From a virus: a stretch of 54,533 bases of DNA. The notes under the pieces were generated by a model that searched no databases, had not been told where the DNA came from, and saw only the letters and a list, made by a program, of their open reading frames with translations. Position 1 is the stretch's first letter, and each line of letters opens with the position of its first letter. Location of the stretch: positions 1 to 54,533 of the IMG/VR virus record IMGVR_UViG_3300044648_000041; one strand, written 5' to 3'. Both the position numbers and the translations under genes were made by a program. Of the stretch, positions 1-54,533 are shown one piece after another.

Positions 1-127
1 AGTCCGCACGAGTAGCGGTTTCCAATGTGCTGATTGGATCCACCGTTGAACACCACCAGGGCGGTACCGTTGGCACCGAAGGGCGCATATATCAGGCTAC
101 CGCTTATACGGTCCCCGGCGCCGTTAT
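1..127. repeat. 127-bp terminal direct repeat, left copy
   Basis: These 127 bases are identical to positions 54407-54533. The repeat lies inside a tailspike gene whose frame is restored when the two copies are merged, so it is an assembly overlap of a circular or circularly permuted molecule rather than a biological repeat. A length of 127 equals a common maximum k-mer size of short-read assemblers (inference). Confidence 0.95.
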
Positions 128-986
128 GCCGTACCTGTTGGGTGCGGCACCCTTCGAAGTGGCTAGCTTCTACTTCGCACCCGCCGCTGCTACTGAACGC
201 CGCCCAACAGCGGTTCGTAGTCGTGGACCGGTGCCATACGTGCGCATTGATGAATCGACCGTTACCGAAGGGGTCCACCTGGATACCGTTAAAACCGTTG
301 TCCGCTGCTTGCGATGCGTCGATAACCATAAGGTTTTCGACAAATGAATCATGGGGACCATTGAACCGCCACCCGTGGTACCCGACTCCATCTATGACGA
401 TATCGCGGAATGTTCCTTCCATCGACACACTACCGTCACCCCACTGGGTACGCATACCGTCATGGCGGCAATTGCGAATGTACAAACTTTGGAAGTGCAT
501 ACCGTAACCCCATATCGCAATCCCGCAACCGGCGGTAGGGTTGTTCGGCATGTTGCCGTCAATGGTGAAGTTCTTTAAAACTACGTTGTTCGCGCCGTCT
601 GTCAGGCTGTACGTGGGGTAGTTGAACAAACCCGCGGCACCGTATCCGGTAATCACGCTGGCGTTCGAACCCGGGGCGGCTTTCAATATGGTGTTGTAGC
701 GGGACTCGCCGCTGATAATGTCCCTGTGCTGGACCGTGAGGTTTACTTCATATTCATGCGCACGGAAGAAGAGTTCCCCGGACCGTGCCCGTGCCGCGGC
801 TTGCGCGTCGGCTATGGTGGGGTAGTCGTCCACTACCACCAGTTCGGCGCCGCCGTTTACTGGGTTGCCCGAATTCGAAATGCGTATGTCTAGGTCATCA
901 ATGGCGGACGCGACTACCGCGAAATTACTATCTATCTTCTCCGCGTCTGCGTATGCTTCCCTGCTGGCTACAGATTCTATTGGCAT
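1..986 (-). CDS. Second tailspike, N-terminal and central part (gene split by contig ends)
   Basis: This frame opens with ATG at 986 and stays open to base 1. It continues at 54406 and stops at 54034, giving 452 residues. The start overlaps the stop of the upstream tailspike as TAATG, so the two are translationally coupled. After about 55 residues that probably attach to the tail, the chain is rich in short beta-strand turns (NFTIDGN, IWGYG, RDIVIDGVG, FNGIQVDPFGN), typical of right-handed beta-helix pectate-lyase-like tailspikes. Such proteins bind or cut surface polysaccharide. I see no recognisable catalytic motif and cannot name the substrate. The beta-helix fold is inferred from composition and position. 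Confidence 0.85.
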   Translation of the reverse strand, partial: MPIESVASREAYADAEKIDSNFAVVASAIDDLDIRISNSGNPVNGGAELVVVDDYPTIADAQAAARARSGELFFRAHEYEVNLTVQHRDIISGESRYNTILKAAPGSNASVITGYGAAGLFNYPTYSLTDGANNVVLKNFTIDGNMPNNPTAGCGIAIWGYGMHFQSLYIRNCRHDGMRTQWGDGSVSMEGTFRDIVIDGVGYHGWRFNGPHDSFVENLMVIDASQAADNGFNGIQVDPFGNGRFINAHVWHRSTTTNRCWAAFSSSGGCEVEASHFEGCRTQQVRHNGAGDRISGSLIYAPFGANGTALVVFNGGSNQHIGNRYSCG

Positions 987-2926
987 TAAGCCCCCATGAG
1001 TCCGTGTGCGCGTAGCATGTCGGTCAACGCTTTGACGCGTTCGGCCAGTTGCACGAGCGTTATAGTGGATGTGTCGTAGGCGGTCGCTTTGTTGGCGGTG
1101 CCCGTCATGGTGTTTGTCCATCCTGTTTCTTGCGCACCCACCACCTTTATTCCGCCAACAAACATTGAAGTACCAAGGTACAAGTTGCGCCATGCGGCGG
1201 TACCGGTAACACCTAAGTCCGTGGTGTTATGTAACAGCGGCTTGATCACACCGCTGAAGACGTGAGCCGCGCCCGTATGCGTCAACGTCCCTAAACCGGA
1301 GGACGCGCCGCCACCGGACGCTGTGACCCGTACGTCATAATCGGTATTAAGACCCGAGGAACGAAAATCAATAAAGGGTGTATTGCTTGCGGTGATTGAG
1401 CCAAGTTCTATTTTGGCGTCTTCTGATGGGACTTCTATGCTTCCAGCGCGTACCCGCACCATTACATTACTTGTCCCGCCGTCTGTTACCTGCGTTGCAA
1501 CCCCTGTGCCGAAAACGTTTTGCCCTGTAAAATTGTTATTCGCGCCGGACATGTATTCAACTGCCGTTTTTGCACTCTGGAAAACGTTATCGCTAATCAT
1601 GTTGTATTGCGCGCCGCTTTCCAACACGATAGCGTCAAGAGTGGAAGCACCGGCAGCGGCAACAAATACGTTATTTGAAAAATTGTTATAGGTCGATGTG
1701 CCGTTTACGTGAATACCCTTGACAACTACTAGCGCCCCGGAACGCGAGTAAATAAGGTTTTGAGATATGTTCGCTTGAGCGCAATTCGTTATCTCAATCG
1801 CTGTTACGTACGCATTGATATGATTGTTAATGCACTGTAGTTGTGGCTCTACAACAGCAGGGTTAAACACAACCCCTTTGTCAACGCTGACCAGGTTGCA
1901 GTTCTGCACGAACGCGCCTTCAACATCCGTGAACTTGATTGTTTCCAGCGCGTAGTACGCGTCGCAGTTCATTACGCTAATTTGAACGGGGCTTCCCGTA
2001 CCGGAGAACCGGCACATACTCTCTGAAATAATGTTGGTAGCAGTGGTAGTGTATTTCCCTGTGAAGTAGATTCCACGTATCTGAACCGCCATTACGTCAA
2101 CGCAATCTATTCCCACTCCCCAACCGTCAACGCTGGTAGAGGTAGCGCCTCTAAACTCAACGTCACTTACCAACAGTCTAGGCTTGCTTCTGCTCTGCAC
2201 AATGCCGCCCGAGAGCTGACCCGCTCCGTCTACATAGATAGCCGTTCCGGTTCCGGGTTTTTCAGTAACAAACGAGAGTCCCGATACGTCTATCCGGTAG
2301 TCGTCATCGGCTTGAGTAAAGGCTATGCCTGTAGACGCGGAAGCAGAATCCCACATAAGGCGGGTTGAGTTCATGCCCGCGCCGCGGAGCGTTAGCGCCT
2401 TGCCCGCGTGGGTGAGTTGCCCCGATAACGCATAGTCTCCGGACGGGACGTATATGTGTTTATTTGTGCTGCTTAAAGCCGCTTGGAATGCCGCTGTGTC
2501 ATCGGTAACGCCGTCGCCCACCGCTCCGTAGTCGACCACGTTTGTGATCGAGTCCGAAGAACTAGCAAACGTTACAGCGGCAAAGACGAGGGTGGAAGTA
2601 CCTATAACCGGATCCTCTGTAGTGAGGGTCCATAGCGTCAGGGCATTAATCGTGCCCTGCGCAACGTTAACGAGTGTCCCCTGTAAGGCGTCCCGGGTGC
2701 CGTCGAAGTCCGGCGCCCTTACCCAAGTCGTTACTTGGCAGTAGTAAATACCGTTTGTGGTGGCGTCTGCCTGGTCCTTGACTAGCACCCGATCTTCGGC
2801 TACGACTGCTACACCGTCGATTGTCTGTTCACCATAGAGCGTTATCGCGGCGTTGGTTGCTACCAGAACAGGCGCCTTGCAACCTAGTTCCCCCAGTAGT
2901 CCCTGTATACGGTCTATTACTGCCAT
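986..2926 (-). CDS. Tailspike with pectate-lyase-like beta-helix
   Basis: The protein has 646 residues. An upstream in-frame ATG exists at 3013, but it lies upstream of the promoter found at 2966-2994. The ATG at 2926 follows a GAGAGG Shine-Dalgarno, so 2926 is chosen. Residues 1-110 carry the common fibre N-terminal module (LYGEQTIDGV, DRVLVKDQ, NGIYYC). DYGAVGDGVTDDTAAFQAAL near residue 135 is the classic opening of the pectate-lyase-3 beta-helix, followed by many helical turns. The C-terminus (DLGVTGTAAWRNLYLG, then a short coiled coil VQLAERVKALTDML) resembles a trimerisation end. It probably recognises or degrades host polysaccharide. It is the first gene of a transcription unit with its own promoter and precedes a second tailspike. 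Confidence 0.9.
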   Translation of the reverse strand: MAVIDRIQGLLGELGCKAPVLVATNAAITLYGEQTIDGVAVVAEDRVLVKDQADATTNGIYYCQVTTWVRAPDFDGTRDALQGTLVNVAQGTINALTLWTLTTEDPVIGTSTLVFAAVTFASSSDSITNVVDYGAVGDGVTDDTAAFQAALSSTNKHIYVPSGDYALSGQLTHAGKALTLRGAGMNSTRLMWDSASASTGIAFTQADDDYRIDVSGLSFVTEKPGTGTAIYVDGAGQLSGGIVQSRSKPRLLVSDVEFRGATSTSVDGWGVGIDCVDVMAVQIRGIYFTGKYTTTATNIISESMCRFSGTGSPVQISVMNCDAYYALETIKFTDVEGAFVQNCNLVSVDKGVVFNPAVVEPQLQCINNHINAYVTAIEITNCAQANISQNLIYSRSGALVVVKGIHVNGTSTYNNFSNNVFVAAAGASTLDAIVLESGAQYNMISDNVFQSAKTAVEYMSGANNNFTGQNVFGTGVATQVTDGGTSNVMVRVRAGSIEVPSEDAKIELGSITASNTPFIDFRSSGLNTDYDVRVTASGGGASSGLGTLTHTGAAHVFSGVIKPLLHNTTDLGVTGTAAWRNLYLGTSMFVGGIKVVGAQETGWTNTMTGTANKATAYDTSTITLVQLAERVKALTDMLRAHGLMGA

Positions 2927-2965
2927 GTAGTTTTCCTCTCGTGTAATGTGTAACCGAACGCGAGT

Positions 2966-2994
2966 ACTGTATGACAACGGGGATATAACATCAA
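2966..2994 (-). promoter_or_regulatory. Late promoter for tailspike unit
   Basis: Read on the minus strand: TTGATG (2989-2994), 17-nt spacer, TACAGT (2966-2971), 39 nt before the tailspike ATG. It lies directly after a strong terminator. It shares CTTGATGTTATA with other minus-strand promoters at 18.77, 23.94 and 27.80 kb. Confidence 0.7.
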
Positions 2995-2997
2995 GGC

Positions 2998-3038
2998 AAA
3001 AAAAAAGCCGCACGTACCTTTCGGCTTAAACGTGCGGC
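2998..3038 (-). terminator. Rho-independent terminator after giant virion gene
   Basis: GCCGCACGT (3007-3015) pairs with ACGTGCGGC (3030-3038). On the minus strand the hairpin is followed by nine T (3006-2998). It ends the unit that finishes with the giant gene and sits immediately before the tailspike promoter. Confidence 0.85.
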
Positions 3039-3175
3039 GTTGTTACCTGTTAACCCCTACGAGAATTTCCGACTCTGAAGACCGGATCTGGTTCAGGGGT
3101 GCGGCCACCAAACTGGGCGACCTCGTGGGCTATGCCCACCACATATACTACACTTTCTTATGTAACCGTCAACTG

Positions 3176-6100
3176 TTACTTTTTCGGTGGTCCGGCGATG
3201 AGTGCTGTTAACACGTTCACCCCTTCTACCTTGCCTTCTTCTATGGCGATGATTCCTTCCATGGTGGCGTTAATCTGCCCCGCGGGGTAGTGGAGTATCG
3301 CCCCGGCTACCTGGTTCGCGGCTTTGAAAAAGGCTATATCCGCTTCACCTTGATTTGTTTGCGCGCCCAACTTGTAAAGGTCCGCGAAGAACCGCAAGCC
3401 CGCCGGACCCTGGTAGCCGAACCCTTGCCCGCCCGCTGCCACGTCGATAGCTACCCCGGCTTCACGCAACAGTACCATTTGGCCGAACAGAAAATTAAGC
3501 TGTTCGCTGGCCAGCTTCTCGCCTAGACATTCCAGGTCGTCGCCGCAACCACCTTTCAACAGTTCCTTCAACGCGACGGAAAACACGATAGGTACAGTGT
3601 TGAGTAGTAGCATATCGGTAGCCAGCATCGCTACCTGTGACGGTGACTTAAAGTTCGTACGCCGCACGGCTTCCACGTTCAGGTTATAAGTAGCGGAAAA
3701 GTAGCTGTAGAAGTTTGTAAAAATCTTCTGTAGCGGGCTTCCGCGTTGGACCTTCGCTAAGTCCTTCAACTGCCCGCCGGACTGGGAATCTAATACTGCC
3801 TGGTCCGCGAGTGCCGCCGCCTGTTCTTCAATCCGCGCGCGCTCGTCCGCTGTGGTCGCGTCCTGTAATTTGAGTTCGTCGGTCGCCCGTTCGTAGGCAC
3901 CTAGCCATGTGGGTATATCCACCATGCGCTGCATTTTGCCTATCATGGTGAAGTACGAAGCCTTGAACGCGGACACTTTATCACCCGCCCGTATGGTGTT
4001 AAGCACTTCGTTTATTTCCCGCTGCATGGTGCGGCCACGGTCCGTCATCAGTTTGGATTTACTGTTCACGAACTCGCCGCTGGTTAACGGCGATTTCATG
4101 AACTGCTTCACCCCGCGCGCGATGTACTTACCCCCGACACGTACCCACGACTGAGCAAGCCCCGACGGTTGCAACAGGGCGGTAGTCACGCGCCACCCCA
4201 TGCCCACCACGGTACTTCCAACCCGTAGCCGGTTGATTGCGGTTTCGGTTCCGTTCTTCGCGGGCGCGTCACCGGCGGCTATGTCTACCACCGTGTCGCG
4301 CAGGGTGCGAAGTATCTCCGCGCCGTAGTGCTGGCGTATTGGGTTGTCTAATGCCTTCAGTAAACGGTTCGCGTCCACTAGCCATTCTTGCCAGGCTAGC
4401 CGGTGCGTTACTTCGCTGACGTGTTGCGCGACCGCGTTGTAGCTTAAGAGTATGGGGCGGTTAATCACTGCTTCCGCCCGGGCTTTGGTGAACCCGTTCC
4501 TGGTGGCGCTAGCGTTAAAGGCGCCCTTCATACCCATGCGCAAGTCCGTTGCGGCTTCGAAGGATTCCGACCGGCTGGATAGTTCCGTGTCGTACTTGAC
4601 CGGGAAGTACCCACCCCTGTACGTGCCGTACTTCGTTTGCACCGGTGCGGGTTCAATCCACTGGGGTTCGATTCCGGTAAGCCGTTTTTCCAGTGAGGCT
4701 ACCCGGTCCTTATACGTGGCGATGTAATCCCAAACACCTTGTACGAAGTCCCATTCCTCTTTCGTCAACGTGTCCAGGACGGCTTCCGCTTGCGGTAGGG
4801 ATAGCGCACGGTTGCCCGTGATCCCACCGTCTAGTAGCCGCTGGCGGTTGCCTTCGTTGCCCCAGTTCATAGCGAACATGATTCGTTGCTCGTGACTCAT
4901 GGACAAGTTCGTACCGGGCACTAGCCGCTTTTTGGCGTAAATGTTCCCGGGTACCGGATCCTTCTTAATCTGTGAAAACAGTTTGGCCAATGCTTCGGTA
5001 GCTTCGGCTTTCATTTGTGTTTCATTATCACCGGCTTCGTTCATTGTCTTAAGAAAGTAGTTGAACATGAAGCCGTTGTTTTTACCCCCGTCCATTTCAC
5101 GCATGATGGAAGAGAATTTTCGGTGGTCCGCTGTCATTTGCCGCCACCATTTGCCCGCTATCCCTATCGCGTCGGTCGGGGTTGCCTTCTCTTCTACCGT
5201 CCGGTTCGCGTTGTCTTCGATGGACTGTAAGCCTTCCAGTACGATAGCGTCGAACTCGCGCTGGTCCTTCGCTGTAAGAAGTTTTTTCTTCAGTCGTCCC
5301 AAGTGTTCCACTTGCTTGATGGAATCCACGAAGCCGCGTAATTCTTCCATTGTCATATTTTTATATGACTTCAGCTTCGCTTCGTCCAGCTTTGACGGGT
5401 CGATAGCCGGTTCGAACCCTAATGCTTCCTGTTCGCTTACCCAGTCTGCGAGCGATTGCCTCTTGTCAATCTGTTTTAGGCTGGTGCCTTTCTTGAATTC
5501 GAACGGGCGTAGCAAGTCGTCAATTTGTTCCAGGTATTCCGGGTCGAGTCCGTCCCGGGTTCCCTTGTTCTGGAACTTGGCAACGTAGCGTAGAGCCTTC
5601 TCCACTTCCTTGGTGGCTTCTGCCGCGGCTTTGGCCAGGCGGTTATTCAGCAACGCCGCCCGCTGTGCGTGAACCGCGCCTTGCGGGTCTTTCCCCGCCA
5701 GCTTCATGGCTTCCTTGTTCGCTTGCGCTTCCGCCCGCTGGTACTGTGACGGGCGGAGGTCGCGCACCTTCCGACTGGCAATAGTGTTTTCGGCGGCGGC
5801 TTTCGCTGCCTTGCTGATCTGGTTTACAGGTAGCGGCGACTTGGAAAGAATCTTCAGGCCGGTAGCCATGAACCGCGCGCGTGCTTCGTTGTGGATTGCT
5901 GCTTCCGCTGCCCGCTGTATGTCTTCTTCGCTCGCCATTTCGCCATGACGTTCTAACATACGCTGGTCGGTAATCCCTTGGATTTTCTCTTTAGCGGTTT
6001 CGCCCGTGGTCAATTCCAGGATAAGGGCTTCGCCGGAAGGGAACCCGAACATTTGGGCGGCGAGTTCGGGGCTTAGACCCTCTGTAGAGGTCATGCCGCG

Positions 6101-9100
6101 TAGCTTGTCCTTGTCAAAGGTTACGAGTCCCGAAGCCGGGAACAACTCAGCCACGGCCTTGGAATCCAGTTTAAACCCTGCTTCCGCCTTGATTAAATCC
6201 CCGGTTTCGGGGTCCGTCGTTTCCCCCGTCTTCAAGAACGTGCGCGCTAGTTCGATAGGTTCTGCCATAACTTCGCGGTGTACTTCCTCTTCGACGGCTT
6301 TACGTTTTGCTTTAGCTTCGTTCTGTAATTCCTTGATTACTTTCTCTTTCGCATTGGATAGCCACTTCATATCACGAAGGCTACGGCTAGACATATCATC
6401 AATTGCCTGTTGCGTGGCTTGCTCGCCCAAGTCTAAGTAGTCCTGGAACTGTTTAGGAGTAATGCCCGCTTCTTCCGCGTTCTCGAAAATAGGAGCGTAG
6501 GACCGCACGGATTCCGCCGCGCGGATATTGTCTTCCGCCGCCAGTAGCCGGTCGAAAATTCCCCGTACTTCGTCGTTCAGCTTCCCGGCTAGCGGGTTCT
6601 GTTGCAAGAACTTTTCCAGCGAACGATATACGTTCAGCATCCACGCACGGAAACGCGCGAACACGGGTTGTAGTTCGGTGGTCGGGGCTTTCCCTTCCAG
6701 CATGTAGCGTTCAAAACTCTGTGCCCATTGTTCGTGATAAGGACGTTTTTGGTCCAGTGACATGGACCGCCATACTTCTTCAGGGGTACGCCCGGGCGGT
6801 AGCTCGCCGGGGGTTCCCGGGTCGCCGCCTTGGTTCAGCGTGTTGCGTGGTCCAGATAATACCCGCGGTGCGTAAATAGCTTCTTCGGCGTCCCCGGTCG
6901 GCGAAGACAAAACGTCCCTTCCATTAACGGTTTCTTCTAGGATTTGTCCGCGACCGTTTAGGCTCTTTCTTAGATGTTCTTCCGCGTAACGGTAGTCTAC
7001 AGTTACCCAGTCCCCCGGCCTTATCTCGCCTCCTTCGGATACCGCCCGGTAAATGGTTATATCGTCGTCGGGGTACCGCTCATCCTGTAACGTGTCAACG
7101 ATACGCCACAAGCGTACGGCGTCCGACGCATCGCCGTACAGAAGACTTGTATTGTTCGAAACCCAGTCCCAAACATTGTTTGGGATTTCATCAGGTGTTG
7201 TATACTCCGCGTCGAGTGCATCGGTGGGCGGGCGTTGAATCTTGGCTTTCTTTGTTTCTCCGTAGGGATCGCCGGTCAACTTGGATAACTCCGCCCTGAT
7301 TTTCGCGGCTTCTTTCTCCGCTACGTCGCGTTCCGGGGTGCCGTATTGGGAATTCATTATCTTCGCGTCGGCGGCTTTCAGTCGCTTTTGCAGAGAGATA
7401 ACGTTAGGCGATTGCCCCAAGTCCCCGCCCCGGGTACCGGCTTCCAGGTTCTCGTTCCCTGTTATCCCGAACCAATCCAGTGTCTTGCGGAAGTCGTCTT
7501 TAATCTGCTGCGGGGCTTCCGGTCGGCTTGCCAAGTCTGCCAGGGCTTCCAGGTAGAAGTGTCCGCCCTCGTGCAAGGTCGATGAAAGGTCCGCGCCCTT
7601 CAGTAAGGAAATGGTGAACGTGTCGGGGTTGTACCCGGCGCGGTTGCCTTGCGCAAGTTCCCGCATAGCGTCCAACTTTTCGCCGTTACGCTCAATTAAT
7701 GCCACCTTGTCAATGGTGGCTTGATCCCACAACACGTAGTTGTAGGTGCCCTTACCGTCCACGCGCGAGCCGCCGTCCAGGTATCGGTTTCCTACTATGC
7801 CGAGCGAATTAAGATAAAGCGCCGCTGCCTTGTTGTCGTGCCCTTCGTCTAGCGCCGCGTCTATCTCCGGAGAGATACCATAAATAACATTGTCGTTCGG
7901 CGCCCTGCGGTCTAGGATTTCGTTGTATAAGTCCGCGCCCGTGAGTTCGTTCCATTCCAGGTTTATGGATTCAAGATATTTGTCTAAGACTCGCTTTCCT
8001 TTCAACCGTGCCTTAAATTGTTCCAGTGCTTCCCGAACTTCAGGCGTCTGTTCGCTTAACGGTTTATCCCAATCCAACAGGCGCGGCAATACCGAATCTG
8101 GTATATCGAGGGTGTAGAGAGTACCGGGGTCATACACCACGATTTGACCGGACGCATTATCTAGCGAATCAATAGGCTGTAGTCTGTCCTCGTCGCCCAT
8201 CATGGCGAAGGCATGTTTATCTGTTGAGTTAATCCATCCCTGTTTTTTGGCGTACTCGTACGCTTCCTGTGCGCTCTCAAAGTCCGCGTTTGTCAGCGAT
8301 TCGGTAGCCATAACGGCGCTACCTATCATTCGCGTGGGACTACGCAAAGCCACCCGCCAGTCGCCGTCGCCGCTCATGTCTTCGATTACTACCGACGTGT
8401 TCACGTCGGCGTCTAAACTCCGGTTGTGTGGTCCCGATAACGTCTTGCGGTAGTCGTCCGCCACCCCCTGATTTTCCGCACTATACCAACCCCATCCGAA
8501 CGCCTGCGCGCCTTCCCCGGTCCCCATCTTATCAAGCCGCGGGCGCCCGTGCGGGAACCCCGGTTCCGGTGCCCATACGTGCGGCGTACCGTGGAAGACG
8601 GACTGGTTAAGCACTTGGGGTTCCCGTTTCATTTCGGGTTCACCTAGTGCGTTCGCCCTTTTCCCTGTAAGAACGAACCCGAGAGATTCATAAAATTTAA
8701 CTAGCTTGGCGGTACTCGTCTTTTTATCCAGTGCGGACGCGTCGAGGTAAACCGTTTTGCCTTCCCTATCCGCTTGCTGTAAAAACTGTTCCATTGCTTT
8801 TCGCGCGCTGCCCTTGCCCCTTTTCGCTTGCGGGGTGCGTACGGAATATATCTTCAACTTTTCGCCGGTAAAATCAAAACCGTATTGTATGGTGGTGTCC
8901 CCTACCTTAACGTCTGGTTTGGGTACATTCCCTTCGTTCGATGCGGAAAAATCGAACGCGTCTTCCCCTTGGTTCAAAATATTCCCGGCATTCATCGGCG
9001 CGAAATTCAAAGGCAATTGTTCGTACAACTGGGAAGGAGTCATACCCATTTTAGCAGCGTTCACGGCGTAGAACTCACGGAACGGTACCGCGTAGGCGGC

Positions 9101-10807
9101 GTTCACTTCAGGCGTGAACCGCCCCGCCTTGTTCATTTGTTCCAGTATCGTGTCGTGTACTTTCTGAACGTCGGCTTGGTACTCTTCTGACGCGGCGGCG
9201 TCCGCCATGAGTTTTTCGGCGTCTTTGGTCATGCCGTCTTTTTGCGTCTTGTAAAACTCTTGCGCTTCGGTGTATGTCATGCCTTCAGGGGACGCGCGCA
9301 AGTGGTTGAGTAATCCTTTTTCCGCGTCGGTGCCCACTACGTAGGTGGCGTAGTCCGCAAGCGATATGCGTACTTCGCCGTTCGTCTTCATGGCTTCGCC
9401 TAGCTGTTGCACGACTTCCGGCATTTTCCGCATCAGTTCATCTTCGGTAATTCCGGACTGGTTGAAAACATCATTCAACACCTTGCCGTCCACGTACACG
9501 TCCGACAAGTTGCCGTCTTCGGCCATGGTTTCCATGAAGTCATGGAAGGCTTGCGGGTCGCGTTCTTTCAACGGGTGCGTAGCTGCCATCGTCCCTAGCT
9601 GTTGGATAGCTAGGTGGTGTTCTTCCGCGCGTTGTGCCTGTTGCAATTCCAGTACCGATTTACGTTGTAATGATTCAATGCCCTTGGCTACTACCTTCGC
9701 GCCGCCTACCTGAATGGACCCACCTACAGCGGTGGCCACCAGGGTTTCCAGTGCGGCTTCGGGGCGTTCGGCTATGTACTCGCTAAACGGCTTTTCAGGG
9801 TTCAGGGTCGCCCACTTGTCCAAGTCTTGAAGGTGGGTGGCTACTTGTTCCCCTACCCCTTCGCGTATCAAGAATTCTTTTGCGGTCCGGACCAATCCGG
9901 TTTTACCCGTCAGGTTCTTCAATAGGTTCCCCATTGGGAAGAGTTCGGTACCGTACTCGATTAAACCTTGTTTGGTGGCGTGGACCAGGGCGGCGTCCAG
10001 CGGTAGCCCCTTGTCCGTGGCTTCGCCCAGTGCGTTACCCGCTGTAATGCCCGACAACCCCGCCAGGACGGGCGTAGGCGAGCCGGTGGCCACCGATAGG
10101 GGTAACATCATGAGCGTGGTAGCTGCGGACTGTACGCCGCTGTACACGCCGCGTTCGATGGCGCCCATGCCCGACATATTCGGGGCAACGTCCCGCGCCA
10201 TGCCTAGCTGCCGGTTGCGGAAGTCCGCCGCCGAGCCGCGCATCATTTCGCCCACGTCCGGCAAGCCGGTAGCGTCCGCCAGTGGCTTGGTTACGTTGAC
10301 CGATAGTATGGAACTCGCCGCCTGTACGAACGACCATATAGCCGCGTTCGCCGTTGGGAAAGCCGCCGCTGCGGAACCGGCTAGGTTCTTGCCTACACCC
10401 AGTACGCTATCCGTTACGGACGGCAACCCCCGGGCGGTGTTTTCAATCTCGCCGAGCGTGAGCATGTCCTTACCGGCCACCGCTGCGTTATCGGGGTTCT
10501 GTGCCCACTTCGCCAGGCCGGGGTACTTCGTCATAATCTCTTGCGCTTTCGCGTTCTTCAAGAACGCTTGTTCTTCGGCTTGTGCCGTGGGCGGGAGTAT
10601 GGCGGCGGGTACCCCTAGCTGCCCGCTGAGTTTGCGCCGCTTTGCTTCTTCCATTGGGTTCGCGCTAGCTGCGCGTTGGATGGACGAGCCGAGCGTATCC
10701 AGTTCGGTATTAGCCGGGGCGGTTACGGGTGGCAGTGGTGCGGGGGGTAGTCCTTTGCGCTGGTTGTCGATGCTGTCCAGTATCTTTTCGTAGTCGTATT
10801 GTGGCAA
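3176..10807 (-). CDS. Giant polyvalent internal virion protein (2543 aa)
   Basis: This is the largest gene, 14% of the genome, at the end of the internal-virion block where ejection proteins of short-tailed phages lie. The start is TTG at 10807 after AAGGGGTG. Visible pieces: Ala-rich hydrophobic stretches near residues 150 and 230; a GNAT acetyltransferase-like segment about 620-720 (RGKGSARKAMEQFL, KFYESLGF); an ART-like segment from about 736 (VFHGTPHVW, FGWGWYSAE, then GNRYLDGGSR near 990); a zinc-protease-like LHEGGHFYLE near 1077; a second ART-like segment about 1254-1310 (ITIYRAVSEGG, SSPTGDAEEAIYAP); long Lys/Glu/Ala helices; and a conserved-looking C-terminal region (QRGSPLQKIFTNFYSYFS near 2360) before hydrophobic segments. 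This matches the known idea of phage polyvalent proteins that carry enzyme domains into the cell with the DNA. Individual activities are inferred from motifs. Confidence 0.85.
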   Translation of the reverse strand: MPQYDYEKILDSIDNQRKGLPPAPLPPVTAPANTELDTLGSSIQRAASANPMEEAKRRKLSGQLGVPAAILPPTAQAEEQAFLKNAKAQEIMTKYPGLAKWAQNPDNAAVAGKDMLTLGEIENTARGLPSVTDSVLGVGKNLAGSAAAAFPTANAAIWSFVQAASSILSVNVTKPLADATGLPDVGEMMRGSAADFRNRQLGMARDVAPNMSGMGAIERGVYSGVQSAATTLMMLPLSVATGSPTPVLAGLSGITAGNALGEATDKGLPLDAALVHATKQGLIEYGTELFPMGNLLKNLTGKTGLVRTAKEFLIREGVGEQVATHLQDLDKWATLNPEKPFSEYIAERPEAALETLVATAVGGSIQVGGAKVVAKGIESLQRKSVLELQQAQRAEEHHLAIQQLGTMAATHPLKERDPQAFHDFMETMAEDGNLSDVYVDGKVLNDVFNQSGITEDELMRKMPEVVQQLGEAMKTNGEVRISLADYATYVVGTDAEKGLLNHLRASPEGMTYTEAQEFYKTQKDGMTKDAEKLMADAAASEEYQADVQKVHDTILEQMNKAGRFTPEVNAAYAVPFREFYAVNAAKMGMTPSQLYEQLPLNFAPMNAGNILNQGEDAFDFSASNEGNVPKPDVKVGDTTIQYGFDFTGEKLKIYSVRTPQAKRGKGSARKAMEQFLQQADREGKTVYLDASALDKKTSTAKLVKFYESLGFVLTGKRANALGEPEMKREPQVLNQSVFHGTPHVWAPEPGFPHGRPRLDKMGTGEGAQAFGWGWYSAENQGVADDYRKTLSGPHNRSLDADVNTSVVIEDMSGDGDWRVALRSPTRMIGSAVMATESLTNADFESAQEAYEYAKKQGWINSTDKHAFAMMGDEDRLQPIDSLDNASGQIVVYDPGTLYTLDIPDSVLPRLLDWDKPLSEQTPEVREALEQFKARLKGKRVLDKYLESINLEWNELTGADLYNEILDRRAPNDNVIYGISPEIDAALDEGHDNKAAALYLNSLGIVGNRYLDGGSRVDGKGTYNYVLWDQATIDKVALIERNGEKLDAMRELAQGNRAGYNPDTFTISLLKGADLSSTLHEGGHFYLEALADLASRPEAPQQIKDDFRKTLDWFGITGNENLEAGTRGGDLGQSPNVISLQKRLKAADAKIMNSQYGTPERDVAEKEAAKIRAELSKLTGDPYGETKKAKIQRPPTDALDAEYTTPDEIPNNVWDWVSNNTSLLYGDASDAVRLWRIVDTLQDERYPDDDITIYRAVSEGGEIRPGDWVTVDYRYAEEHLRKSLNGRGQILEETVNGRDVLSSPTGDAEEAIYAPRVLSGPRNTLNQGGDPGTPGELPPGRTPEEVWRSMSLDQKRPYHEQWAQSFERYMLEGKAPTTELQPVFARFRAWMLNVYRSLEKFLQQNPLAGKLNDEVRGIFDRLLAAEDNIRAAESVRSYAPIFENAEEAGITPKQFQDYLDLGEQATQQAIDDMSSRSLRDMKWLSNAKEKVIKELQNEAKAKRKAVEEEVHREVMAEPIELARTFLKTGETTDPETGDLIKAEAGFKLDSKAVAELFPASGLVTFDKDKLRGMTSTEGLSPELAAQMFGFPSGEALILELTTGETAKEKIQGITDQRMLERHGEMASEEDIQRAAEAAIHNEARARFMATGLKILSKSPLPVNQISKAAKAAAENTIASRKVRDLRPSQYQRAEAQANKEAMKLAGKDPQGAVHAQRAALLNNRLAKAAAEATKEVEKALRYVAKFQNKGTRDGLDPEYLEQIDDLLRPFEFKKGTSLKQIDKRQSLADWVSEQEALGFEPAIDPSKLDEAKLKSYKNMTMEELRGFVDSIKQVEHLGRLKKKLLTAKDQREFDAIVLEGLQSIEDNANRTVEEKATPTDAIGIAGKWWRQMTADHRKFSSIMREMDGGKNNGFMFNYFLKTMNEAGDNETQMKAEATEALAKLFSQIKKDPVPGNIYAKKRLVPGTNLSMSHEQRIMFAMNWGNEGNRQRLLDGGITGNRALSLPQAEAVLDTLTKEEWDFVQGVWDYIATYKDRVASLEKRLTGIEPQWIEPAPVQTKYGTYRGGYFPVKYDTELSSRSESFEAATDLRMGMKGAFNASATRNGFTKARAEAVINRPILLSYNAVAQHVSEVTHRLAWQEWLVDANRLLKALDNPIRQHYGAEILRTLRDTVVDIAAGDAPAKNGTETAINRLRVGSTVVGMGWRVTTALLQPSGLAQSWVRVGGKYIARGVKQFMKSPLTSGEFVNSKSKLMTDRGRTMQREINEVLNTIRAGDKVSAFKASYFTMIGKMQRMVDIPTWLGAYERATDELKLQDATTADERARIEEQAAALADQAVLDSQSGGQLKDLAKVQRGSPLQKIFTNFYSYFSATYNLNVEAVRRTNFKSPSQVAMLATDMLLLNTVPIVFSVALKELLKGGCGDDLECLGEKLASEQLNFLFGQMVLLREAGVAIDVAAGGQGFGYQGPAGLRFFADLYKLGAQTNQGEADIAFFKAANQVAGAILHYPAGQINATMEGIIAIEEGKVEGVNVLTALIAGPPKK

Positions 10808-10817
10808 GGTTCACCCC

Positions 10818-10997
10818 TTATTTTATGTCGGCCTGTTCGGCCATCTTTTCGTAATACCAAATATGGACCAGCGGGTAGTTACGTATACTTCCGTCTTCGA
10901 ACACTACTGCGAGCGTTGACCCTTCCTGGTAGAACGCGGCCACGCCTTCTACAACCAGCTTACACGTACTATCTTTAGGGCTTATGCGTAGTCTCAT
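10818..10997 (-). CDS. Small virion-operon protein, 59 aa
   Basis: A short ORF whose ATG overlaps the stop of the upstream 587-residue gene as ATGA and ends 10 nt before the TTG of the giant gene. The product (starts MRLRISPKDS, contains STLAVVFEDGSIRNYPLVHIWYY) looks like a compact beta-rich domain ending in a charged tail. I do not recognise the family. Tight coupling on both sides argues that it is translated and acts in particle assembly or ejection. Confidence 0.75.
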   Translation of the reverse strand: MRLRISPKDSTCKLVVEGVAAFYQEGSTLAVVFEDGSIRNYPLVHIWYYEKMAEQADIK

Positions 10998-12757
10998 CGT
11001 GGTATTTGTTTTGATAATTCGCTTTCGCCGCTCTGTAACTGTAGGTAGGCTTGTATCGCTTCCGCGTCGGTTGGTATTGTACGCTTCTTTAAACGTGCAA
11101 TGTGTTTCATTCCTGTAACGAAACCGTACGCGTCTTCCATTTTAGCAATATCATTGCCGAAAATTCCCTTCACCTGGGAATGGAACGCTGCCGGTACTGC
11201 CTTACGCTCCGGGTTGCGCTCGTAGGCTTCGCGTTCGTTGGCGCCGAAGAACCGCCCCGCTTCGATGTACACTTCGCTACCGGTCCGAAGTAACGCCTTC
11301 TGTTCTTCAAGGGTCGGCTTGCGCTTCTCCACTTCCAAAAATTCCTGTAGCTTGGATTCGACCACGCCCTTATATTGCCGTGTCTTCTGTGTGTCGCCTT
11401 GCGCGCTCGGGGGAACCGAGCTATTGAACAGGTCGCTATCTATTTGGAATTTGGCTACCCCTGCTTGTTGGTTTTTCTGTTCGGCTAGTAACTGCTTCAC
11501 AAGCGGTGCCCCTATCTGCGGCGACATGGCGTAGAGTTCCGCGCGCGACATGCTGGAAAACTCGGGCGATTCCAGCGTGTCCAGGAACTTGGCATACACC
11601 GCCGGGTCGTCTGCTTTCTTCGCCGCTGCGCGGTCGCTCGCTACCCGGTTGAACTCACTCGTGGAACGGGCTTGCCCGCGCAGGTATTCAGCCACTGGTC
11701 CCCGCTGTTCCGGCGTCAGTGCCCGGTACTCGGGACTGTTCAGTATTGCGTTCATCGCCGCGGTATTCGCCCCGCTGGTGGAAAACTTCTCTATTATGGA
11801 ACCCTTCGCGTTCGCGTCCTGTACCTTGACGGCTTGGGTCAACTGTCCATAGATTGATTGCGCTTGCTGGTGGATCCCCGGCGTATCGGCCTTGCTCACG
11901 AGATACGCTTCCACGTCCACGGCGCTTTTACCTGATTGCAACATCTTGAACGCTTCGGTGCCCAGGTCGCGCCCGCGGGCGAAGTCGGTAGCCGGTTTGA
12001 TTTGTCCTTCTATCGCCTTCTGTTGCTGCGGCGTCATAAACTCTTTATTGGCGTCGAAGTAGGATTTTGCGTAACCGGCGTTGTCCGCGTTCAGTGCCGC
12101 AATCACTACCGCCGAATGTACGCCGCCTTCAATCTCCTTTTGTTGTACTGCCCGACTGGTCGGGTCCGTTATGCCGAGCCGGTCCAAACGGTCGGCGGTC
12201 GCCACGTTCGCCTTAATTACGGCGGCTTCTACTGATTTAGGGTTTGACCAGTTGGTAGCCGCCGCGTTTTGGGTGGCTACCATCGTATCTTTGTATACCT
12301 GATCTTCGAAGTTTACCGCCTGAACAATGGCGTGTTGCATCATCCCGGCCTTGAACTGGACCTGTTGCTGTTTGGCGTTCTGTTCGAATAGCAAACGTTG
12401 CTGTGGCGTCAGTTCTTTGGATAGCCCGAGTACCGCGGTATCGAATTTCGATACGTAGCTTTTATGGTAATCCGGTTGCAATACACCGCCGTTCATTACC
12501 CGCTTGTACCCCTGTTCGCCTATGGTGAATTCTTGCTGGTGCGCTTCAAGCTGGTTGAGTGCGTCCTGGACCTTCAGCTTATCAAGCTGGTCCTGCTGGC
12601 GGGCGACCACGTACTGTAGGTTGTTGGCTTGGTTCGCCACCGCGCCGCCTAACCCTTCAAGGGCTTGCCCTACTTGCCCCGGGCGGTAGTTCGCTACGGT
12701 GGTGCTAGGTTGCGCGGCTACGCGGTTGAGTGCGTTGGGATCCGGTAGCTGCGGCAT
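10994..12757 (-). CDS. Internal virion / ejection protein, 587 aa
   Basis: A long, Gln/Ala/Lys-rich, predominantly helical protein between the gp14-like protein and the giant polyvalent protein. The start overlaps the preceding stop (TAATG). It has repeated helix-forming stretches (VVARQQDQLDKLKVQDALNQ, ELTPQQRLLFEQNAKQQQVQ) and no signal peptide. I see no lytic transglycosylase motif, so it may be a structural ejection protein only. Size, composition and location fit the second of three internal core proteins of T7-like or BPP-1-like podoviruses. The assignment is positional. Confidence 0.75.
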   Translation of the reverse strand: MPQLPDPNALNRVAAQPSTTVANYRPGQVGQALEGLGGAVANQANNLQYVVARQQDQLDKLKVQDALNQLEAHQQEFTIGEQGYKRVMNGGVLQPDYHKSYVSKFDTAVLGLSKELTPQQRLLFEQNAKQQQVQFKAGMMQHAIVQAVNFEDQVYKDTMVATQNAAATNWSNPKSVEAAVIKANVATADRLDRLGITDPTSRAVQQKEIEGGVHSAVVIAALNADNAGYAKSYFDANKEFMTPQQQKAIEGQIKPATDFARGRDLGTEAFKMLQSGKSAVDVEAYLVSKADTPGIHQQAQSIYGQLTQAVKVQDANAKGSIIEKFSTSGANTAAMNAILNSPEYRALTPEQRGPVAEYLRGQARSTSEFNRVASDRAAAKKADDPAVYAKFLDTLESPEFSSMSRAELYAMSPQIGAPLVKQLLAEQKNQQAGVAKFQIDSDLFNSSVPPSAQGDTQKTRQYKGVVESKLQEFLEVEKRKPTLEEQKALLRTGSEVYIEAGRFFGANEREAYERNPERKAVPAAFHSQVKGIFGNDIAKMEDAYGFVTGMKHIARLKKRTIPTDAEAIQAYLQLQSGESELSKQIPR

Positions 12758-13281
12758 TATTTAACCCCCGCCGCGTACCCGCCGTACCCCGACGGTCCGC
12801 TCATGCCGAACCACCCGCCGTTATTAAACCGGCTTGACGCCATAGCCGCGTTACCGGCGCCGGTCAACATGCTAGCAAGTGCGGCAATCTTGGAAGCCGT
12901 CTTCGATTGCTTGCCTTCGAATTCGGTAGCGTGCGCCTGGTTGCGCATCCCGCGTGCGCTTTCCCCGGCGTTGAACATTGCCATGCTCGCGTTCAACTGT
13001 CCTTCCCCGGCAAGCCCGGCGATAAGGCGAAGTACCGTTGGGTCCACTGCCCCGGCACCGGACGCCCCGGCCACGGCTAGCGCGCGCGACTGTAGAAGGT
13101 CCGAGGTTCGTAGCTGTGCTATCGCGTCCCGCTGCCCGGCTGCTTCCGCTTGTCCGGCGTTCTGCCGTAATTGTCCCGCCTGGTACTTGGAAGCGGCGAA
13201 CATTTGTTTGCCCTGTTCCAATGAACCAAAGGCGCTTAAGAGTGAACCGCCTATCGCGGCGGGTGCGGCTAGTTGTGCCAT
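12757..13281 (-). CDS. Internal virion protein, gp14-like, 174 aa
   Basis: Ala/Gly/Ser-rich protein with an N-terminal hydrophobic patch (AAPAAIGGSLLSAFGS), a Gln/Ala helix and a Gly/Phe/Tyr-rich end (GWFGMSGPSGYGGYAAG). This is the usual look of the small ejection protein in podoviruses. GAGGAAGT precedes the ATG at 13281, which lies 13 nt inside the upstream gene. It is the first of three consecutive genes expected to make the internal core and the channel through which DNA enters the cell. Confidence 0.75.
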   Translation of the reverse strand: MAQLAAPAAIGGSLLSAFGSLEQGKQMFAASKYQAGQLRQNAGQAEAAGQRDAIAQLRTSDLLQSRALAVAGASGAGAVDPTVLRLIAGLAGEGQLNASMAMFNAGESARGMRNQAHATEFEGKQSKTASKIAALASMLTGAGNAAMASSRFNNGGWFGMSGPSGYGGYAAGVK

Positions 13282-13628
13282 CGGTAAACTTCCTCCCCGG
13301 CGCTATTAATTTCCACAAACTGGAAACCGAAACGCGCCATTAATCTGCGTGCGCCTTTTTCTTGTGGGTTCGCAACTGCGAAAACTACGTTATATTTTTG
13401 CATAATGTCATATACCATGTAACCGGCTTTCAGTATAGTCTTTTTGTACTTGCGCGCCTCTTCTTTCATTTCCGAAAATGCTACTACATGGTTCCGGTCC
13501 AAGAACACCCCGGCGATACCGACCACCTTACCATCCAGTAACCCGACGACCGCACGTACCGACCGTATCGGCATTTTGCCGTAGAACTCTTCTACGTGCT
13601 TCTGAGTCGCGGGCACCAGTTCTATCAT
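13269..13628 (-). CDS. GNAT-like acetyltransferase-fold virion protein, 119 aa
   Basis: The ATG at 13628 overlaps the nozzle-gene stop (ATGA). The sequence begins MIELVPATQKHVEEFYG and shows a GNAT-like layout: VGLLDGKVVGIAGVFL as strand pair, a central helix, AVANPQEKGARRLMARFGFQF as the C-terminal helix-strand. T7-like phages have a comparable acetyltransferase-like gp13 at this position between nozzle and core proteins. The canonical acetyl-CoA loop (Q/RxxGxG/A) is not obvious, so activity is uncertain and the role may be in assembly. Confidence 0.75.
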   Translation of the reverse strand: MIELVPATQKHVEEFYGKMPIRSVRAVVGLLDGKVVGIAGVFLDRNHVVAFSEMKEEARKYKKTILKAGYMVYDIMQKYNVVFAVANPQEKGARRLMARFGFQFVEINSAGEEVYRWHN

Positions 13629-16291
13629 GAGCGGTTGTTCCCCTTGTCTATGCTCACGACCGCTGCCATGACCGTACAGGGTCGCGGTGCCGCACCCTTC
13701 AGGTACAGCCTTGTGTCGGGGGACTGGAAGGAACCGTTTACCGGGAATGAACCCTGGTCGTAGCCCGACCATATGTAGTCCGCGGCTGTTTCCGTCCCGT
13801 CTTCCATCAATGGCATGTCGTCCAGATTATCCGCGTCTTGCCCGTACTGCAATCCTTGGTAGTGCGTGTTCGCCAGCACCAGGCCGAGCCGGTCTATACG
13901 TTTATTCTGCGTGAGCATGGTAGGACCGAATACCGCAATGCCTATCTTTGATGAGTTAAACCGGGCTTCGTACGGCAACCCAACCACCGCGTAAGTGGTG
14001 GCCGCTGAAAGGGTAATCGTGCCCGCGCCCGACACGGTGTACGTTCCCATGTCCTTGCTGTTCGCCCAAGCTACGACCGATTCGCCTATCAGGTGGCTGA
14101 GTCCGGTTATCGTCGTCGTGGACGCGCCGCTGTACGCCACGAACGAGTCCGCCATTTTGTTAGTGACTCCCCCGACGGCTTCCGTCGTCAGTGCCCATTT
14201 TTCAAGATACCGGACCGTGGACCCGTTTATCGTGCGCGCGACGACGTAGTACACTTCATCTTCTGGTATGCCAGGCAGCGTTACCACGTCTTCTACTAGC
14301 CCGTCCGTTTCCACCGTAACCAGACACTTAACGTCTTCCGCCCGGTCAAATATCAGCACGACTACCACCCCGTCGGAACGGACCAGGTGTACGCGCGTAT
14401 CCGGTCGCCGCTGGATCCCCATCCGTTCTATTCCGGGTAAGCATATTTCGGGATTAATGACAGTGAGTTCATTGGTCGTAAGCGTAGCGGAATCCGTCAC
14501 AACTTCCATGAGCCGTGAACCCGTGCGGTCCATGAACACGCCGCCCGCGTCTATCTTCGCCGGTTCAACGTTACTGGACCCGTAGGTGGTTGATTCACGT
14601 AGGTTGAAGTTTGTCGGTGTGAGCGGTTCTTCAAGGCTTGACGAGCGGCACAGGAATTCCGCACCTTGCGCCCCGAGGGTCAATGTCTGCAAGGGCAACA
14701 GCCAGTTAATTGTATCCACCGGACCGGACCCGATGCTACGGTTAATCGGTCCCGCGTCCCCCAGGTAGTCTTCGTCAAAGTCCGCGAAGCTGTCCACGAC
14801 TGAACCCCATACCTTATCTTTACCCGCCCACCACAACCGGGCACCGAAGAACGTTAGCGCCGAGGGGTACCCGCGGTAGTCCGACCACGAGCCTTCCGAC
14901 CAATCCGCGCTAGCGGTGGTTGAACCGAAGTCCTGCAAGACTATGGCTGTCATCGTCGTGCTGTTGGTATAATCAACGGCTTGGCAAATACCGGTTATAG
15001 AACCGGTAGAGATTGTCAAGACACAAACAGCGGTGCCGGATGTGTACGCTCCGGTTTTGATCCCCAGGCGGTAATATATGATCTGGTTGTCGAAACCGTC
15101 ATCCCACGAGATAGACGTATTGCCGGTCCATACGTTTACATCCGTCCACGAACCGGGTGCGCCGGGGGAACGTTGGAGCGTTATGCTCGCGGACCAGGTG
15201 CCCGAAATGGATACCCCAAAGATTCGGGAATTCTCAATACCCGTTACACGTATGGGGTCTGTGTAAGTATCCGCCGCCGCTATGCTTTTCGTTACTGTTT
15301 GCCCTTGCGAAGATATCTTGAACAAGGCGCCCGCGTGCGAGGTTTTAAAGTATGGCTTGGACGCGACCAGGTTTATACTCCCGCTTAACGCGGACGGTGC
15401 TAGCGTTATCGTGCTGGTGTTGATCGCGCGGAAAGGTCCGGTTTTTGCCACATAGTCAACTATCGACCAGCTATGCGCCGCGCGACGTTCAATTCGCAGT
15501 TGCCGGTGCGAGGTACCGCACGCCAGGAAAATAACATCGCCGGACTGTGCCGAACGAAGGCTATCAAAATGCGAGGTCGTAAGAGTCGTGGTTACTTCCA
15601 TTACCCCGGCGGATTCGATAGTGCAACGCGTAACGTAGTTCGGGTAGTTGTTCCGGGTGAACAAGCGAACGTAGGCTGTTGCTCCTGTTGGTGTGAACGC
15701 TATGGAATGGGTGCCTTTGTATAACTGTGTCTCTTCCACGTACTCTTCGCCGCCGGACGTGCTTCCCACTCTCAACAGTACGGAACCGATTGTTACCGTA
15801 ATACGCAAGGCGTGTTCGATGTTGCGGCTACCGAGCGGGACCGATACGGCTTGTTCGCGTATCGCCGCGTTCGTGCCGTTACCCGTTAGAATCATTTGAC
15901 TACCGCTGCCCCAGGTCGATGCGGTGCCTGTTTCGTCGCTGTCGGTCCAGCTTGACAAGTCGGTAGTAAACGTGCCGTTGGTTATCGCGGTCGTTACGGT
16001 CGGACGCGTTACCAGTGCGTCGTCTATCCATACGCGCATCACGTTATCCGTGAGTTCTATCAGTGCGGTGTCGGTGGTGGAAAATACGAAGGGGATAAAC
16101 CGCGCGGCTAGGTTGCTCTTCGTGGCGCCGATGTACCCGAGTCCCGGGCGTATGCTCATTGGTCCGAGGGTGCGGGGCATCCAGTTACATTGTTCCTGTG
16201 CGGACATGGCGACGCGCTTGATATCCACGCGTGCCAGTGCCAGCGGGCTTACAACCCCGCGGTTGAATGTTAGCTGTACGTCTTCAGCCAA
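13625..16291 (-). CDS. Tail nozzle / tubular protein B-like, 888 aa
   Basis: Starts MAEDVQLTFNRGVVSPLALA, contains QCNWMPRTLGPMSIRPGLGY and continues as a long Ser/Thr/Gly-rich beta-structure. The N-terminal pattern (virion protein with NRGVVSP and an RPG motif) is typical of podovirus nozzle proteins equivalent to T7 gp12. It overlaps the upstream adaptor gene by 8 nt and the downstream GNAT-like gene by 4 nt. The protein should form the tail tube end below the portal and adaptor and hold the tailspikes. Confidence 0.85.
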   Translation of the reverse strand: MAEDVQLTFNRGVVSPLALARVDIKRVAMSAQEQCNWMPRTLGPMSIRPGLGYIGATKSNLAARFIPFVFSTTDTALIELTDNVMRVWIDDALVTRPTVTTAITNGTFTTDLSSWTDSDETGTASTWGSGSQMILTGNGTNAAIREQAVSVPLGSRNIEHALRITVTIGSVLLRVGSTSGGEEYVEETQLYKGTHSIAFTPTGATAYVRLFTRNNYPNYVTRCTIESAGVMEVTTTLTTSHFDSLRSAQSGDVIFLACGTSHRQLRIERRAAHSWSIVDYVAKTGPFRAINTSTITLAPSALSGSINLVASKPYFKTSHAGALFKISSQGQTVTKSIAAADTYTDPIRVTGIENSRIFGVSISGTWSASITLQRSPGAPGSWTDVNVWTGNTSISWDDGFDNQIIYYRLGIKTGAYTSGTAVCVLTISTGSITGICQAVDYTNSTTMTAIVLQDFGSTTASADWSEGSWSDYRGYPSALTFFGARLWWAGKDKVWGSVVDSFADFDEDYLGDAGPINRSIGSGPVDTINWLLPLQTLTLGAQGAEFLCRSSSLEEPLTPTNFNLRESTTYGSSNVEPAKIDAGGVFMDRTGSRLMEVVTDSATLTTNELTVINPEICLPGIERMGIQRRPDTRVHLVRSDGVVVVLIFDRAEDVKCLVTVETDGLVEDVVTLPGIPEDEVYYVVARTINGSTVRYLEKWALTTEAVGGVTNKMADSFVAYSGASTTTITGLSHLIGESVVAWANSKDMGTYTVSGAGTITLSAATTYAVVGLPYEARFNSSKIGIAVFGPTMLTQNKRIDRLGLVLANTHYQGLQYGQDADNLDDMPLMEDGTETAADYIWSGYDQGSFPVNGSFQSPDTRLYLKGAAPRPCTVMAAVVSIDKGNNRS

Positions 16292-16919
16292 TTAGGTTAC
16301 TCCGTGAACCGCGGTCGCCCCAACTCCCGCCGCGGCGTGCGCGTCCCCAGTTACCGGCGGGTAAAAATTGGGTGGCACCTTGCACGGCGTCCTTCGCTTG
16401 CGCGTCTTCTTTTGCCGTGTTCAATTGCATCATGATTGAACGCATGTCCAGGTTCGGGCGTATCCGGGCGGCTACCCGGGTGGCGAGGTACAGCGACACG
16501 TACAGGGTGAACGTTTTCGGCCACCGGGAATAATCGTAGCCGTACTCCGCGTGGTTCGACACGTAGCTTATGTATATATCGTCTACGTTAGTGAACCAGT
16601 AACCCGTCTCTTCGACTACTGCCGTCAACGGGTAATTGAAGAACTCGTCCCCGCATAGCTTGGATAACTTCACAAGGTCTGTAGGCTTTTCAAACGCACG
16701 GTTGTAGCCGAAAGCCGGGGTAACACTGGATGTGTAGCTTATCTTAGACGTGCGCAACGCGAATTTCCAGTGCGCGTGTTCCAGGCAGTAATCGCGCGCG
16801 TCCGTCCACACTTGGTCCAGGATACGCCGGGGTTCGGTGTTCTCGCTGGTGGACGCCAGCAACCGTTCCCCGATGTGCCCCAGGGCGTCGTTATAAAGCG
16901 ATAGCTGCGTTGCGGCCAC
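16284..16919 (-). CDS. Head-tail adaptor, tail tubular protein A-like, 211 aa
   Basis: Starts at GTG 16919, one base overlapping the upstream stop. Sequence signals are QLSLYNDALGHIGERLLAS, then a Trp-rich segment DYCLEHAHWKFALRTSKI and YLATRVAARIRPNLDM, the pattern of T7 gp11-like adaptors that sit between portal and nozzle. The C-terminus is basic and Gly/Arg-rich (RARRGGSWGDRGSRS). It lies directly upstream of the nozzle gene, as in related podoviruses. Confidence 0.85.
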   Translation of the reverse strand: MAATQLSLYNDALGHIGERLLASTSENTEPRRILDQVWTDARDYCLEHAHWKFALRTSKISYTSSVTPAFGYNRAFEKPTDLVKLSKLCGDEFFNYPLTAVVEETGYWFTNVDDIYISYVSNHAEYGYDYSRWPKTFTLYVSLYLATRVAARIRPNLDMRSIMMQLNTAKEDAQAKDAVQGATQFLPAGNWGRARRGGSWGDRGSRSNLIG

Positions 16920-17347
16920 TAGCCTACTTCAGCCTGAAACTGCGTGAGCCACCCCAACGCTTCGCCCTTGGTGGCGAACCCGTCCTTGATTACTTCTTTG
17001 TCGCTGTTGCGTTCGACCGACCATTTACGCTTCGGTCCGCGCCATTCCACGTTATGCGAACTGGTGCCCGCCGGTTGCTCGTCGGGTGCGCTTTCCGACA
17101 ATTCGACAAAACGCAAGGGGAAAACTTTAACCCACTGCTTGCCGGTCGATACCACGAATAGTTCCGCGAACCATGCGCCGTCTTCCGACACTACTTCGAT
17201 GCGGTCGCCGGGGCGAAAATTTGAAGCGATGTGTTTCCAGTATTCCGGTACCAAAATGTTCTCGTACGGTGTTCCGTGTTCCGGTGTTGCTGAGTAGATA
17301 TTACGTACATATTCGGCGCCCGTTACACGGTGTTTTGTTATGTGCAT
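16919..17347 (-). CDS. Hypothetical virion-module protein, 142 aa
   Basis: ATG start at 17347. The first part, ending near FPLRFVEL, is beta-rich and SH3-like (FRPGDRIEVVSEDGAWFAEL). The C-terminal part (WRGPKRKWSVERNSDKEVI, GFATKGEALGWLTQFQ) looks like a small mixed domain with a final helix. I do not recognise a family with certainty. It is the first gene after the capsid-operon terminator and precedes the adaptor. A structural or assembly role is inferred only from its place. Confidence 0.7.
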   Translation of the reverse strand: MHITKHRVTGAEYVRNIYSATPEHGTPYENILVPEYWKHIASNFRPGDRIEVVSEDGAWFAELFVVSTGKQWVKVFPLRFVELSESAPDEQPAGTSSHNVEWRGPKRKWSVERNSDKEVIKDGFATKGEALGWLTQFQAEVG

Positions 17348-17366
17348 GTGTCGTTACTCCATCATT

Positions 17367-17394
17367 AAAAAAGCGGACATGTTTCCATGTCCGC
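17367..17394 (-). terminator. Terminator after capsid/decoration genes
   Basis: GCGGACATG (17373-17381), loop TTTC, CATGTCCGC (17386-17394), followed on the minus strand by six T (17372-17367). A 9-bp perfect stem directly downstream of the two capsid-shell genes would lower expression of the following neck and core genes relative to capsid. Confidence 0.85.
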
Positions 17395-17396
17395 CA

Positions 17397-17424
17397 ATGG
17401 TAGCACTATCTAGTGAAACATCAA
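17397..17424 (-). promoter_or_regulatory. Possible weak late promoter overlapping capsid terminator
   Basis: TTGATG (17419-17424 read on minus), 16-nt spacer, TACCAT (17397-17402). The -35 word matches the other late promoters, but the -10 abuts the terminator hairpin, so transcripts would begin within it. This call is tentative. Confidence 0.35.
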
Positions 17425-17428
17425 TCTG

Positions 17429-17716
17429 TTAATCGCCTGTCGTAGAAGAACCGACCGTGGTACCGAGGTTCAGGTTAACGGCGCCGGGCGCGGTGCTGCT
17501 AACCGTCAGTACTACGTGCGTGGTTGTGATCTGGTCGTCGGTGTCGCGGTAGTACACCAGGTCGCCTACGCGCATTCCACGATCCCCGCCGTCCGAGATA
17601 AAACCGGCGGCGTCCACATCGGTAGCTGCGTCCGTGCCAGAAAGCGACCAGTGTTGTCCGGCGCCGGTCAAGGGCGCTACGGAAATCAAGTTCAAGTTGC
17701 CGGGTACGTATGCCAT
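17429..17716 (-). CDS. Capsid decoration/cement-like protein, 95 aa
   Basis: A small, Thr/Gly/Asp-rich, probably all-beta protein (VGDLVYYRDTDDQITTTHVV, GAVNLNLGTT) encoded immediately downstream of the major capsid gene and before a terminator. In BPP-1-like podoviruses a cement protein occupies this slot and stabilises the head. The call rests on size, beta-rich composition and position. Confidence 0.7.
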   Translation of the reverse strand: MAYVPGNLNLISVAPLTGAGQHWSLSGTDAATDVDAAGFISDGGDRGMRVGDLVYYRDTDDQITTTHVVLTVSSTAPGAVNLNLGTTVGSSTTGD

Positions 17717-17773
17717 GTTTGTTACTCCTTTTAATTCGTTTAAACGGGCACCCCTTCCGGGGTACCAGCTAGA

Positions 17774-18604
17774 TTACTGAGCGGCGAAGTTGGAACCGTC
17801 GTGGTTGATTACGACTACGCCGGTGCCTTGCAGAAGTTCCGAACCCATGTGTGCGGTGCAACGCGCAAAGCTGTAGGCGTGTTCGCTGTTGTAATCCACT
17901 ACGTTATCAATACCCTTGGTGTCGATAGCGTGGCCGATTGCCGTTTTGTGGAACATGAAGCACTTCTCGGCGCTGGTACCGAAGCCGGGCAAGTTCGGAT
18001 GAACGACCCAGTTAATGTTCGACCAGCGGAAGGAATTCAGGGCGTTGGTGAACGGTTTGGTGTTCACGTAGTCGGCACTGGTGAATTCCTTAGTTTGCAT
18101 CAGGTACGCGAAGAACGCGGGTGTAATCAGTGCGTTGACGTTTCCATCGAGGGGCACTTGGTTGTTACCGAGAATCGTGTATGCGTACATGACGAGCGAG
18201 AGGCTAGCGGTTTGCGCGGCGCCGGTGTCCACGGTGCTGGTATTCAGTTCCGTGATGATGTCCGCATCCATCTTGCGGTTAATAACCGCCATGGTGGTTT
18301 CTTGCATGATGCGGCGTTGGTCGCCTTGTGAGGCAAAAATGTTGAAGTCGGTTTTACGTACCAGGTCATGCCATTCGACCAGGGTAGCGGATTTTTGCGT
18401 GAGGTTGTCCGAGCGAGCCGGGATTAAACCGTTCAAGCCGCGAGTAACCGCGGTCGCGCCGCCGCTGTCCGCTACCAGAAAGGTGGCGGTGTTGCCTTTA
18501 ATGACGGCTTCGGTCGTAACCATGTTACGGACCAAAGATTGACGTTGTTCGAAACCGGCGATGAACTCTTGCCGGTACTGTACCTGGAATGCTGATTCGG
18601 CCAT
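17774..18604 (-). CDS. Major capsid protein, 276 aa
   Basis: Starts MAESAFQVQYRQEFIAGFEQ after AGGAG, 6 nt upstream. Length, lack of signal peptide, the E/Q-rich N-arm and the beta-rich body (NWVVHPNLPGFG, KTAIGHAIDTKG, CTAHMGSELLQGTGVVVI) fit the HK97-fold capsid family of BPP-1-like podoviruses (Phage_capsid_2-like). It is transcribed from its own promoter region between a terminator upstream (18.8 kb) and another downstream (17.38 kb), and pairs with the decoration gene in a short unit suited to high expression. Confidence 0.88.
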   Translation of the reverse strand: MAESAFQVQYRQEFIAGFEQRQSLVRNMVTTEAVIKGNTATFLVADSGGATAVTRGLNGLIPARSDNLTQKSATLVEWHDLVRKTDFNIFASQGDQRRIMQETTMAVINRKMDADIITELNTSTVDTGAAQTASLSLVMYAYTILGNNQVPLDGNVNALITPAFFAYLMQTKEFTSADYVNTKPFTNALNSFRWSNINWVVHPNLPGFGTSAEKCFMFHKTAIGHAIDTKGIDNVVDYNSEHAYSFARCTAHMGSELLQGTGVVVINHDGSNFAAQ

Positions 18605-18744
18605 GATGGACTCCTAGAATAAAAGTTAAGTTAGGTGCAACTCTGTTACCTTCCTTCCGGGGTGTCCGTCCTGCGGTCCTGCGGGTGTCCTTGTGAGGGT
18701 CGCTGTCTGCGCGTTCAGGGTCCATACTGGGGGTATTGCGAGAA

Positions 18745-18788
18745 AGGTTACAAGCGTAACTTGATAACATCAAGTGTTACTTGTAACC
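18745..18788 (-). promoter_or_regulatory. Capsid-unit promoter within nested palindrome
   Basis: On the minus strand TTGATG (18768-18773), 17-nt spacer, TAACCT (18745-18750, a poor -10). Positions 18746-18788 are symmetric: GGTTACAAG at one end and CTTGTAACC at the other, with a perfect ACTTGAT-AAC-ATCAAGT core. A regulator-binding site for late transcription is likely. The exact -10 is uncertain. Confidence 0.55.
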
Positions 18789-18791
18789 ATG

Positions 18792-18826
18792 ACGAAACAA
18801 AACCGCCCTTGCGGGCGGTCGTTTTT
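18792..18826 (-). terminator. Terminator between scaffold and capsid genes
   Basis: ACCGCCC (18802-18808), loop TTGC, GGGCGGT (18813-18819), followed on the minus strand by TTTTGTTTCGTC. The plus-strand side also carries GTTTTT, so it could act in both directions. It separates the packaging/portal/scaffold unit from the capsid unit. Confidence 0.8.
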
Positions 18827-19757
18827 ACTTGTTTAGTTTCAGCTTCACGTCGAGCAAGTCGCGGTACCGTGCCTGGTTCTTTTCCGACTTCCAGTATTCG
18901 TCGGGTTTGTCGCGCATCATTGTTTCGAACTTGTCGATTTCGCTTTCAAGTGCCTGTTGCGAATTGCTGCCGCTGCCCGGTACCACGGTGGCGAGCGGGT
19001 TGATATCGCGCGCCAGTGAAGACAACCACTTGAGCGTGGGTACATGGTTGCCTAGCGGCGTGCCGTCCGCTGCCCGGCTTGCTTCCAGGTTTTCACGTAC
19101 ACCCGCCGGTGCGGTTTCCAGCAATCCGCGTATCAGGTTCATATTCAGCTTCAGTTCCGAACCCCACTCTTCGGGCTTGCTCAGTGTTTCGCTGGCCTTC
19201 GTCAACGATTCCGCGTCCGCTTGCGCACGGGCGGCGATTTCTTTTTCCCGCAGTTCCAATTGCGTGGCCGCGATTGCGTTTGCTGCTTCCGGCGGCAAGT
19301 GGTGTGCGTGTGCAATCTTCAAGAACTCATCGACGTAGGGCTTGTCCGCATCGCCTAGAACAATGCCGTTTGGTAGTGCAATCTCGTAGCCTTCGGGCGA
19401 TTCCGGTATCCCGTTCGCTTCGCGGTAGGCGGCGAGTTCTTCCGGTGCAGCGTCCTTGCCCGGGCGGGTGGCGCGCGTCTTCGCTATCTTCTCTTGTGCG
19501 GATAGCCCCGCTTTGATTGCTTCTTCCATGGTGCCGTAGCGCGATAGCTGCTTCAACAGCTTGGCGTCTTCGCCCGCTATCTTCGTGCGAACGCTCGCCC
19601 AGTCTCCCGCGGGTGCTGTGGTTTCGGTCGTGGTGGTTTTCGTTTCCGTACCGGCCAGTACCGTACCGGGTGTTTCGGCGGTGGTTGCCTTCGTCGTGTC
19701 TACCGTCGTTTCTCCGGTTGTGGTGGTATCTTCTCCGGTTGTTGTCTCTTCTGCCAT
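18825..19757 (-). CDS. Scaffolding protein, 310 aa
   Basis: An acidic, helical protein upstream of the capsid gene. The first ~50 residues are a low-complexity Thr/Glu run (TTTGETTVDTTKATTAET). Then come a central PEGYEIALPNGIVL segment seen in phage scaffold proteins, a helical EAANAIAATQLELREKEIAA stretch and a charged C-terminus (DLLDVKLKLNK) expected to touch capsid subunits. The family is known to direct procapsid assembly and then leave. The Thr-rich leader is probably disordered. Confidence 0.8.
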   Translation of the reverse strand: MAEETTTGEDTTTTGETTVDTTKATTAETPGTVLAGTETKTTTTETTAPAGDWASVRTKIAGEDAKLLKQLSRYGTMEEAIKAGLSAQEKIAKTRATRPGKDAAPEELAAYREANGIPESPEGYEIALPNGIVLGDADKPYVDEFLKIAHAHHLPPEAANAIAATQLELREKEIAARAQADAESLTKASETLSKPEEWGSELKLNMNLIRGLLETAPAGVRENLEASRAADGTPLGNHVPTLKWLSSLARDINPLATVVPGSGSNSQQALESEIDKFETMMRDKPDEYWKSEKNQARYRDLLDVKLKLNK

Positions 19758-19788
19758 GTGTCTTACTCCTTTACGTGGTTAAAAGCTG

Positions 19789-20067
19789 CTATTTCTTGTC
19801 CTTGAAAGCCGCGGTATTGATCTTCAGTAGTTTTAGTATCTGCAAACCCACGAACCGGCGACCGCTGGAAAATGCGTGGTCCCGTGGTTCGCTGCGGTAT
19901 TCCAGGTCGTAGGTACCGGCCACGTTGTAAATGATCCAATTTAACGCCCGTTGTTGCTGGTGCGCGTCCGCTTCGCCTTTAACGAGGGCTTGCAGTGCGG
20001 ACGCGTCGGCTAGTTCCCATTTGGCGGGTTCCCATACCTGTGGTATTTTCGGCGCCGTCTTGCTCAT
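19789..20067 (-). CDS. Bbp19-like protein, 92 aa
   Basis: Contains QQQRALNWIIYNVAGTYDLE and SSGRRFVGLQILKLLKI, the pattern I associate with the Bbp19 family first named in Bordetella phage BPP-1, which lies between portal and scaffold genes. The start overlaps the portal stop by 4 nt (ATGA). The function is unknown; its position suggests a head-assembly role. Confidence 0.75.
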   Translation of the reverse strand: MSKTAPKIPQVWEPAKWELADASALQALVKGEADAHQQQRALNWIIYNVAGTYDLEYRSEPRDHAFSSGRRFVGLQILKLLKINTAAFKDKK

Positions 20068-21713
20068 GGTGCGGCTACCCCCATGCCCGGATTAGCGCCC
20101 GGGTTGACGTTGGCTTCGGATACTGTCTTCGCTACGTCTGCCCCGGCTTGCATTTGCGCGAGTAGTTGCGCGGTTTGCATTTCTTGCTGCTTCTGCGCGG
20201 CGAGTGCGTCCACCTGTGCTTCGGACCGAAGCCAGGACGACGGCACCCCGGTACCTTGCAACGTGTCCCGTAGGGCTTTCTTCGCGTCAAGCAGGAACGG
20301 TGCGGTTTGGTCAAGCGGTGCAATCTGCGAAACCATGCTGGTGGCTTCTAACAACCGTTGCCCCTTCTCGCGCTCGATTGCGTCATGCAGCGGTGATTCG
20401 AAACTGAACATATAGTCTTTGCCGTGGAGTTCTTCAGGTATCTGGTCCATTGGTCCGAACACCCCGACCCGCAACAACAGTTCGAATGTCTGTTCGCACA
20501 ACGGACCGTTGTATTCCGCTTCCATGGGTTCGAACAGGGGCATGGCTTGCCGGATGTACTCTTGCACGCGTTGCCCGACCTCGTACGCTGTCATGGCGGT
20601 ATCCGGTGCCGGTAGGTTGATCTTGTTCAGGTAGAACGCTTCGGCAATCATGTGCCGTACGTCCTGCGTCATTTCCAACCCTAGCGGGATCCCTGATTTG
20701 TCCTGTGTCAATGGGCGCAAGACTTCGCCCAGTCGTTCGTCGTATTCTGTGTCTACCCACGTCACGCCGCCAGGTAGAAAGTTCAGGTCCGAACGTAGCG
20801 CGCCCTGGACCGCAATCATGGGCGGGCTTACCGCCTTCTCCCCGGCTTCCAGTAAAACGCCCGTCATTGCCTGTATTAGCCTTGCGTCCGCAAGTGCGAT
20901 AACCGTAGCGGGTGAATACGCGTACTGGGAACCGCTTACCGTCTGCCAGCGTGGAATCGTGTACTGCATGTAATGCTGTCCGACCTCTTCCATCTTGTGC
21001 TTTTGTTCCACATCTAGGTAAATGGATATGAACGGCGTGCGGTATTGCTTGCCTTCGCTCGGGTACCCATCGGACGGAACGACGCAATGCCATACTTCAA
21101 CTTCGCGGAATGGTTCTTTTTCTGCCTTGTCTACCCAGGATTGGTGGACCTTGCCCGGAAACAAACGCATAAGGTCGGCAATCGTCGGCTTCCATTTGCG
21201 GTAAACCGTGCCTATCTTGCCGTCGGCGTCTTCCATCCATGCCACGTCGCGCAGGTGCCAGCACCGGTACAACAGGTTATTGCCCTGCGAGTTGAGGGAT
21301 AGCTGTATGCAGTTCTGGCCGAAGGCGGCGAAGTCGTGATCCCCTTCCTTGGTTGCCCTGGTGAACTGGGTGCCTGTGGCGTACATCGCGCGGCGTTGGC
21401 GGTTTTCTGCCATTTCAAGCCATGCCCGGGCGTCGGTGCCGAGTTCGTCCCATCCGTCTTTTGTCTTGATGTGAAACCAGTTCTTAGACGTTGGGCGTAG
21501 CATGGTCCCGAAGGAATTACCCAAGTCGCGCCGTGCCATTGCCGGGTAGCCGGTATTCAACCAGTTCCCGAACTCGGTACCCAGGTTGCGGAAAGTGGTG
21601 AAGTCCGCGCGCTCGGGGTAGAAGTTATCGGCTATGGTTTGCCACAATCCCAAAAGGGAACTACGCTTTTCGAACAGTTGTCCGCCTTGCTTTACAAGAT
21701 ATTCCGCGCCCAT
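20064..21713 (-). CDS. Portal (head-tail connector) protein, 549 aa
   Basis: Shows the podovirus connector layout: helical N-terminus (LFEKRSSLLGLWQTIADNFYPE), GNSFGTMLRPTSKNWFHIKT, then the WMEDADGKIGTVYRKW and EVEVWHCVVPS region and a Gln/Ala-rich helical C-terminus (KQQEMQTAQLLAQMQAGADV). This is the PF12236 type found in T7-like and BPP-1-like phages. Twelve copies should form the ring at the packaging vertex. It sits between the Ala-rich protein and the Bbp19-like gene. Confidence 0.9.
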   Translation of the reverse strand: MGAEYLVKQGGQLFEKRSSLLGLWQTIADNFYPERADFTTFRNLGTEFGNWLNTGYPAMARRDLGNSFGTMLRPTSKNWFHIKTKDGWDELGTDARAWLEMAENRQRRAMYATGTQFTRATKEGDHDFAAFGQNCIQLSLNSQGNNLLYRCWHLRDVAWMEDADGKIGTVYRKWKPTIADLMRLFPGKVHQSWVDKAEKEPFREVEVWHCVVPSDGYPSEGKQYRTPFISIYLDVEQKHKMEEVGQHYMQYTIPRWQTVSGSQYAYSPATVIALADARLIQAMTGVLLEAGEKAVSPPMIAVQGALRSDLNFLPGGVTWVDTEYDERLGEVLRPLTQDKSGIPLGLEMTQDVRHMIAEAFYLNKINLPAPDTAMTAYEVGQRVQEYIRQAMPLFEPMEAEYNGPLCEQTFELLLRVGVFGPMDQIPEELHGKDYMFSFESPLHDAIEREKGQRLLEATSMVSQIAPLDQTAPFLLDAKKALRDTLQGTGVPSSWLRSEAQVDALAAQKQQEMQTAQLLAQMQAGADVAKTVSEANVNPGANPGMGVAAP

Positions 21714-21720
21714 AGTCCCT

Positions 21721-22170
21721 CTACCCTAGTTTGTCGTAACTGTCGGAAAGCATAGTGCTAGACCGTCCTTGCCGTTGCTGTTGCGCTAACATCGCCTTCT
21801 GTTTCGTTTTCATTATCTGGTCGTTGTCTGCGTCGGGCATTAATTGGGGCTTGTCCTGGAACGGCATTTTCATTTGTGGCGTCTTACTCAGCATGGTTGT
21901 GCCGATACCCGCCGCGGTCAAACCCAACGCCGCAAGTTCCCCCGCGGTGAGTCCCGCAAGAATGCCGCCGCTCGCTGCCGCCGCTGTTCCGGCACCCGCC
22001 GCCGCTGCTGCCCCGGCACCCGCGCCCCACAAGGTAGCCGCCCCCGCTGCCGCTGCCGCCGCTGTACCGCCCGCTGCCGCTGCGGTACCCGCTGCCGCTG
22101 TCCCCGCCGCTGCCGCGCCGCTAGCCATCATTGACCCCGCCGCCGCGATGAAAGGAGCAATGAAAGCCAT
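21721..22170 (-). CDS. Ala-rich virion-module protein, 149 aa
   Basis: Residues ~10-85 are almost entirely Ala/Gly/Thr (long GTAAAGTAAAAGG-type runs) and hydrophobic enough to insert into a membrane. The rest is polar, ends AQQQRQGRSSTMLSDSYDKLG and repeats a GRSSTML tag present in the gene just upstream. Similar small proteins with a GR(S/A)ST(I/M)L tail occur near portals of other podoviruses (recollection). The role is unknown; ejection or packaging is possible. Confidence 0.65.
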   Translation of the reverse strand: MAFIAPFIAAAGSMMASGAAAAGTAAAGTAAAAGGTAAAAAAGAATLWGAGAGAAAAAGAGTAAAASGGILAGLTAGELAALGLTAAGIGTTMLSKTPQMKMPFQDKPQLMPDADNDQIMKTKQKAMLAQQQRQGRSSTMLSDSYDKLG

Positions 22171-22172
22171 GG

Positions 22173-22352
22173 TTAACCCCCGCCCAGTTTTTCTTCGCCG
22201 CCCACTAGCATGGTGCTGGAACGCCCGCTACGTTCGGTTGCTGTAACGTTGGATTTCTTCTTCGCTTTACGCGTTGCTTCCGTATCTTCCGCGGGCATTA
22301 CAACGGGTGCTAGCAGCGTCGGTACTTTTGGTTTCGAAAACATTGCTGTCAT
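22173..22352 (-). CDS. Small basic protein with GRSSTML tail, 59 aa
   Basis: Starts MTAMFSKPKVPTLLAPVVMP after a strong AAGGAGG Shine-Dalgarno and ends SGRSSTMLVGGEEKLGGG. The middle is basic (RKAKKKSNVTATER). The C-terminal GRSSTML...KLG tag is shared with the next gene downstream, which begins 3 nt after its stop. The function is unknown; the tag suggests both bind the same partner, such as the portal. Confidence 0.75.
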   Translation of the reverse strand: MTAMFSKPKVPTLLAPVVMPAEDTEATRKAKKKSNVTATERSGRSSTMLVGGEEKLGGG

Positions 22353-22362
22353 GGCTTCCTCC

Positions 22363-23904
22363 TTATCTGTGTTTCTTCATAACCACGGCGGGGGTGAAGT
22401 TCCTACCCTTCCACAATCCGCCCTTGATATTCGCGCCTCGTACTCCGTCCCACCAGGCCATTACTACCGCGTCCCCTTTGTCGGTCGAACGTCCTAGCCG
22501 CTTCACTATCTCGTCCTTCGCTTCTATCCGGATCCCGTTCGAACCCACATCAAACAGCGGTGCGCACAGGTCGGCTACCAGTTCACTGTCCGGCGGTAGC
22601 GCAATCGTTGAACCTTGCGGCTGTGACGGGTCGAGGGCTTCGCGGAACCTCCAATACGCTTCTGAACGCACGTTAAAGAACGGTAGCTGTTTGTCCACTG
22701 TGCGGCGTAAAGACTTCTTCACGCCCATGTAACTTACTGTGTCCACGCCGTTTTCTTTCAAGTGTCCGTACGCGTCGCCGCCCCAACCGCCCCCGACATC
22801 AACGACTACCCTAGCGTCGTCCCTGCGGTGCGTTATAACCAGTCCCGCTACCACCTTCCCATCCGGTGTCTGTACCCCCGGTACCGCTATCGGTGGCGCG
22901 TACCATCCGTCGTGTCGTATCGCCAGTATCGTTTTGTCTTGCCCGCCCTGTGCCACGTCTACCCCGATACAGCACATCGGTACCCCGTTCGGCGGGTTGG
23001 GCGTCCATCGTTCTTGTGCCGCCTTCACCCAGGCCGAGGGCATAACCTGGAAGGCGTCATCAACTTTTGCTACCCCGAAGTCGCCATACAGCAATTGCGT
23101 ACGTAGTGGCTCGGGTAATGAATTCAGTTTGGCGCGGTACTCGGGTGTATCCCGGTACGGGTTGTCGCTCAGTTTCGCCGGTATGAACGTGAATGAGAGG
23201 GGGCGGTATTTCTCGCCGTCTATCTCTACTTCGTCCGGTCCTTCTACCCACTTGGGTTCGCCCGCCACCATTACCGCATACCGTAGTTCGCCTGGTGCCG
23301 CCGGGTTGTGGTGGACAGGGTCTATCCAGGGTCCGAACCATTGCGTTAACCAGTAGCCGTCACTTGACCGCGGCGGGTTGGACGCAAGTACGATTCGGCA
23401 CCGCTGCCCTTCCGGTCCCCGGTTCCACGCCATTAAGGACGCGACTTGTTCTTGCAGGAATTCGCCCGCTTCATCGAAGCCGATTAAATCCCGTTCGCGT
23501 CCCGCGTGCTTGATCCAGTCGCCAGGTTCTTTTATCCCGGCCAGCTTTAAAGAACGTCCGTTGGTCCATGTCCATTCTGGAAGCGGTGCTCCGCGGAAGT
23601 TTGCACTCTCGCCTATGATCTGCTTCCCGGCTTCCGCGAGTCCGTCAGTCTGTGACGACTCACGGCGAAATATGATGCTGCGGGTATGCTCCTGCGAGGA
23701 TAGCCCCATCAACAGAAACGACTTGCCGCCGCCCGCCGCGCCGCCGTACAACAGCACATCAGCCTTACTTAAGTACGCTTCCGTCTGCGGTCCCGGTAAC
23801 GGTACGAAACGCATACTTGCCGTCTGCTTCGCCAGCATCGTATTTAAGTCCGCTCGTTGCTTCGCGGGCATTTTAGTAAGAGTGTCTAGTATCTCGTTTA
23901 GCAT
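22363..23904 (-). CDS. terL: Terminase large subunit, 513 aa
   Basis: The ATPase and nuclease of the packaging motor. Walker A GGAAGGGKS near residue 53, Walker B DLIGFDEAGE near 141, nuclease-domain acidic stretches IGVDVAQGGQDKT near 311 and VVDVGGGWGGDAY near 371. The length is normal for the family. The annotated ATG at 23904 has no Shine-Dalgarno and lies only 6 nt from a possible -10 element (23911-23916), so translation may be leaderless or begin at Met12 (MPAKQR). The gene is unusually far from the small-terminase-like gene, with fibre genes between. Confidence 0.92.
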   Translation of the reverse strand: MLNEILDTLTKMPAKQRADLNTMLAKQTASMRFVPLPGPQTEAYLSKADVLLYGGAAGGGKSFLLMGLSSQEHTRSIIFRRESSQTDGLAEAGKQIIGESANFRGAPLPEWTWTNGRSLKLAGIKEPGDWIKHAGRERDLIGFDEAGEFLQEQVASLMAWNRGPEGQRCRIVLASNPPRSSDGYWLTQWFGPWIDPVHHNPAAPGELRYAVMVAGEPKWVEGPDEVEIDGEKYRPLSFTFIPAKLSDNPYRDTPEYRAKLNSLPEPLRTQLLYGDFGVAKVDDAFQVMPSAWVKAAQERWTPNPPNGVPMCCIGVDVAQGGQDKTILAIRHDGWYAPPIAVPGVQTPDGKVVAGLVITHRRDDARVVVDVGGGWGGDAYGHLKENGVDTVSYMGVKKSLRRTVDKQLPFFNVRSEAYWRFREALDPSQPQGSTIALPPDSELVADLCAPLFDVGSNGIRIEAKDEIVKRLGRSTDKGDAVVMAWWDGVRGANIKGGLWKGRNFTPAVVMKKHR

Positions 23905-23910
23905 CGCCGG

Positions 23911-23940
23911 ATAGTAGGCTGTAACTTGTATAACATCAAG
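23911..23940 (-). promoter_or_regulatory. Late promoter candidate for terminase-portal unit
   Basis: Minus strand: TTGATG (23934-23939), 17-nt spacer, TACTAT (23911-23916). Alternatively the TGTTATACA inside it could be an extended -10. Positions 23921-23940 (GTAACTTGTATAACATCAAG) are identical to 27781-27800. Confidence 0.55.
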
Positions 23941-23959
23941 TAATGCTTGTTATTACAAG

Positions 23960-26569
23960 TCACTGCCCTACCCCCATAAGTGCCAACAGTTTAAGAACCC
24001 CGGCCACGAACGCGATGTACGCCGTAGCCAACGCGCCCGCCGGTGTGATGCTGCCCGCGAGCGACTTCAACACCTGGTAGCTTTCAACCAACGAACCCGC
24101 AACCGTGACGCTACCGGCCATGGCTATTTTGGTCAGCTTGGTCAACGCACCGGCTACGGTAACGTTCCCGTCCAGAGTGCGGAATGTCTTTTTGGTAATG
24201 ACGCCCGCGAGCGTCGTGCTACCGGCTAATGCCTTAAGTGTTAGCTTCGACAATGCCCCGGCGGGCGTCAGGGAACCAGCCAGGGACGCCGTAAACAGAA
24301 TCATGGTAGACAAGGCACCGGACACGGTGACGGACCCCGCAAAAGCCTTTGTCGTCAGTTTTGACAACAAGCCCGCCGGGGTAAGGGAACTTGTCAATGA
24401 TCTGTTCGTCAGCTTTACAATGTTTCCGCTGTAGGATATTGAACCGGCGGTATTCTTGTTCGTTTGCCTTGTCAACGCCCCGGCGCCGGTAACGGACCCG
24501 GCTAGCGATTGGCTGTATGTAGTTCCGGCTTCGCTTACCGATAAATCCCTGAACTTGGCGGCAAGCCCCGCGCGACCGAGGGTAATGTAACCGCCGCGTG
24601 AAGATGCTGAGTTAGTCCAGGTTGCTGGCGTAATATCTGCGCCGCCGCTGTCGATCTGTGCTGCTTTTATCGCAGTGCTGGTGACAGTAATGCGGAATAT
24701 CTTCTCTTCCCCGTCTGCTATCGTGCTTCCGGTCGTGCTTGCCCTAAGCACAGGCGATGTAAGCCATGCCTTTTCATAAACAGCAACAGTGCCGTTCTTA
24801 TGGAACCTGAATACGTGCCCGATAAGCCCGGACGCGGTATTTGCAAAACCATTATCAGCGGTACCTGTAACCACATCAGCGTAATAACTATCGTCCGATG
24901 CGTTCGCGGAATCGAACGTAATTTTCAAGTCCAATATGAAATTGGACGGAGTAGCTACGGGGCTTAAGAACCCCATCAGACAACTACGGTATGTGGTCGT
25001 GTTCGACGAGTAGCCCCAATAATCAGGTGAGAAAAACTCGCCGCGACTCGCCGCTGTCATCGCGTCATCTGACGCGTACATACCGTAGTCCCAATTTTGG
25101 GATACGAAGTTATCCGTTGTCGCTATGGCGGTTGCGCTTCCGAGATACTTTGAATCGTCGGAAAAGAAGCCCGTAATAGTCGGATTGGCCGCTACTGCCG
25201 TGTCCCTCACGTTGCGCCGATTGATTGTGAAAGGAACGACCTTGATACCCGCCGCGAGGTAATCCCCGATTAATGAAGTTGACATTGAAGTGGGTACCCC
25301 TACCCAACTCACTCCGTAACCTTGCACCGTAGCTACCGGCGTTGTACTTCCGCAAAGGAACATAGGGATGTAGCCCGCGGTAATTACCTGCGCCATGTGC
25401 GACGAGGTAAAAGACGATACCATCCCTTGATTGGGTGCTATCCCGGCGGAAACCATAGCCGCCAGCAAAACGTCCATCGGTCCGCTTGTCGTCGGCTTGC
25501 ACTCTATCGAAAACAGAGCGTCGGTTGCGTGGTTCGCCAGTACGTCGGCTAGAAGCGGCGGTGCCTCTGTATCCGGGTAGGAACCCCCCAGGTATGTGGA
25601 TGGGTTAAGCGTTAGGGCGTTCCACTGGGCTTCGGATTTATTCGAGATTAGACCGGTCCCGCTGGTGGTGCGGTCCACGTCTGCATCGTGCATGACTGCC
25701 AGGGTCGCGCCGCCCGAGAGTGGCCACACGTCGAAATCAAGAATGATTTCCCCGGAAGCTACGCTGGCGTCGAAACCGGTATGCGATTCTTCCGGATATA
25801 GCTGCTTGTTCCCCGCGTGTGCAAAATACATCGGGGTAGGTATCGCGGTAAAGTCGGGTGGAACGAAAGCCGTTCCGGACGCCGCACCGGACGGGGTTAT
25901 GGACCCGCCGAAAGATTTACTGATTAGTCTAGCTAGCGCGCCCGACGGGGTAAGGGAACCCGATACATTTTGGTAGTAGGTGGTGGGCGTGCCGCCAACA
26001 TCGTCCGCGCTAAAATTGTCGATGTGGTAGTTGGTCGTGTTATTTGAGGTCGAGCCGAGGTTAGCAAAGCGAACCCCCGACTTTCCTGCTGCCGTAACTG
26101 CGGAATCTGTGACGCTGATACGCTGTACGCCGTCTAAATAGACCTTGATCGCTGTGCCGATCATTTCCAGTTTGACGTGGTAGGTCGTTCCCGCGACTAT
26201 CGTGAAAGCGTACGTATTTAAAAGGGTGAACGCGCCCCCGACTTGTTTGTAAAGCCGCAGGCCACTCGCGCCGTACAGCGTTGCGAAATACCCGCTGCCG
26301 ACCGTGGTGGACGCTCTGCCGATGAGAGAGGCGCTAACATTGCCTGGAGAGGACGCTACGTATATGTCTGCTTCTACCGAATAGTCGGCGCTAGCGGGAC
26401 TCCCTGAATGGTAGTATTCGTTGGCGTTAACTGGGCCTCTTACCCGGTTAGCATTCGTGAGTACGCAATTTTCCGCGCCGGAACGTGTACGGTTGATCCA
26501 GTTGGCGTCATGCGTGGTAAGCTCGGTACCGTCCGTCCCGGTAAATGTTCCGCTTGCGAATTGCGCCAT
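23960..26569 (-). CDS. Fibre-like protein with GDPD domain and 18-residue repeats, 869 aa
   Basis: Domains in order: residues 1-195 a ConA/lectin-like jelly roll (VEADIYVASS, YHVKLEMIGTAIKVYLDGVQ); 245-480 a glycerophosphodiester phosphodiesterase-like domain (FAHAGNKQLYPEESHTGF near 248, IILDFDVWPLSGGATLAVMH, HDADVDRTT near 293); a second lectin-like segment to about 680; then C-terminal 18-residue repeats built on AGS-T-AGAL-KLT (e.g. LAGSLTPAGALSKLT). The usual HRG of GDPD is HAG here, while the E-x-D pair and HD are kept. It may hydrolyse phosphodiester-linked surface polymers. It is the last gene before the terminase promoter. Confidence 0.85.
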   Translation of the reverse strand: MAQFASGTFTGTDGTELTTHDANWINRTRSGAENCVLTNANRVRGPVNANEYYHSGSPASADYSVEADIYVASSPGNVSASLIGRASTTVGSGYFATLYGASGLRLYKQVGGAFTLLNTYAFTIVAGTTYHVKLEMIGTAIKVYLDGVQRISVTDSAVTAAGKSGVRFANLGSTSNNTTNYHIDNFSADDVGGTPTTYYQNVSGSLTPSGALARLISKSFGGSITPSGAASGTAFVPPDFTAIPTPMYFAHAGNKQLYPEESHTGFDASVASGEIILDFDVWPLSGGATLAVMHDADVDRTTSGTGLISNKSEAQWNALTLNPSTYLGGSYPDTEAPPLLADVLANHATDALFSIECKPTTSGPMDVLLAAMVSAGIAPNQGMVSSFTSSHMAQVITAGYIPMFLCGSTTPVATVQGYGVSWVGVPTSMSTSLIGDYLAAGIKVVPFTINRRNVRDTAVAANPTITGFFSDDSKYLGSATAIATTDNFVSQNWDYGMYASDDAMTAASRGEFFSPDYWGYSSNTTTYRSCLMGFLSPVATPSNFILDLKITFDSANASDDSYYADVVTGTADNGFANTASGLIGHVFRFHKNGTVAVYEKAWLTSPVLRASTTGSTIADGEEKIFRITVTSTAIKAAQIDSGGADITPATWTNSASSRGGYITLGRAGLAAKFRDLSVSEAGTTYSQSLAGSVTGAGALTRQTNKNTAGSISYSGNIVKLTNRSLTSSLTPAGLLSKLTTKAFAGSVTVSGALSTMILFTASLAGSLTPAGALSKLTLKALAGSTTLAGVITKKTFRTLDGNVTVAGALTKLTKIAMAGSVTVAGSLVESYQVLKSLAGSITPAGALATAYIAFVAGVLKLLALMGVGQ

Positions 26570-26607
26570 GGTTTACCGCCTTTTAAGAGTTGCCGAACTT
26601 GCTACGG

Positions 26608-27132
26608 TCAACCCCCAGAAGGCAGTGTCAGGACATACGTAAACTGGATACTGTCGCCCGATACGACGTTGATAGCACTGAACACTGAACGGTCGATAAG
26701 GGTCGTGCTGCTTGACGCGGTAAAAATCCCGTGTTCGGTAATCGCCAGGGTACCGGAATATGTTTGTGTGCCTACGCTTGTATAGGTGTTGGTGCTTGCT
26801 ACCTGCGTTCCGGTAGCCCGTGCCACGCCGCTGTCCGTTACCAGTGCGGTATCGCTCGCGTTCTCGGCTGTGGTGCCTGTGCCGGACGCATGGTACTTAA
26901 CGTCACCTGTTGATGTACCCGCCAGTAGTGTAGCAAGCCAGGCCACACCCGCGGTAGTCACCAGCTTGGTGGATATGAGTCCGATATCGTGCCGGTTGCC
27001 GTCGTTGTCGATCTTGACTGCATACAGGCGACCGACCGGGGTAATGTCACCGAACCACAAGCGAACAGGCAATTGACCGGCAATCCGGAAACGTAGACAT
27101 ATTTCCATCCATAGTTCTTTCAATTTCTTCAT
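26608..27132 (-). CDS. Virion structural protein, 174 aa
   Basis: N-terminus MKKLKELWMEICLRF is a basic amphipathic helix. The rest is Ser/Thr/Gly-rich and beta-type (YHASGTGTTAENASDTALV, YSGTLAITEHGIFTASS, IDRSVFSAINVVSGDSIQFT). This layout, with TGTTAENASDT and ITEHGIF motifs, recurs in phage surface proteins of unknown role. The start overlaps the upstream small gene (ATGA), and it lies among fibre genes. Confidence 0.7.
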   Translation of the reverse strand: MKKLKELWMEICLRFRIAGQLPVRLWFGDITPVGRLYAVKIDNDGNRHDIGLISTKLVTTAGVAWLATLLAGTSTGDVKYHASGTGTTAENASDTALVTDSGVARATGTQVASTNTYTSVGTQTYSGTLAITEHGIFTASSSTTLIDRSVFSAINVVSGDSIQFTYVLTLPSGG

Positions 27133-27275
27133 TGTGCGGTTCTCCCTCTAGGTGCCTTGCCGGTTAAAATGTCGTTGTGCAGTTTGTTGGCCTTGTGCTT
27201 GGCTATCAGCTTGCGGATAGCGACACGGTGTTTGCTGTCCTTGTGGTTCAGCTTCTTAAGAAGCCGGATAATCAT
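27129..27275 (-). CDS. Small basic protein, 48 aa
   Basis: Encodes a Lys/Arg/His-rich helix (MIIRLLKKLNHKDSKHRVAI, then KLIAKHKANKL). Both ends overlap neighbours by 4 nt (ATGA), which supports translation. The function is unknown; the high charge suggests nucleic-acid or protein binding. Confidence 0.6.
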   Translation of the reverse strand: MIIRLLKKLNHKDSKHRVAIRKLIAKHKANKLHNDILTGKAPRGRTAQ

Positions 27276-27388
27276 TTCTTATGTCCGTCGCATCGATGGC
27301 ACCCGATGTAATCATTTCGCCAGTCGTAGTACCACGTGCTAGCGTCATGGAACAGAAAACACCATAACTCTCTGAATACGTTTTTCAA
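27272..27388 (-). CDS. Small Cys/His/Trp-rich protein, 38 aa
   Basis: A TTG start at 27388 follows GGTGCGGAA. The product (KNVFRELWCFLFHD, YYDWRNDYIGCHRCDGHKK) carries one CHRC motif plus a Cys and His that could bind zinc. It overlaps both neighbours by 4 nt. Comparable tiny CxxC proteins are common in phage structural operons. The start codon is uncertain because no ATG is available downstream of the preceding gene's stop. Confidence 0.5.
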   Translation of the reverse strand: MKNVFRELWCFLFHDASTWYYDWRNDYIGCHRCDGHKK

Positions 27389-27720
27389 TTCCGCACCAGA
27401 ATGTAAGTAACGTGGACCGCTACCAGCGTCCCGCCCGATAGGTTCACGTTCAATGCTTCGTTCGCTTCCGTCTGAAACCACCCGGTAGAATTCTCGTTCA
27501 ACGCCATGCCGCCGTTGGCAGCGAACGGGAAACCGGCGGATATGGCCGTGGTCCCCGAGCGTAGCGTCATGGTGTTGGCCGCTACCCCCGCCAGTGCTAC
27601 CAGGCTGAGTACCCGTATCTTGATACCGGCGCCGGGTGCGGCGACCAGTACGTTATCGCCGGATGCGGTCGCATTGACGAAAGCCCGCAGTATGTTGTTT
27701 GCTGGTACCGGTGTGGCCAT
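27385..27720 (-). CDS. Small beta-rich virion protein, 111 aa
   Basis: First gene of a unit that has a promoter 50 nt upstream. The product is hydrophobic-polar alternating and Gly/Ala/Thr-rich (GDNVLVAAPGAGIKIRVLSL, GGTLVAVHVTYILVRN), typical of small jelly-roll or trimer-forming decoration or fibre proteins. It resembles the 98- and 166-residue proteins at 30 kb in style. The exact role is unknown. Confidence 0.65.
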   Translation of the reverse strand: MATPVPANNILRAFVNATASGDNVLVAAPGAGIKIRVLSLVALAGVAANTMTLRSGTTAISAGFPFAANGGMALNENSTGWFQTEANEALNVNLSGGTLVAVHVTYILVRN

Positions 27721-27770
27721 TTAGTCGTCCCAAGTGTCCCTGTAATGTGTTCCCGTAAGCTATTCGCGTG

Positions 27771-27800
27771 ATAGTGCCTTGTAACTTGTATAACATCAAG
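27771..27800 (-). promoter_or_regulatory. Late promoter for fibre unit
   Basis: Minus strand: TTGATG (27794-27799), 17-nt spacer, CACTAT (27771-27776). It lies right after a terminator and 50 nt before the 111-residue gene. The 20-bp GTAACTTGTATAACATCAAG is shared with the terminase promoter. Confidence 0.6.
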
Positions 27801-27810
27801 CGATACTTGT

Positions 27811-27839
27811 AATAAAAAGCCGCCCCTTGTGAGGGCGGC
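27811..27839 (-). terminator. Terminator after lectin-like gene
   Basis: GCCGCCC (27819-27825), 7-nt loop, GGGCGGC (27833-27839), followed on the minus strand by TTTTTATT. It ends the unit containing the lectin-like protein and immediately precedes the next TTGATG promoter. Confidence 0.85.
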
Positions 27840-27861
27840 GTAGGGTGCTACTGGGTATCTG

Positions 27862-28656
27862 TTAGACGCGTGCCATGCTGGTATGGATGTAGTCCAGGTC
27901 GGCGGTAAAGCTGGATGTGCCGCTGGTGTTACCTACCATGACTGTCGGGGTTAGCAATGTCGCGGCTGTTACGGCGCCGGACATTGAGGTACCGACTTGT
28001 ACACCGTTGCGGTAGAAGGTAGCCGCGCCGGTAGCGGACAACTCGATACGGAAGGTTTCGTACGTGTCGGCTACGGGTGCGTAGCTGGTGGCTTGACGCG
28101 TTGCGTCCACGTCGGCGGCGACCCCGACTAGGTGCCATACGTCGGTAGTCATACGGGTGTCGAACATGAACCCGACCGCATCGCTCGCTGTCGTTGTAAT
28201 GGTGTCTGCGGACGCTGCCGAGACGATAGGGGCTTCCAGTGTGATAACGTCGGTGAAGCCCAGGAAGGCGTACGCGTTGGTAATGCGTGACAGTTTGAAT
28301 CGTGCTTCGAAGCACAGATTACCGTTCGCTGCTTTCCAGTTTAAATACTGCGTGATCTGCGGAAAGTCGGCGGCGGCACCGGTACCCGCGTCGCCTGTAG
28401 TGAAACGTCCTACCCCGCCCAGTCCGCTGGCCAGTACTGCAAAGTCGGATGTTGCCGAGTCGGTACCTTCCACCACGTTGATCTGGTCGGGTATCACGTC
28501 GCCCAGGAAGTCTTCGAACCACGATACGGTCGAGGGTGAGGGCGATGCTACCTGCGAGCCGTGATCCCCCGCTACAACCCCTTTGGGTGCGATTAGACGC
28601 CCCAGGGAATCTAACCCTAACAGCTTGCCGTGCAGTGAAGTCAATATTTTTGCCAT
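27862..28656 (-). CDS. Lectin (ConA-like) virion protein, 264 aa
   Basis: Starts MAKILTSLHGKLLGLDSLGR; the short N-terminal stretch probably docks to the virion. From residue ~45 (TVSWFEDFLGD) to the end it reads as one jelly roll: CFEARFKLSRI, AYAFLGFTDV, YETFRIELSATGAATFYRNG and FTADLDYIHTSM are typical strands of laminin-G/ConA-like carbohydrate-binding folds found in phage decoration proteins and receptor-binding tips. Carbohydrate binding is inferred; I see no catalytic residues. Confidence 0.75.
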   Translation of the reverse strand: MAKILTSLHGKLLGLDSLGRLIAPKGVVAGDHGSQVASPSPSTVSWFEDFLGDVIPDQINVVEGTDSATSDFAVLASGLGGVGRFTTGDAGTGAAADFPQITQYLNWKAANGNLCFEARFKLSRITNAYAFLGFTDVITLEAPIVSAASADTITTTASDAVGFMFDTRMTTDVWHLVGVAADVDATRQATSYAPVADTYETFRIELSATGAATFYRNGVQVGTSMSGAVTAATLLTPTVMVGNTSGTSSFTADLDYIHTSMARV

Positions 28657-28733
28657 GGTGTTGTTCTCCTTTATACGCCGGATTTACGGCATTGCTTGAT
28701 TGCTATGGATTGCCGGTATCCGACCGGCGGCGG

Positions 28734-29969
28734 TTAAATTACGTACTGGCCACCGGCACAGGAATACACTACCCTCCCATCGGTGAACATGGACGCGCCG
28801 TACATTCCCGTGCGCAGTGTATTGATGAGTGCTTCCCGTTCGCGGATAAGGAACGTGCGACCTTCAAACCCCATATCGGCGTGGTCGTACTGGTAGTACA
28901 TGGTGCGGCTTACCCCTTTCGCGGCCATGATTACCATTGCCCGTAACATCAGTTTCCAGGCTTTAGGATCGGACAAGTCCGTAACCTCGTAGCCGTCTCC
29001 TATCGGCGCGCTTTCGGTGTCCCATAACTCCATGCTGGAAACGCCCGCTGTCGTCTTGAGCGTGGCCAGTCGGTCGATGATTGCGGGGTAGTCCTGCACG
29101 CGGTTCACGGAAGGCGGGTAGAAGTGGACGCCGATAATGTCTACCCAATCCTTCATGGTGGTGGAACCGTCGCCTGTTGCCGCACTCAGCATTCCGGTGA
29201 AGTAGGTATCGCTGGTATTGGCTGTCGCCGCCCATCCTTGCACTGGTGGGCAGATTATTTGCGCCGTCGGGTTCACCGCTTTAATCGCCTGGTTCGCGGT
29301 CCGCACCATTTCGGCTAGCTTCGCCCACGTGCCGCTAAAGAAAAAGTCTTTAGTACTTAAACCTGTAGCAGTCGGTCCGGTGCCGTCATTGTTCATATTT
29401 GGCTCGTTCCATACCTCAAAATACTGGATACCCGGGTAGCGCGTGGCTATCGTTGTGCAATAGAAGATCCAATCGTTGATATCCGCGGGTTCGGCTTGCA
29501 AGCCGAGATTCGCCGGACCGTAAATGCCTTCTTCCGTCGGTCGAGCCGAAGCCCACGCAGGAGTAGCGAACAAGGTAAACACCATGTCGCGCCCCGCGGC
29601 CAGGTGGGTTTCGTACCAGTTATCCAGGTCCGCGAAGTCCCACGCGCTAAGTGTTTGGGTATCCGTCGTCTGTATCTTCTGCCAGCGTCCCTTACCGTTT
29701 GCCAAGTCGTGCGAACGTACGGTTTTAAACGTCAGCCCAGTGACGCCGTTGTTCGCGCTGTTCTTGATGTGCATACCGAAGAACTCTTCCGGACAACTGA
29801 AGGCACCGGCATTCAGGACGGTAATCGGGCAATTGGGCATTGCCAGGACGTTGGCCGCGGGATTAACCAGGTCAGCGTCGGTACAGAATGTTGCGCGTGT
29901 CGCGGTTGCAATATGCCCCGCGTAGTGGTGCTGTGGGTAGGTGCCGCCTGGTAGCGTTACGTCGGTCAT
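28734..29969 (-). CDS. Clan GH-A glycoside hydrolase (GH39/GH5-like), 411 aa
   Basis: The ATG at 29969 overlaps the preceding stop (ATGA) and is preferred over the longer frame. A TIM-barrel glycosidase signature is clear: YFEVWNEPN near residue 188 supplies the acid/base Glu (NEP), and MELWDTESA near 318 the likely nucleophile Glu at the end of a strand. VDIIGVHFYPPS and MYYQYDHADM are other typical barrel strands. The family hydrolyses beta-glycosidic bonds in xylans, mannans or exopolysaccharides. There is no signal peptide, and it lies among fibre genes, so it probably rides on the particle as a depolymerase. The substrate is unknown. Confidence 0.85.
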   Translation of the reverse strand: MTDVTLPGGTYPQHHYAGHIATATRATFCTDADLVNPAANVLAMPNCPITVLNAGAFSCPEEFFGMHIKNSANNGVTGLTFKTVRSHDLANGKGRWQKIQTTDTQTLSAWDFADLDNWYETHLAAGRDMVFTLFATPAWASARPTEEGIYGPANLGLQAEPADINDWIFYCTTIATRYPGIQYFEVWNEPNMNNDGTGPTATGLSTKDFFFSGTWAKLAEMVRTANQAIKAVNPTAQIICPPVQGWAATANTSDTYFTGMLSAATGDGSTTMKDWVDIIGVHFYPPSVNRVQDYPAIIDRLATLKTTAGVSSMELWDTESAPIGDGYEVTDLSDPKAWKLMLRAMVIMAAKGVSRTMYYQYDHADMGFEGRTFLIREREALINTLRTGMYGASMFTDGRVVYSCAGGQYVI

Positions 29970-30466
29970 AGACCCGGGTAATGCACCAGAGAGTAACCTT
30001 TGAATGTGATCGTTTCCGTGCCCGCCACCCCGCTCCATTTGCAACGTAGCAGAATCGTTACATCGGATGCGGTATCAATTGCAGCGGCCATGTACGCGTT
30101 AACCGCGTTCGTGCTGGCGGCGTACGAACTGCCGTTGAATATCGTCTGTGTCGATAAGCTGTTCGCGTTCTTTATTTCTATCATCGGGAACAAGGCTTCA
30201 TACGACGAACCCAGTCCGATACTCGATATCAGCGTGCCGCCGAAGTAAACCATCATGGTTTTTGTCAATGCCGAGTTCACGAGGTCGTAGTCCTGCGTCA
30301 GCACCAGGCGGCTGTTTGGACCCATCAACCCGCCAGGTACAACGATGGTGGCCACCGTTTCGTCGGTTGCGTCCGCTGCCGTGTTGAGAGCGGTGCGTAC
30401 CACGCTGGCGTAGGATTGCTTGACCACTTGCGGCGCCCCGTAGCTCCCCATTGTGCGCGCTACCAT
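29966..30466 (-). CDS. Virion structural protein, 166 aa
   Basis: Beta-rich protein (SYASVVRTALNTAADATDET, TKTMMVYFGGTLISSIGLGS, LLRCKWSGVAGTETITFKGY) without a signal peptide. Sequences of this style appear in phages as small fibre or tail-tip trimer subunits. It is coupled by 4-nt overlap to the glycosidase and abuts the 98-residue gene upstream. No enzymatic motif is visible. Confidence 0.65.
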   Translation of the reverse strand: MVARTMGSYGAPQVVKQSYASVVRTALNTAADATDETVATIVVPGGLMGPNSRLVLTQDYDLVNSALTKTMMVYFGGTLISSIGLGSSYEALFPMIEIKNANSLSTQTIFNGSSYAASTNAVNAYMAAAIDTASDVTILLRCKWSGVAGTETITFKGYSLVHYPGL

Positions 30467-30762
30467 CAGTTGCCCGTCCCGGGTGTGGCGTACAGGGTGG
30501 AACCGGCACCGGCGGCGATTGCGGATATCTTGGTGGTGTTGGGGGGCATACTGAAAATGCTTTGCGTGTTTGGTAACAGGGGAGTATCGACCGAAGCGGA
30601 CGCCCCGCCGGTATTCAGTTTGAAGAATACGGTTTGGCTTCCGATGTTTGTAAGCATCACGGCACTGGCACCCGCGGCTATCGTCAAGTCGGCGGCTACA
30701 CCAGTTACAGCGGCGTTGACCGTGCCTTGTGGTATTGGGCGGAAATTGAATAGTGAACTCAT
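30466..30762 (-). CDS. Small beta-sandwich virion protein, 98 aa
   Basis: Ala/Thr/Gly-rich with regular hydrophobic alternation (AAGASAVMLTNIGSQTVFFK, TTKISAIAAGAGSTLYATPG). It looks like a small decoration or fibre-base protein. It overlaps neighbours by 1 and 4 nt and belongs to the fibre block between the two terminase genes. Confidence 0.65.
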   Translation of the reverse strand: MSSLFNFRPIPQGTVNAAVTGVAADLTIAAGASAVMLTNIGSQTVFFKLNTGGASASVDTPLLPNTQSIFSMPPNTTKISAIAAGAGSTLYATPGTGN

Positions 30763-31019
30763 GCGTGTAGTCCCCCTTCTAGATATTTGCGTATTCCTGT
30801 TTCACAGGCGGCAATAAGCGGCTTCCAGTTAGCAGGTATCGTTCCGTTCTTCATGTGTTCGAATTCTTCCGCCGGGGACAGTTCTGCGTCCGCTAGCAAC
30901 CTACGCCCGTTCGCCCCGGATATTTCTAACATCCTATCCATGTCAAAGAACCAGGGTTGCCCATCAACTAGTGCCCCTACAGTCCTGTTTCTATGAAGGT
31001 GGACCATTTCTACTTTCAC
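30759..31019 (-). CDS. Hypothetical protein, 86 aa
   Basis: A soluble acidic-basic mixed protein (VEMVHLHRNRTVGALVDGQP at the start, SGANGRRLLADAELSPAEEF mid, WKPLIAACETGIRKYLEGGL at the end). The start overlaps the small-terminase-like stop by 4 nt. It has no transmembrane segment and no recognised family. Its place directly after the packaging gene is the only functional hint. Confidence 0.65.
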   Translation of the reverse strand: MKVEMVHLHRNRTVGALVDGQPWFFDMDRMLEISGANGRRLLADAELSPAEEFEHMKNGTIPANWKPLIAACETGIRKYLEGGLHA

Positions 31020-31678
31020 GTTTGCCCCTTTTGCATTGCTGATGTGAGCATGAACGCGATACGCCGCGCGGCTTCCTGGTCGGACATTTCTACTTCCTTT
31101 TCCGGGGCGTCCGCTTCGCCGTTCGCGTTGTCGGCTAGCCCGACATTCTGCCGTTCCAGGCCGATAAGCGTCTTACTGGTTTCTACCAGGTTGCGGAATG
31201 CTGCTATCCGACCGGGCGAACTCATCGCTTTGTTGTAAATGATCTTCAGCTTCTCTTGCGCTTTGCTGTCGTCCGCGGCGTCCATAATCTCGCCCAGTTG
31301 CTCGTACCTTTCCAGGTTTTCGGTTTGGTGTACGAGTTCGTCGGTCAAGCGGTCGGCTAGCGTTGTGAGTTTTTCGATTCGTTCCCCTTGACGGCGGACG
31401 ACTCCGGTTTGTTTGTTCGCGTAAGCGTCCACCAGGGCGTCTTCACTAACTTGCTTACCTTTGCTTACTTCTTCGCTAACCACGGAAGCCCGTAGCTTCT
31501 CTTCGGTCGCTGCTTTGACCCGGGCGCCGAGGTCGCGGGTCCATCCGTCGCGCTTGGCTCGTTTGATGATTGCGGCGTCAGTCAAGCCGAACTGCAAACC
31601 GATAGTACGCAGCGACCGGATACCGGCACGGTATTCAAGTTCGATTGCGGCCCAGTCGTGTTCGCGTTTTTCTGCCAT
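31016..31678 (-). CDS. Terminase small subunit-like DNA-binding protein, 220 aa
   Basis: The N-terminus has a clear helix-turn-helix (YRAGIRSLRTIGLQFGLTDA, AIIKRAKRDGWTRDLGARVK), as in small terminases that recognise the packaging site. A long helical oligomerisation region follows (KLTTLADRLTDELVHQTENL), then a segment TSKTLIGLERQNVGL, a pattern I associate with small terminases of this type. The acidic tail (APEKEVEMSDQEAARR) may contact TerL. It is first in its unit, with a TTGATG promoter 30 nt upstream. Confidence 0.75.
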   Translation of the reverse strand: MAEKREHDWAAIELEYRAGIRSLRTIGLQFGLTDAAIIKRAKRDGWTRDLGARVKAATEEKLRASVVSEEVSKGKQVSEDALVDAYANKQTGVVRRQGERIEKLTTLADRLTDELVHQTENLERYEQLGEIMDAADDSKAQEKLKIIYNKAMSSPGRIAAFRNLVETSKTLIGLERQNVGLADNANGEADAPEKEVEMSDQEAARRIAFMLTSAMQKGQT

Positions 31679-31709
31679 GTCTTGTCACCGTTCATTGTTC
31701 TAGTACGCG

Positions 31710-31738
31710 ATACTGCAATAGCTACCGCGAAACATCAA
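31710..31738 (-). promoter_or_regulatory. Late promoter for small-terminase unit
   Basis: Minus strand: TTGATG (31733-31738), 17-nt spacer, CAGTAT (31710-31715), about 32 nt before the gene start. It overlaps the last codons of the 99-residue gene upstream. Confidence 0.6.
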
Positions 31739-32034
31739 GCGGATTCAGTAAGGTACTTCAACACCGTTGCATGTAGCTCCGGTCTACCAGCTTGCAGCAA
31801 ATACCAGTCCCGCGCGTTGTTCGCCTTCTTACCATCCCAACCGAACCAGTAATTGGCTTTGACTGTAACCGGGTTACGGGCAACCAGTTTGAAATTTTCC
31901 CATCCGTCCTTTACCTCGTCTTTGCAGTACAGGTACCAGATTTTTCCGTCACTGTTGAACACGTCCACGCACCCCCATCCTGTTCCGGGTTCGTTACCGG
32001 AGTATGTCCGCGTCCGCTCTGTTTTTTGTTCCAT
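31735..32034 (-). CDS. Hypothetical protein, 99 aa
   Basis: ATG at 32034 follows GAGGACATGAC. The product is Trp/Tyr-rich and compact (GWGCVDVFNSDGKIWYLYCK, NYWFGWDGKKANNARDWYLL), possibly a small beta domain. It is unrecognised. It lies between the AT-rich origin-like region and the terminase unit, so it could be an early or middle gene. Confidence 0.65.
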   Translation of the reverse strand: MEQKTERTRTYSGNEPGTGWGCVDVFNSDGKIWYLYCKDEVKDGWENFKLVARNPVTVKANYWFGWDGKKANNARDWYLLQAGRPELHATVLKYLTESA

Positions 32035-32053
32035 GTCATGTCCTCGTTTTGGT

Positions 32054-32227
32054 GTATTAAAAACTTCGCAACTAGGGTGTATTAAAGTATTAACCCCTTT
32101 CCTGATAAAGGGGGTAAATACGTTAATACAATTTCCCTAGTTTTGTCCGCTGTATTAACTATCTTAATTAATATTTTTAATACTTTTAATACAGTATTAA
32201 ACTTGTCTTAATTAATACTTTTAATAC
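32054..32227. repeat. Iteron-like cluster: ten TTAATAC words, candidate replication origin
   Basis: TTAATAC or its complement GTATTAA occurs at 32054, 32079, 32087, 32123, 32152, 32177, 32186, 32194, 32212 and 32221. The stretch is strongly AT-rich, unlike the GC-rich genes around it, non-coding, and directly downstream of the primase-helicase gene. This is the arrangement of an iteron origin (inference). A 7-bp hairpin (32094-32113) lies inside and may also terminate primase transcription. Confidence 0.6.
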
Positions 32228-32230
32228 ACT

Positions 32231-32260
32231 TGAAACTTGTAATTACAAGTGTAACTTGTA
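32231..32260. repeat. ACTTGTAA / TTACAAGT palindromic boxes
   Basis: ACTTGTAATTACAAGT (32235-32250) is a perfect 16-bp palindrome followed by GTAACTTGTA. The same half-site occurs at the late promoters near 18.76, 23.93 and 27.79 kb, suggesting one DNA-binding protein acts at all four places. Confidence 0.55.
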
Positions 32261-32266
32261 GCCTTT

Positions 32267-34276
32267 CTAGTCTTCCGTCACCGAAACGAACCCGTTTTCC
32301 ACTGTCAAGACGCCCTTATCCACCATCCTATCCAGGCAATTTCGAACGTTTACCTTTCTTTGCGCGGTACGAGTTGTCGATTCCGGGGACCGTTCAACAG
32401 CTTCATTTACGAGTGTGTCTACCATAGGCCATTCCCCGTCACGTTCGAAAAGGAACTCCACTGTATCTAAAATGATGCGTTCGTTGTCCCCCATGCGGCG
32501 TCTTTTATCCTGGTTAGCACCTCCGCTTACCACGCTAACTTCCGCCTCTTCCACCACGCAACTAGTCACGGCGTCCCCGTCTTCGTCCACTCCAACGGGT
32601 ACCGAAACCAGTTTAAACCCGAACGCCGGACTGTCGTCGCCGTCCTTCAATTTTGTAATAGTGGCCACGCGACTGTCGCCGTCCCGCACTACTTCCAGTT
32701 CGCAATCCGCCGCCGCGCGTAATCCGGACCACCCACGGGCACCCTTGGCGGCGTCCTTGCCGCTGTGGTGGACCAGTACCACCATGGCGCCGGTAGCCTT
32801 GCTCAGTGCCCTACAATGGCTCAGTGCCTTACCCATGTCTTCACCGCTGTTCTCGTTCGCACCAGGCGTCACCTGTGCCCACGTGTCCACTACTACGATG
32901 GAACAGGTACCGAAAGCCTGTACCGCGGCTATCACATCCCGTACGTCTTTCTTGTCCAGGAAGTTGGGCGCCGCCGGGATAATGCCCAGGCTGTCTTCCG
33001 GTATGTCATGGCGGGTAGCGTAGGCTTTAATCCGGTTCCGGAAGCCGCCCGAGCCTTCAGCCACTATATAGACTACCCGGGCTTGCTTTACCCGTCTGGT
33101 ACGCCACGGTTCACCCCGGGCGACCGCACACACCATGTCGAAGGTGAAGAACGACTTACCGCTACCGCTGGCACCGTAGAACACCGCCAAGTCCGCAACA
33201 GGAAGCACGCCCTTGATGAACCAACCGGGGGACGCAACAGAATGGAACTCTGAGGGCTTGAGTACCGCAAACCGTTGCGGGTTGGGCACGTCGACCACTT
33301 CGGGAACATTGCTAATGTCATCAAAGTCGTCCGCGGTCGGTACGTCCACCCACCCGGCGTCCGTAGCCATTTTGTACAAGGTTCCACCCGTAACAGGGGC
33401 GGCGCTAGACTGACCGAAGGTGTCCCACTTTTCCCCTAGTTCTTCAAAGCCGGGATAATCCAGTCCTTGCGAACTCCACGAGTCCCACAATAATAGACCG
33501 TCGCTACTGCCTTCCGTCTCGTGGTGGATAGCTTGCCCTACCTTCACCCAGTCGGTGTATGGCATGTTCGGGTAAAGCGCATTCACCGCCGAGGTTAAAC
33601 GAGTATCTAACCCTTGTGGCGCCGCACGTTCCACCGGCGCGGGCTTCTCAACAACCGGCACCGGTGCGGATACCGGCCACTGTACAGGGTAATCCCGGGG
33701 CATGCGCTGGTAGTCGGCCATGGGTTCAAGCGGTACGGACTCCCCGCTATAAGGAAGAATGAACATGTTCCCGAACCCGTCCACGGGTACGCTGTCCTGT
33801 TTGGGGAAAATCTCCACCTGGTTATTGGCTACCCCGCCCGCGCCGTCGGTCGTACCGAAGGTGGATAGGACCGCTTTAAAGAACATGCGGACGCTGTAGG
33901 CGTCTTGCGGGGTGTCCCATATAAAGTACAAGTGTATCCCCTTGCCACCGGACGAAGAAAAGGGGATAGCTTCTACCCCGTACACCCCCGCGTCTTGTAG
34001 GATATCGTCGGCAAGGCGCACCATATCCGCCCACGAGGTTTCGCCCTTGTGGCTATCCAGGTCCAGAACAGCAACCCGGGTAGTGGATTCCCCCGCCTTG
34101 ATGGGGCACACGCCTTTCGGAATGGTCCCTTGCATATGGGTAGTTAGCTCCCACTCCCCGAGCGGTTCCCGGACCATGTACGGACCCTTCTTACTCTTCT
34201 TCCAGTGAACGTCAGTACGCACACGGCTTACAAGTGGACGCAAAAGGTCCACTGATAATACTTTTTCTTCGATCAT
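32267..34276 (-). CDS. Primase-helicase (AEP-like primase + PriCT + RecA-like ATPase), 669 aa
   Basis: Initiates DNA replication. The N-terminal archaeo-eukaryotic-primase-like part has VAVLDLDSHKG near residue 72 and SSGGKGIHLYF near 110, the TOTE/REP-like form. A PriCT-type linker (YPNMPYTDWVKVGQAIHHET) spans about 225-290. The C-terminal RepA-like hexameric helicase domain has Walker A GASGSGKS near 369, Walker B SIVVVDTW near 462 and VHHSGKDAAKGARGWSGL near 505. A short winged-helix-like tail ends the protein. The start overlaps the methyltransferase stop (ATGA). The gene is followed by the iteron cluster, consistent with an origin next to its initiator. Confidence 0.9.
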   Translation of the reverse strand: MIEEKVLSVDLLRPLVSRVRTDVHWKKSKKGPYMVREPLGEWELTTHMQGTIPKGVCPIKAGESTTRVAVLDLDSHKGETSWADMVRLADDILQDAGVYGVEAIPFSSSGGKGIHLYFIWDTPQDAYSVRMFFKAVLSTFGTTDGAGGVANNQVEIFPKQDSVPVDGFGNMFILPYSGESVPLEPMADYQRMPRDYPVQWPVSAPVPVVEKPAPVERAAPQGLDTRLTSAVNALYPNMPYTDWVKVGQAIHHETEGSSDGLLLWDSWSSQGLDYPGFEELGEKWDTFGQSSAAPVTGGTLYKMATDAGWVDVPTADDFDDISNVPEVVDVPNPQRFAVLKPSEFHSVASPGWFIKGVLPVADLAVFYGASGSGKSFFTFDMVCAVARGEPWRTRRVKQARVVYIVAEGSGGFRNRIKAYATRHDIPEDSLGIIPAAPNFLDKKDVRDVIAAVQAFGTCSIVVVDTWAQVTPGANENSGEDMGKALSHCRALSKATGAMVVLVHHSGKDAAKGARGWSGLRAAADCELEVVRDGDSRVATITKLKDGDDSPAFGFKLVSVPVGVDEDGDAVTSCVVEEAEVSVVSGGANQDKRRRMGDNERIILDTVEFLFERDGEWPMVDTLVNEAVERSPESTTRTAQRKVNVRNCLDRMVDKGVLTVENGFVSVTED

Positions 34277-35232
34277 GGGCGCGTCCCTAAGTAGGCTTTG
34301 ATGAATTCTTCAGCTTGCGGAGCAACGATAGCGTTTCCGTAGGCGCGCAGTCGTCCCACTCTTGCGGTAGCCCCATGAGCCAGCGGGAATGAGCCGGGTT
34401 CAACTGGCCGGTATTTTTCGTCCCGGCAGTAGAGCCAGTCGGCGGCGGACCAGAATCCACGAGTTGCGCTTCGCCCCATAGCTTCAGGTATTTCTTCCCG
34501 TTGGTTATCCCGTATCGCCCCATCGTTTCCGTCGCTTTCGGTGTCTGCCAACCCACCAGCGACGCGCACCCCGGTAGCCGGTCCGCCCCTTGCCCCGGTC
34601 CGCCCTTCGGTCCGTCTTGACTGCAAGGTGTCGGCCATCCCGCCAGTTGCGCTGTCACGTCCAGCGTGTCCGTGCTTATTTTTCCGTTCCTGATCCGACC
34701 CCCGATGTAACCCCCCTTGTGATCCCTCGTCGACGGAGTCGGCCACCCAATACATGCGGTGTCGTTGATGGGGCGCCCCGAAGCCCGCAGCAGGGGCAAC
34801 GACCGCCCCGACGGTGTAACCTGTTCCTTCCAAGTCAGCTTGAACAAGGTCGAGCCAAGTGTATCCGTCCTTGCTCGCAACCTGTTCGCCAAAGACTGCG
34901 ATAGGGCGGCGCTGTTCGATGAGGTAATGGAATGCTGGCCATAGGTGCCGCTCGTCAGCGAATCCGTCACCTTTGCCAGCCACGCTGAATGGTTGACATG
35001 GGCAGGATCCGGTCCACACTTCGCCGGTGCCCCATCCGGCGCGGTTGAGGGCGTAATCCCATACACCAATTCCGGCGAAGAAGTGGCAGCGGTCGTATCC
35101 GATAAGGTCTGCGGGTGTAACATCTTCAATGCTCCTTGTATCAACATCGCCCGGGGTTATGTGCCCGGCGGCAATCAGGTTGCGCAACCATTGCGCGGCG
35201 TATTCGTCAATCTCGTTGTAGTAGGCTCGCAC
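34273..35232 (-). CDS. DNA cytosine-5 methyltransferase, 319 aa
   Basis: GTG at 35232 follows GGGGGAG and overlaps the upstream stop as TAGTG; the longer frame to 35394 is rejected. C5-methyltransferase motifs: FFAGIGVWD near residue 52 (motif I), PCQPFSVAGKG near 79 (catalytic Cys, motif IV), GEQVASKDG near 117 (in place of the usual ENV), QRHRMYWVA near 158 (motif VIII), RAYGNAIVAPQAEEF near 300 (motif X). The region between VIII and X, expected to set target choice, is low-complexity and lies where a second frame is open. It may protect phage DNA from restriction. It is co-transcribed with the HTH regulator and primase. Confidence 0.9.
   Translation of the reverse strand: MRAYYNEIDEYAAQWLRNLIAAGHITPGDVDTRSIEDVTPADLIGYDRCHFFAGIGVWDYALNRAGWGTGEVWTGSCPCQPFSVAGKGDGFADERHLWPAFHYLIEQRRPIAVFGEQVASKDGYTWLDLVQADLEGTGYTVGAVVAPAAGFGAPHQRHRMYWVADSVDEGSQGGLHRGSDQERKNKHGHAGRDSATGGMADTLQSRRTEGRTGARGGPATGVRVAGGLADTESDGNDGAIRDNQREEIPEAMGRSATRGFWSAADWLYCRDEKYRPVEPGSFPLAHGATARVGRLRAYGNAIVAPQAEEFIKAYLGTRP
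34287..35123 (-). CDS. Second-frame protein inside the methyltransferase gene, 278 aa
   Basis: A long open frame, +1 relative to the methyltransferase, covering most of it. ATG at 35123 (MLHPQTLSD) has an ideal AAGGAG 8 nt upstream (35132-35137). The product shows repeats (GWPTPSTRDHKGG, GWPTPCSQDGPKGG, GWQTPKATET) and ends NPAHSRWLMGLPQEWDDCAP, a pattern I recall from many annotated phage proteins of unknown function next to Dcm genes. It may be a truly dual-coded gene. Alternatively, the frame is an echo of repeated GLADT codons in the methyltransferase. Confidence 0.55.
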   Translation of the reverse strand: MLHPQTLSDTTAATSSPELVYGITPSTAPDGAPAKCGPDPAHVNHSAWLAKVTDSLTSGTYGQHSITSSNSAALSQSLANRLRARTDTLGSTLFKLTWKEQVTPSGRSLPLLRASGRPINDTACIGWPTPSTRDHKGGYIGGRIRNGKISTDTLDVTAQLAGWPTPCSQDGPKGGPGQGADRLPGCASLVGWQTPKATETMGRYGITNGKKYLKLWGEAQLVDSGPPPTGSTAGTKNTGQLNPAHSRWLMGLPQEWDDCAPTETLSLLRKLKNSSKPT

Positions 35233-35414
35233 TACTCCCCCTTCTTTTGTTCGTGCTGGCGGTAGAGTTTCCCGTCGTTGTACCCGTTGTGGTAGGCATT
35301 CGCCCGTTCCGCCCGCATACACGTAACACACTGTTTCACATAGGCGATAGGCGAAACCGGCGTCACTTGTTCGAATTCCAATGGCTCTTGGCACGTGTTA
35401 CAGTAGAGTTTCAT
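35232..35414 (-). CDS. Zinc-ribbon-like small protein, 60 aa
   Basis: MKLYCNTCQEPLEFEQV and QCVTCMRAERANAYHNGYND give two CxxC pairs spaced as in a zinc ribbon, followed by a charged tail. It overlaps the HTH regulator stop (ATGA) and the methyltransferase start (TAGTG). It is probably a small nucleic-acid- or protein-binding accessory of the early minus operon; the exact function is unknown. Confidence 0.75.
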   Translation of the reverse strand: MKLYCNTCQEPLEFEQVTPVSPIAYVKQCVTCMRAERANAYHNGYNDGKLYRQHEQKKGE

Positions 35415-35656
35415 TTTGAGTTCTCCGGTACCGCTGCCAAGTCGCGCACCTTCAGAACCGGCAAACGCCCACCCGCAGCCACCCATAGTTCCACGGTCGC
35501 GTCTGAGATAGCTAAAGCCAAACGAACCTTTGGATTCTCCCGAACCCCATACCCAAGCAACCGCAAATACCCAACAGAAGTACCCGCGCGCCGGGCAAGT
35601 TCTTCCTTCTCTTCCTTCGTGGCTAGCTTCAACCATTCACCTAGTTTAGTTACCAT
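35411..35656 (-). CDS. Cro-like HTH regulator, 81 aa
   Basis: ATG at 35656 follows GGAGGTAACGGT. The longer frame to 35710 is excluded because the -10 lies at 35683-35688. The core EEKEELARRAGTSVGYLRLL is a helix-turn-helix of the Cro/CI or YdaS type. It lies at the divergent early control region next to two TATC-N3-TGATA operators (35705 and 35748), so it is the best candidate for their binder. It has no C-terminal oligomerisation or cleavage domain, so it is Cro-sized. No separate CI-type repressor was found. Confidence 0.8.
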   Translation of the reverse strand: MVTKLGEWLKLATKEEKEELARRAGTSVGYLRLLGYGVRENPKVRLALAISDATVELWVAAGGRLPVLKVRDLAAVPENSK

Positions 35657-35682
35657 ACCGTTACCTCCCCCAAAAAAGTGAA

Positions 35683-35710
35683 AGCATACGGTAACAAAAG
35701 AAAATATCAA
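35683..35710 (-). promoter_or_regulatory. Early leftward promoter for HTH operon
   Basis: Minus strand: TTGATA (35705-35710), 16-nt spacer, TATGCT (35683-35688), about 27 nt before the regulator ATG. The -35 lies inside the operator at 35705-35716, so binding there would block it. Confidence 0.6.
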
Positions 35711-35716
35711 GTGATA
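35705..35716. promoter_or_regulatory. Operator TATCAAGTGATA
   Basis: One of six TATC-N3-TGATA sites in the genome. It covers the -35 of the leftward regulator promoter. Confidence 0.7.
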
Positions 35717-35734
35717 AATCTTCTCACAGGACTA

Positions 35735-35763
35735 TTGACAGTACCTATATCCGGTGATACATT
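35735..35763 (+). promoter_or_regulatory. Early rightward promoter with operator
   Basis: TTGACA (35735-35740), 17-nt spacer, TACATT (35758-35763). The operator TATCCGGTGATA (35748-35759) overlaps the -10. It drives the small early genes that lead to the integrase. It is the plus half of the divergent switch. Confidence 0.8.
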
Positions 35764-35812
35764 GGGAACCGTCGCGGTACCCCTTCAATAACCACTTACA
35801 GGAAATAGCGAA

Positions 35813-35953
35813 ATGGAACTGACAAAAATAAAACTAATGGTTGAGTTACATTGTTGTGGACACATTACGTCGTGGGCGGTCCAGCAACTCCTGGAAGAGA
35901 AGGAACTAGCGGTATACAGAAAGATGCTGAACGAAAGGCTTCACGGGAAGTAG
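35813..35953 (+). CDS. Small early protein, 46 aa
   Basis: First ORF after the rightward early promoter. ATG at 35813 follows AGGAAAT. The product is helical and charged (MELTKIKLMVELHCCGHITS, VQQLLEEKELAVYRKMLNER) with a CC-G-H cluster. No family is recognised. First early genes of phages often act on host or regulatory proteins, but nothing here proves that. Confidence 0.65.
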   Translation: MELTKIKLMVELHCCGHITSWAVQQLLEEKELAVYRKMLNERLHGK

Positions 35954-35995
35954 TCCCGTGCCCCCGGTTGACGGATTATGGAAGGAGAAAACCAA

Positions 35996-36232
35996 ATGCT
36001 AAATTGCAGAAAAGGGGACCGGGCCATGATACTGGCGGGTCCGTACATGGGGTTCATCGTCCGAGTAGGCGTGTTCGTGGGCGATAACGAAGGAGTAGAA
36101 TACGTGGGCGGCGGTGCCGGGACGTTCCGGGACATGTGGGCGATACACGATAAGGTTCTGGAATTAGAGAACCCCGGCTGCAATCTCATGGCACCGGACG
36201 ACCATTTACAACCCATTCGCGGTAATCATTAA
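35996..36232 (+). CDS. Small early protein, SH3-like, 78 aa
   Basis: ATG at 35996 is chosen because AAGGAG lies 9 nt upstream; an in-frame ATG at 35978 lacks such a site. The start MLNCRKGDRAMILAGPYMGF followed by VRVGVFVGDNEGVEYVGG looks like a KOW/SH3-type barrel. I do not recognise a specific phage family with certainty. Confidence 0.7.
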   Translation: MLNCRKGDRAMILAGPYMGFIVRVGVFVGDNEGVEYVGGGAGTFRDMWAIHDKVLELENPGCNLMAPDDHLQPIRGNH

Positions 36233-36250
36233 CAGGAAGGAGAAACGGGC

Positions 36251-36418
36251 GTGGCCACACTATCGCTGTATGAAGTAGTACGGGACCAGGTAGAAAACGA
36301 GATAAGGAGGGAACAGGGGAATTATTACTCCTACGCAGACATAGACAACAAGATTAACAATTTAACCAACCTGGAATTACTTGAACGCATTAGCTACGCA
36401 CTGGAGGTAGTACGATGA
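36251..36418 (+). CDS. Small early protein, 55 aa
   Basis: A GTG start at 36251 preceded by GGAAGGAGAAAC. The product is a charged helix-rich peptide (LYEVVRDQVENEIRREQGNY, NNLTNLELLERISYALEVVR). Its stop overlaps the next ATG (ATGA), supporting translation. The function is unknown. Confidence 0.65.
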   Translation: MATLSLYEVVRDQVENEIRREQGNYYSYADIDNKINNLTNLELLERISYALEVVR

Positions 36419-36651
36419 ACGCCGCACTTGTACCACTCGCACGAATCCGCATCATGTCAAACGCCGACCTGATTACCACGGCGCGCAAGTTCGACCGCTT
36501 ATCAATACTTGAAGGTGAATTGCTCAAGCGGCTTGAAGCCTACGTGAAGGAAGAGGAAAGGAAGGAAGCCCGGACCCGCCGGTTCCTGAACCCCGACGTA
36601 CAGGGTATTGTCGAGTGGGCGAAGCAGTGCGAAACTAGAGTACAACCCTAA
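36415..36651 (+). CDS. Small early protein, 78 aa
   Basis: Coupled by ATGA to the preceding gene. It is rich in Arg, Lys and Glu (TTARKFDRLSILEGELLKRL, AYVKEEERKEARTRRFLNP) and largely helical, perhaps a coiled coil. No recognised domain. Confidence 0.65.
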   Translation: MNAALVPLARIRIMSNADLITTARKFDRLSILEGELLKRLEAYVKEEERKEARTRRFLNPDVQGIVEWAKQCETRVQP

Positions 36652-36668
36652 ATAAAGGAGATACAGAA

Positions 36669-36986
36669 GTGAACCCCCACGTTGATGTTAGAACTTACCT
36701 AAAGATTCTGGCCATTGTCGCCGCAATCAGTTTCATATCCGGCTACGCTTCAGCGGAATCGCCCCTTTATAACCAGGGGGCGCGGGTCCAGCGGGACATG
36801 CAGCAATACCAGGAACAGGAAGCGGTGCGCAACCAAATGCAACGCCGCATGAACCAGCAATACTATAACGAACGTTTGGGCGACGTGATCCAGCAACAAC
36901 AGGACACGATGCACTACAACCAGCACCAGGAACACATGCGGAACCAAGGGTGGGGACGCCCGGGACTAGATGGGGGTAGGCCGTGA
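36669..36986 (+). CDS. Secreted/periplasmic Gln-rich protein, 105 aa
   Basis: GTG start at 36669 after AAAGGAG. Residues 10-28 (YLKILAIVAAISFISGYASA) form a signal peptide with a likely AxA-type cleavage, followed by a Gln/Asn/Met/Arg-rich chain (RVQRDMQQYQEQEAVRNQMQ) of low complexity. An exported early phage protein suggests an envelope task during infection or lysogeny, such as changing the surface or blocking superinfection. That is inference only. Confidence 0.65.
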   Translation: MNPHVDVRTYLKILAIVAAISFISGYASAESPLYNQGARVQRDMQQYQEQEAVRNQMQRRMNQQYYNERLGDVIQQQQDTMHYNQHQEHMRNQGWGRPGLDGGRP

Positions 36987-37378
36987 CAGAACTAGAATAC
37001 TTCAAGCAGTGGGCGGCTGACCGCTACCCGAACATGCCTCAAGATACGATGGAGCAGAACGGGCAGGCGTTCTTCTATCACGATATGCTACAAATGGCTT
37101 GGAAGGCGTTTCAATACCGTTACACGATACGCCCGACTTCCACTATGGAAAACGGCAAGTTTAATAAAGCCGAGTTCCGAAAAGACAATGCCGAAACCAT
37201 AGTAGATCGTCTACGCGGCATTTACCCTCAGATAGACCCGCCGTATAGAACGTCGCTGGTAATGCAGGAAGCCGCGCGGGAAATTGAGAGGTTGCGGGAA
37301 CAGGTTAAACGCTTGACGCCCGTTTACCTGAAGCCGTCCGAATACCCGCCCCTCTTTTCGCATGATATGTATGAGTGA
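36983..37378 (+). CDS. Hypothetical early protein, 131 aa
   Basis: GTG start at 36983 overlaps the preceding stop by 4 nt. The chain begins TELEYFKQWAADRYPNMPQD and includes MLQMAWKAFQYR, a stretch I associate with small phage proteins of unknown role. The C-terminal half has a coiled-coil-like AAREIERLREQVKRLTP. No enzymatic motif is visible. Confidence 0.65.
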   Translation: MTELEYFKQWAADRYPNMPQDTMEQNGQAFFYHDMLQMAWKAFQYRYTIRPTSTMENGKFNKAEFRKDNAETIVDRLRGIYPQIDPPYRTSLVMQEAAREIERLREQVKRLTPVYLKPSEYPPLFSHDMYE

Positions 37379-37595
37379 ACAGGAATTCTTAACACCCGAA
37401 GAGGTAGCGGCACTCACGGGGCACCGGCGGCGGAACGACCAAGTGCAATGGCTACGTGACCACGCGTGGCGCGCGGAAGTCAACGCCGCGGGTTCGCCGG
37501 TCGTCGGTCGCTGGTATGCAAGGATGAAACTAGCGGGTATGGATTTTTCAACTTTATCCCCCGGCAAGGTGCCGGATTTTGCAAAGGTGCGATGA
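37371..37595 (+). CDS. DUF4224-type DNA-binding protein, 74 aa
   Basis: FLTPEEVAALTGHRRRNDQV followed by WLRDHAWRAEVNAAGSPVVG matches the DUF4224 pattern, a winged-helix-like protein often found beside phage integrases. ATG at 37371 (MSEQEF) overlaps the previous stop and is preferred to 37362. It could be the excisionase/recombination directionality factor, because no other candidate is seen. Confidence 0.8.
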   Translation: MSEQEFLTPEEVAALTGHRRRNDQVQWLRDHAWRAEVNAAGSPVVGRWYARMKLAGMDFSTLSPGKVPDFAKVR

Positions 37596-38044
37596 TGAGA
37601 GTATCAGAACTGGAAGGTGCGTTATTAGATTGTTGGGTAGCGAAGGTGGAAGGGTGGAAAGCCTACAAGGAAAAACGCGGGGGTTACGAACTTTGCGTAG
37701 TCCAATTCCCCGGGGACCGCGAACCGTGGACCTGTTACAGGGACCACGAAGCAATGAAGGCGAAGTACACCGAGATACCTTTAACCGAAGCCGTTAAAAT
37801 AGGTTTTTACGGTACAGGTGTTTATAAATTTTCTGAAGACTGGGGAGTGGGCGGACCGATTATTGAGCGTGAGAAAATTGTGTGGACGTGGGTAAACACA
37901 CTTGACGACAAATCGAGTCCAACAAGAATGGCTGTACCGTGCGGGGCGTGGGATTTAAAACACAAGTCGCCGCTAGTAGCCGCCATGCGTTCGTTCGTCG
38001 CCAGTAAATACGGGGAAACCGTACCATGCCCCGACAAAGAATAA
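37592..38044 (+). CDS. DUF2591-like phage protein, 150 aa
   Basis: Begins MMRVSELEGALLDCWVAKVE and continues with SPTRMAVPCGAWDLKHKSPLVAAMR near the C-terminus, the pattern I know as DUF2591, a family of phage proteins of unknown function common near integrase ends. The start ATG overlaps the preceding stop (ATGA); ATG at 37595 is an alternative. It overlaps the integrase start by 19 nt. Confidence 0.8.
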   Translation: MMRVSELEGALLDCWVAKVEGWKAYKEKRGGYELCVVQFPGDREPWTCYRDHEAMKAKYTEIPLTEAVKIGFYGTGVYKFSEDWGVGGPIIEREKIVWTWVNTLDDKSSPTRMAVPCGAWDLKHKSPLVAAMRSFVASKYGETVPCPDKE

Positions 38045-39114
38045 AAAGCCGTGACTTGCCGCCGAGGATGGTGTGTATCGTGCGGCAGAACAAACGGGAA
38101 GCCGTAACCTACTACTTCTACGACCGCAAGGTGGACGGCAAGCGCACGCTCCTACCATTGGGGCGGGACTTGCTCGCCGCGAAGCAGAAGTGGCTAGAAC
38201 TGGAACGCACTACCGCCCCGAGCCTTATCATTCGGGACGACGAGCGTAGCCTATCTGTCATGTACGCCAAGTACATGGAGTGGGCACAGAATACCGAACA
38301 GTCGCAACTTTCACCCCGCACCCTGGACGACCGCGAAAAATACTGGAAGCAATTGGAACCCGCCTTCGGTGCCGTCCCCCTGGACGACTTCAAGCCCGAA
38401 TACATGATGCGGTACTTCGATATGCGGTCCGCGAAGTCGTCCGCTAAGAAGGAGATTAAATTCCTATCGGTAATTTTCAACTGGGCACGCGCCCGCGGGT
38501 ACATGTCCAACGCAAACCCGGTGACAGGCACCACCAGGCAAATGAAGCTGAAGGAAGGGCGGGATATTTACGTCACCGATGAAATGCTCAAGCTGGTGTA
38601 CGACTGTTCGGTACCAGTGATCCAGGATGCTATCGACCTCGCCTACTTGACCGGCCAGCGTCCAGCGGACGTGTTGAAGATGCGTTGGGACCAGGTGAAG
38701 GACGGCGCCCTGTGGGTTGAACAGGGCAAGACGAAGGCAAAGATACAGATAGACATTACCGGCGAACTGGCGACCGTGATAGACCGTATCAAGTCCCGCG
38801 GACTGGTGGGTATGACTATGCTAGCGGATCCCAAGGGGCAACAGCTTAAACCGTTCGGGTACTTCCGTAGCCAGTTCAAGGCGGCACGCGACAAGGCGGA
38901 AGCACGAGCCGCAGAACTGGGTATCGAGTTCGTCCGGTTCCAGTTTAAAGACTTGCGCGCGAAGTCCGCTTCCGACATGTCCACGATGGCGGGCGCCCGT
39001 AAACTACTGGGGCACTCCACCGAGTCAATGACTACGAAATACGTTCGTAACAGGGTCGGGGAGAAGGTGGCGCCGGTGCCGATTTCCGGTTATACAAAAG
39101 GTAACAAGCAGTGA
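38026..39114 (+). CDS. int: Tyrosine integrase, 362 aa
   Basis: Catalyses site-specific insertion of the phage genome. N-terminal arm-binding part (YYFYDRKVDGKRTLLPLG), SAM-like core-binding domain about 75-175 (RTLDDREKYWKQLEPAFG), catalytic domain after that. Catalytic residues: Arg near 211 (TGQRPADVLKMRW), Lys near 235 (GKTKAK), FKDLRAKSASD near 306 where Lys replaces the usual His of HxxR, GHSTESMTTKY with GH near 329 and the nucleophile Tyr near 338. It is followed within 60 bp by a tRNA-Cys-like sequence and three repeated arm-like sites, which together form a good attP candidate. Confidence 0.92.
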   Translation: MPRQRIKSRDLPPRMVCIVRQNKREAVTYYFYDRKVDGKRTLLPLGRDLLAAKQKWLELERTTAPSLIIRDDERSLSVMYAKYMEWAQNTEQSQLSPRTLDDREKYWKQLEPAFGAVPLDDFKPEYMMRYFDMRSAKSSAKKEIKFLSVIFNWARARGYMSNANPVTGTTRQMKLKEGRDIYVTDEMLKLVYDCSVPVIQDAIDLAYLTGQRPADVLKMRWDQVKDGALWVEQGKTKAKIQIDITGELATVIDRIKSRGLVGMTMLADPKGQQLKPFGYFRSQFKAARDKAEARAAELGIEFVRFQFKDLRAKSASDMSTMAGARKLLGHSTESMTTKYVRNRVGEKVAPVPISGYTKGNKQ

Positions 39115-39118
39115 ATTC

Positions 39119-39320
39119 GTAGTAAACGTTTACTAAAAGTATATTCAACGTTTTTGTAAGTCATTGATTTTATGAGGCGGGGAACGGAATCGAACCGATG
39201 TTATACGGCTTTGCAGGCCGCGAATCATTCCTTTCTATTCAGTAACTTACCTCGTTTTTCGTTTACTACACCCTAGTTTTTGAGCCTTTATCCATGCGGT
39301 TTTCCGAATCGTAGTAAACG
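39119..39320. promoter_or_regulatory. Three GTAGTAAACG sites flanking attP candidate
   Basis: GTAGTAAACG occurs at 39119-39128 (+), 39260-39269 (-) and 39311-39320 (+). The first lies in the perfect palindrome AGTAAACGTTTACT (39121-39134). Spaced direct and inverted decamers around a tRNA-like core are the usual form of integrase arm-type sites. This 306-bp interval otherwise holds no gene. Confidence 0.6.
39174..39221 (-). other. attP core candidate: 3' half of tRNA-Cys (GCA)
   Basis: Read on the minus strand, 39221-39174 gives an anticodon arm (GCGGC-CTGCAAA-GCCGT, anticodon GCA at 39212-39214), the T loop GGTTCGATTCC and a 3' acceptor strand CCCCGCC plus T, as in proteobacterial tRNA-Cys. 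The 5' half does not pair with it, and one T-stem pair is mismatched, so it is a fragment, not a working tRNA. Phages that integrate into a tRNA gene carry such a 3' copy next to int. Confidence 0.7.
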
Positions 39321-39360
39321 GTTTTTCGCGCGCGAACTTGAATTTACGGTTACGTTTCGG

Positions 39361-39389
39361 TTGCGTAGTTCGGTATCGTATGATACAGT
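39361..39389 (+). promoter_or_regulatory. Promoter with TATCGTATGATA operator
   Basis: TTGCGT (39361-39366), 17-nt spacer, TACAGT (39384-39389). The operator 39374-39385 overlaps the -10 exactly as at the other rightward promoters. It drives the genes from 39421 onward. Confidence 0.7.
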
Positions 39390-39420
39390 CTTAACCTGCT
39401 TCACTTACCGGACCATTACA

Positions 39421-39576
39421 ATGACTGAAGAACAGTTACGCTTATTGATAGCGTATATCGACGCCGCAGCGGAAGGCGCACAGAACCGGCTTCACTCTCA
39501 AGTACGGTTGGCGAACACGAAGGCAAGGCTTAAAGAAAAGTTGATCGAATCAATTCAAACCAAAAAGGAGCAGTAA
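39421..39576 (+). CDS. Small early protein, 51 aa
   Basis: The first gene after the operator-controlled promoter at 39361. It is a helical charged peptide (MTEEQLRLLIAYIDAAAEGA, then RLANTKARLKEKLIES). The longer upstream frame is not used because it crosses the promoter. No family is recognised. Confidence 0.65.
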   Translation: MTEEQLRLLIAYIDAAAEGAQNRLHSQVRLANTKARLKEKLIESIQTKKEQ

Positions 39577-39578
39577 AC

Positions 39579-39986
39579 ATGTCACTGGAACAACACATAG
39601 TAGACCTTACCGCAGCCGTAAAAGAGAACTCGGCGCTACTGCGGGAACTTAGCGTATTGCTGGACAAGAAAATCCAGCACGTCGGTAATGACTTGCCCAT
39701 AGGCGCGGCCACGGAAAAGGTGATTGAGACGGCGAAGAAGGCACCGGCGCCTTCCCCGGTAGAAATCGTCCCGACGCCCGACGTAACGAAGCCGGAACCC
39801 ACAACCTTCGAAAAGTCTATCGACTTCCAGGAAGATATCGTTAAGCCCTTCGGTAAGTTGTGCGTGGCTAAAGGTCGGGACGCTGGCGCCGCGATACTTG
39901 CAAAATGGGGCGTCGATAAGTTGTCGAAGATTCCCGCCGATAAATACGCCGAACTCGTGGCGGACATTATAAACGCGAGCGTGTAG
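39579..39986 (+). CDS. Hypothetical protein with coiled-coil N-terminus, 135 aa
   Basis: AAAAAGGAG precedes the ATG. The N-terminus is a heptad-like coiled coil (LTAAVKENSALLRELSVLLD), then a Pro-rich linker, then a small helical C-terminal domain (FGKLCVAKGRDAGAAILAKW, KIPADKYAELVADI). Proteins with this layout occur ahead of recombination/replication genes in related phages (recollection), possibly as accessory factors. The function is unknown. Confidence 0.7.
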   Translation: MSLEQHIVDLTAAVKENSALLRELSVLLDKKIQHVGNDLPIGAATEKVIETAKKAPAPSPVEIVPTPDVTKPEPTTFEKSIDFQEDIVKPFGKLCVAKGRDAGAAILAKWGVDKLSKIPADKYAELVADIINASV

Positions 39987-39988
39987 TC

Positions 39989-40177
39989 ATGAATATAATG
40001 AATTTCATAAATCTTAGGGGCGGGCAACGTAGCAAGTACGCGCCCCACGTCGGGATGAAGGAGATAGCCAAGCACCAACGGCGTGCGGAAACGGCAGTTG
40101 CTAAACGCGCACGTATTGACGCGCGGATTGACGCAATAATTGCGCGGTACCCGGAACGAGGGGTTGCCCATGTCTGA
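39989..40177 (+). CDS. Small basic protein, 62 aa
   Basis: A Lys/Arg/His-rich peptide (RGGQRSKYAPHVGMKEIAKH, AKRARIDARIDAIIARY) that starts two bases after the preceding stop and overlaps the DUF2800 start by 8 nt. It is probably nucleic-acid binding by charge. No family is recognised. Confidence 0.6.
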   Translation: MNIMNFINLRGGQRSKYAPHVGMKEIAKHQRRAETAVAKRARIDARIDAIIARYPERGVAHV

Positions 40178-41462
40178 ACACGCGAAACTGTCCCCTTCGG
40201 GGGCGGAAAAATGGATGAGTTGCCCCGGGTCCGCCGCACTGGAAGCCGGGGAACCGGACTCTTCCAACGATTACAGCGACGAGGGCACCGCGGCGCACTT
40301 TCTGGCGTCCGAATGCCTGGTTACGAATCTATGGGCGGACGGGTTCACCGGGCAGACCATAGGCATATGGGGCGGGCGTGCCGCGTGGTTGTACGGCGGC
40401 GAAACTCCTAATAACCAATTCACCGTAGACGACGACATGGCGAACCACGTAAACGTCTATGTTCACAAGGTACGCGAGTACGCCGACAATAAATCGCTAA
40501 TGGTCGAACAGCGTATGGGTATTGGGCACTTGACGGGAGAAAAGGACGCGTGCGGTACCGCGGACGCCGTTGTGATTGACACCGTTAACCGGGAAATAAT
40601 CGTTATCGACTTGAAGTACGGCATGCGGGAAGTGGACGGCGAGCGTAACAAGCAGTTAATGATTTACGCGCTCGCCGCCCTGGAAAAGTTCAGCATGTAT
40701 GAAGGGGAATTTGTACGCGTCCGGACCGTAATTATTCAACCCCGCATAGGCCATTTCCCCGAATGGTCATGTAGCGTTGATGAATTGATGGACTTCGGTA
40801 TCCAGGTACGGGCGGCGGCTATGGAGTGTCACAAAGCAGTAGAGTTCAGCCAGGGCGGGTTAACTGATATGCGGGGGTGGTTGGTCCCCGGCGCCCACTG
40901 CCAGAAGAACTACTGCAAGGCACGGGCGAAGTGCCCGGCGTTGCGGGATCAGATAGCCGAAACGGTGTTCGGTGATTTTGAGAACTTGGACCAGCCCATA
41001 GCACAAGCCCCGGTACCCGTGGAAGTGTTAACGAATGAAACACTAGCGCATTGCCTTAGTAAAGTTTCAATGATTGAAGACTGGTGTAAGGCGGTCCGTG
41101 CGAAGGTCGAAGCCGAACTGTTCGCCGGTCGCCCGGTCCCCGGGTACAAACTGGTCCAGGGTAAGAAGGGGAACCGCCAGTGGTCGGACAAGGAACAGGC
41201 GGAAGCCACCATGAAGGCGTTCAAACTGAAGGTCGAAGAAATGTACGACCTGAAGCTGATAAGCCCGACGACCGCCGAGAAGCTGGCCAAGTCCGGTACG
41301 ATTGGTCCCCGCCAGTGGCCGAAACTCAATACCCTGGTAACTCAGTCTGAAGGATCCCCGAGCGTGGCGCCGGAATCTGACAAGCGACCGGCGATTGATG
41401 TACGCCCGAACGCCGACGACTTCGAAGATGTTTCGGAACCTTCTTTTGCGGACATGCTCTAA
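40170..41462 (+). CDS. DUF2800 RecB-like nuclease, 430 aa
   Basis: ATG at 40170 (MSEHAKLSPSGAEKWMSCPG) after GAGGGG. The N-terminal pattern, a central KDACGTADAVVIDT and IIVIDLKYGMREVDG near residue 146 give the D...DxK-type core of the PD-(D/E)XK superfamily, with a following QLMIYALAAL motif. NYCKARAKCPAL may add cysteines for an Fe-S or zinc site as in Cas4/RecB-like nucleases. It is found in phages beside DUF2815 and a family A polymerase, as here, and probably processes DNA ends in recombination. Confidence 0.88.
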   Translation: MSEHAKLSPSGAEKWMSCPGSAALEAGEPDSSNDYSDEGTAAHFLASECLVTNLWADGFTGQTIGIWGGRAAWLYGGETPNNQFTVDDDMANHVNVYVHKVREYADNKSLMVEQRMGIGHLTGEKDACGTADAVVIDTVNREIIVIDLKYGMREVDGERNKQLMIYALAALEKFSMYEGEFVRVRTVIIQPRIGHFPEWSCSVDELMDFGIQVRAAAMECHKAVEFSQGGLTDMRGWLVPGAHCQKNYCKARAKCPALRDQIAETVFGDFENLDQPIAQAPVPVEVLTNETLAHCLSKVSMIEDWCKAVRAKVEAELFAGRPVPGYKLVQGKKGNRQWSDKEQAEATMKAFKLKVEEMYDLKLISPTTAEKLAKSGTIGPRQWPKLNTLVTQSEGSPSVAPESDKRPAIDVRPNADDFEDVSEPSFADML

Positions 41463-41468
41463 TAACAC

Positions 41469-41497
41469 TTGACGGTTACATTATCCGGTGATATAGT
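41469..41497 (+). promoter_or_regulatory. Promoter with TATCCGGTGATA operator
   Basis: TTGACG (41469-41474), 17-nt spacer, TATAGT (41492-41497). The operator 41482-41493 has the same 12 bases as at the early rightward promoter. It lies 63 nt before the SSB-like gene. Confidence 0.8.
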
Positions 41498-41559
41498 AAC
41501 ACCTGTTTCAGTAACAACTTTTAATACTTTATTCCGCTAACGTTATAGGAGCAACAAAC

Positions 41560-42126
41560 ATGGCAAAGGTAGTTTTACAAAACGTACGGTTGTCCTTTCC
41601 GGACCTGTTCGAACCCGTCCAGTACCAGGGCAAAGGCGCGTTCCGCTATAACGCTTCGTTCCTGGTCGAACCAGGTAGCGACAACGACAAGAAAATCCGC
41701 ACGGCTATCAAGGAAGCGGCGACCGAAGCCTACGGCGCGAAAGCCGCAATCCAGCTTAAAGGCATGGAAAACAACAGCAATAAATACTGCTACATGGACG
41801 GTAACTTGAAAGAGTACGACGGTTACGCCGACATGATGTGCCTATCCGCACACCGTAACCAGACTCAAGGCGCCCCCGCGGTAGTAGACCGTAACAAGGA
41901 TGTGAAACTTACCGCCGCCGACGGCAAGCCATACGCCGGGTGCTACGTGAACGCCAGCGTGGAGATTTACGCACAGAAGGGCGAGAACCCCGGTATCCGT
42001 GCCTCTCTCATTGCCGTTCAGTTCCGCGCCGACGGTGACGCGTTCGCCGGTGCCCGTGCTTCCGCCGACGACTTCGAAGACTTGAGCGAAGGGGCGGAAT
42101 CAGAAGAATTTTCCAGTATGGTTTAA
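41560..42126 (+). CDS. DUF2815 ssDNA-binding-like protein, 188 aa
   Basis: Starts MAKVVLQNVRLSFPDLFEPV; RYNASFLVEPGSDNDKKI and YVNASVEIYAQKGENPGIRA follow. This is the DUF2815 family, an OB-fold protein related in role to T7 gp2.5. The C-terminus is strongly acidic (ADDFEDLSEGAESEEFSSMV), the standard tail by which ssDNA-binding proteins recruit replication enzymes. Its own promoter and a terminator right after it point to high, separately regulated expression. Confidence 0.88.
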   Translation: MAKVVLQNVRLSFPDLFEPVQYQGKGAFRYNASFLVEPGSDNDKKIRTAIKEAATEAYGAKAAIQLKGMENNSNKYCYMDGNLKEYDGYADMMCLSAHRNQTQGAPAVVDRNKDVKLTAADGKPYAGCYVNASVEIYAQKGENPGIRASLIAVQFRADGDAFAGARASADDFEDLSEGAESEEFSSMV

Positions 42127-42156
42127 AAGTTTTGTCTGCCAAAGGCAAGTTGTAGT

Positions 42157-42180
42157 ACCCGCCCTTCGGGGCGGGCTTTT
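42157..42180 (+). terminator. Terminator after SSB-like gene
   Basis: CCCGCCC (42158-42164), TTCG tetraloop, GGGCGGG (42169-42175), then CTTTTC. It partly isolates the SSB-like gene from the polymerase gene. Confidence 0.85.
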
Positions 42181-42484
42181 CGGAAGGGGTTCCGGACGCG
42201 AAAGAAGCCCATACGTAGCAAGTAACGTCGAAGAATCCCTCCCGAAAAGACACACTCTTCAAGATTTCTAGCGGTTGGTCGGATTTCCTTAAATGTATTT
42301 TGCCGGATTTAACCCCCGGCCTGGTTGCCCCGAATCGTAAACCGGTACGTCCCGCGATAGATAGACTCAGCGAACCGGTACACGCAAACACCGCCGACCG
42401 TAATTTAATATCGGTGAAATTCAGGGAAGAGGTTGTGGACCCGGGGTATTGGCGTATCCCGGGTTCTTTAAAACGGAAAATATA
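42181..42484. other. 304-bp gap with no convincing gene
   Basis: Between the terminator and the polymerase start there is no ORF with a good ribosome site. A plus frame ending at 42485 and a minus frame crossing the region both lack recognisable features. I see no TATC-N3-TGATA operator or clear promoter, so how the polymerase gene is transcribed is unclear. Confidence 0.5.
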
Positions 42485-44599
42485 ATGCTCTGGTTTGATA
42501 CAGAAACTTTCAGCGAAACCCCCATCAAGCACGGTACCTACCGCTACGCCGCGGACTGCGAAGTAATGATAGCGACATGGGCGGTAGACGACGGACCGGT
42601 ACACCATTGGGACGCCACCACCGGCGAACCCATGCCCGTAGAGCTAAAGTATGAGCTTGAAAATCCTGAGCAATTAATTACGGCGCACAATTCCATGTTC
42701 GACCGAAATGTGGTCAAATACGCACTCGGTATCGACGTGTCAATAGACCGTTGGTGCGATACCATGGTGCAAGCACTAGCTCATTCGCTTCCAGGTTCCC
42801 TTGAGTCCTTGTGCGACATCTTCCGTGTAGGCGACGACGCAGCAAAGCACAAGGAAGGCAAACAGTTAATACAACTTTTCTGCAAGCCGCGCCCCAAAAA
42901 ATCAATCATCAAGAGAGCTACCCGTGTTACCCATCCCGCCGAATGGCAGCGATTTATTGAATATGCAAGGGCGGACATTGCCGCAATGCGTACTGTTGCG
43001 GGGAAAATTCCCAAATGGAACTACCGTGGAACGGAACTTTCCTTGTGGTGGCTCGACCAGCGAATTAATGACCGTGGTTTTCTCGTTGATACAGTACTGG
43101 CCAAGTCTGCACTTGACGCTGTGGACCGTGAACAAGTCAGTTTGCGAATACAATCCAGAGAGAAAACAAACGGCGCCGTAGAATCAACCACACAAAGGGA
43201 CGTGTTCTTGGAACACGTCTTACAGGAATACGGCATAGACTTGCCGGACCTGAAGAAAGCCACCCTCGAACGCCGGTTAGAGGATCCGAACCTACCGCAA
43301 GGGGTTAAGGAACTCATTCACATCCGGCTACAGGCTTCCGCCTCTTCCACAACGAAGTACAAAGCCCTGCTACGTGCCGTTAATGACGACGAAAGGTTAC
43401 GGGGTACCATTCAGTTCTGTGGCGCCGGACGGACCGGCAGAGCCGCGGGGCGCACCTTCCAGCCACAAAACCTACCCAGTCGCGGGCTACTCAAGCCGAA
43501 GGAAATAGAACAGGGTATCGACATGTTGAAAGCCGGGTGTGCGGATATGGTTTTCGACAACGTAATGAAGCTGACGACCTCCACCATTCGCGGGTGCATT
43601 ATCGCGCCGCCCGGTAAGAAACTGGTAATAGCGGACTTGTCAAACATCGAGGGGCGCGGGCTTGCGTTTTTGGCCGAAGAAGAATGGAAGTTGCAAGCGT
43701 TCCGGGACTTCGATACCTTCAAGCTAGACGAGTTCGGAATGAAGATTCCCGACGGCAAGGGAGACTTTCTACGGGTAGGCCACGACCTGTACAAGCTGGC
43801 GTACGCTAAAGCCTTCCGCATCGCACCGGAAGAGGCTACAGGCGACCGGCGGCAGATAGGTAAGGTAATGGAACTCATGCTAGGGTACGGCGGCGGCGTA
43901 GGCGCGTTTATAACGGGTGCCGCTACCTACGGGTTCGACATTGAAGAAATGGCGGCGAACGCGTGGCCGCACCTACCAGGTAACGAAGTCCACGAAGCTG
44001 AAGGCTTCCTGGAATGGATACGCAAGCAGAAGAAAGGTACCTTTGGACTTAGCGATAGAGCGTTTGTGGTGTGCGATGTGTTTAAACGCCTGTGGCGAGC
44101 CGCACACCCCCGCACGGCGTCTCTGTGGGGCGACCTGGAAGCCGCGGTACGGCAAGCCATAGGCAAGCCGGGCAACACGATTGAATGCCGCAAACTGCGC
44201 GTACGCCGTGACGGTACCTGGTTGCGCATCGTCCTACCATCCGGTCGGGCACTGTGCTACCCCACACCCAAGGTCAACGCCGACGGCGAAATAAGCTACA
44301 TGGGTCCAAATATGTATTCCCGCAAGTGGGAACGCATCAAGACGTACGGCGGGAAGCTGGCGGAAAACGTTACACAAGCGTTCTCCCGTGACGTAATGTA
44401 TTACAAGATGCCAGATATAGAACGTTCCGGTTACGAAATATTGTTAAGCGTACACGACGAGTTAATTACCGAAACACTAGACACCACTACATGGACAAGT
44501 GACGGACTCTCTAGTATAATGTCCGCGAATCCTGAATGGGCACAAGGTTTACCACTCGCTGCGGCGGGATTTGAAACGACGCGTTACCGCAAAGGGTAG
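42485..44599 (+). CDS. Family A DNA polymerase with 3'-5' exonuclease domain, 704 aa
   Basis: ATG at 42485 (MLWFDTETFSETPIKHGTY) puts the exonuclease motif I DTE at the N-terminus. NSMFDRNVV near 67 and YARADIAAM near 160 give motifs II and III. Polymerase motif A is VIADLSNIEGRGLAFLA near 382, motif B RQIGKVMELMLGYGGG near 457, motif C SVHDELI near 655. The length fits the short phage form without a 5'-3' nuclease. It replicates the phage genome with the primase-helicase encoded on the other strand. Confidence 0.93.
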   Translation: MLWFDTETFSETPIKHGTYRYAADCEVMIATWAVDDGPVHHWDATTGEPMPVELKYELENPEQLITAHNSMFDRNVVKYALGIDVSIDRWCDTMVQALAHSLPGSLESLCDIFRVGDDAAKHKEGKQLIQLFCKPRPKKSIIKRATRVTHPAEWQRFIEYARADIAAMRTVAGKIPKWNYRGTELSLWWLDQRINDRGFLVDTVLAKSALDAVDREQVSLRIQSREKTNGAVESTTQRDVFLEHVLQEYGIDLPDLKKATLERRLEDPNLPQGVKELIHIRLQASASSTTKYKALLRAVNDDERLRGTIQFCGAGRTGRAAGRTFQPQNLPSRGLLKPKEIEQGIDMLKAGCADMVFDNVMKLTTSTIRGCIIAPPGKKLVIADLSNIEGRGLAFLAEEEWKLQAFRDFDTFKLDEFGMKIPDGKGDFLRVGHDLYKLAYAKAFRIAPEEATGDRRQIGKVMELMLGYGGGVGAFITGAATYGFDIEEMAANAWPHLPGNEVHEAEGFLEWIRKQKKGTFGLSDRAFVVCDVFKRLWRAAHPRTASLWGDLEAAVRQAIGKPGNTIECRKLRVRRDGTWLRIVLPSGRALCYPTPKVNADGEISYMGPNMYSRKWERIKTYGGKLAENVTQAFSRDVMYYKMPDIERSGYEILLSVHDELITETLDTTTWTSDGLSSIMSANPEWAQGLPLAAAGFETTRYRKG

Positions 44600-44623
44600 C
44601 GCCAAACAAAGGGAGAAAGGCAA

Positions 44624-45169
44624 GTGAGAATCATAGGATTAACAGGACGCGCGGGCGTCGGTAAGGATACTGTAGCGGACCATTTGGTAACACGTTACGG
44701 TTACGTAAAGTACTCTTTTGCTAAACCGTTAAAGGACATGCTTAAGGTACTAGGTGTAGACTGCGATAACCGGGATACCAAAGAACTTCCCCACCCCACC
44801 TTCGGGGTTTCCCCTCGTGTCATGGCACAAACACTCGGCACCGAATGGATGCGCAATTGTGTAGCCGAAGACGGGTGGCTGCTGCTTGCCAAGGCGTATG
44901 TACGGGTGGTGACAGATAGCGTAATGAACGAAGCCGACATTAAGGAAATACAGGGCGTAGTGTTTTCCGACGTTCGTTTCATGAACGAAGCAGAATATGT
45001 ACGCGCTCACGGTACGCTTATACACGTATGGCGACCGGACGCTAACGCGGTTACACCGCACGAGTCCGAAAAAGGTATCCCGTTCAAGGACTGCGACCGC
45101 GCGCTAATGAACGACAAGACAGTGGAAGTAATCTTCCGCCGCCTGAACGACATTATGGCGGACCTGTAG
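44624..45169 (+). CDS. Deoxynucleoside monophosphate kinase, 181 aa
   Basis: GTG start at 44624 after AGGGAGAAAGG. P-loop GLTGRAGVGKDTVADHL at the N-terminus, then KYSFAKPLKDMLKVLG and a late DVRFMNEAEYVR, the layout of phage dNMP kinases. It phosphorylates dNMPs to feed nucleotide synthesis. It lies just after the polymerase gene, with 24 nt between. Confidence 0.88.
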   Translation: MRIIGLTGRAGVGKDTVADHLVTRYGYVKYSFAKPLKDMLKVLGVDCDNRDTKELPHPTFGVSPRVMAQTLGTEWMRNCVAEDGWLLLAKAYVRVVTDSVMNEADIKEIQGVVFSDVRFMNEAEYVRAHGTLIHVWRPDANAVTPHESEKGIPFKDCDRALMNDKTVEVIFRRLNDIMADL

Positions 45170-45171
45170 CC

Positions 45172-45345
45172 ATGGACCACGCCCGTGTACTTTTATCGCA
45201 AGCCGCCGAACGACTGGCCAGGCATTCGAATAACTTAACCGACCGCGTATTGGGGGACATGATTTACAAACACCTGTACGCCACCAGTGAACCAGGAAGC
45301 CCGGTTCCATTCATCCCAATGAAGCAAGCCGAGAAGGAAGACTAA
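45172..45345 (+). CDS. Small hypothetical protein, 57 aa
   Basis: ATG two bases after the kinase stop, ending at the next ATG. Predicted helical (VLLSQAAERLARHSNNLTDR, VLGDMIYKHLYATSE) with a Pro-rich, charged end. No family is recognised; tight packing suggests it is translated. Confidence 0.6.
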   Translation: MDHARVLLSQAAERLARHSNNLTDRVLGDMIYKHLYATSEPGSPVPFIPMKQAEKED

Positions 45346-45870
45346 ATGCGAAACGTAATGGTGGACCTGGAAACGCTAGGGGTTGAGAGTAGTAAGCCGG
45401 TAATTCTATCAATAGGCGCCGTGGAGTTCGACGAGCAAACGGGCGAACTGGGACGGGAATTCTACAGAGTAATCGACGTTGCCAGTTGTCAGGCTCTAGG
45501 TATGGACGTGGAAGGCGACACTATCCACTGGTGGATGGGGCAGGACGATAAAGCTAAAGAAGTGTTTAGCGCACTCAGACAACCGGTACACCACGTATTA
45601 GGCGCTTTCTACCTCTGGTACCCTAAGATTTCCCCTACCCCTTTATGGTGCAACGGCGCCGCCGAAGACTCTGTGTGGCTTCGTAATGCGTACCAGTTAT
45701 GCGGAACCGGCACCCCCTGGAACTTCCGCGATGTACGCTGCTTCAGAACGCTGCGCGACTTGAACCCGCGTGTGTCAGTCGAGTATGAAGGAACGGCACA
45801 CAATGCACTTGACGACGCGCGCAACCAGGCGCGGCACGCGCTAGCGATTCTCAGACAACGGGCGGCATGA
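45346..45870 (+). CDS. DEDDh 3'-5' exonuclease/exoribonuclease, 174 aa
   Basis: VMVDLETLGVESSKPVILSI carries Exo I (DxE), NGAAEDSVWLRNAY Exo II with Asp, and HNALDDARNQ Exo III with the H...D pair. It resembles the phage 3'-5' exoribonuclease family (Rv2179c-like/T4 DexA-like). It trims single-stranded ends of DNA or RNA; which substrate is used cannot be told from sequence. ATG follows GAGAAGGAAG. Confidence 0.88.
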   Translation: MRNVMVDLETLGVESSKPVILSIGAVEFDEQTGELGREFYRVIDVASCQALGMDVEGDTIHWWMGQDDKAKEVFSALRQPVHHVLGAFYLWYPKISPTPLWCNGAAEDSVWLRNAYQLCGTGTPWNFRDVRCFRTLRDLNPRVSVEYEGTAHNALDDARNQARHALAILRQRAA

Positions 45871-45977
45871 TGGACGACCCGATAACCCGCGGCTTGCTGA
45901 ATATGATCTGCTTCCTTCTGCTTGCGGATTACGTCGTGTGGGTTTTTAACGGCGGTTCGTTTTGGGGTGCGATGTGA
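45867..45977 (+). CDS. Tiny membrane protein, 36 aa
   Basis: Overlaps the exonuclease stop (ATGA). One hydrophobic segment (LLNMICFLLLADYVVWVF). First of a run of tiny membrane proteins in this operon. The function is unknown. Confidence 0.55.
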   Translation: MMDDPITRGLLNMICFLLLADYVVWVFNGGSFWGAM

Positions 45978-46117
45978 TACATATTTTCACCGGGATGTGG
46001 GTAGGCGCAATGATTATGGGCTTTTCGCAAGTGGGCGCCGGATGGGATTCCTACGCAATAATCGGCGTTACCGCCTTGTTCTTCTACCTTATGGGGCATG
46101 CCGATGGGTCAAAGTAA
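45974..46117 (+). CDS. Tiny membrane protein, 47 aa
   Basis: GTG start at 45974 overlapping the preceding stop. Two hydrophobic segments (FTGMWVGAMIMGFSQVGA and SYAIIGVTALFFYLMGHA). It could be a small integral membrane protein. It is unrecognised. Confidence 0.55.
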   Translation: MIHIFTGMWVGAMIMGFSQVGAGWDSYAIIGVTALFFYLMGHADGSK

Positions 46118-46331
46118 ACGCGGTTCAGTTATCGAAACGATTACGGGTACTGCAATCGGTTACAGTGTAGCGGTACTGTCACAAGTTATACTTTTCCCGT
46201 TCTTTGACGTTAACGTTTCACTAGAACAGAATCTGGTTATCGCTTTATGGTTTACGGTTATATCCCTGATACGGGGATACTGGGTAAGAAGGCTTTTTAA
46301 CTTAATGCACGTGAGAGGGGTACTGAAATGA
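46104..46331 (+). CDS. DUF7220-like membrane protein, 75 aa
   Basis: MGQSKRGSVIETITGTAIGY, then AVLSQVILFPFF and ALWFTVISLIRGYWVRRLFN: a small two-helix membrane protein family common in proteobacterial phages (DUF7220, by recollection). ATG at 46104 is chosen; 46098 is an in-frame alternative. The role is unknown. Confidence 0.8.
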   Translation: MGQSKRGSVIETITGTAIGYSVAVLSQVILFPFFDVNVSLEQNLVIALWFTVISLIRGYWVRRLFNLMHVRGVLK

Positions 46332-46411
46332 TTTGTTTATTTTTCCACCTTATAGCCCTTTGCATAGGCGGCTTAGTAGGTTGGAGATTAGCTGTATGGA
46401 CAACCAAATGA
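46328..46411 (+). CDS. Tiny membrane peptide, 27 aa
   Basis: ATGA-coupled to the preceding gene. Almost entirely one transmembrane segment (MICLFFHLIALCIGGLVGWR). It is short, so the call rests on coupling. Confidence 0.45.
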   Translation: MICLFFHLIALCIGGLVGWRLAVWTTK

Positions 46412-46569
46412 ACACACCATACAACGAAGGTCAACGCGCAGCAAAGAACGGGCGACCGGTAGACGACAACCCGTACACCGACGAACAGCGGGCGAGCCGG
46501 TGGGAAGAAGGCTACTACTCGTACGAACCGAAGCAGAAGATTCGCAGGGGGAAACCAGAATGGAACTAG
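46396..46569 (+). CDS. Ribosome-modulation-factor-like protein, 57 aa
   Basis: The chain NEGQRAAKNGRPVDDNPYTD followed by RASRWEEGYYSYE follows the RMF/CrpP-like pattern (A-x-G, NPY, W-x-x-G). ATG at 46396 follows GGAG at 9 nt; ATG 46408 is a possible later start. RMF family proteins pair ribosomes into inactive dimers, while phage and plasmid relatives have other reported roles. Similarity is short, so function is uncertain. Confidence 0.65.
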   Translation: MDNQMNTPYNEGQRAAKNGRPVDDNPYTDEQRASRWEEGYYSYEPKQKIRRGKPEWN

Positions 46570-46841
46570 CCGTCCGTGAACGCGACGTGGAAGCGTACCT
46601 GGTGCGTAAGGTCACGGGACTGGGCGGCGAGATACGGAAGGCTGCATGGCTAGGTCGCCGCGGGTGTCCCGACCGTGTGGTGTTCCTGAATGGTACCTAC
46701 TGGGTGGAAGTCAAGGCACCCGGCGAGAAGCCACGCCCCGAACAGTTGCGCGAGCATGCCCGGATGTGGGCACAAGGCGTATGGGTTTACGTGCTTGATA
46801 GTTTCGAATCGGTGGACAACTTTATAGGAAGGTTCGCATGA
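46560..46841 (+). CDS. VRR-NUC nuclease, 93 aa
   Basis: ATG at 46560 (MELAVRERDVEAYLVRKV) after AGGGGG. GCPDRVVFLNGTYWVEVKAP holds the PD...E-x-K core of the VRR-NUC family, with PRPEQLREHARMW after it. It is a stand-alone nuclease module commonly encoded next to SNF2-type helicases in phages, here separated from one by a small zinc-ribbon gene. It probably acts as a structure-specific nuclease in recombination or replication. Confidence 0.9.
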   Translation: MELAVRERDVEAYLVRKVTGLGGEIRKAAWLGRRGCPDRVVFLNGTYWVEVKAPGEKPRPEQLREHARMWAQGVWVYVLDSFESVDNFIGRFA

Positions 46842-47047
46842 ATCCGCCACCCATGCCCAGTTTACTGGACCTTCTTACGCCGCTTCCCCCTAGACCGGAA
46901 AAAGTGACGCAAGTACGAAATTATCTATGTGCTGGTTGCAATCTAGAACCACGTAAGTTACTATCGACGGGAAAGCTAGATGCGTACTGTCCGCAGTGCC
47001 GTTACGAGAAGAACATACTGTACAGGAACAAGAACCGGAAAACATAA
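46838..47047 (+). CDS. Zinc-ribbon small protein, 69 aa
   Basis: YLCAGCNLEPRKL and AYCPQCRYEKNI provide two CxxC pairs. The N-terminus is Pro-rich and the tail basic (YRNKNRKT). ATGA overlap with the nuclease and one-base overlap with the helicase suggest a shared complex. Confidence 0.75.
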   Translation: MNPPPMPSLLDLLTPLPPRPEKVTQVRNYLCAGCNLEPRKLLSTGKLDAYCPQCRYEKNILYRNKNRKT

Positions 47048-48450
47048 TGAGCCGTAAACTGTACACCCCTCGCCCCTATCAGGGGCTTATTACTTCACAC
47101 ATCATGGATGTGGCGCGCGGTGCGGTGTTCGCTGGTATGGGTATGGGTAAGACTATATCCACCCTTACCGCCCTGGATAACCTCTTCCTGTGCGGCGCCG
47201 ACCACCCGGTATTGATTCTCGCCCCGTTGCGCGTGGCTCGCACCACGTGGCCGGAAGAAGTGCGCAAATGGGACCACCTACGGCATGTAAGTGTAATGCC
47301 TATAGTCGGTTCCGAAGCGGAACGCCGCCAGGCATTGAAGTATTCCGCCAGCGTGTACACCACGAACTACGACCAAATACCCTGGTTGGTAGAACACTTC
47401 GGCAAGCGGTGGCCGTTCGAACATGTCGTGTCGGACGAGTCCACCAGGCTTAAAGGTTTCCGGTTGAAGCAGGGAACGAAACGCGCCCGCGCACTGGCGA
47501 AGGTCGCCCATACCCACATCAAGCGGTTCACGAATCTTACCGGCACCCCGGCGCCCAACGGCTTACAGGACTTGTGGGGACAAACTTGGTTCCTGGACGC
47601 CGGACAACGGCTAGGGCGTACGTATTCAGGGTTCCGGGATAGGTACTTCAGCACGGGGTACGACGGCTTCTCGCTGGTGCCCACCGAACACGCGCAAACA
47701 GCCATTCAGGATTCACTCCGTGATATCTGCTTGACGATTAATAGTAAAGACTGGTTCGACCTCAAGGAACCGATTGTAAATAACATTTACATTGACTTGC
47801 CGCCCGCCGCCCGCCGCCTGTACGACACGATGGAAAAGGAGTTCTTTATTCAGCTAGAAAGCGGCCACGAGATTGAAGCCTTCAACGCGGCGGCGCGGAC
47901 ACAGAAACTTTTACAGATAGCGAACGGTGCTTGTTACGTGGATCCGCTAACCGAAACCGACCGCGACCCGCGGGCGAAGGAATGGAAGGAATTACACAAT
48001 GCAAAAATCGAAGCCCTTGAAGATATCATCGAAGAGGCAAGCGGTACGCCGGTGCTGGTTGCTTACCAGTTCAAAAGCGACCTTGCCCGACTCCTTAAAG
48101 CCTTCCCCCGGGGGCGGCACCTGGACAAAGAACCCTCCACCATACGGGACTGGAACGCCGGGAAAATACCGGTTCTGTTCGCCCATCCCCAATCCGCAGG
48201 ACATGGATTAAACCTTCAAGACGGCGGCAACATCCTTGCCTTCTTTGGTTTTAATTGGAGTCTTGAGGATAGATTACAGATAGTGGAACGGATAGGACCG
48301 GTCCGGCAACTGCAAGCCGGTTACGACCGGAACGTATTCATCCACAACATTATCGCCCGTGACACGGTAGACGAACTGGTTATCGCCAGGGTGGAAACGA
48401 AACGGGAAGTACAGGACATTTTACTAGACGCATTAAGGAGACGGCACTAA
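47047..48450 (+). CDS. SNF2/DEAD-like helicase, 467 aa
   Basis: RecA-like domain 1: PRPYQGLITSHI as Q-like motif, GMGMGKT (Walker A) near residue 30, VVSDESTRLKG (DExx box) near 130, NLTGTPAPNGLQDLW motif III. Domain 2: SAGHGLNLQDGGNILAFFGF and WSLEDRLQIVERIG near 385-415. This is the short phage SNF2 form usually paired with VRR-NUC. It may remodel replication forks or protein-DNA complexes. The canonical RIxRxGQ is IGPVRQLQ here. Confidence 0.9.
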   Translation: MSRKLYTPRPYQGLITSHIMDVARGAVFAGMGMGKTISTLTALDNLFLCGADHPVLILAPLRVARTTWPEEVRKWDHLRHVSVMPIVGSEAERRQALKYSASVYTTNYDQIPWLVEHFGKRWPFEHVVSDESTRLKGFRLKQGTKRARALAKVAHTHIKRFTNLTGTPAPNGLQDLWGQTWFLDAGQRLGRTYSGFRDRYFSTGYDGFSLVPTEHAQTAIQDSLRDICLTINSKDWFDLKEPIVNNIYIDLPPAARRLYDTMEKEFFIQLESGHEIEAFNAAARTQKLLQIANGACYVDPLTETDRDPRAKEWKELHNAKIEALEDIIEEASGTPVLVAYQFKSDLARLLKAFPRGRHLDKEPSTIRDWNAGKIPVLFAHPQSAGHGLNLQDGGNILAFFGFNWSLEDRLQIVERIGPVRQLQAGYDRNVFIHNIIARDTVDELVIARVETKREVQDILLDALRRRH

Positions 48451-48635
48451 TGTTTATACCGCGTAGACCCCCACCGCCCTACCAACGTAGGCCGAATCCT
48501 TTGCCCACTGCTAAAGATTGGGTGTACGCATGCGTAGGCGTGGTCGTATTCTTCTTAGCGGCGCCTTGGATGTTCAAAGGTTTTGTCGCGGTAATGGAAT
48601 CTTTCATGTCCTACAGCAAATGGGTGTTTGCGTGA
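48450..48635 (+). CDS. Single-pass membrane protein, 61 aa
   Basis: Pro/Arg-rich N-terminus (RRPPPPYQRRPNPLP), then one transmembrane helix (DWVYACVGVVVFFLAAPW). It overlaps the helicase stop by one base. The function is unknown. Confidence 0.6.
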   Translation: MFIPRRPPPPYQRRPNPLPTAKDWVYACVGVVVFFLAAPWMFKGFVAVMESFMSYSKWVFA

Positions 48636-48844
48636 TAGACAAACCCATAACCGCGCCCACCGGCGAGATACGATGGAACTATACGGTGCCGAAAAACACA
48701 CGCCGCAAGTTACTCCTACTCCACCGGGACGGGTGCGCAGCGATGGGACCGTGGGGTGACGGCGCCGGGTGGATTGCCTGGTGCCCACTGCCAAAACGCG
48801 ATAAAGAATTGGAAGTTGAACTCGGATACAGGGAGAAACCATAA
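48632..48844 (+). CDS. Hypothetical protein, 70 aa
   Basis: GTG start overlapping the preceding stop. The chain includes TRRKLLLLHRDGCAAMGPWG and AGWIAWCPLPKRDKELEVEL, a compact Trp/Cys-containing soluble protein. It is unrecognised. Confidence 0.6.
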   Translation: MIDKPITAPTGEIRWNYTVPKNTRRKLLLLHRDGCAAMGPWGDGAGWIAWCPLPKRDKELEVELGYREKP

Positions 48845-49032
48845 TGGCCGATGAAGCAGACGTAGCAAATGATTATTTAGAAAAGAAGTCCGCCAAGGTA
48901 TTGGCAGATATCCGCGAACAGGCGGCGTATATCCCCGTCGGCGAGTTCGGTAAATGCGCCGAGTGCGGGTATTACTTTGATAGAATCGTTTCCGGTTACT
49001 GCGGACGGTGCCGTGATTTGTTACGGAAATAG
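48844..49032 (+). CDS. DksA/TraR-like zinc-finger protein, 62 aa
   Basis: An N-terminal helical part (EADVANDYLEKKSAKVLADI) followed by KCAECGYYFDR and GYCGRCRDLL, giving a four-Cys zinc finger similar to DksA/TraR relatives. TraR-type proteins bind RNA polymerase directly. It could alter host transcription, but the coiled-coil tip residues of DksA cannot be confirmed in so short a protein. Confidence 0.65.
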   Translation: MADEADVANDYLEKKSAKVLADIREQAAYIPVGEFGKCAECGYYFDRIVSGYCGRCRDLLRK

Positions 49033-49061
49033 TTGACAGTACATGTATCCCCTGATACAGT
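49033..49061 (+). promoter_or_regulatory. Promoter with TATCCCCTGATA operator
   Basis: TTGACA (49033-49038), 17-nt spacer, TACAGT (49056-49061). The operator at 49046-49057 overlaps the -10 as at the other three rightward promoters. It serves the final small-gene unit. Confidence 0.8.
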
Positions 49062-49096
49062 ACTACCGTACTAAGACAACTCACGGAGACGCTAAC

Positions 49097-49225
49097 ATGT
49101 TTAACGATTTCAGGGACGTGGATTCTTACCTAGCGTTCGCGGACGCTCCGACACTGGACGACGAAGTACGGGAACAAGAACTGGACTTACTGGAACAGCT
49201 ACCGGAAGAAAGGGGTTACGAGTGA
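49097..49225 (+). CDS. Small acidic protein, 42 aa
   Basis: ATG at 49097 after CGGAGAC. Very acidic (FNDFRDVDSYLAFADAPTLD, DEVREQELDLLEQLPEE). DNA-mimic or protein-binding activity is possible because of the charge, but nothing specific is recognised. It is the first gene after an operator-controlled promoter. Confidence 0.6.
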   Translation: MFNDFRDVDSYLAFADAPTLDDEVREQELDLLEQLPEERGYE

Positions 49226-49314
49226 CGGGGCGCTGGTTTGCGGTCGCTTGGGTTATAATCACGGTAGCCTATATGGGCTACTTCGATAACGAAAAAAAGG
49301 AAGTTCCAACATGA
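49222..49314 (+). CDS. Tiny membrane peptide, 30 aa
   Basis: GTG start coupled to the preceding gene (GTGA overlap). One hydrophobic helix (WFAVAWVIITVAYMGYF) with a charged tail. It ends at the ATG of the lipoprotein gene. Confidence 0.5.
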   Translation: MTGRWFAVAWVIITVAYMGYFDNEKKEVPT

Positions 49315-49652
49315 AAAAAGTAATTGCGGTTCTAGTTGCGGTAGCAGTTCTGAATGGTTGCGCTTCAACGAAAGCGAACCCGGTCCCGTTGATGCAACCA
49401 TCGGACGCGAGAAAAGATTGCACCGTACTGCTACGTGACATAAACCTCACCAAAAACGACATAGCCGCGGCACAGGAAGCAGCAGCGGTACAGACAAGGA
49501 AGAATACTATTTACGCCGTGACGGGGGTTCTGGTGCTTATACCGGCTTTCTTTATGGACTTCAGCGGTGCCGCACAGAAAGAAGAAGCAGCGGCGCAAGC
49601 CAGGCTGGAATACTTGAACGGTTTGTACTGGAAGAAGTGCGGAAATACTTAA
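49311..49652 (+). CDS. Lipoprotein with second membrane segment, 113 aa
   Basis: A signal peptide MKKVIAVLVAVAVLNGC with lipobox (LNGC-A) and Cys near 17, then a helical Ala-rich domain with a second hydrophobic stretch (IYAVTGVLVLIPAFFMDF). Phage lipoproteins made outside the lysis cassette often block superinfection (Llp, Cor and similar), which is a reasonable but unproved idea here. Its promoter carries the shared operator, so it may be off in lysogeny. Confidence 0.75.
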   Translation: MKKVIAVLVAVAVLNGCASTKANPVPLMQPSDARKDCTVLLRDINLTKNDIAAAQEAAAVQTRKNTIYAVTGVLVLIPAFFMDFSGAAQKEEAAAQARLEYLNGLYWKKCGNT

Positions 49653-49681
49653 CTTACGAGGGCGGCTATCAACGGTTCGAT

Positions 49682-49759
49682 ATGGACTTGGTAGCCGTCC
49701 TTTTCTACCTGATTATTTTAGCGGCTTCCGGCTACGGCGTGGCTGTGTGGCTTAAGTGA
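49682..49759 (+). CDS. Tiny membrane peptide, 25 aa
   Basis: A short hydrophobic ORF (MDLVAVLFYLIILAASGYGV). The next gene's GTG overlaps its stop, which is the main support. Confidence 0.4.
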   Translation: MDLVAVLFYLIILAASGYGVAVWLK

Positions 49760-49875
49760 ATGACACGATTTATGTACTGCTTGCAACTCTTTTTATTTCG
49801 GTTCCGGTATCTATTTTCTTTTTGGTGCGGCATGTCCGCAGTATCATGCGCGAAGAAGGTAAGTATCTGTGGTAA
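49756..49875 (+). CDS. Tiny membrane peptide, 39 aa
   Basis: GTG start; one transmembrane helix (YVLLATLFISVPVSIFFLV) then a basic tail (RHVRSIMREEGKYLW). Its stop codon lies at the foot of the following hairpin. It is the last gene of the rightward block. Confidence 0.5.
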   Translation: MNDTIYVLLATLFISVPVSIFFLVRHVRSIMREEGKYLW

Positions 49876-49897
49876 GAGGGGCGCCGTGCCCCTCTTA
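49873..49897. terminator. Bidirectional hairpin between convergent units
   Basis: TAAGAGGGGC (49873-49882), 5-nt loop, GCCCCTCTTA (49888-49897): a perfect 10-bp stem without a T tract on either side. It separates the end of the rightward operon from the convergent gene at 49909. Confidence 0.65.
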
Positions 49898-49908
49898 ACG
49901 CAGCGTCA

Positions 49909-50493
49909 TTACTGCATACTCACGCGGTCGCTAGCTCGTCTAAACGGACCGTCGTATTTCTTTTCTTCCTTCGCTTTTACTTTCACGTCCGCGAGTTCCC
50001 CGAACGTGGTACCTTCCGGGAACTTGAACTGGATACCGGCGTCCGTTGCTTCGACTTCCGTAGCCAGTTTCGGTTCGGAGATAGAGGGCTGGCGTTTGTG
50101 CCAGGTGTACCGTAACTGCAAGGGTGAATCGCCGTCCGCGTTTCGCTTCAGGGGCGCCAGTAACCACCCCTCTTCCACGTCCGGCGGAAGTCGTTGTATT
50201 AAGCCTAACCCGTTTACGGGATCTAGTAAGAGGTCTACGCGCATACCGGGTTCGAACTTCGCTTTACGCGCTACTTCGACGCCGATACGGATACGGACAA
50301 AGGGTACTAATGCACCTTTGCCGCGTTTAGGTTTTGCCATGTCGATAGCTACCAGGATACCGTCTTCTTTTTCCGGATCGGTTTTTGTAACCGAACGTGC
50401 GGCTTCTTTCTGAATCATGGCAGCGGATATGAACTTTGGTTCTGTCTTTACCAATTCCATTTCTACTACTTCGTTCTTCGCTGCTTTTCCCAT
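49909..50493 (-). CDS. Hypothetical regulated protein, 194 aa
   Basis: Starts MGKAAKNEVVEMELVKTEPK after AAGGAGTAACAGAC. The middle reads like a beta-barrel (VRIRIGVEVARKAKFEPGMR, VDLLLDPVNGLGLIQRLPPD), with a Lys/Glu-rich C-terminus. It is a lone gene with its own promoter and a TATC-N3-TGATA operator, convergent to the rightward operon and downstream of the lysis genes. It may be a regulator or replication accessory. I do not recognise it. Confidence 0.7.
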   Translation of the reverse strand: MGKAAKNEVVEMELVKTEPKFISAAMIQKEAARSVTKTDPEKEDGILVAIDMAKPKRGKGALVPFVRIRIGVEVARKAKFEPGMRVDLLLDPVNGLGLIQRLPPDVEEGWLLAPLKRNADGDSPLQLRYTWHKRQPSISEPKLATEVEATDAGIQFKFPEGTTFGELADVKVKAKEEKKYDGPFRRASDRVSMQ

Positions 50494-50517
50494 GTCTGTT
50501 ACTCCTTAAGTAAAGTA

Positions 50518-50537
50518 TTACTGCTTAATTGCAGTAA
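50518..50537. repeat. Hairpin TTACTGC-N6-GCAGTAA in leader
   Basis: A perfect 7-bp inverted repeat between the promoter at 50546 and the ribosome site of the gene starting at 50493. It could be an mRNA hairpin or a protein-binding site. Confidence 0.5.
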
Positions 50538-50545
50538 CAGGAGTA

Positions 50546-50574
50546 ACTATAGCATAACTTTTATCGTGTGATAA
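50546..50574 (-). promoter_or_regulatory. Leftward promoter with TATCGTGTGATA operator
   Basis: Minus strand: TTATCA (50569-50574), 17-nt spacer, TATAGT (50546-50551). The operator 50562-50573 covers the -35 side, as it does at the HTH-gene promoter. Confidence 0.65.
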
Positions 50575-50590
50575 ATAGCCTAGTTGGGCT

Positions 50591-51124
50591 TTACTGTTTG
50601 TAGTTCCTTTGCTCATTCCCATCCATATGGACGCCTTGTGCCCACGTCTTCGCGCCGTTCAGTCCGGATTCTGCTGTTGCGCCTTCGATAATGAGTTCCG
50701 TAGCTTCTCTTCGGATTTCTCCCATCTCTCTAGTAAAGTCTTCAAACGTAGTAACAAGGTAGGATCTGTCGTAATCGGTTCGTTCAGGATTGCCGGTACT
50801 GGGGGCGGGGGTGGGCAGTAAGCTGCTACGGGTACCCGTTGCGGACTTGCGCAAGCTGTCAGCGAAAGCAAGCAGACTATTACGAGCGAGTTCAATTTCA
50901 TGGTCGGATTCCTTTTTGTGTTGTTGGTACTTTACGTTCTTCAAACGTCCGTCACGGTCCGCGATTACTCCTACCGCTTTTGTTTCCGCTACGAAGGCTT
51001 CAAAACGCGCCTTAGTAAGTTGGTACTGTTGACCCTGGAACCAGTATGCACCACTGACAATAGCCAGCAACAGGCACACCCCGGCAAGAACATAATGTAA
51101 CGGATTAAGGCTAATTCCACCCAT
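50591..51124 (-). CDS. Rz: Inner-membrane spanin Rz-like, 177 aa
   Basis: An N-terminal transmembrane anchor (YVLAGVCLLLAIVSGAYWF) and a long periplasmic coiled coil (ESDHEIELARNSLLAFADSL, then TREMGEIRREATELI). It contains a second lipoprotein frame within it. This is the standard i-spanin that links the inner membrane to the outer-membrane o-spanin and fuses the two at the end of lysis. It is the last gene of the lysis block. Confidence 0.88.
   Translation of the reverse strand: MGGISLNPLHYVLAGVCLLLAIVSGAYWFQGQQYQLTKARFEAFVAETKAVGVIADRDGRLKNVKYQQHKKESDHEIELARNSLLAFADSLRKSATGTRSSLLPTPAPSTGNPERTDYDRSYLVTTFEDFTREMGEIRREATELIIEGATAESGLNGAKTWAQGVHMDGNEQRNYKQ
50659..50901 (-). CDS. Rz1: Outer-membrane spanin Rz1-like lipoprotein, nested, 80 aa
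   Basis: Entirely inside the Rz gene in another frame. Signal peptide MKLNSLVIVCLLSLTAC with lipobox LTAC-A, then a Pro-rich stretch (YCPPPPPVP) typical of Rz1 and a C-terminal helix (LKTLLERWEKSEEKLRNSL). Nested o-spanins of this kind are well known and imply a Gram-negative host. Confidence 0.88.
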   Translation of the reverse strand: MKLNSLVIVCLLSLTACASPQRVPVAAYCPPPPPVPAILNEPITTDPTLLLRLKTLLERWEKSEEKLRNSLSKAQQQNPD

Positions 51125-51182
51125 GCTACCCCCTTACCTGTTGAATTTAAAACGATTGTAGGGCTTTGTAGTTGCTCAATAT

Positions 51183-51479
51183 TTAGGCTTTTTCCCGCCT
51201 TGATATCCATACTTTGTACGGGTTCTTGTTTTCTTTAAACCGCCAGTAGAAGACCGCTTGCGCACCCATTTCCTGTAACTGTTCCCGTAAGTCCCGGTGT
51301 TGTTCCTGCGTCAATACAGTACCGCGCGCTATCTTCGCTTCAAAGATACCCGGTTCCACCTGGACGACCGCGAACCCGTCATCGAACGGCGAGTAATCCC
51401 CGAACACGGTAGGTTCATTATGTAACCGGACGAAACCTACGGACCATTCGATAGTTACTAGCCGCTTACGATCCTGCAT
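51183..51479 (-). CDS. Hypothetical lysis-module protein, 98 aa
   Basis: ATG at 51479 (MQDRKRLVTIEWSVGF) with GAGGG upstream is preferred to the earlier 51491. It overlaps the endolysin end by 14 nt. Soluble, beta-then-helix layout (DGFAVVQVEPGIFEAKIARG, EQHRDLREQLQEMGAQAVFY). No signal peptide or family is recognised. Confidence 0.65.
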   Translation of the reverse strand: MQDRKRLVTIEWSVGFVRLHNEPTVFGDYSPFDDGFAVVQVEPGIFEAKIARGTVLTQEQHRDLREQLQEMGAQAVFYWRFKENKNPYKVWISRREKA

Positions 51480-51969
51480 ACTTGCCCTCACATACGGCGC
51501 GTTCTTCTTCCCGGCGCGCGGTCAAGCCGTCGAGTACCACCATTACTTTTTTGCCGTTCGCGTCCCGCTTGCCGGTCCACTGTTTGTTCCATCTTGATAT
51601 CTCGGCGCACGCACCGGTGTAGTCCCCGGCGTTTAGCTTCTTTAAAAGGGTTGACGTGCGGAATGCTTCGGCGCCATTGTTTTGGGTGAAGGATACCAGC
51701 GCGCCGAACTCGTTATCCGATAGCGGAACTTTAACGTATCGCTTTACCGCGGCTACGTACACTGTGTCCAGTTCATGAATGAACGTTCGTAACGCACGGG
51801 TAGGTTCTGTCTTGTCCCCCATCTTCACACCCTGAGTAGTGCCCCATCCTATCGTCGGTACGTCGTTCGGCGTCGGCATGTAGGCGTTACCGCGGTACTG
51901 TTCCCACCCGGCTATGCTCAGTACAGTGGCCGCGGAAAGTATCAATGTGGCTACGGGTTTGCGGTTCAT
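51466..51969 (-). CDS. Lysozyme-type endolysin (GH24-like, likely SAR), 167 aa
   Basis: Residues 5-21 (PVATLILSAATVLSIAG) form a weakly hydrophobic Ala/Ser/Thr-rich anchor typical of signal-anchor-release endolysins. GWEQYRGNAYMP begins the catalytic part with Glu23; PNDVPTIGWGTTQGVKMGD is the conserved following segment, and GALVSFTQNNGAEAF a later one. The usual E-x8-D-x5-T spacing is not present: the Asp is at 36, only three residues before Thr39, as in a phage GH24 subgroup I recall. It cleaves peptidoglycan glycan strands. Confidence 0.87.
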   Translation of the reverse strand: MNRKPVATLILSAATVLSIAGWEQYRGNAYMPTPNDVPTIGWGTTQGVKMGDKTEPTRALRTFIHELDTVYVAAVKRYVKVPLSDNEFGALVSFTQNNGAEAFRTSTLLKKLNAGDYTGACAEISRWNKQWTGKRDANGKKVMVVLDGLTARREEERAVCEGKYAGS

Positions 51970-52232
51970 ACCCCGGGTATGAAATTGTCCGGTGTGTTCT
52001 CCGGTGTTTCGACCTTCGGTGCGATGTTAGGTTGATCCATGATGCGAGCCATAACCGCGCCCGCTGCACACATGGCGGCGAGTCCGGCAAAGAACCCGGG
52101 CGGTGCCCCGAACAGGTTATCTTCCATGGCAAGGAAGAACGCTTCCATTCCGCCGAGTACCGCGGCGAGGATCCCGAATTTAACGCTCCATGCTTTTTGT
52201 AAAACCTCTTGCCAGTTCGAAATTAAGTTCAT
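51966..52232 (-). CDS. Holin-like membrane protein, 88 aa
   Basis: SNWQEVLQKAWSVKFGILAA is a pattern I recall from a phage holin family; hydrophobic segments follow (KFGILAAVLGGMEAFFLAM and FFAGLAAMCAAGAVMARIMD) before a polar tail. It is coupled to the endolysin start by a 4-nt overlap. It would permeabilise or depolarise the inner membrane, and with a SAR endolysin may act as a pinholin. Confidence 0.8.
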   Translation of the reverse strand: MNLISNWQEVLQKAWSVKFGILAAVLGGMEAFFLAMEDNLFGAPPGFFAGLAAMCAAGAVMARIMDQPNIAPKVETPENTPDNFIPGV

Positions 52233-52507
52233 GCGCCGCCCTCTTCTGTTAGTTTTTTAACGCATTCCAGCTTTGCCAGGAATTCTTCTTTGGTGTTTTC
52301 GTTAGCGTCCACGCAGGGCGCGCGCCGGTGGACCGCTGCCCGCCGTATCGGTTTGAATTTCGGGGACGCTTCCAGTATCGGGTACGCGCGTATCTCTATC
52401 TCAGGCAGGACGATTAGCGGTAGCGGGTCCGGTGCTATGGTTTGTTCTTTCGTTCCGATCCCGGAACACGCAACTAATAGAAGAGCAGATAGGCAGTATC
52501 GAATCAT
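52229..52507 (-). CDS. Lysis-module lipoprotein, 92 aa
   Basis: Signal peptide MIRYCLSALLLVAC with lipobox LVAC-S, then a Pro/Ile-rich segment (DPLPLIVLPEIEIRAYPI) and a basic middle. Overlaps both neighbours by 4 nt. A second lipoprotein besides Rz1 in one lysis cassette is unusual. It may be an accessory for outer-membrane disruption or lysis timing. Confidence 0.7.
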   Translation of the reverse strand: MIRYCLSALLLVACSGIGTKEQTIAPDPLPLIVLPEIEIRAYPILEASPKFKPIRRAAVHRRAPCVDANENTKEEFLAKLECVKKLTEEGGA

Positions 52508-52800
52508 TTGCGTAACCTACTAGCGATGTAGTCCAGCTTATTCATACCTTCCCGGCTGAACTCTTTCTGGTCATGCTCTACGCCTGATAGCCGCTGGTCG
52601 AACTTTTCCATGCGGTCGTCTACGTACGCGTAACGCCGTTCACGTGCGCGGGATTCAGTTGCTATCTCTTGCCTGATTAATGCAATGTCGGTGTACATTT
52701 GGAATGCGGCGCTGGCGACCGCGACGAAAGCGGAAGTAAGAACCGGGGTAAACCATTTGGGCAGTACAAAACCTTTAACCTCGTCCTTATCATCGCGCAC
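52504..52800 (-). CDS. Membrane-anchored coiled-coil protein, 98 aa
   Basis: One transmembrane helix (WFTPVLTSAFVAVASAAFQM) followed by a charged coiled coil (ARERRYAYVDDRMEKFDQRL, REGMNKLDYIASRL). It could be an antiholin or an additional holin-like factor. It is unrecognised but consistently placed in the lysis cassette. Confidence 0.7.
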   Translation of the reverse strand: MRDDKDEVKGFVLPKWFTPVLTSAFVAVASAAFQMYTDIALIRQEIATESRARERRYAYVDDRMEKFDQRLSGVEHDQKEFSREGMNKLDYIASRLRK

Positions 52801-52816
52801 GCCAGCACCGGGCTAT

Positions 52817-53005
52817 TTAGCAGACAAGCACAAGAGACAACACGCCGCCTATCGCCATGAGGGCAACACCGAAACCGACGGCGATAGCACCCGCCCATTT
52901 CGACCGCGCCCACTTCGACAACAGCGGGTTAATTTCTTTGTTGAAGTCGTTGTTAACATCCAGGACAAAACCTTTTGCGTTTTCCAGTTGGTTGGGATCG
53001 AACAT
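52817..53005 (-). CDS. Small membrane protein, holin/antiholin candidate, 62 aa
   Basis: ATG at 53005 with an AGGAGGACC Shine-Dalgarno is chosen over an upstream in-frame ATG. The N-terminal half is soluble (FDPNQLENAKGFVLDVNNDF) and the C-terminal half a transmembrane helix (GAIAVGFGVALMAIGGVL). First gene of the lysis run. Confidence 0.7.
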   Translation of the reverse strand: MFDPNQLENAKGFVLDVNNDFNKEINPLLSKWARSKWAGAIAVGFGVALMAIGGVLSLVLVC

Positions 53006-53099
53006 AGTTCTGGTCCTCCTTTGTCGTATGTAACGAGTCATAAAATTTTAATCCTCTTGTCCGCGCATTCTAACAAAGCGTAACCGAAACATGTAACTT

Positions 53100-54032
53100 T
53101 TAGCTGTACGCTTTTTCTAGGTACTTAAGAGATACATACATCAAGTCGTAAACTCCGTCATCTACTTCGTTCTTCACAACGATACCGCGTTTCTGTCCGT
53201 TGCCCTGGGGTCCTAAATACTGTTCGTCATGCGAATAACACGTGGCACAGAACAACGCCGTTTGTAATGTCTTCTTATGTATGGCTATGTCCATGTGTTG
53301 CACATGCCCCATGGTGGCGGAACGTTGCCGTTCACGGAGCAACACCGCGGCGGAACTTACCGGACGCCCCATGACTCCCGAGATAAAATAATGCGAATAG
53401 TCAATACCATCCCGGGTAATCACGTGTAAGAAAGGGTGGTAGTTCCACCCGTATTCTTTTATGCCCAGGTCGCTGATTTCAATCTTTCCCTGGTACTCCG
53501 GATTATTATCTGCTACCCGGGTAACGCGGTGTTCGTGGTTCCCTTCGCAGAAGTCCATTACCGGCTTGTAGTTTGGTACCGCTCGTACGGGGTTCAATAG
53601 CCGTTCCATCGCATCGCGCCCGGCTTTAACGTCCTTCACATACCGGCGTCCTTCGAAGGGCAACTTACCTTTATCGTAAATGGACAACGACGGCATATCC
53701 CAAAAATCCCCGATATTAATAATATTGTCGGGTTGCTTTTCGGCTATGTAATTACCTATCCATTCCCAGTGATCTGTATTCACCCCGTCCTTCACTTGCC
53801 CGTCGGGTATTACTATGTGCATTTTCCCGAGCCGTTGCCGGGTGTGTATGCGCGGGGCTTCCTTGCGAAAAGTCGGGCGAAGCCCGGCTATCTTTGCGTT
53901 CTTTACCCTGTTGTCCAGGGTGCTGCGATCTATGCCGCACCCTGCTTTCGCTGCTAGTGTTGTGCTTCCGAATTCTTCAACCAGGTTTAACGCTTGTACC
54001 AGTAGTTCATTCGACAAACGGGGAGTGGGCAT
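53100..54032 (-). CDS. Calcineurin-like metallophosphoesterase with N-terminal HTH, 310 aa
   Basis: An N-terminal HTH-like part (LVQALNLVEEFGSTTLAAKA) precedes a metallophosphoesterase: MHIVIPDGQ with Asp in the first metal position, IINIGDFWDMPS near residue 100, DFCEGNHEHRV near 165 and GHVQHMD near 245 give the D-x-Q/H, GDxxD, GNHE and GHxxH-like motifs. It lies between the second tailspike and the lysis cassette. It may act on DNA ends, nucleotides or signalling molecules. The HTH suggests DNA, but that is inference. Confidence 0.87.
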   Translation of the reverse strand: MPTPRLSNELLVQALNLVEEFGSTTLAAKAGCGIDRSTLDNRVKNAKIAGLRPTFRKEAPRIHTRQRLGKMHIVIPDGQVKDGVNTDHWEWIGNYIAEKQPDNIINIGDFWDMPSLSIYDKGKLPFEGRRYVKDVKAGRDAMERLLNPVRAVPNYKPVMDFCEGNHEHRVTRVADNNPEYQGKIEISDLGIKEYGWNYHPFLHVITRDGIDYSHYFISGVMGRPVSSAAVLLRERQRSATMGHVQHMDIAIHKKTLQTALFCATCYSHDEQYLGPQGNGQKRGIVVKNEVDDGVYDLMYVSLKYLEKAYS

Positions 54033-54033
54033 A

Positions 54034-54533
54034 TCAAACCCTTACCGTAAGTGCGTTGGTACCGCTGAGTATGTACAACCCCTGGACCGGTACACCCCCG
54101 CTTGCCGCCGCCGCGTTGCTGGCGAAGGTCGGGAAGCTGCGGGGCTTGCGGTAGTTAATCAGCGTTCCGTTCTGGTGATAGTCCACCGAGTCGCTGGCCT
54201 GAACGGTACCGCCGAGGGTAGACACGCCGCCCGGTGCCGCGTAGCCGCGAGCCTGTACATTGTTCTGCCCGCCCGAGTTGAAGAAGTTGAAAGGTGTACG
54301 CTTGTGGAAACCATGGAAGTAAGCCGCTTCCACTTGGTTGTTCCACGCCTGGTTCGCGTCCCCGAACTGCATGCCGTAAACTTCGTCGTTCGTGAACCCG
54401 TCCCCCAGTCCGCACGAGTAGCGGTTTCCAATGTGCTGATTGGATCCACCGTTGAACACCACCAGGGCGGTACCGTTGGCACCGAAGGGCGCATATATCA
54501 GGCTACCGCTTATACGGTCCCCGGCGCCGTTAT
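54034..54533 (-). CDS. Second tailspike, C-terminal part (continues from base 1)
   Basis: The 3' part of the gene that starts at 986. Positions 54407-54533 repeat 1-127, so the unique part is 54034-54406. It contains beta-helix turns (NRYSCGLGDGFTNDEVYGMQ, NNVQARGYAAPGGVSTLGGT) and ends GLYILSGTNALTVRV. Its stop lies one base before the phosphoesterase start. Confidence 0.85.
   Translation of the reverse strand, partial: NGAGDRISGSLIYAPFGANGTALVVFNGGSNQHIGNRYSCGLGDGFTNDEVYGMQFGDANQAWNNQVEAAYFHGFHKRTPFNFFNSGGQNNVQARGYAAPGGVSTLGGTVQASDSVDYHQNGTLINYRKPRSFPTFASNAAAASGGVPVQGLYILSGTNALTVRV
54407..54533. repeat. 127-bp terminal direct repeat, right copy
   Basis: Exact copy of positions 1-127. Removing one copy gives a 54,406-bp circle in which the tailspike reading frame is continuous. 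Confidence 0.95.

Follow-up and report, generated by a model that had tools for sequence, protein, structure and literature searches.

The window analysed here, a stretch of 54,533 nucleotides that constitutes a virus record, contains terminase, tail and endolysin genes and, on its minus strand, a gene for a predicted C5-cytosine methyltransferase (C5-MTase). The longest form of this open reading frame (ORF), referred to as alpha, covers positions 34273–35394 and codes for 373 amino acids from a GTG start codon; the shorter form listed in Table 1 begins at an internal GTG. A second ORF, beta, is nested in alpha in the +1 frame. Its 278 codons and the AAGGAG sequence placed 8 nt before its ATG were found where the original prediction had located them, and the GWPTP repeats announced for its product are present as GWPTP or GWQTP, together with NPAHSRWLMGLP. 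The stop codon of alpha overlaps the ATG of the downstream gene (34273–34276), which codes for a primase-helicase-like protein (32267–34276; AAA_25, PriCT_2), and because of this overlap, translational coupling of the two genes is suggested. Upstream of alpha, there are two overlapping minus-strand ORFs at 35232–35636 (134 aa) and 35411–35710 (99 aa), the latter with weak similarity to repressors of phages (phrog_35 and phrog_10248).

Table 1. Features of the two nested frames and their positions in the window.
Feature	Position	Strand	Details and basis
Alpha, C5-cytosine MTase frame	34273–35232	minus	319 aa from GTG at 35232; catalytic core and motif X, without motif IX
Beta, +1 frame nested in alpha	34287–35123	minus	278 aa plus stop, ATG at 35123, stop at 34287; TRD-like modules and putative motif IX
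AAGGAG Shine-Dalgarno sequence, 8 nt 5' of the beta ATG	35132–35137	minus	Sequence (ctcctt on the plus strand)
Overlap part in which alpha is the catalytic core up to motif VIII	34744–35100 (approximate)	minus	dN/dS alpha 0.26, beta 0.67
Conserved folded segment of beta (SLANRLRARTDTLGSTLFKLTWKEQVTPSGRSLPLLRAS...), helix and two strands	34773–34922	minus	AF2 pLDDT ~80–89, residues 71–110
GWPTP modules of beta	34410–34748	minus	34641–34748, 34554–34640, 34410–34553; boundaries approximate; module analysis
Variable region of alpha, sharing its DNA with the beta modules	34453–34743	minus	dN/dS alpha 1.20, beta 0.34; alpha pLDDT <50
Putative motif IX in the beta frame, GQLNPAHSRWLMGLPQEW	34356–34409	minus	Motif IX profile; reference M.HhaI RKLHPRECARVMGYPDSY
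Motif X in the alpha frame, RLRAYGNAIVAPQ	34312–34350	minus	G299, N300 and A301 invariant in 52 relatives

In C5-MTases, motif VIII is followed by the target-recognition domain (TRD), motif IX and motif X. The assignment of alpha to this family was borne out by matches to PF00145 (7.6e-18, covering only profile positions 65–169 of 324) and phrog_363 (1.4e-83). The catalytic residues P78 and C79 are invariant across 52 relatives, the PCQ motif and the flanking core are present up to motif VIII, and the GNA of motif X is invariant in the alpha frame of the same relatives. Modelling by AF2 yielded an alpha core with pLDDT values of about 90 and above, which matched M.HhaI and M.HaeIII in Foldseek searches. 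The variable region was modelled with pLDDT values below 50, and the model contains no ordered small domain.

Stop codons were counted in both frames and compared with numbers expected from codon permutation. In the window, the overlap contains no beta-frame stop versus about 6 to 7 expected after synonymous-codon permutation in the MTase frame. The tests on the relatives were made independent of the beta ORF. Across 193 non-redundant loci, only 19 stops were found in the +1 frame versus 703.5 expected after synonymous-codon permutation of alpha, with 183 of these loci containing none, and the +2 control frame was undepleted (2416 seen, 2157 expected). Because most loci had been collected by their similarity to beta, the test was repeated on 91 non-redundant loci selected by alpha, including a few fetched with PF00145 and likewise blind to beta. 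All 91 matched the beta profile and together contained 11 beta-frame stops versus 333.7 expected; such alpha-selected sets counter the collection bias only for alphas near the query. In the reciprocal test, the beta-selected variable regions contained a single alpha-frame stop versus 644 expected from beta-synonymous shuffles, and the third frame contained 1301 versus 1289 expected. The length of the +1 ORF is far beyond chance, and the free build-up of stops among homologues that would contradict dual coding did not occur. Beta overlaps alpha in the +1 frame in all of 374 loci (viral and bacterial contigs and phage records), a few of which carry frameshifts, and no standalone beta was found among them. 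Single frameshifts or stops swap or break both frames in L120 (257–1485), L064, L118, L160, L315 and L351, and these changes are assembly errors or decayed copies.

Selection was estimated from 98 independent pairs of loci with 70–95% nucleotide identity, using an OLGenie-like count without multiple-hit correction, in which each substitution was scored as synonymous or not for either frame. The region landmarks were set from motif patterns, which was possible in 219 of 275 complete loci. Upstream of the beta start, dN/dS was 0.19 for alpha and 1.05 for the beta frame, the latter being the value expected of a non-coding frame and serving as an internal negative control. The values for alpha and beta were 0.26 and 0.67 in the catalytic overlap, 1.20 and 0.34 in the variable region, and 0.32 and 0.39 in the last part of the gene, and 53% of the substitutions in the variable region fell on the beta wobble position. 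Selection therefore switches frame along the gene, which is divided between the two proteins: alpha is kept in the catalytic core and motif X, and the variable region together with the codons leading up to motif X is kept for beta. Because alpha is held open throughout its variable region despite evolving neutrally there, the natural reading is that it is translated through this region to reach motif X and that its residues on the way are immaterial, which agrees with the disorder in the AF2 model. The synonymous-site comparison suggested for both frames thus supported the proposed long dual-coding gene, with both frames open and under selection. The expectation that the second protein constrains the low-complexity region of the MTase held in a stronger form than proposed, as only the beta amino acids are conserved there (dN/dS 1.20 for alpha versus 0.34 for beta); in the MTase frame, this stretch probably does not serve target recognition at all.

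We then turned to the content of beta. An 18-column profile of motif IX was built from eight classical MTases found here and M.HhaI, and the 70 codons before motif X were scanned in all three frames. For 182 of 187 window-type relatives, it was the +1 frame that gave the best match, with mean scores of 9.2 for the +1 frame, −0.7 for alpha and −1.1 for shuffled sequences, which places the alpha frame of the relatives at shuffle level over these codons. The best match in the window was GQLNPAHSRWLMGLPQEW, as compared to RKLHPRECARVMGYPDSY of M.HhaI. Scanning the beta proteins over their entire length gave a weak signal (38 of 60), and comparing the beta C-terminus with classical MTases by HH profile-profile alignment, for which only three references were used, produced no match. 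The LTWK region of beta is near-invariant. No match to beta was found in Pfam or NCBIfam; phrog_1008 and phrog_31772, both labelled 'DNA methyltransferase', were matched by beta and by all 55 aligned relatives. The AF2 model of beta alone was poor (mean pLDDT 58.7), and the fold search was uninformative, with no match in the PDB. Judged by the profile scores, beta carries the motif IX that is absent from alpha. Alpha, with its neutral and disordered variable region, does not combine a TRD and motif IX on a single polypeptide in the manner of a PF00145 enzyme.

Upstream of motif IX, the beta proteins contain 0–6 modules, mostly 2–4, each of which opens with GWPTP or a similar sequence. We counted 522 modules with a median length of 40 aa. 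Related modules occupied different ordinal positions in 369 of 750 pairs, and the same modules recur across loci. They are 79% identical when read as beta, the corresponding values for alpha and the third frame being 44% and 45%. As 58% of the substitutions are at the third codon position of beta, the modules look like cassettes exchanged for their beta coding. They are tandem, interchangeable and of TRD size, as are those of multispecific phage C5-MTases, and because tandem TRDs serving several targets are known from phage MTases (PMC8936443), we infer that the GWPTP modules are target-recognition domains. The original prediction had likened the ending of the +1 product to that of many phage proteins of unknown function. 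Its GWPTP and NPAHSRWLMGLP features are real, but the putative motif IX and the modules speak against an unrelated protein, and beta most likely complements alpha as the second half of one enzyme, equipped with motif IX and recognition modules.

Several observations bear on the expression of beta. A strong Shine-Dalgarno sequence is present at the site corresponding to that of the window in 52 of 163 relatives versus 3.6 expected, and the conserved arginine of alpha at this site is encoded by AGG in 32% versus a background of 9%. Other relatives seem to start beta at nearby ATGs. In one locus (L060, 2474–3949), the beta frame continues beyond the alpha stop into an in-frame MT-A70 adenine-methyltransferase domain (E 8e-25). 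Together, the Shine-Dalgarno enrichment and this fusion point to translation of beta. In a locus from a gammaproteobacterial genome (L495:108–2138, genome G271), alpha carries an insert matching Hint and LAGLIDADG at the catalytic PC/Q motif, and a 180-codon ORF with the beta core and motif IX starts downstream of the insert, at 1546; an intein-like insert with an intact beta behind it fits a separately initiated beta. The N-terminal part of the beta frame may be dispensable because gene 58 of phage N15 retains the frame without an open N-terminal part.

Among phages, relatives of the locus were detected in those of Enterobacteria, Pseudomonas, Xanthomonas, Vibrio, Rhodobacter, Paenibacillus and Lactobacillus. 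Bacterial genomes with relatives came from alpha-, beta- and gammaproteobacteria as well as Desulfovibrio; for one gammaproteobacterial class, 274 genomes were sampled and 9 gave a match. In the phages of Paenibacillus and Lactobacillus, alpha is of the canonical 'LSLFSGIGG' type at 47–49% GC, and beta is still present. We assembled a set of 80 loci (L501–L580) found by an alpha of this type alone. Among the 73 with an in-frame motif X, 68 have an xMG[FYLWIM]P motif in the +1 frame, and none shows a match to the motif IX pattern in-frame alone; the +1 frame also scored best for motif IX in all 59 distinct loci. Stops numbered 61 versus 255 expected, a looser figure because the counted stretch runs past the end of beta. 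The canonical LSLFSGIGG phage methylases may thus share the two-frame layout. Both ORFs are annotated in some phages, such as K1ind2 (ORF28/29) and Tadhana (gp54/gp55), and we found no interpretation of these double calls. The annotation of beta is inconsistent (L289, L293), in that it is called 'Mte8-like protein' or a second 'DNA methyltransferase' in some phages and is missing in close relatives. When 100 flanking proteins were scanned for defence genes and Pfam families, phage genes and other MTases (Dam, D12) were found; among the 25 families listed from these proteins, there was no restriction enzyme apart from one generic ResIII helicase match, and rarer ones are possible.

Taken together, we assign a probability of roughly 0.85 to the reading that the two nested frames of the locus together specify a single heterodimeric C5-cytosine MTase. 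Alpha would represent the AdoMet-binding, catalytic large domain with the motifs up to VIII and motif X, its variable region acting as an unconserved linker. Beta would be initiated independently from its own Shine-Dalgarno sequence and ATG inside alpha and would supply the small domain with the target-recognition modules and motif IX. Both chains would be translated in the phage of the window and assemble into an active enzyme modifying the phage DNA, which would probably protect it from host restriction, and the tandem shuffled modules would provide one or several sequence specificities.

Beta may alternatively be an unrelated phage protein, e.g., a regulator or an anti-restriction protein, which overprints the MTase gene and acts outside methylation. 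It has no Pfam or structural match, and selection on beta as a protein leaves its function unspecified, which would suit such a role. However, the putative motif IX and the repeats of beta lie at just the place where alpha is missing both motif IX and an ordered domain for recognition, so that the canonical order VIII-TRD-IX-X is retained on the DNA. Moreover, beta never occurs without an overlapping alpha in the 374 loci, and a second polypeptide bearing motif IX has a precedent in M.EcoHK31I (PMC3404938). We consider an unrelated function unlikely.

The order of the parts on the DNA, being that of a single-chain enzyme, would also allow for one chain produced by programmed frameshifting, which would run from the alpha N-terminus into beta for TRD and motif IX and back again for motif X. 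This would take two shifts, whereas beta has its own Shine-Dalgarno sequence and start, alpha stays open through the very region to be skipped (1 stop versus 644 expected), and the stop of beta precedes the end of alpha in most loci. Considering the two shifts, the separate start and the open alpha frame, we rejected this mechanism as very improbable. The least probable reading is an untranslated +1 ORF, maintained by DNA- or RNA-level conservation of the repeats or open merely through GC-rich codon usage. Long open +1 frames are common in GC-rich genes, and the median GC content of the loci is 0.60, but the composition-keeping codon-permutation null predicts about 704 stops versus the 19 seen, and relatives at 47–49% GC keep the +1 frame as well. 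The accumulation of variable-region substitutions at the beta wobble position (53%) is not expected from DNA-level constraint, and the Shine-Dalgarno enrichment and the MT-A70 fusion again point to translation. DNA-level conservation of the repeats was rejected.

For the nested heterodimer, M.EcoHK31I offers the closest known case. Its small polypeptide is reportedly encoded within the gene of the large one in another frame, and both are said to be needed in vitro (Lee, Kam and Shaw, 1995). The larger polypeptide of this MTase (recognizing YGGCCR) carries motifs I–VIII, X and a predicted TRD, and the smaller one only motif IX (PMC3404938). Compared with this published description, the locus likewise appears to have motifs I–VIII and X in the larger and motif IX in the smaller chain. 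In the window, as in every locus having both ORFs, the smaller one is nested in the larger in +1, resembling the nesting reported for M.EcoHK31I. In contrast to the TRD predicted for the larger subunit of M.EcoHK31I, the conserved variable modules are here in the frame of the smaller chain, and the window locus belongs to a phage; no restriction enzyme was seen in the vicinity of its relatives. By its features rather than its sequence, the locus would work like M.EcoHK31I. In the literature, which was covered in part, we found nothing on dual coding in the MTase family beyond mentions of this enzyme. M.AquI is another C5-MTase split across two polypeptides (PMC3404938). Its small subunit contains motifs IX and X, the split lying inside the variable region, whereas motif X is in the alpha frame here and the two ORFs are nested over ~840 nt. 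Multispecific Bacillus phage C5-MTases are single chains encoded in one frame. The window locus is phage-borne with tandem modules of ~40 aa like these enzymes (e.g., M.H2I; PMC8936443), but has the modules in the beta frame and the catalytic core in the alpha frame, and hence not on a single polypeptide. The frame-2 proteins are already in databases as phrog_1008 and phrog_31772, with nesting, motif IX and a subunit role absent from the visible family labels. New with respect to M.EcoHK31I are the breadth of the arrangement, the putative recognition modules in the second frame and the LSLFSGIGG methylases apparently sharing the layout. On balance, we regard it as fairly probable that a large share of phage and prophage C5-MTases, including those of the LSLFSGIGG type, are nested two-frame heterodimers whose specificity derives from shuffled cassettes in a mostly unannotated second frame.

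The two-frame arrangement is shared by hundreds of phages and prophages. If the proposed heterodimer is correct, dsDNA phages and bacteria possess a long, widely conserved gene that is dual-coding on the same strand, with an overlap of ~500–1600 nt. It would account for the apparent lack of motif IX and the low-complexity recognition region in such methylases, and the annotated MTase ORF expressed alone would yield an inactive protein. The shufflable cassettes of the second frame would make the prediction and engineering of specificity directly testable. For research on overprinting, the locus would serve as a model of how the domains of a single enzyme can share out two frames between them, with selection switching along the gene.
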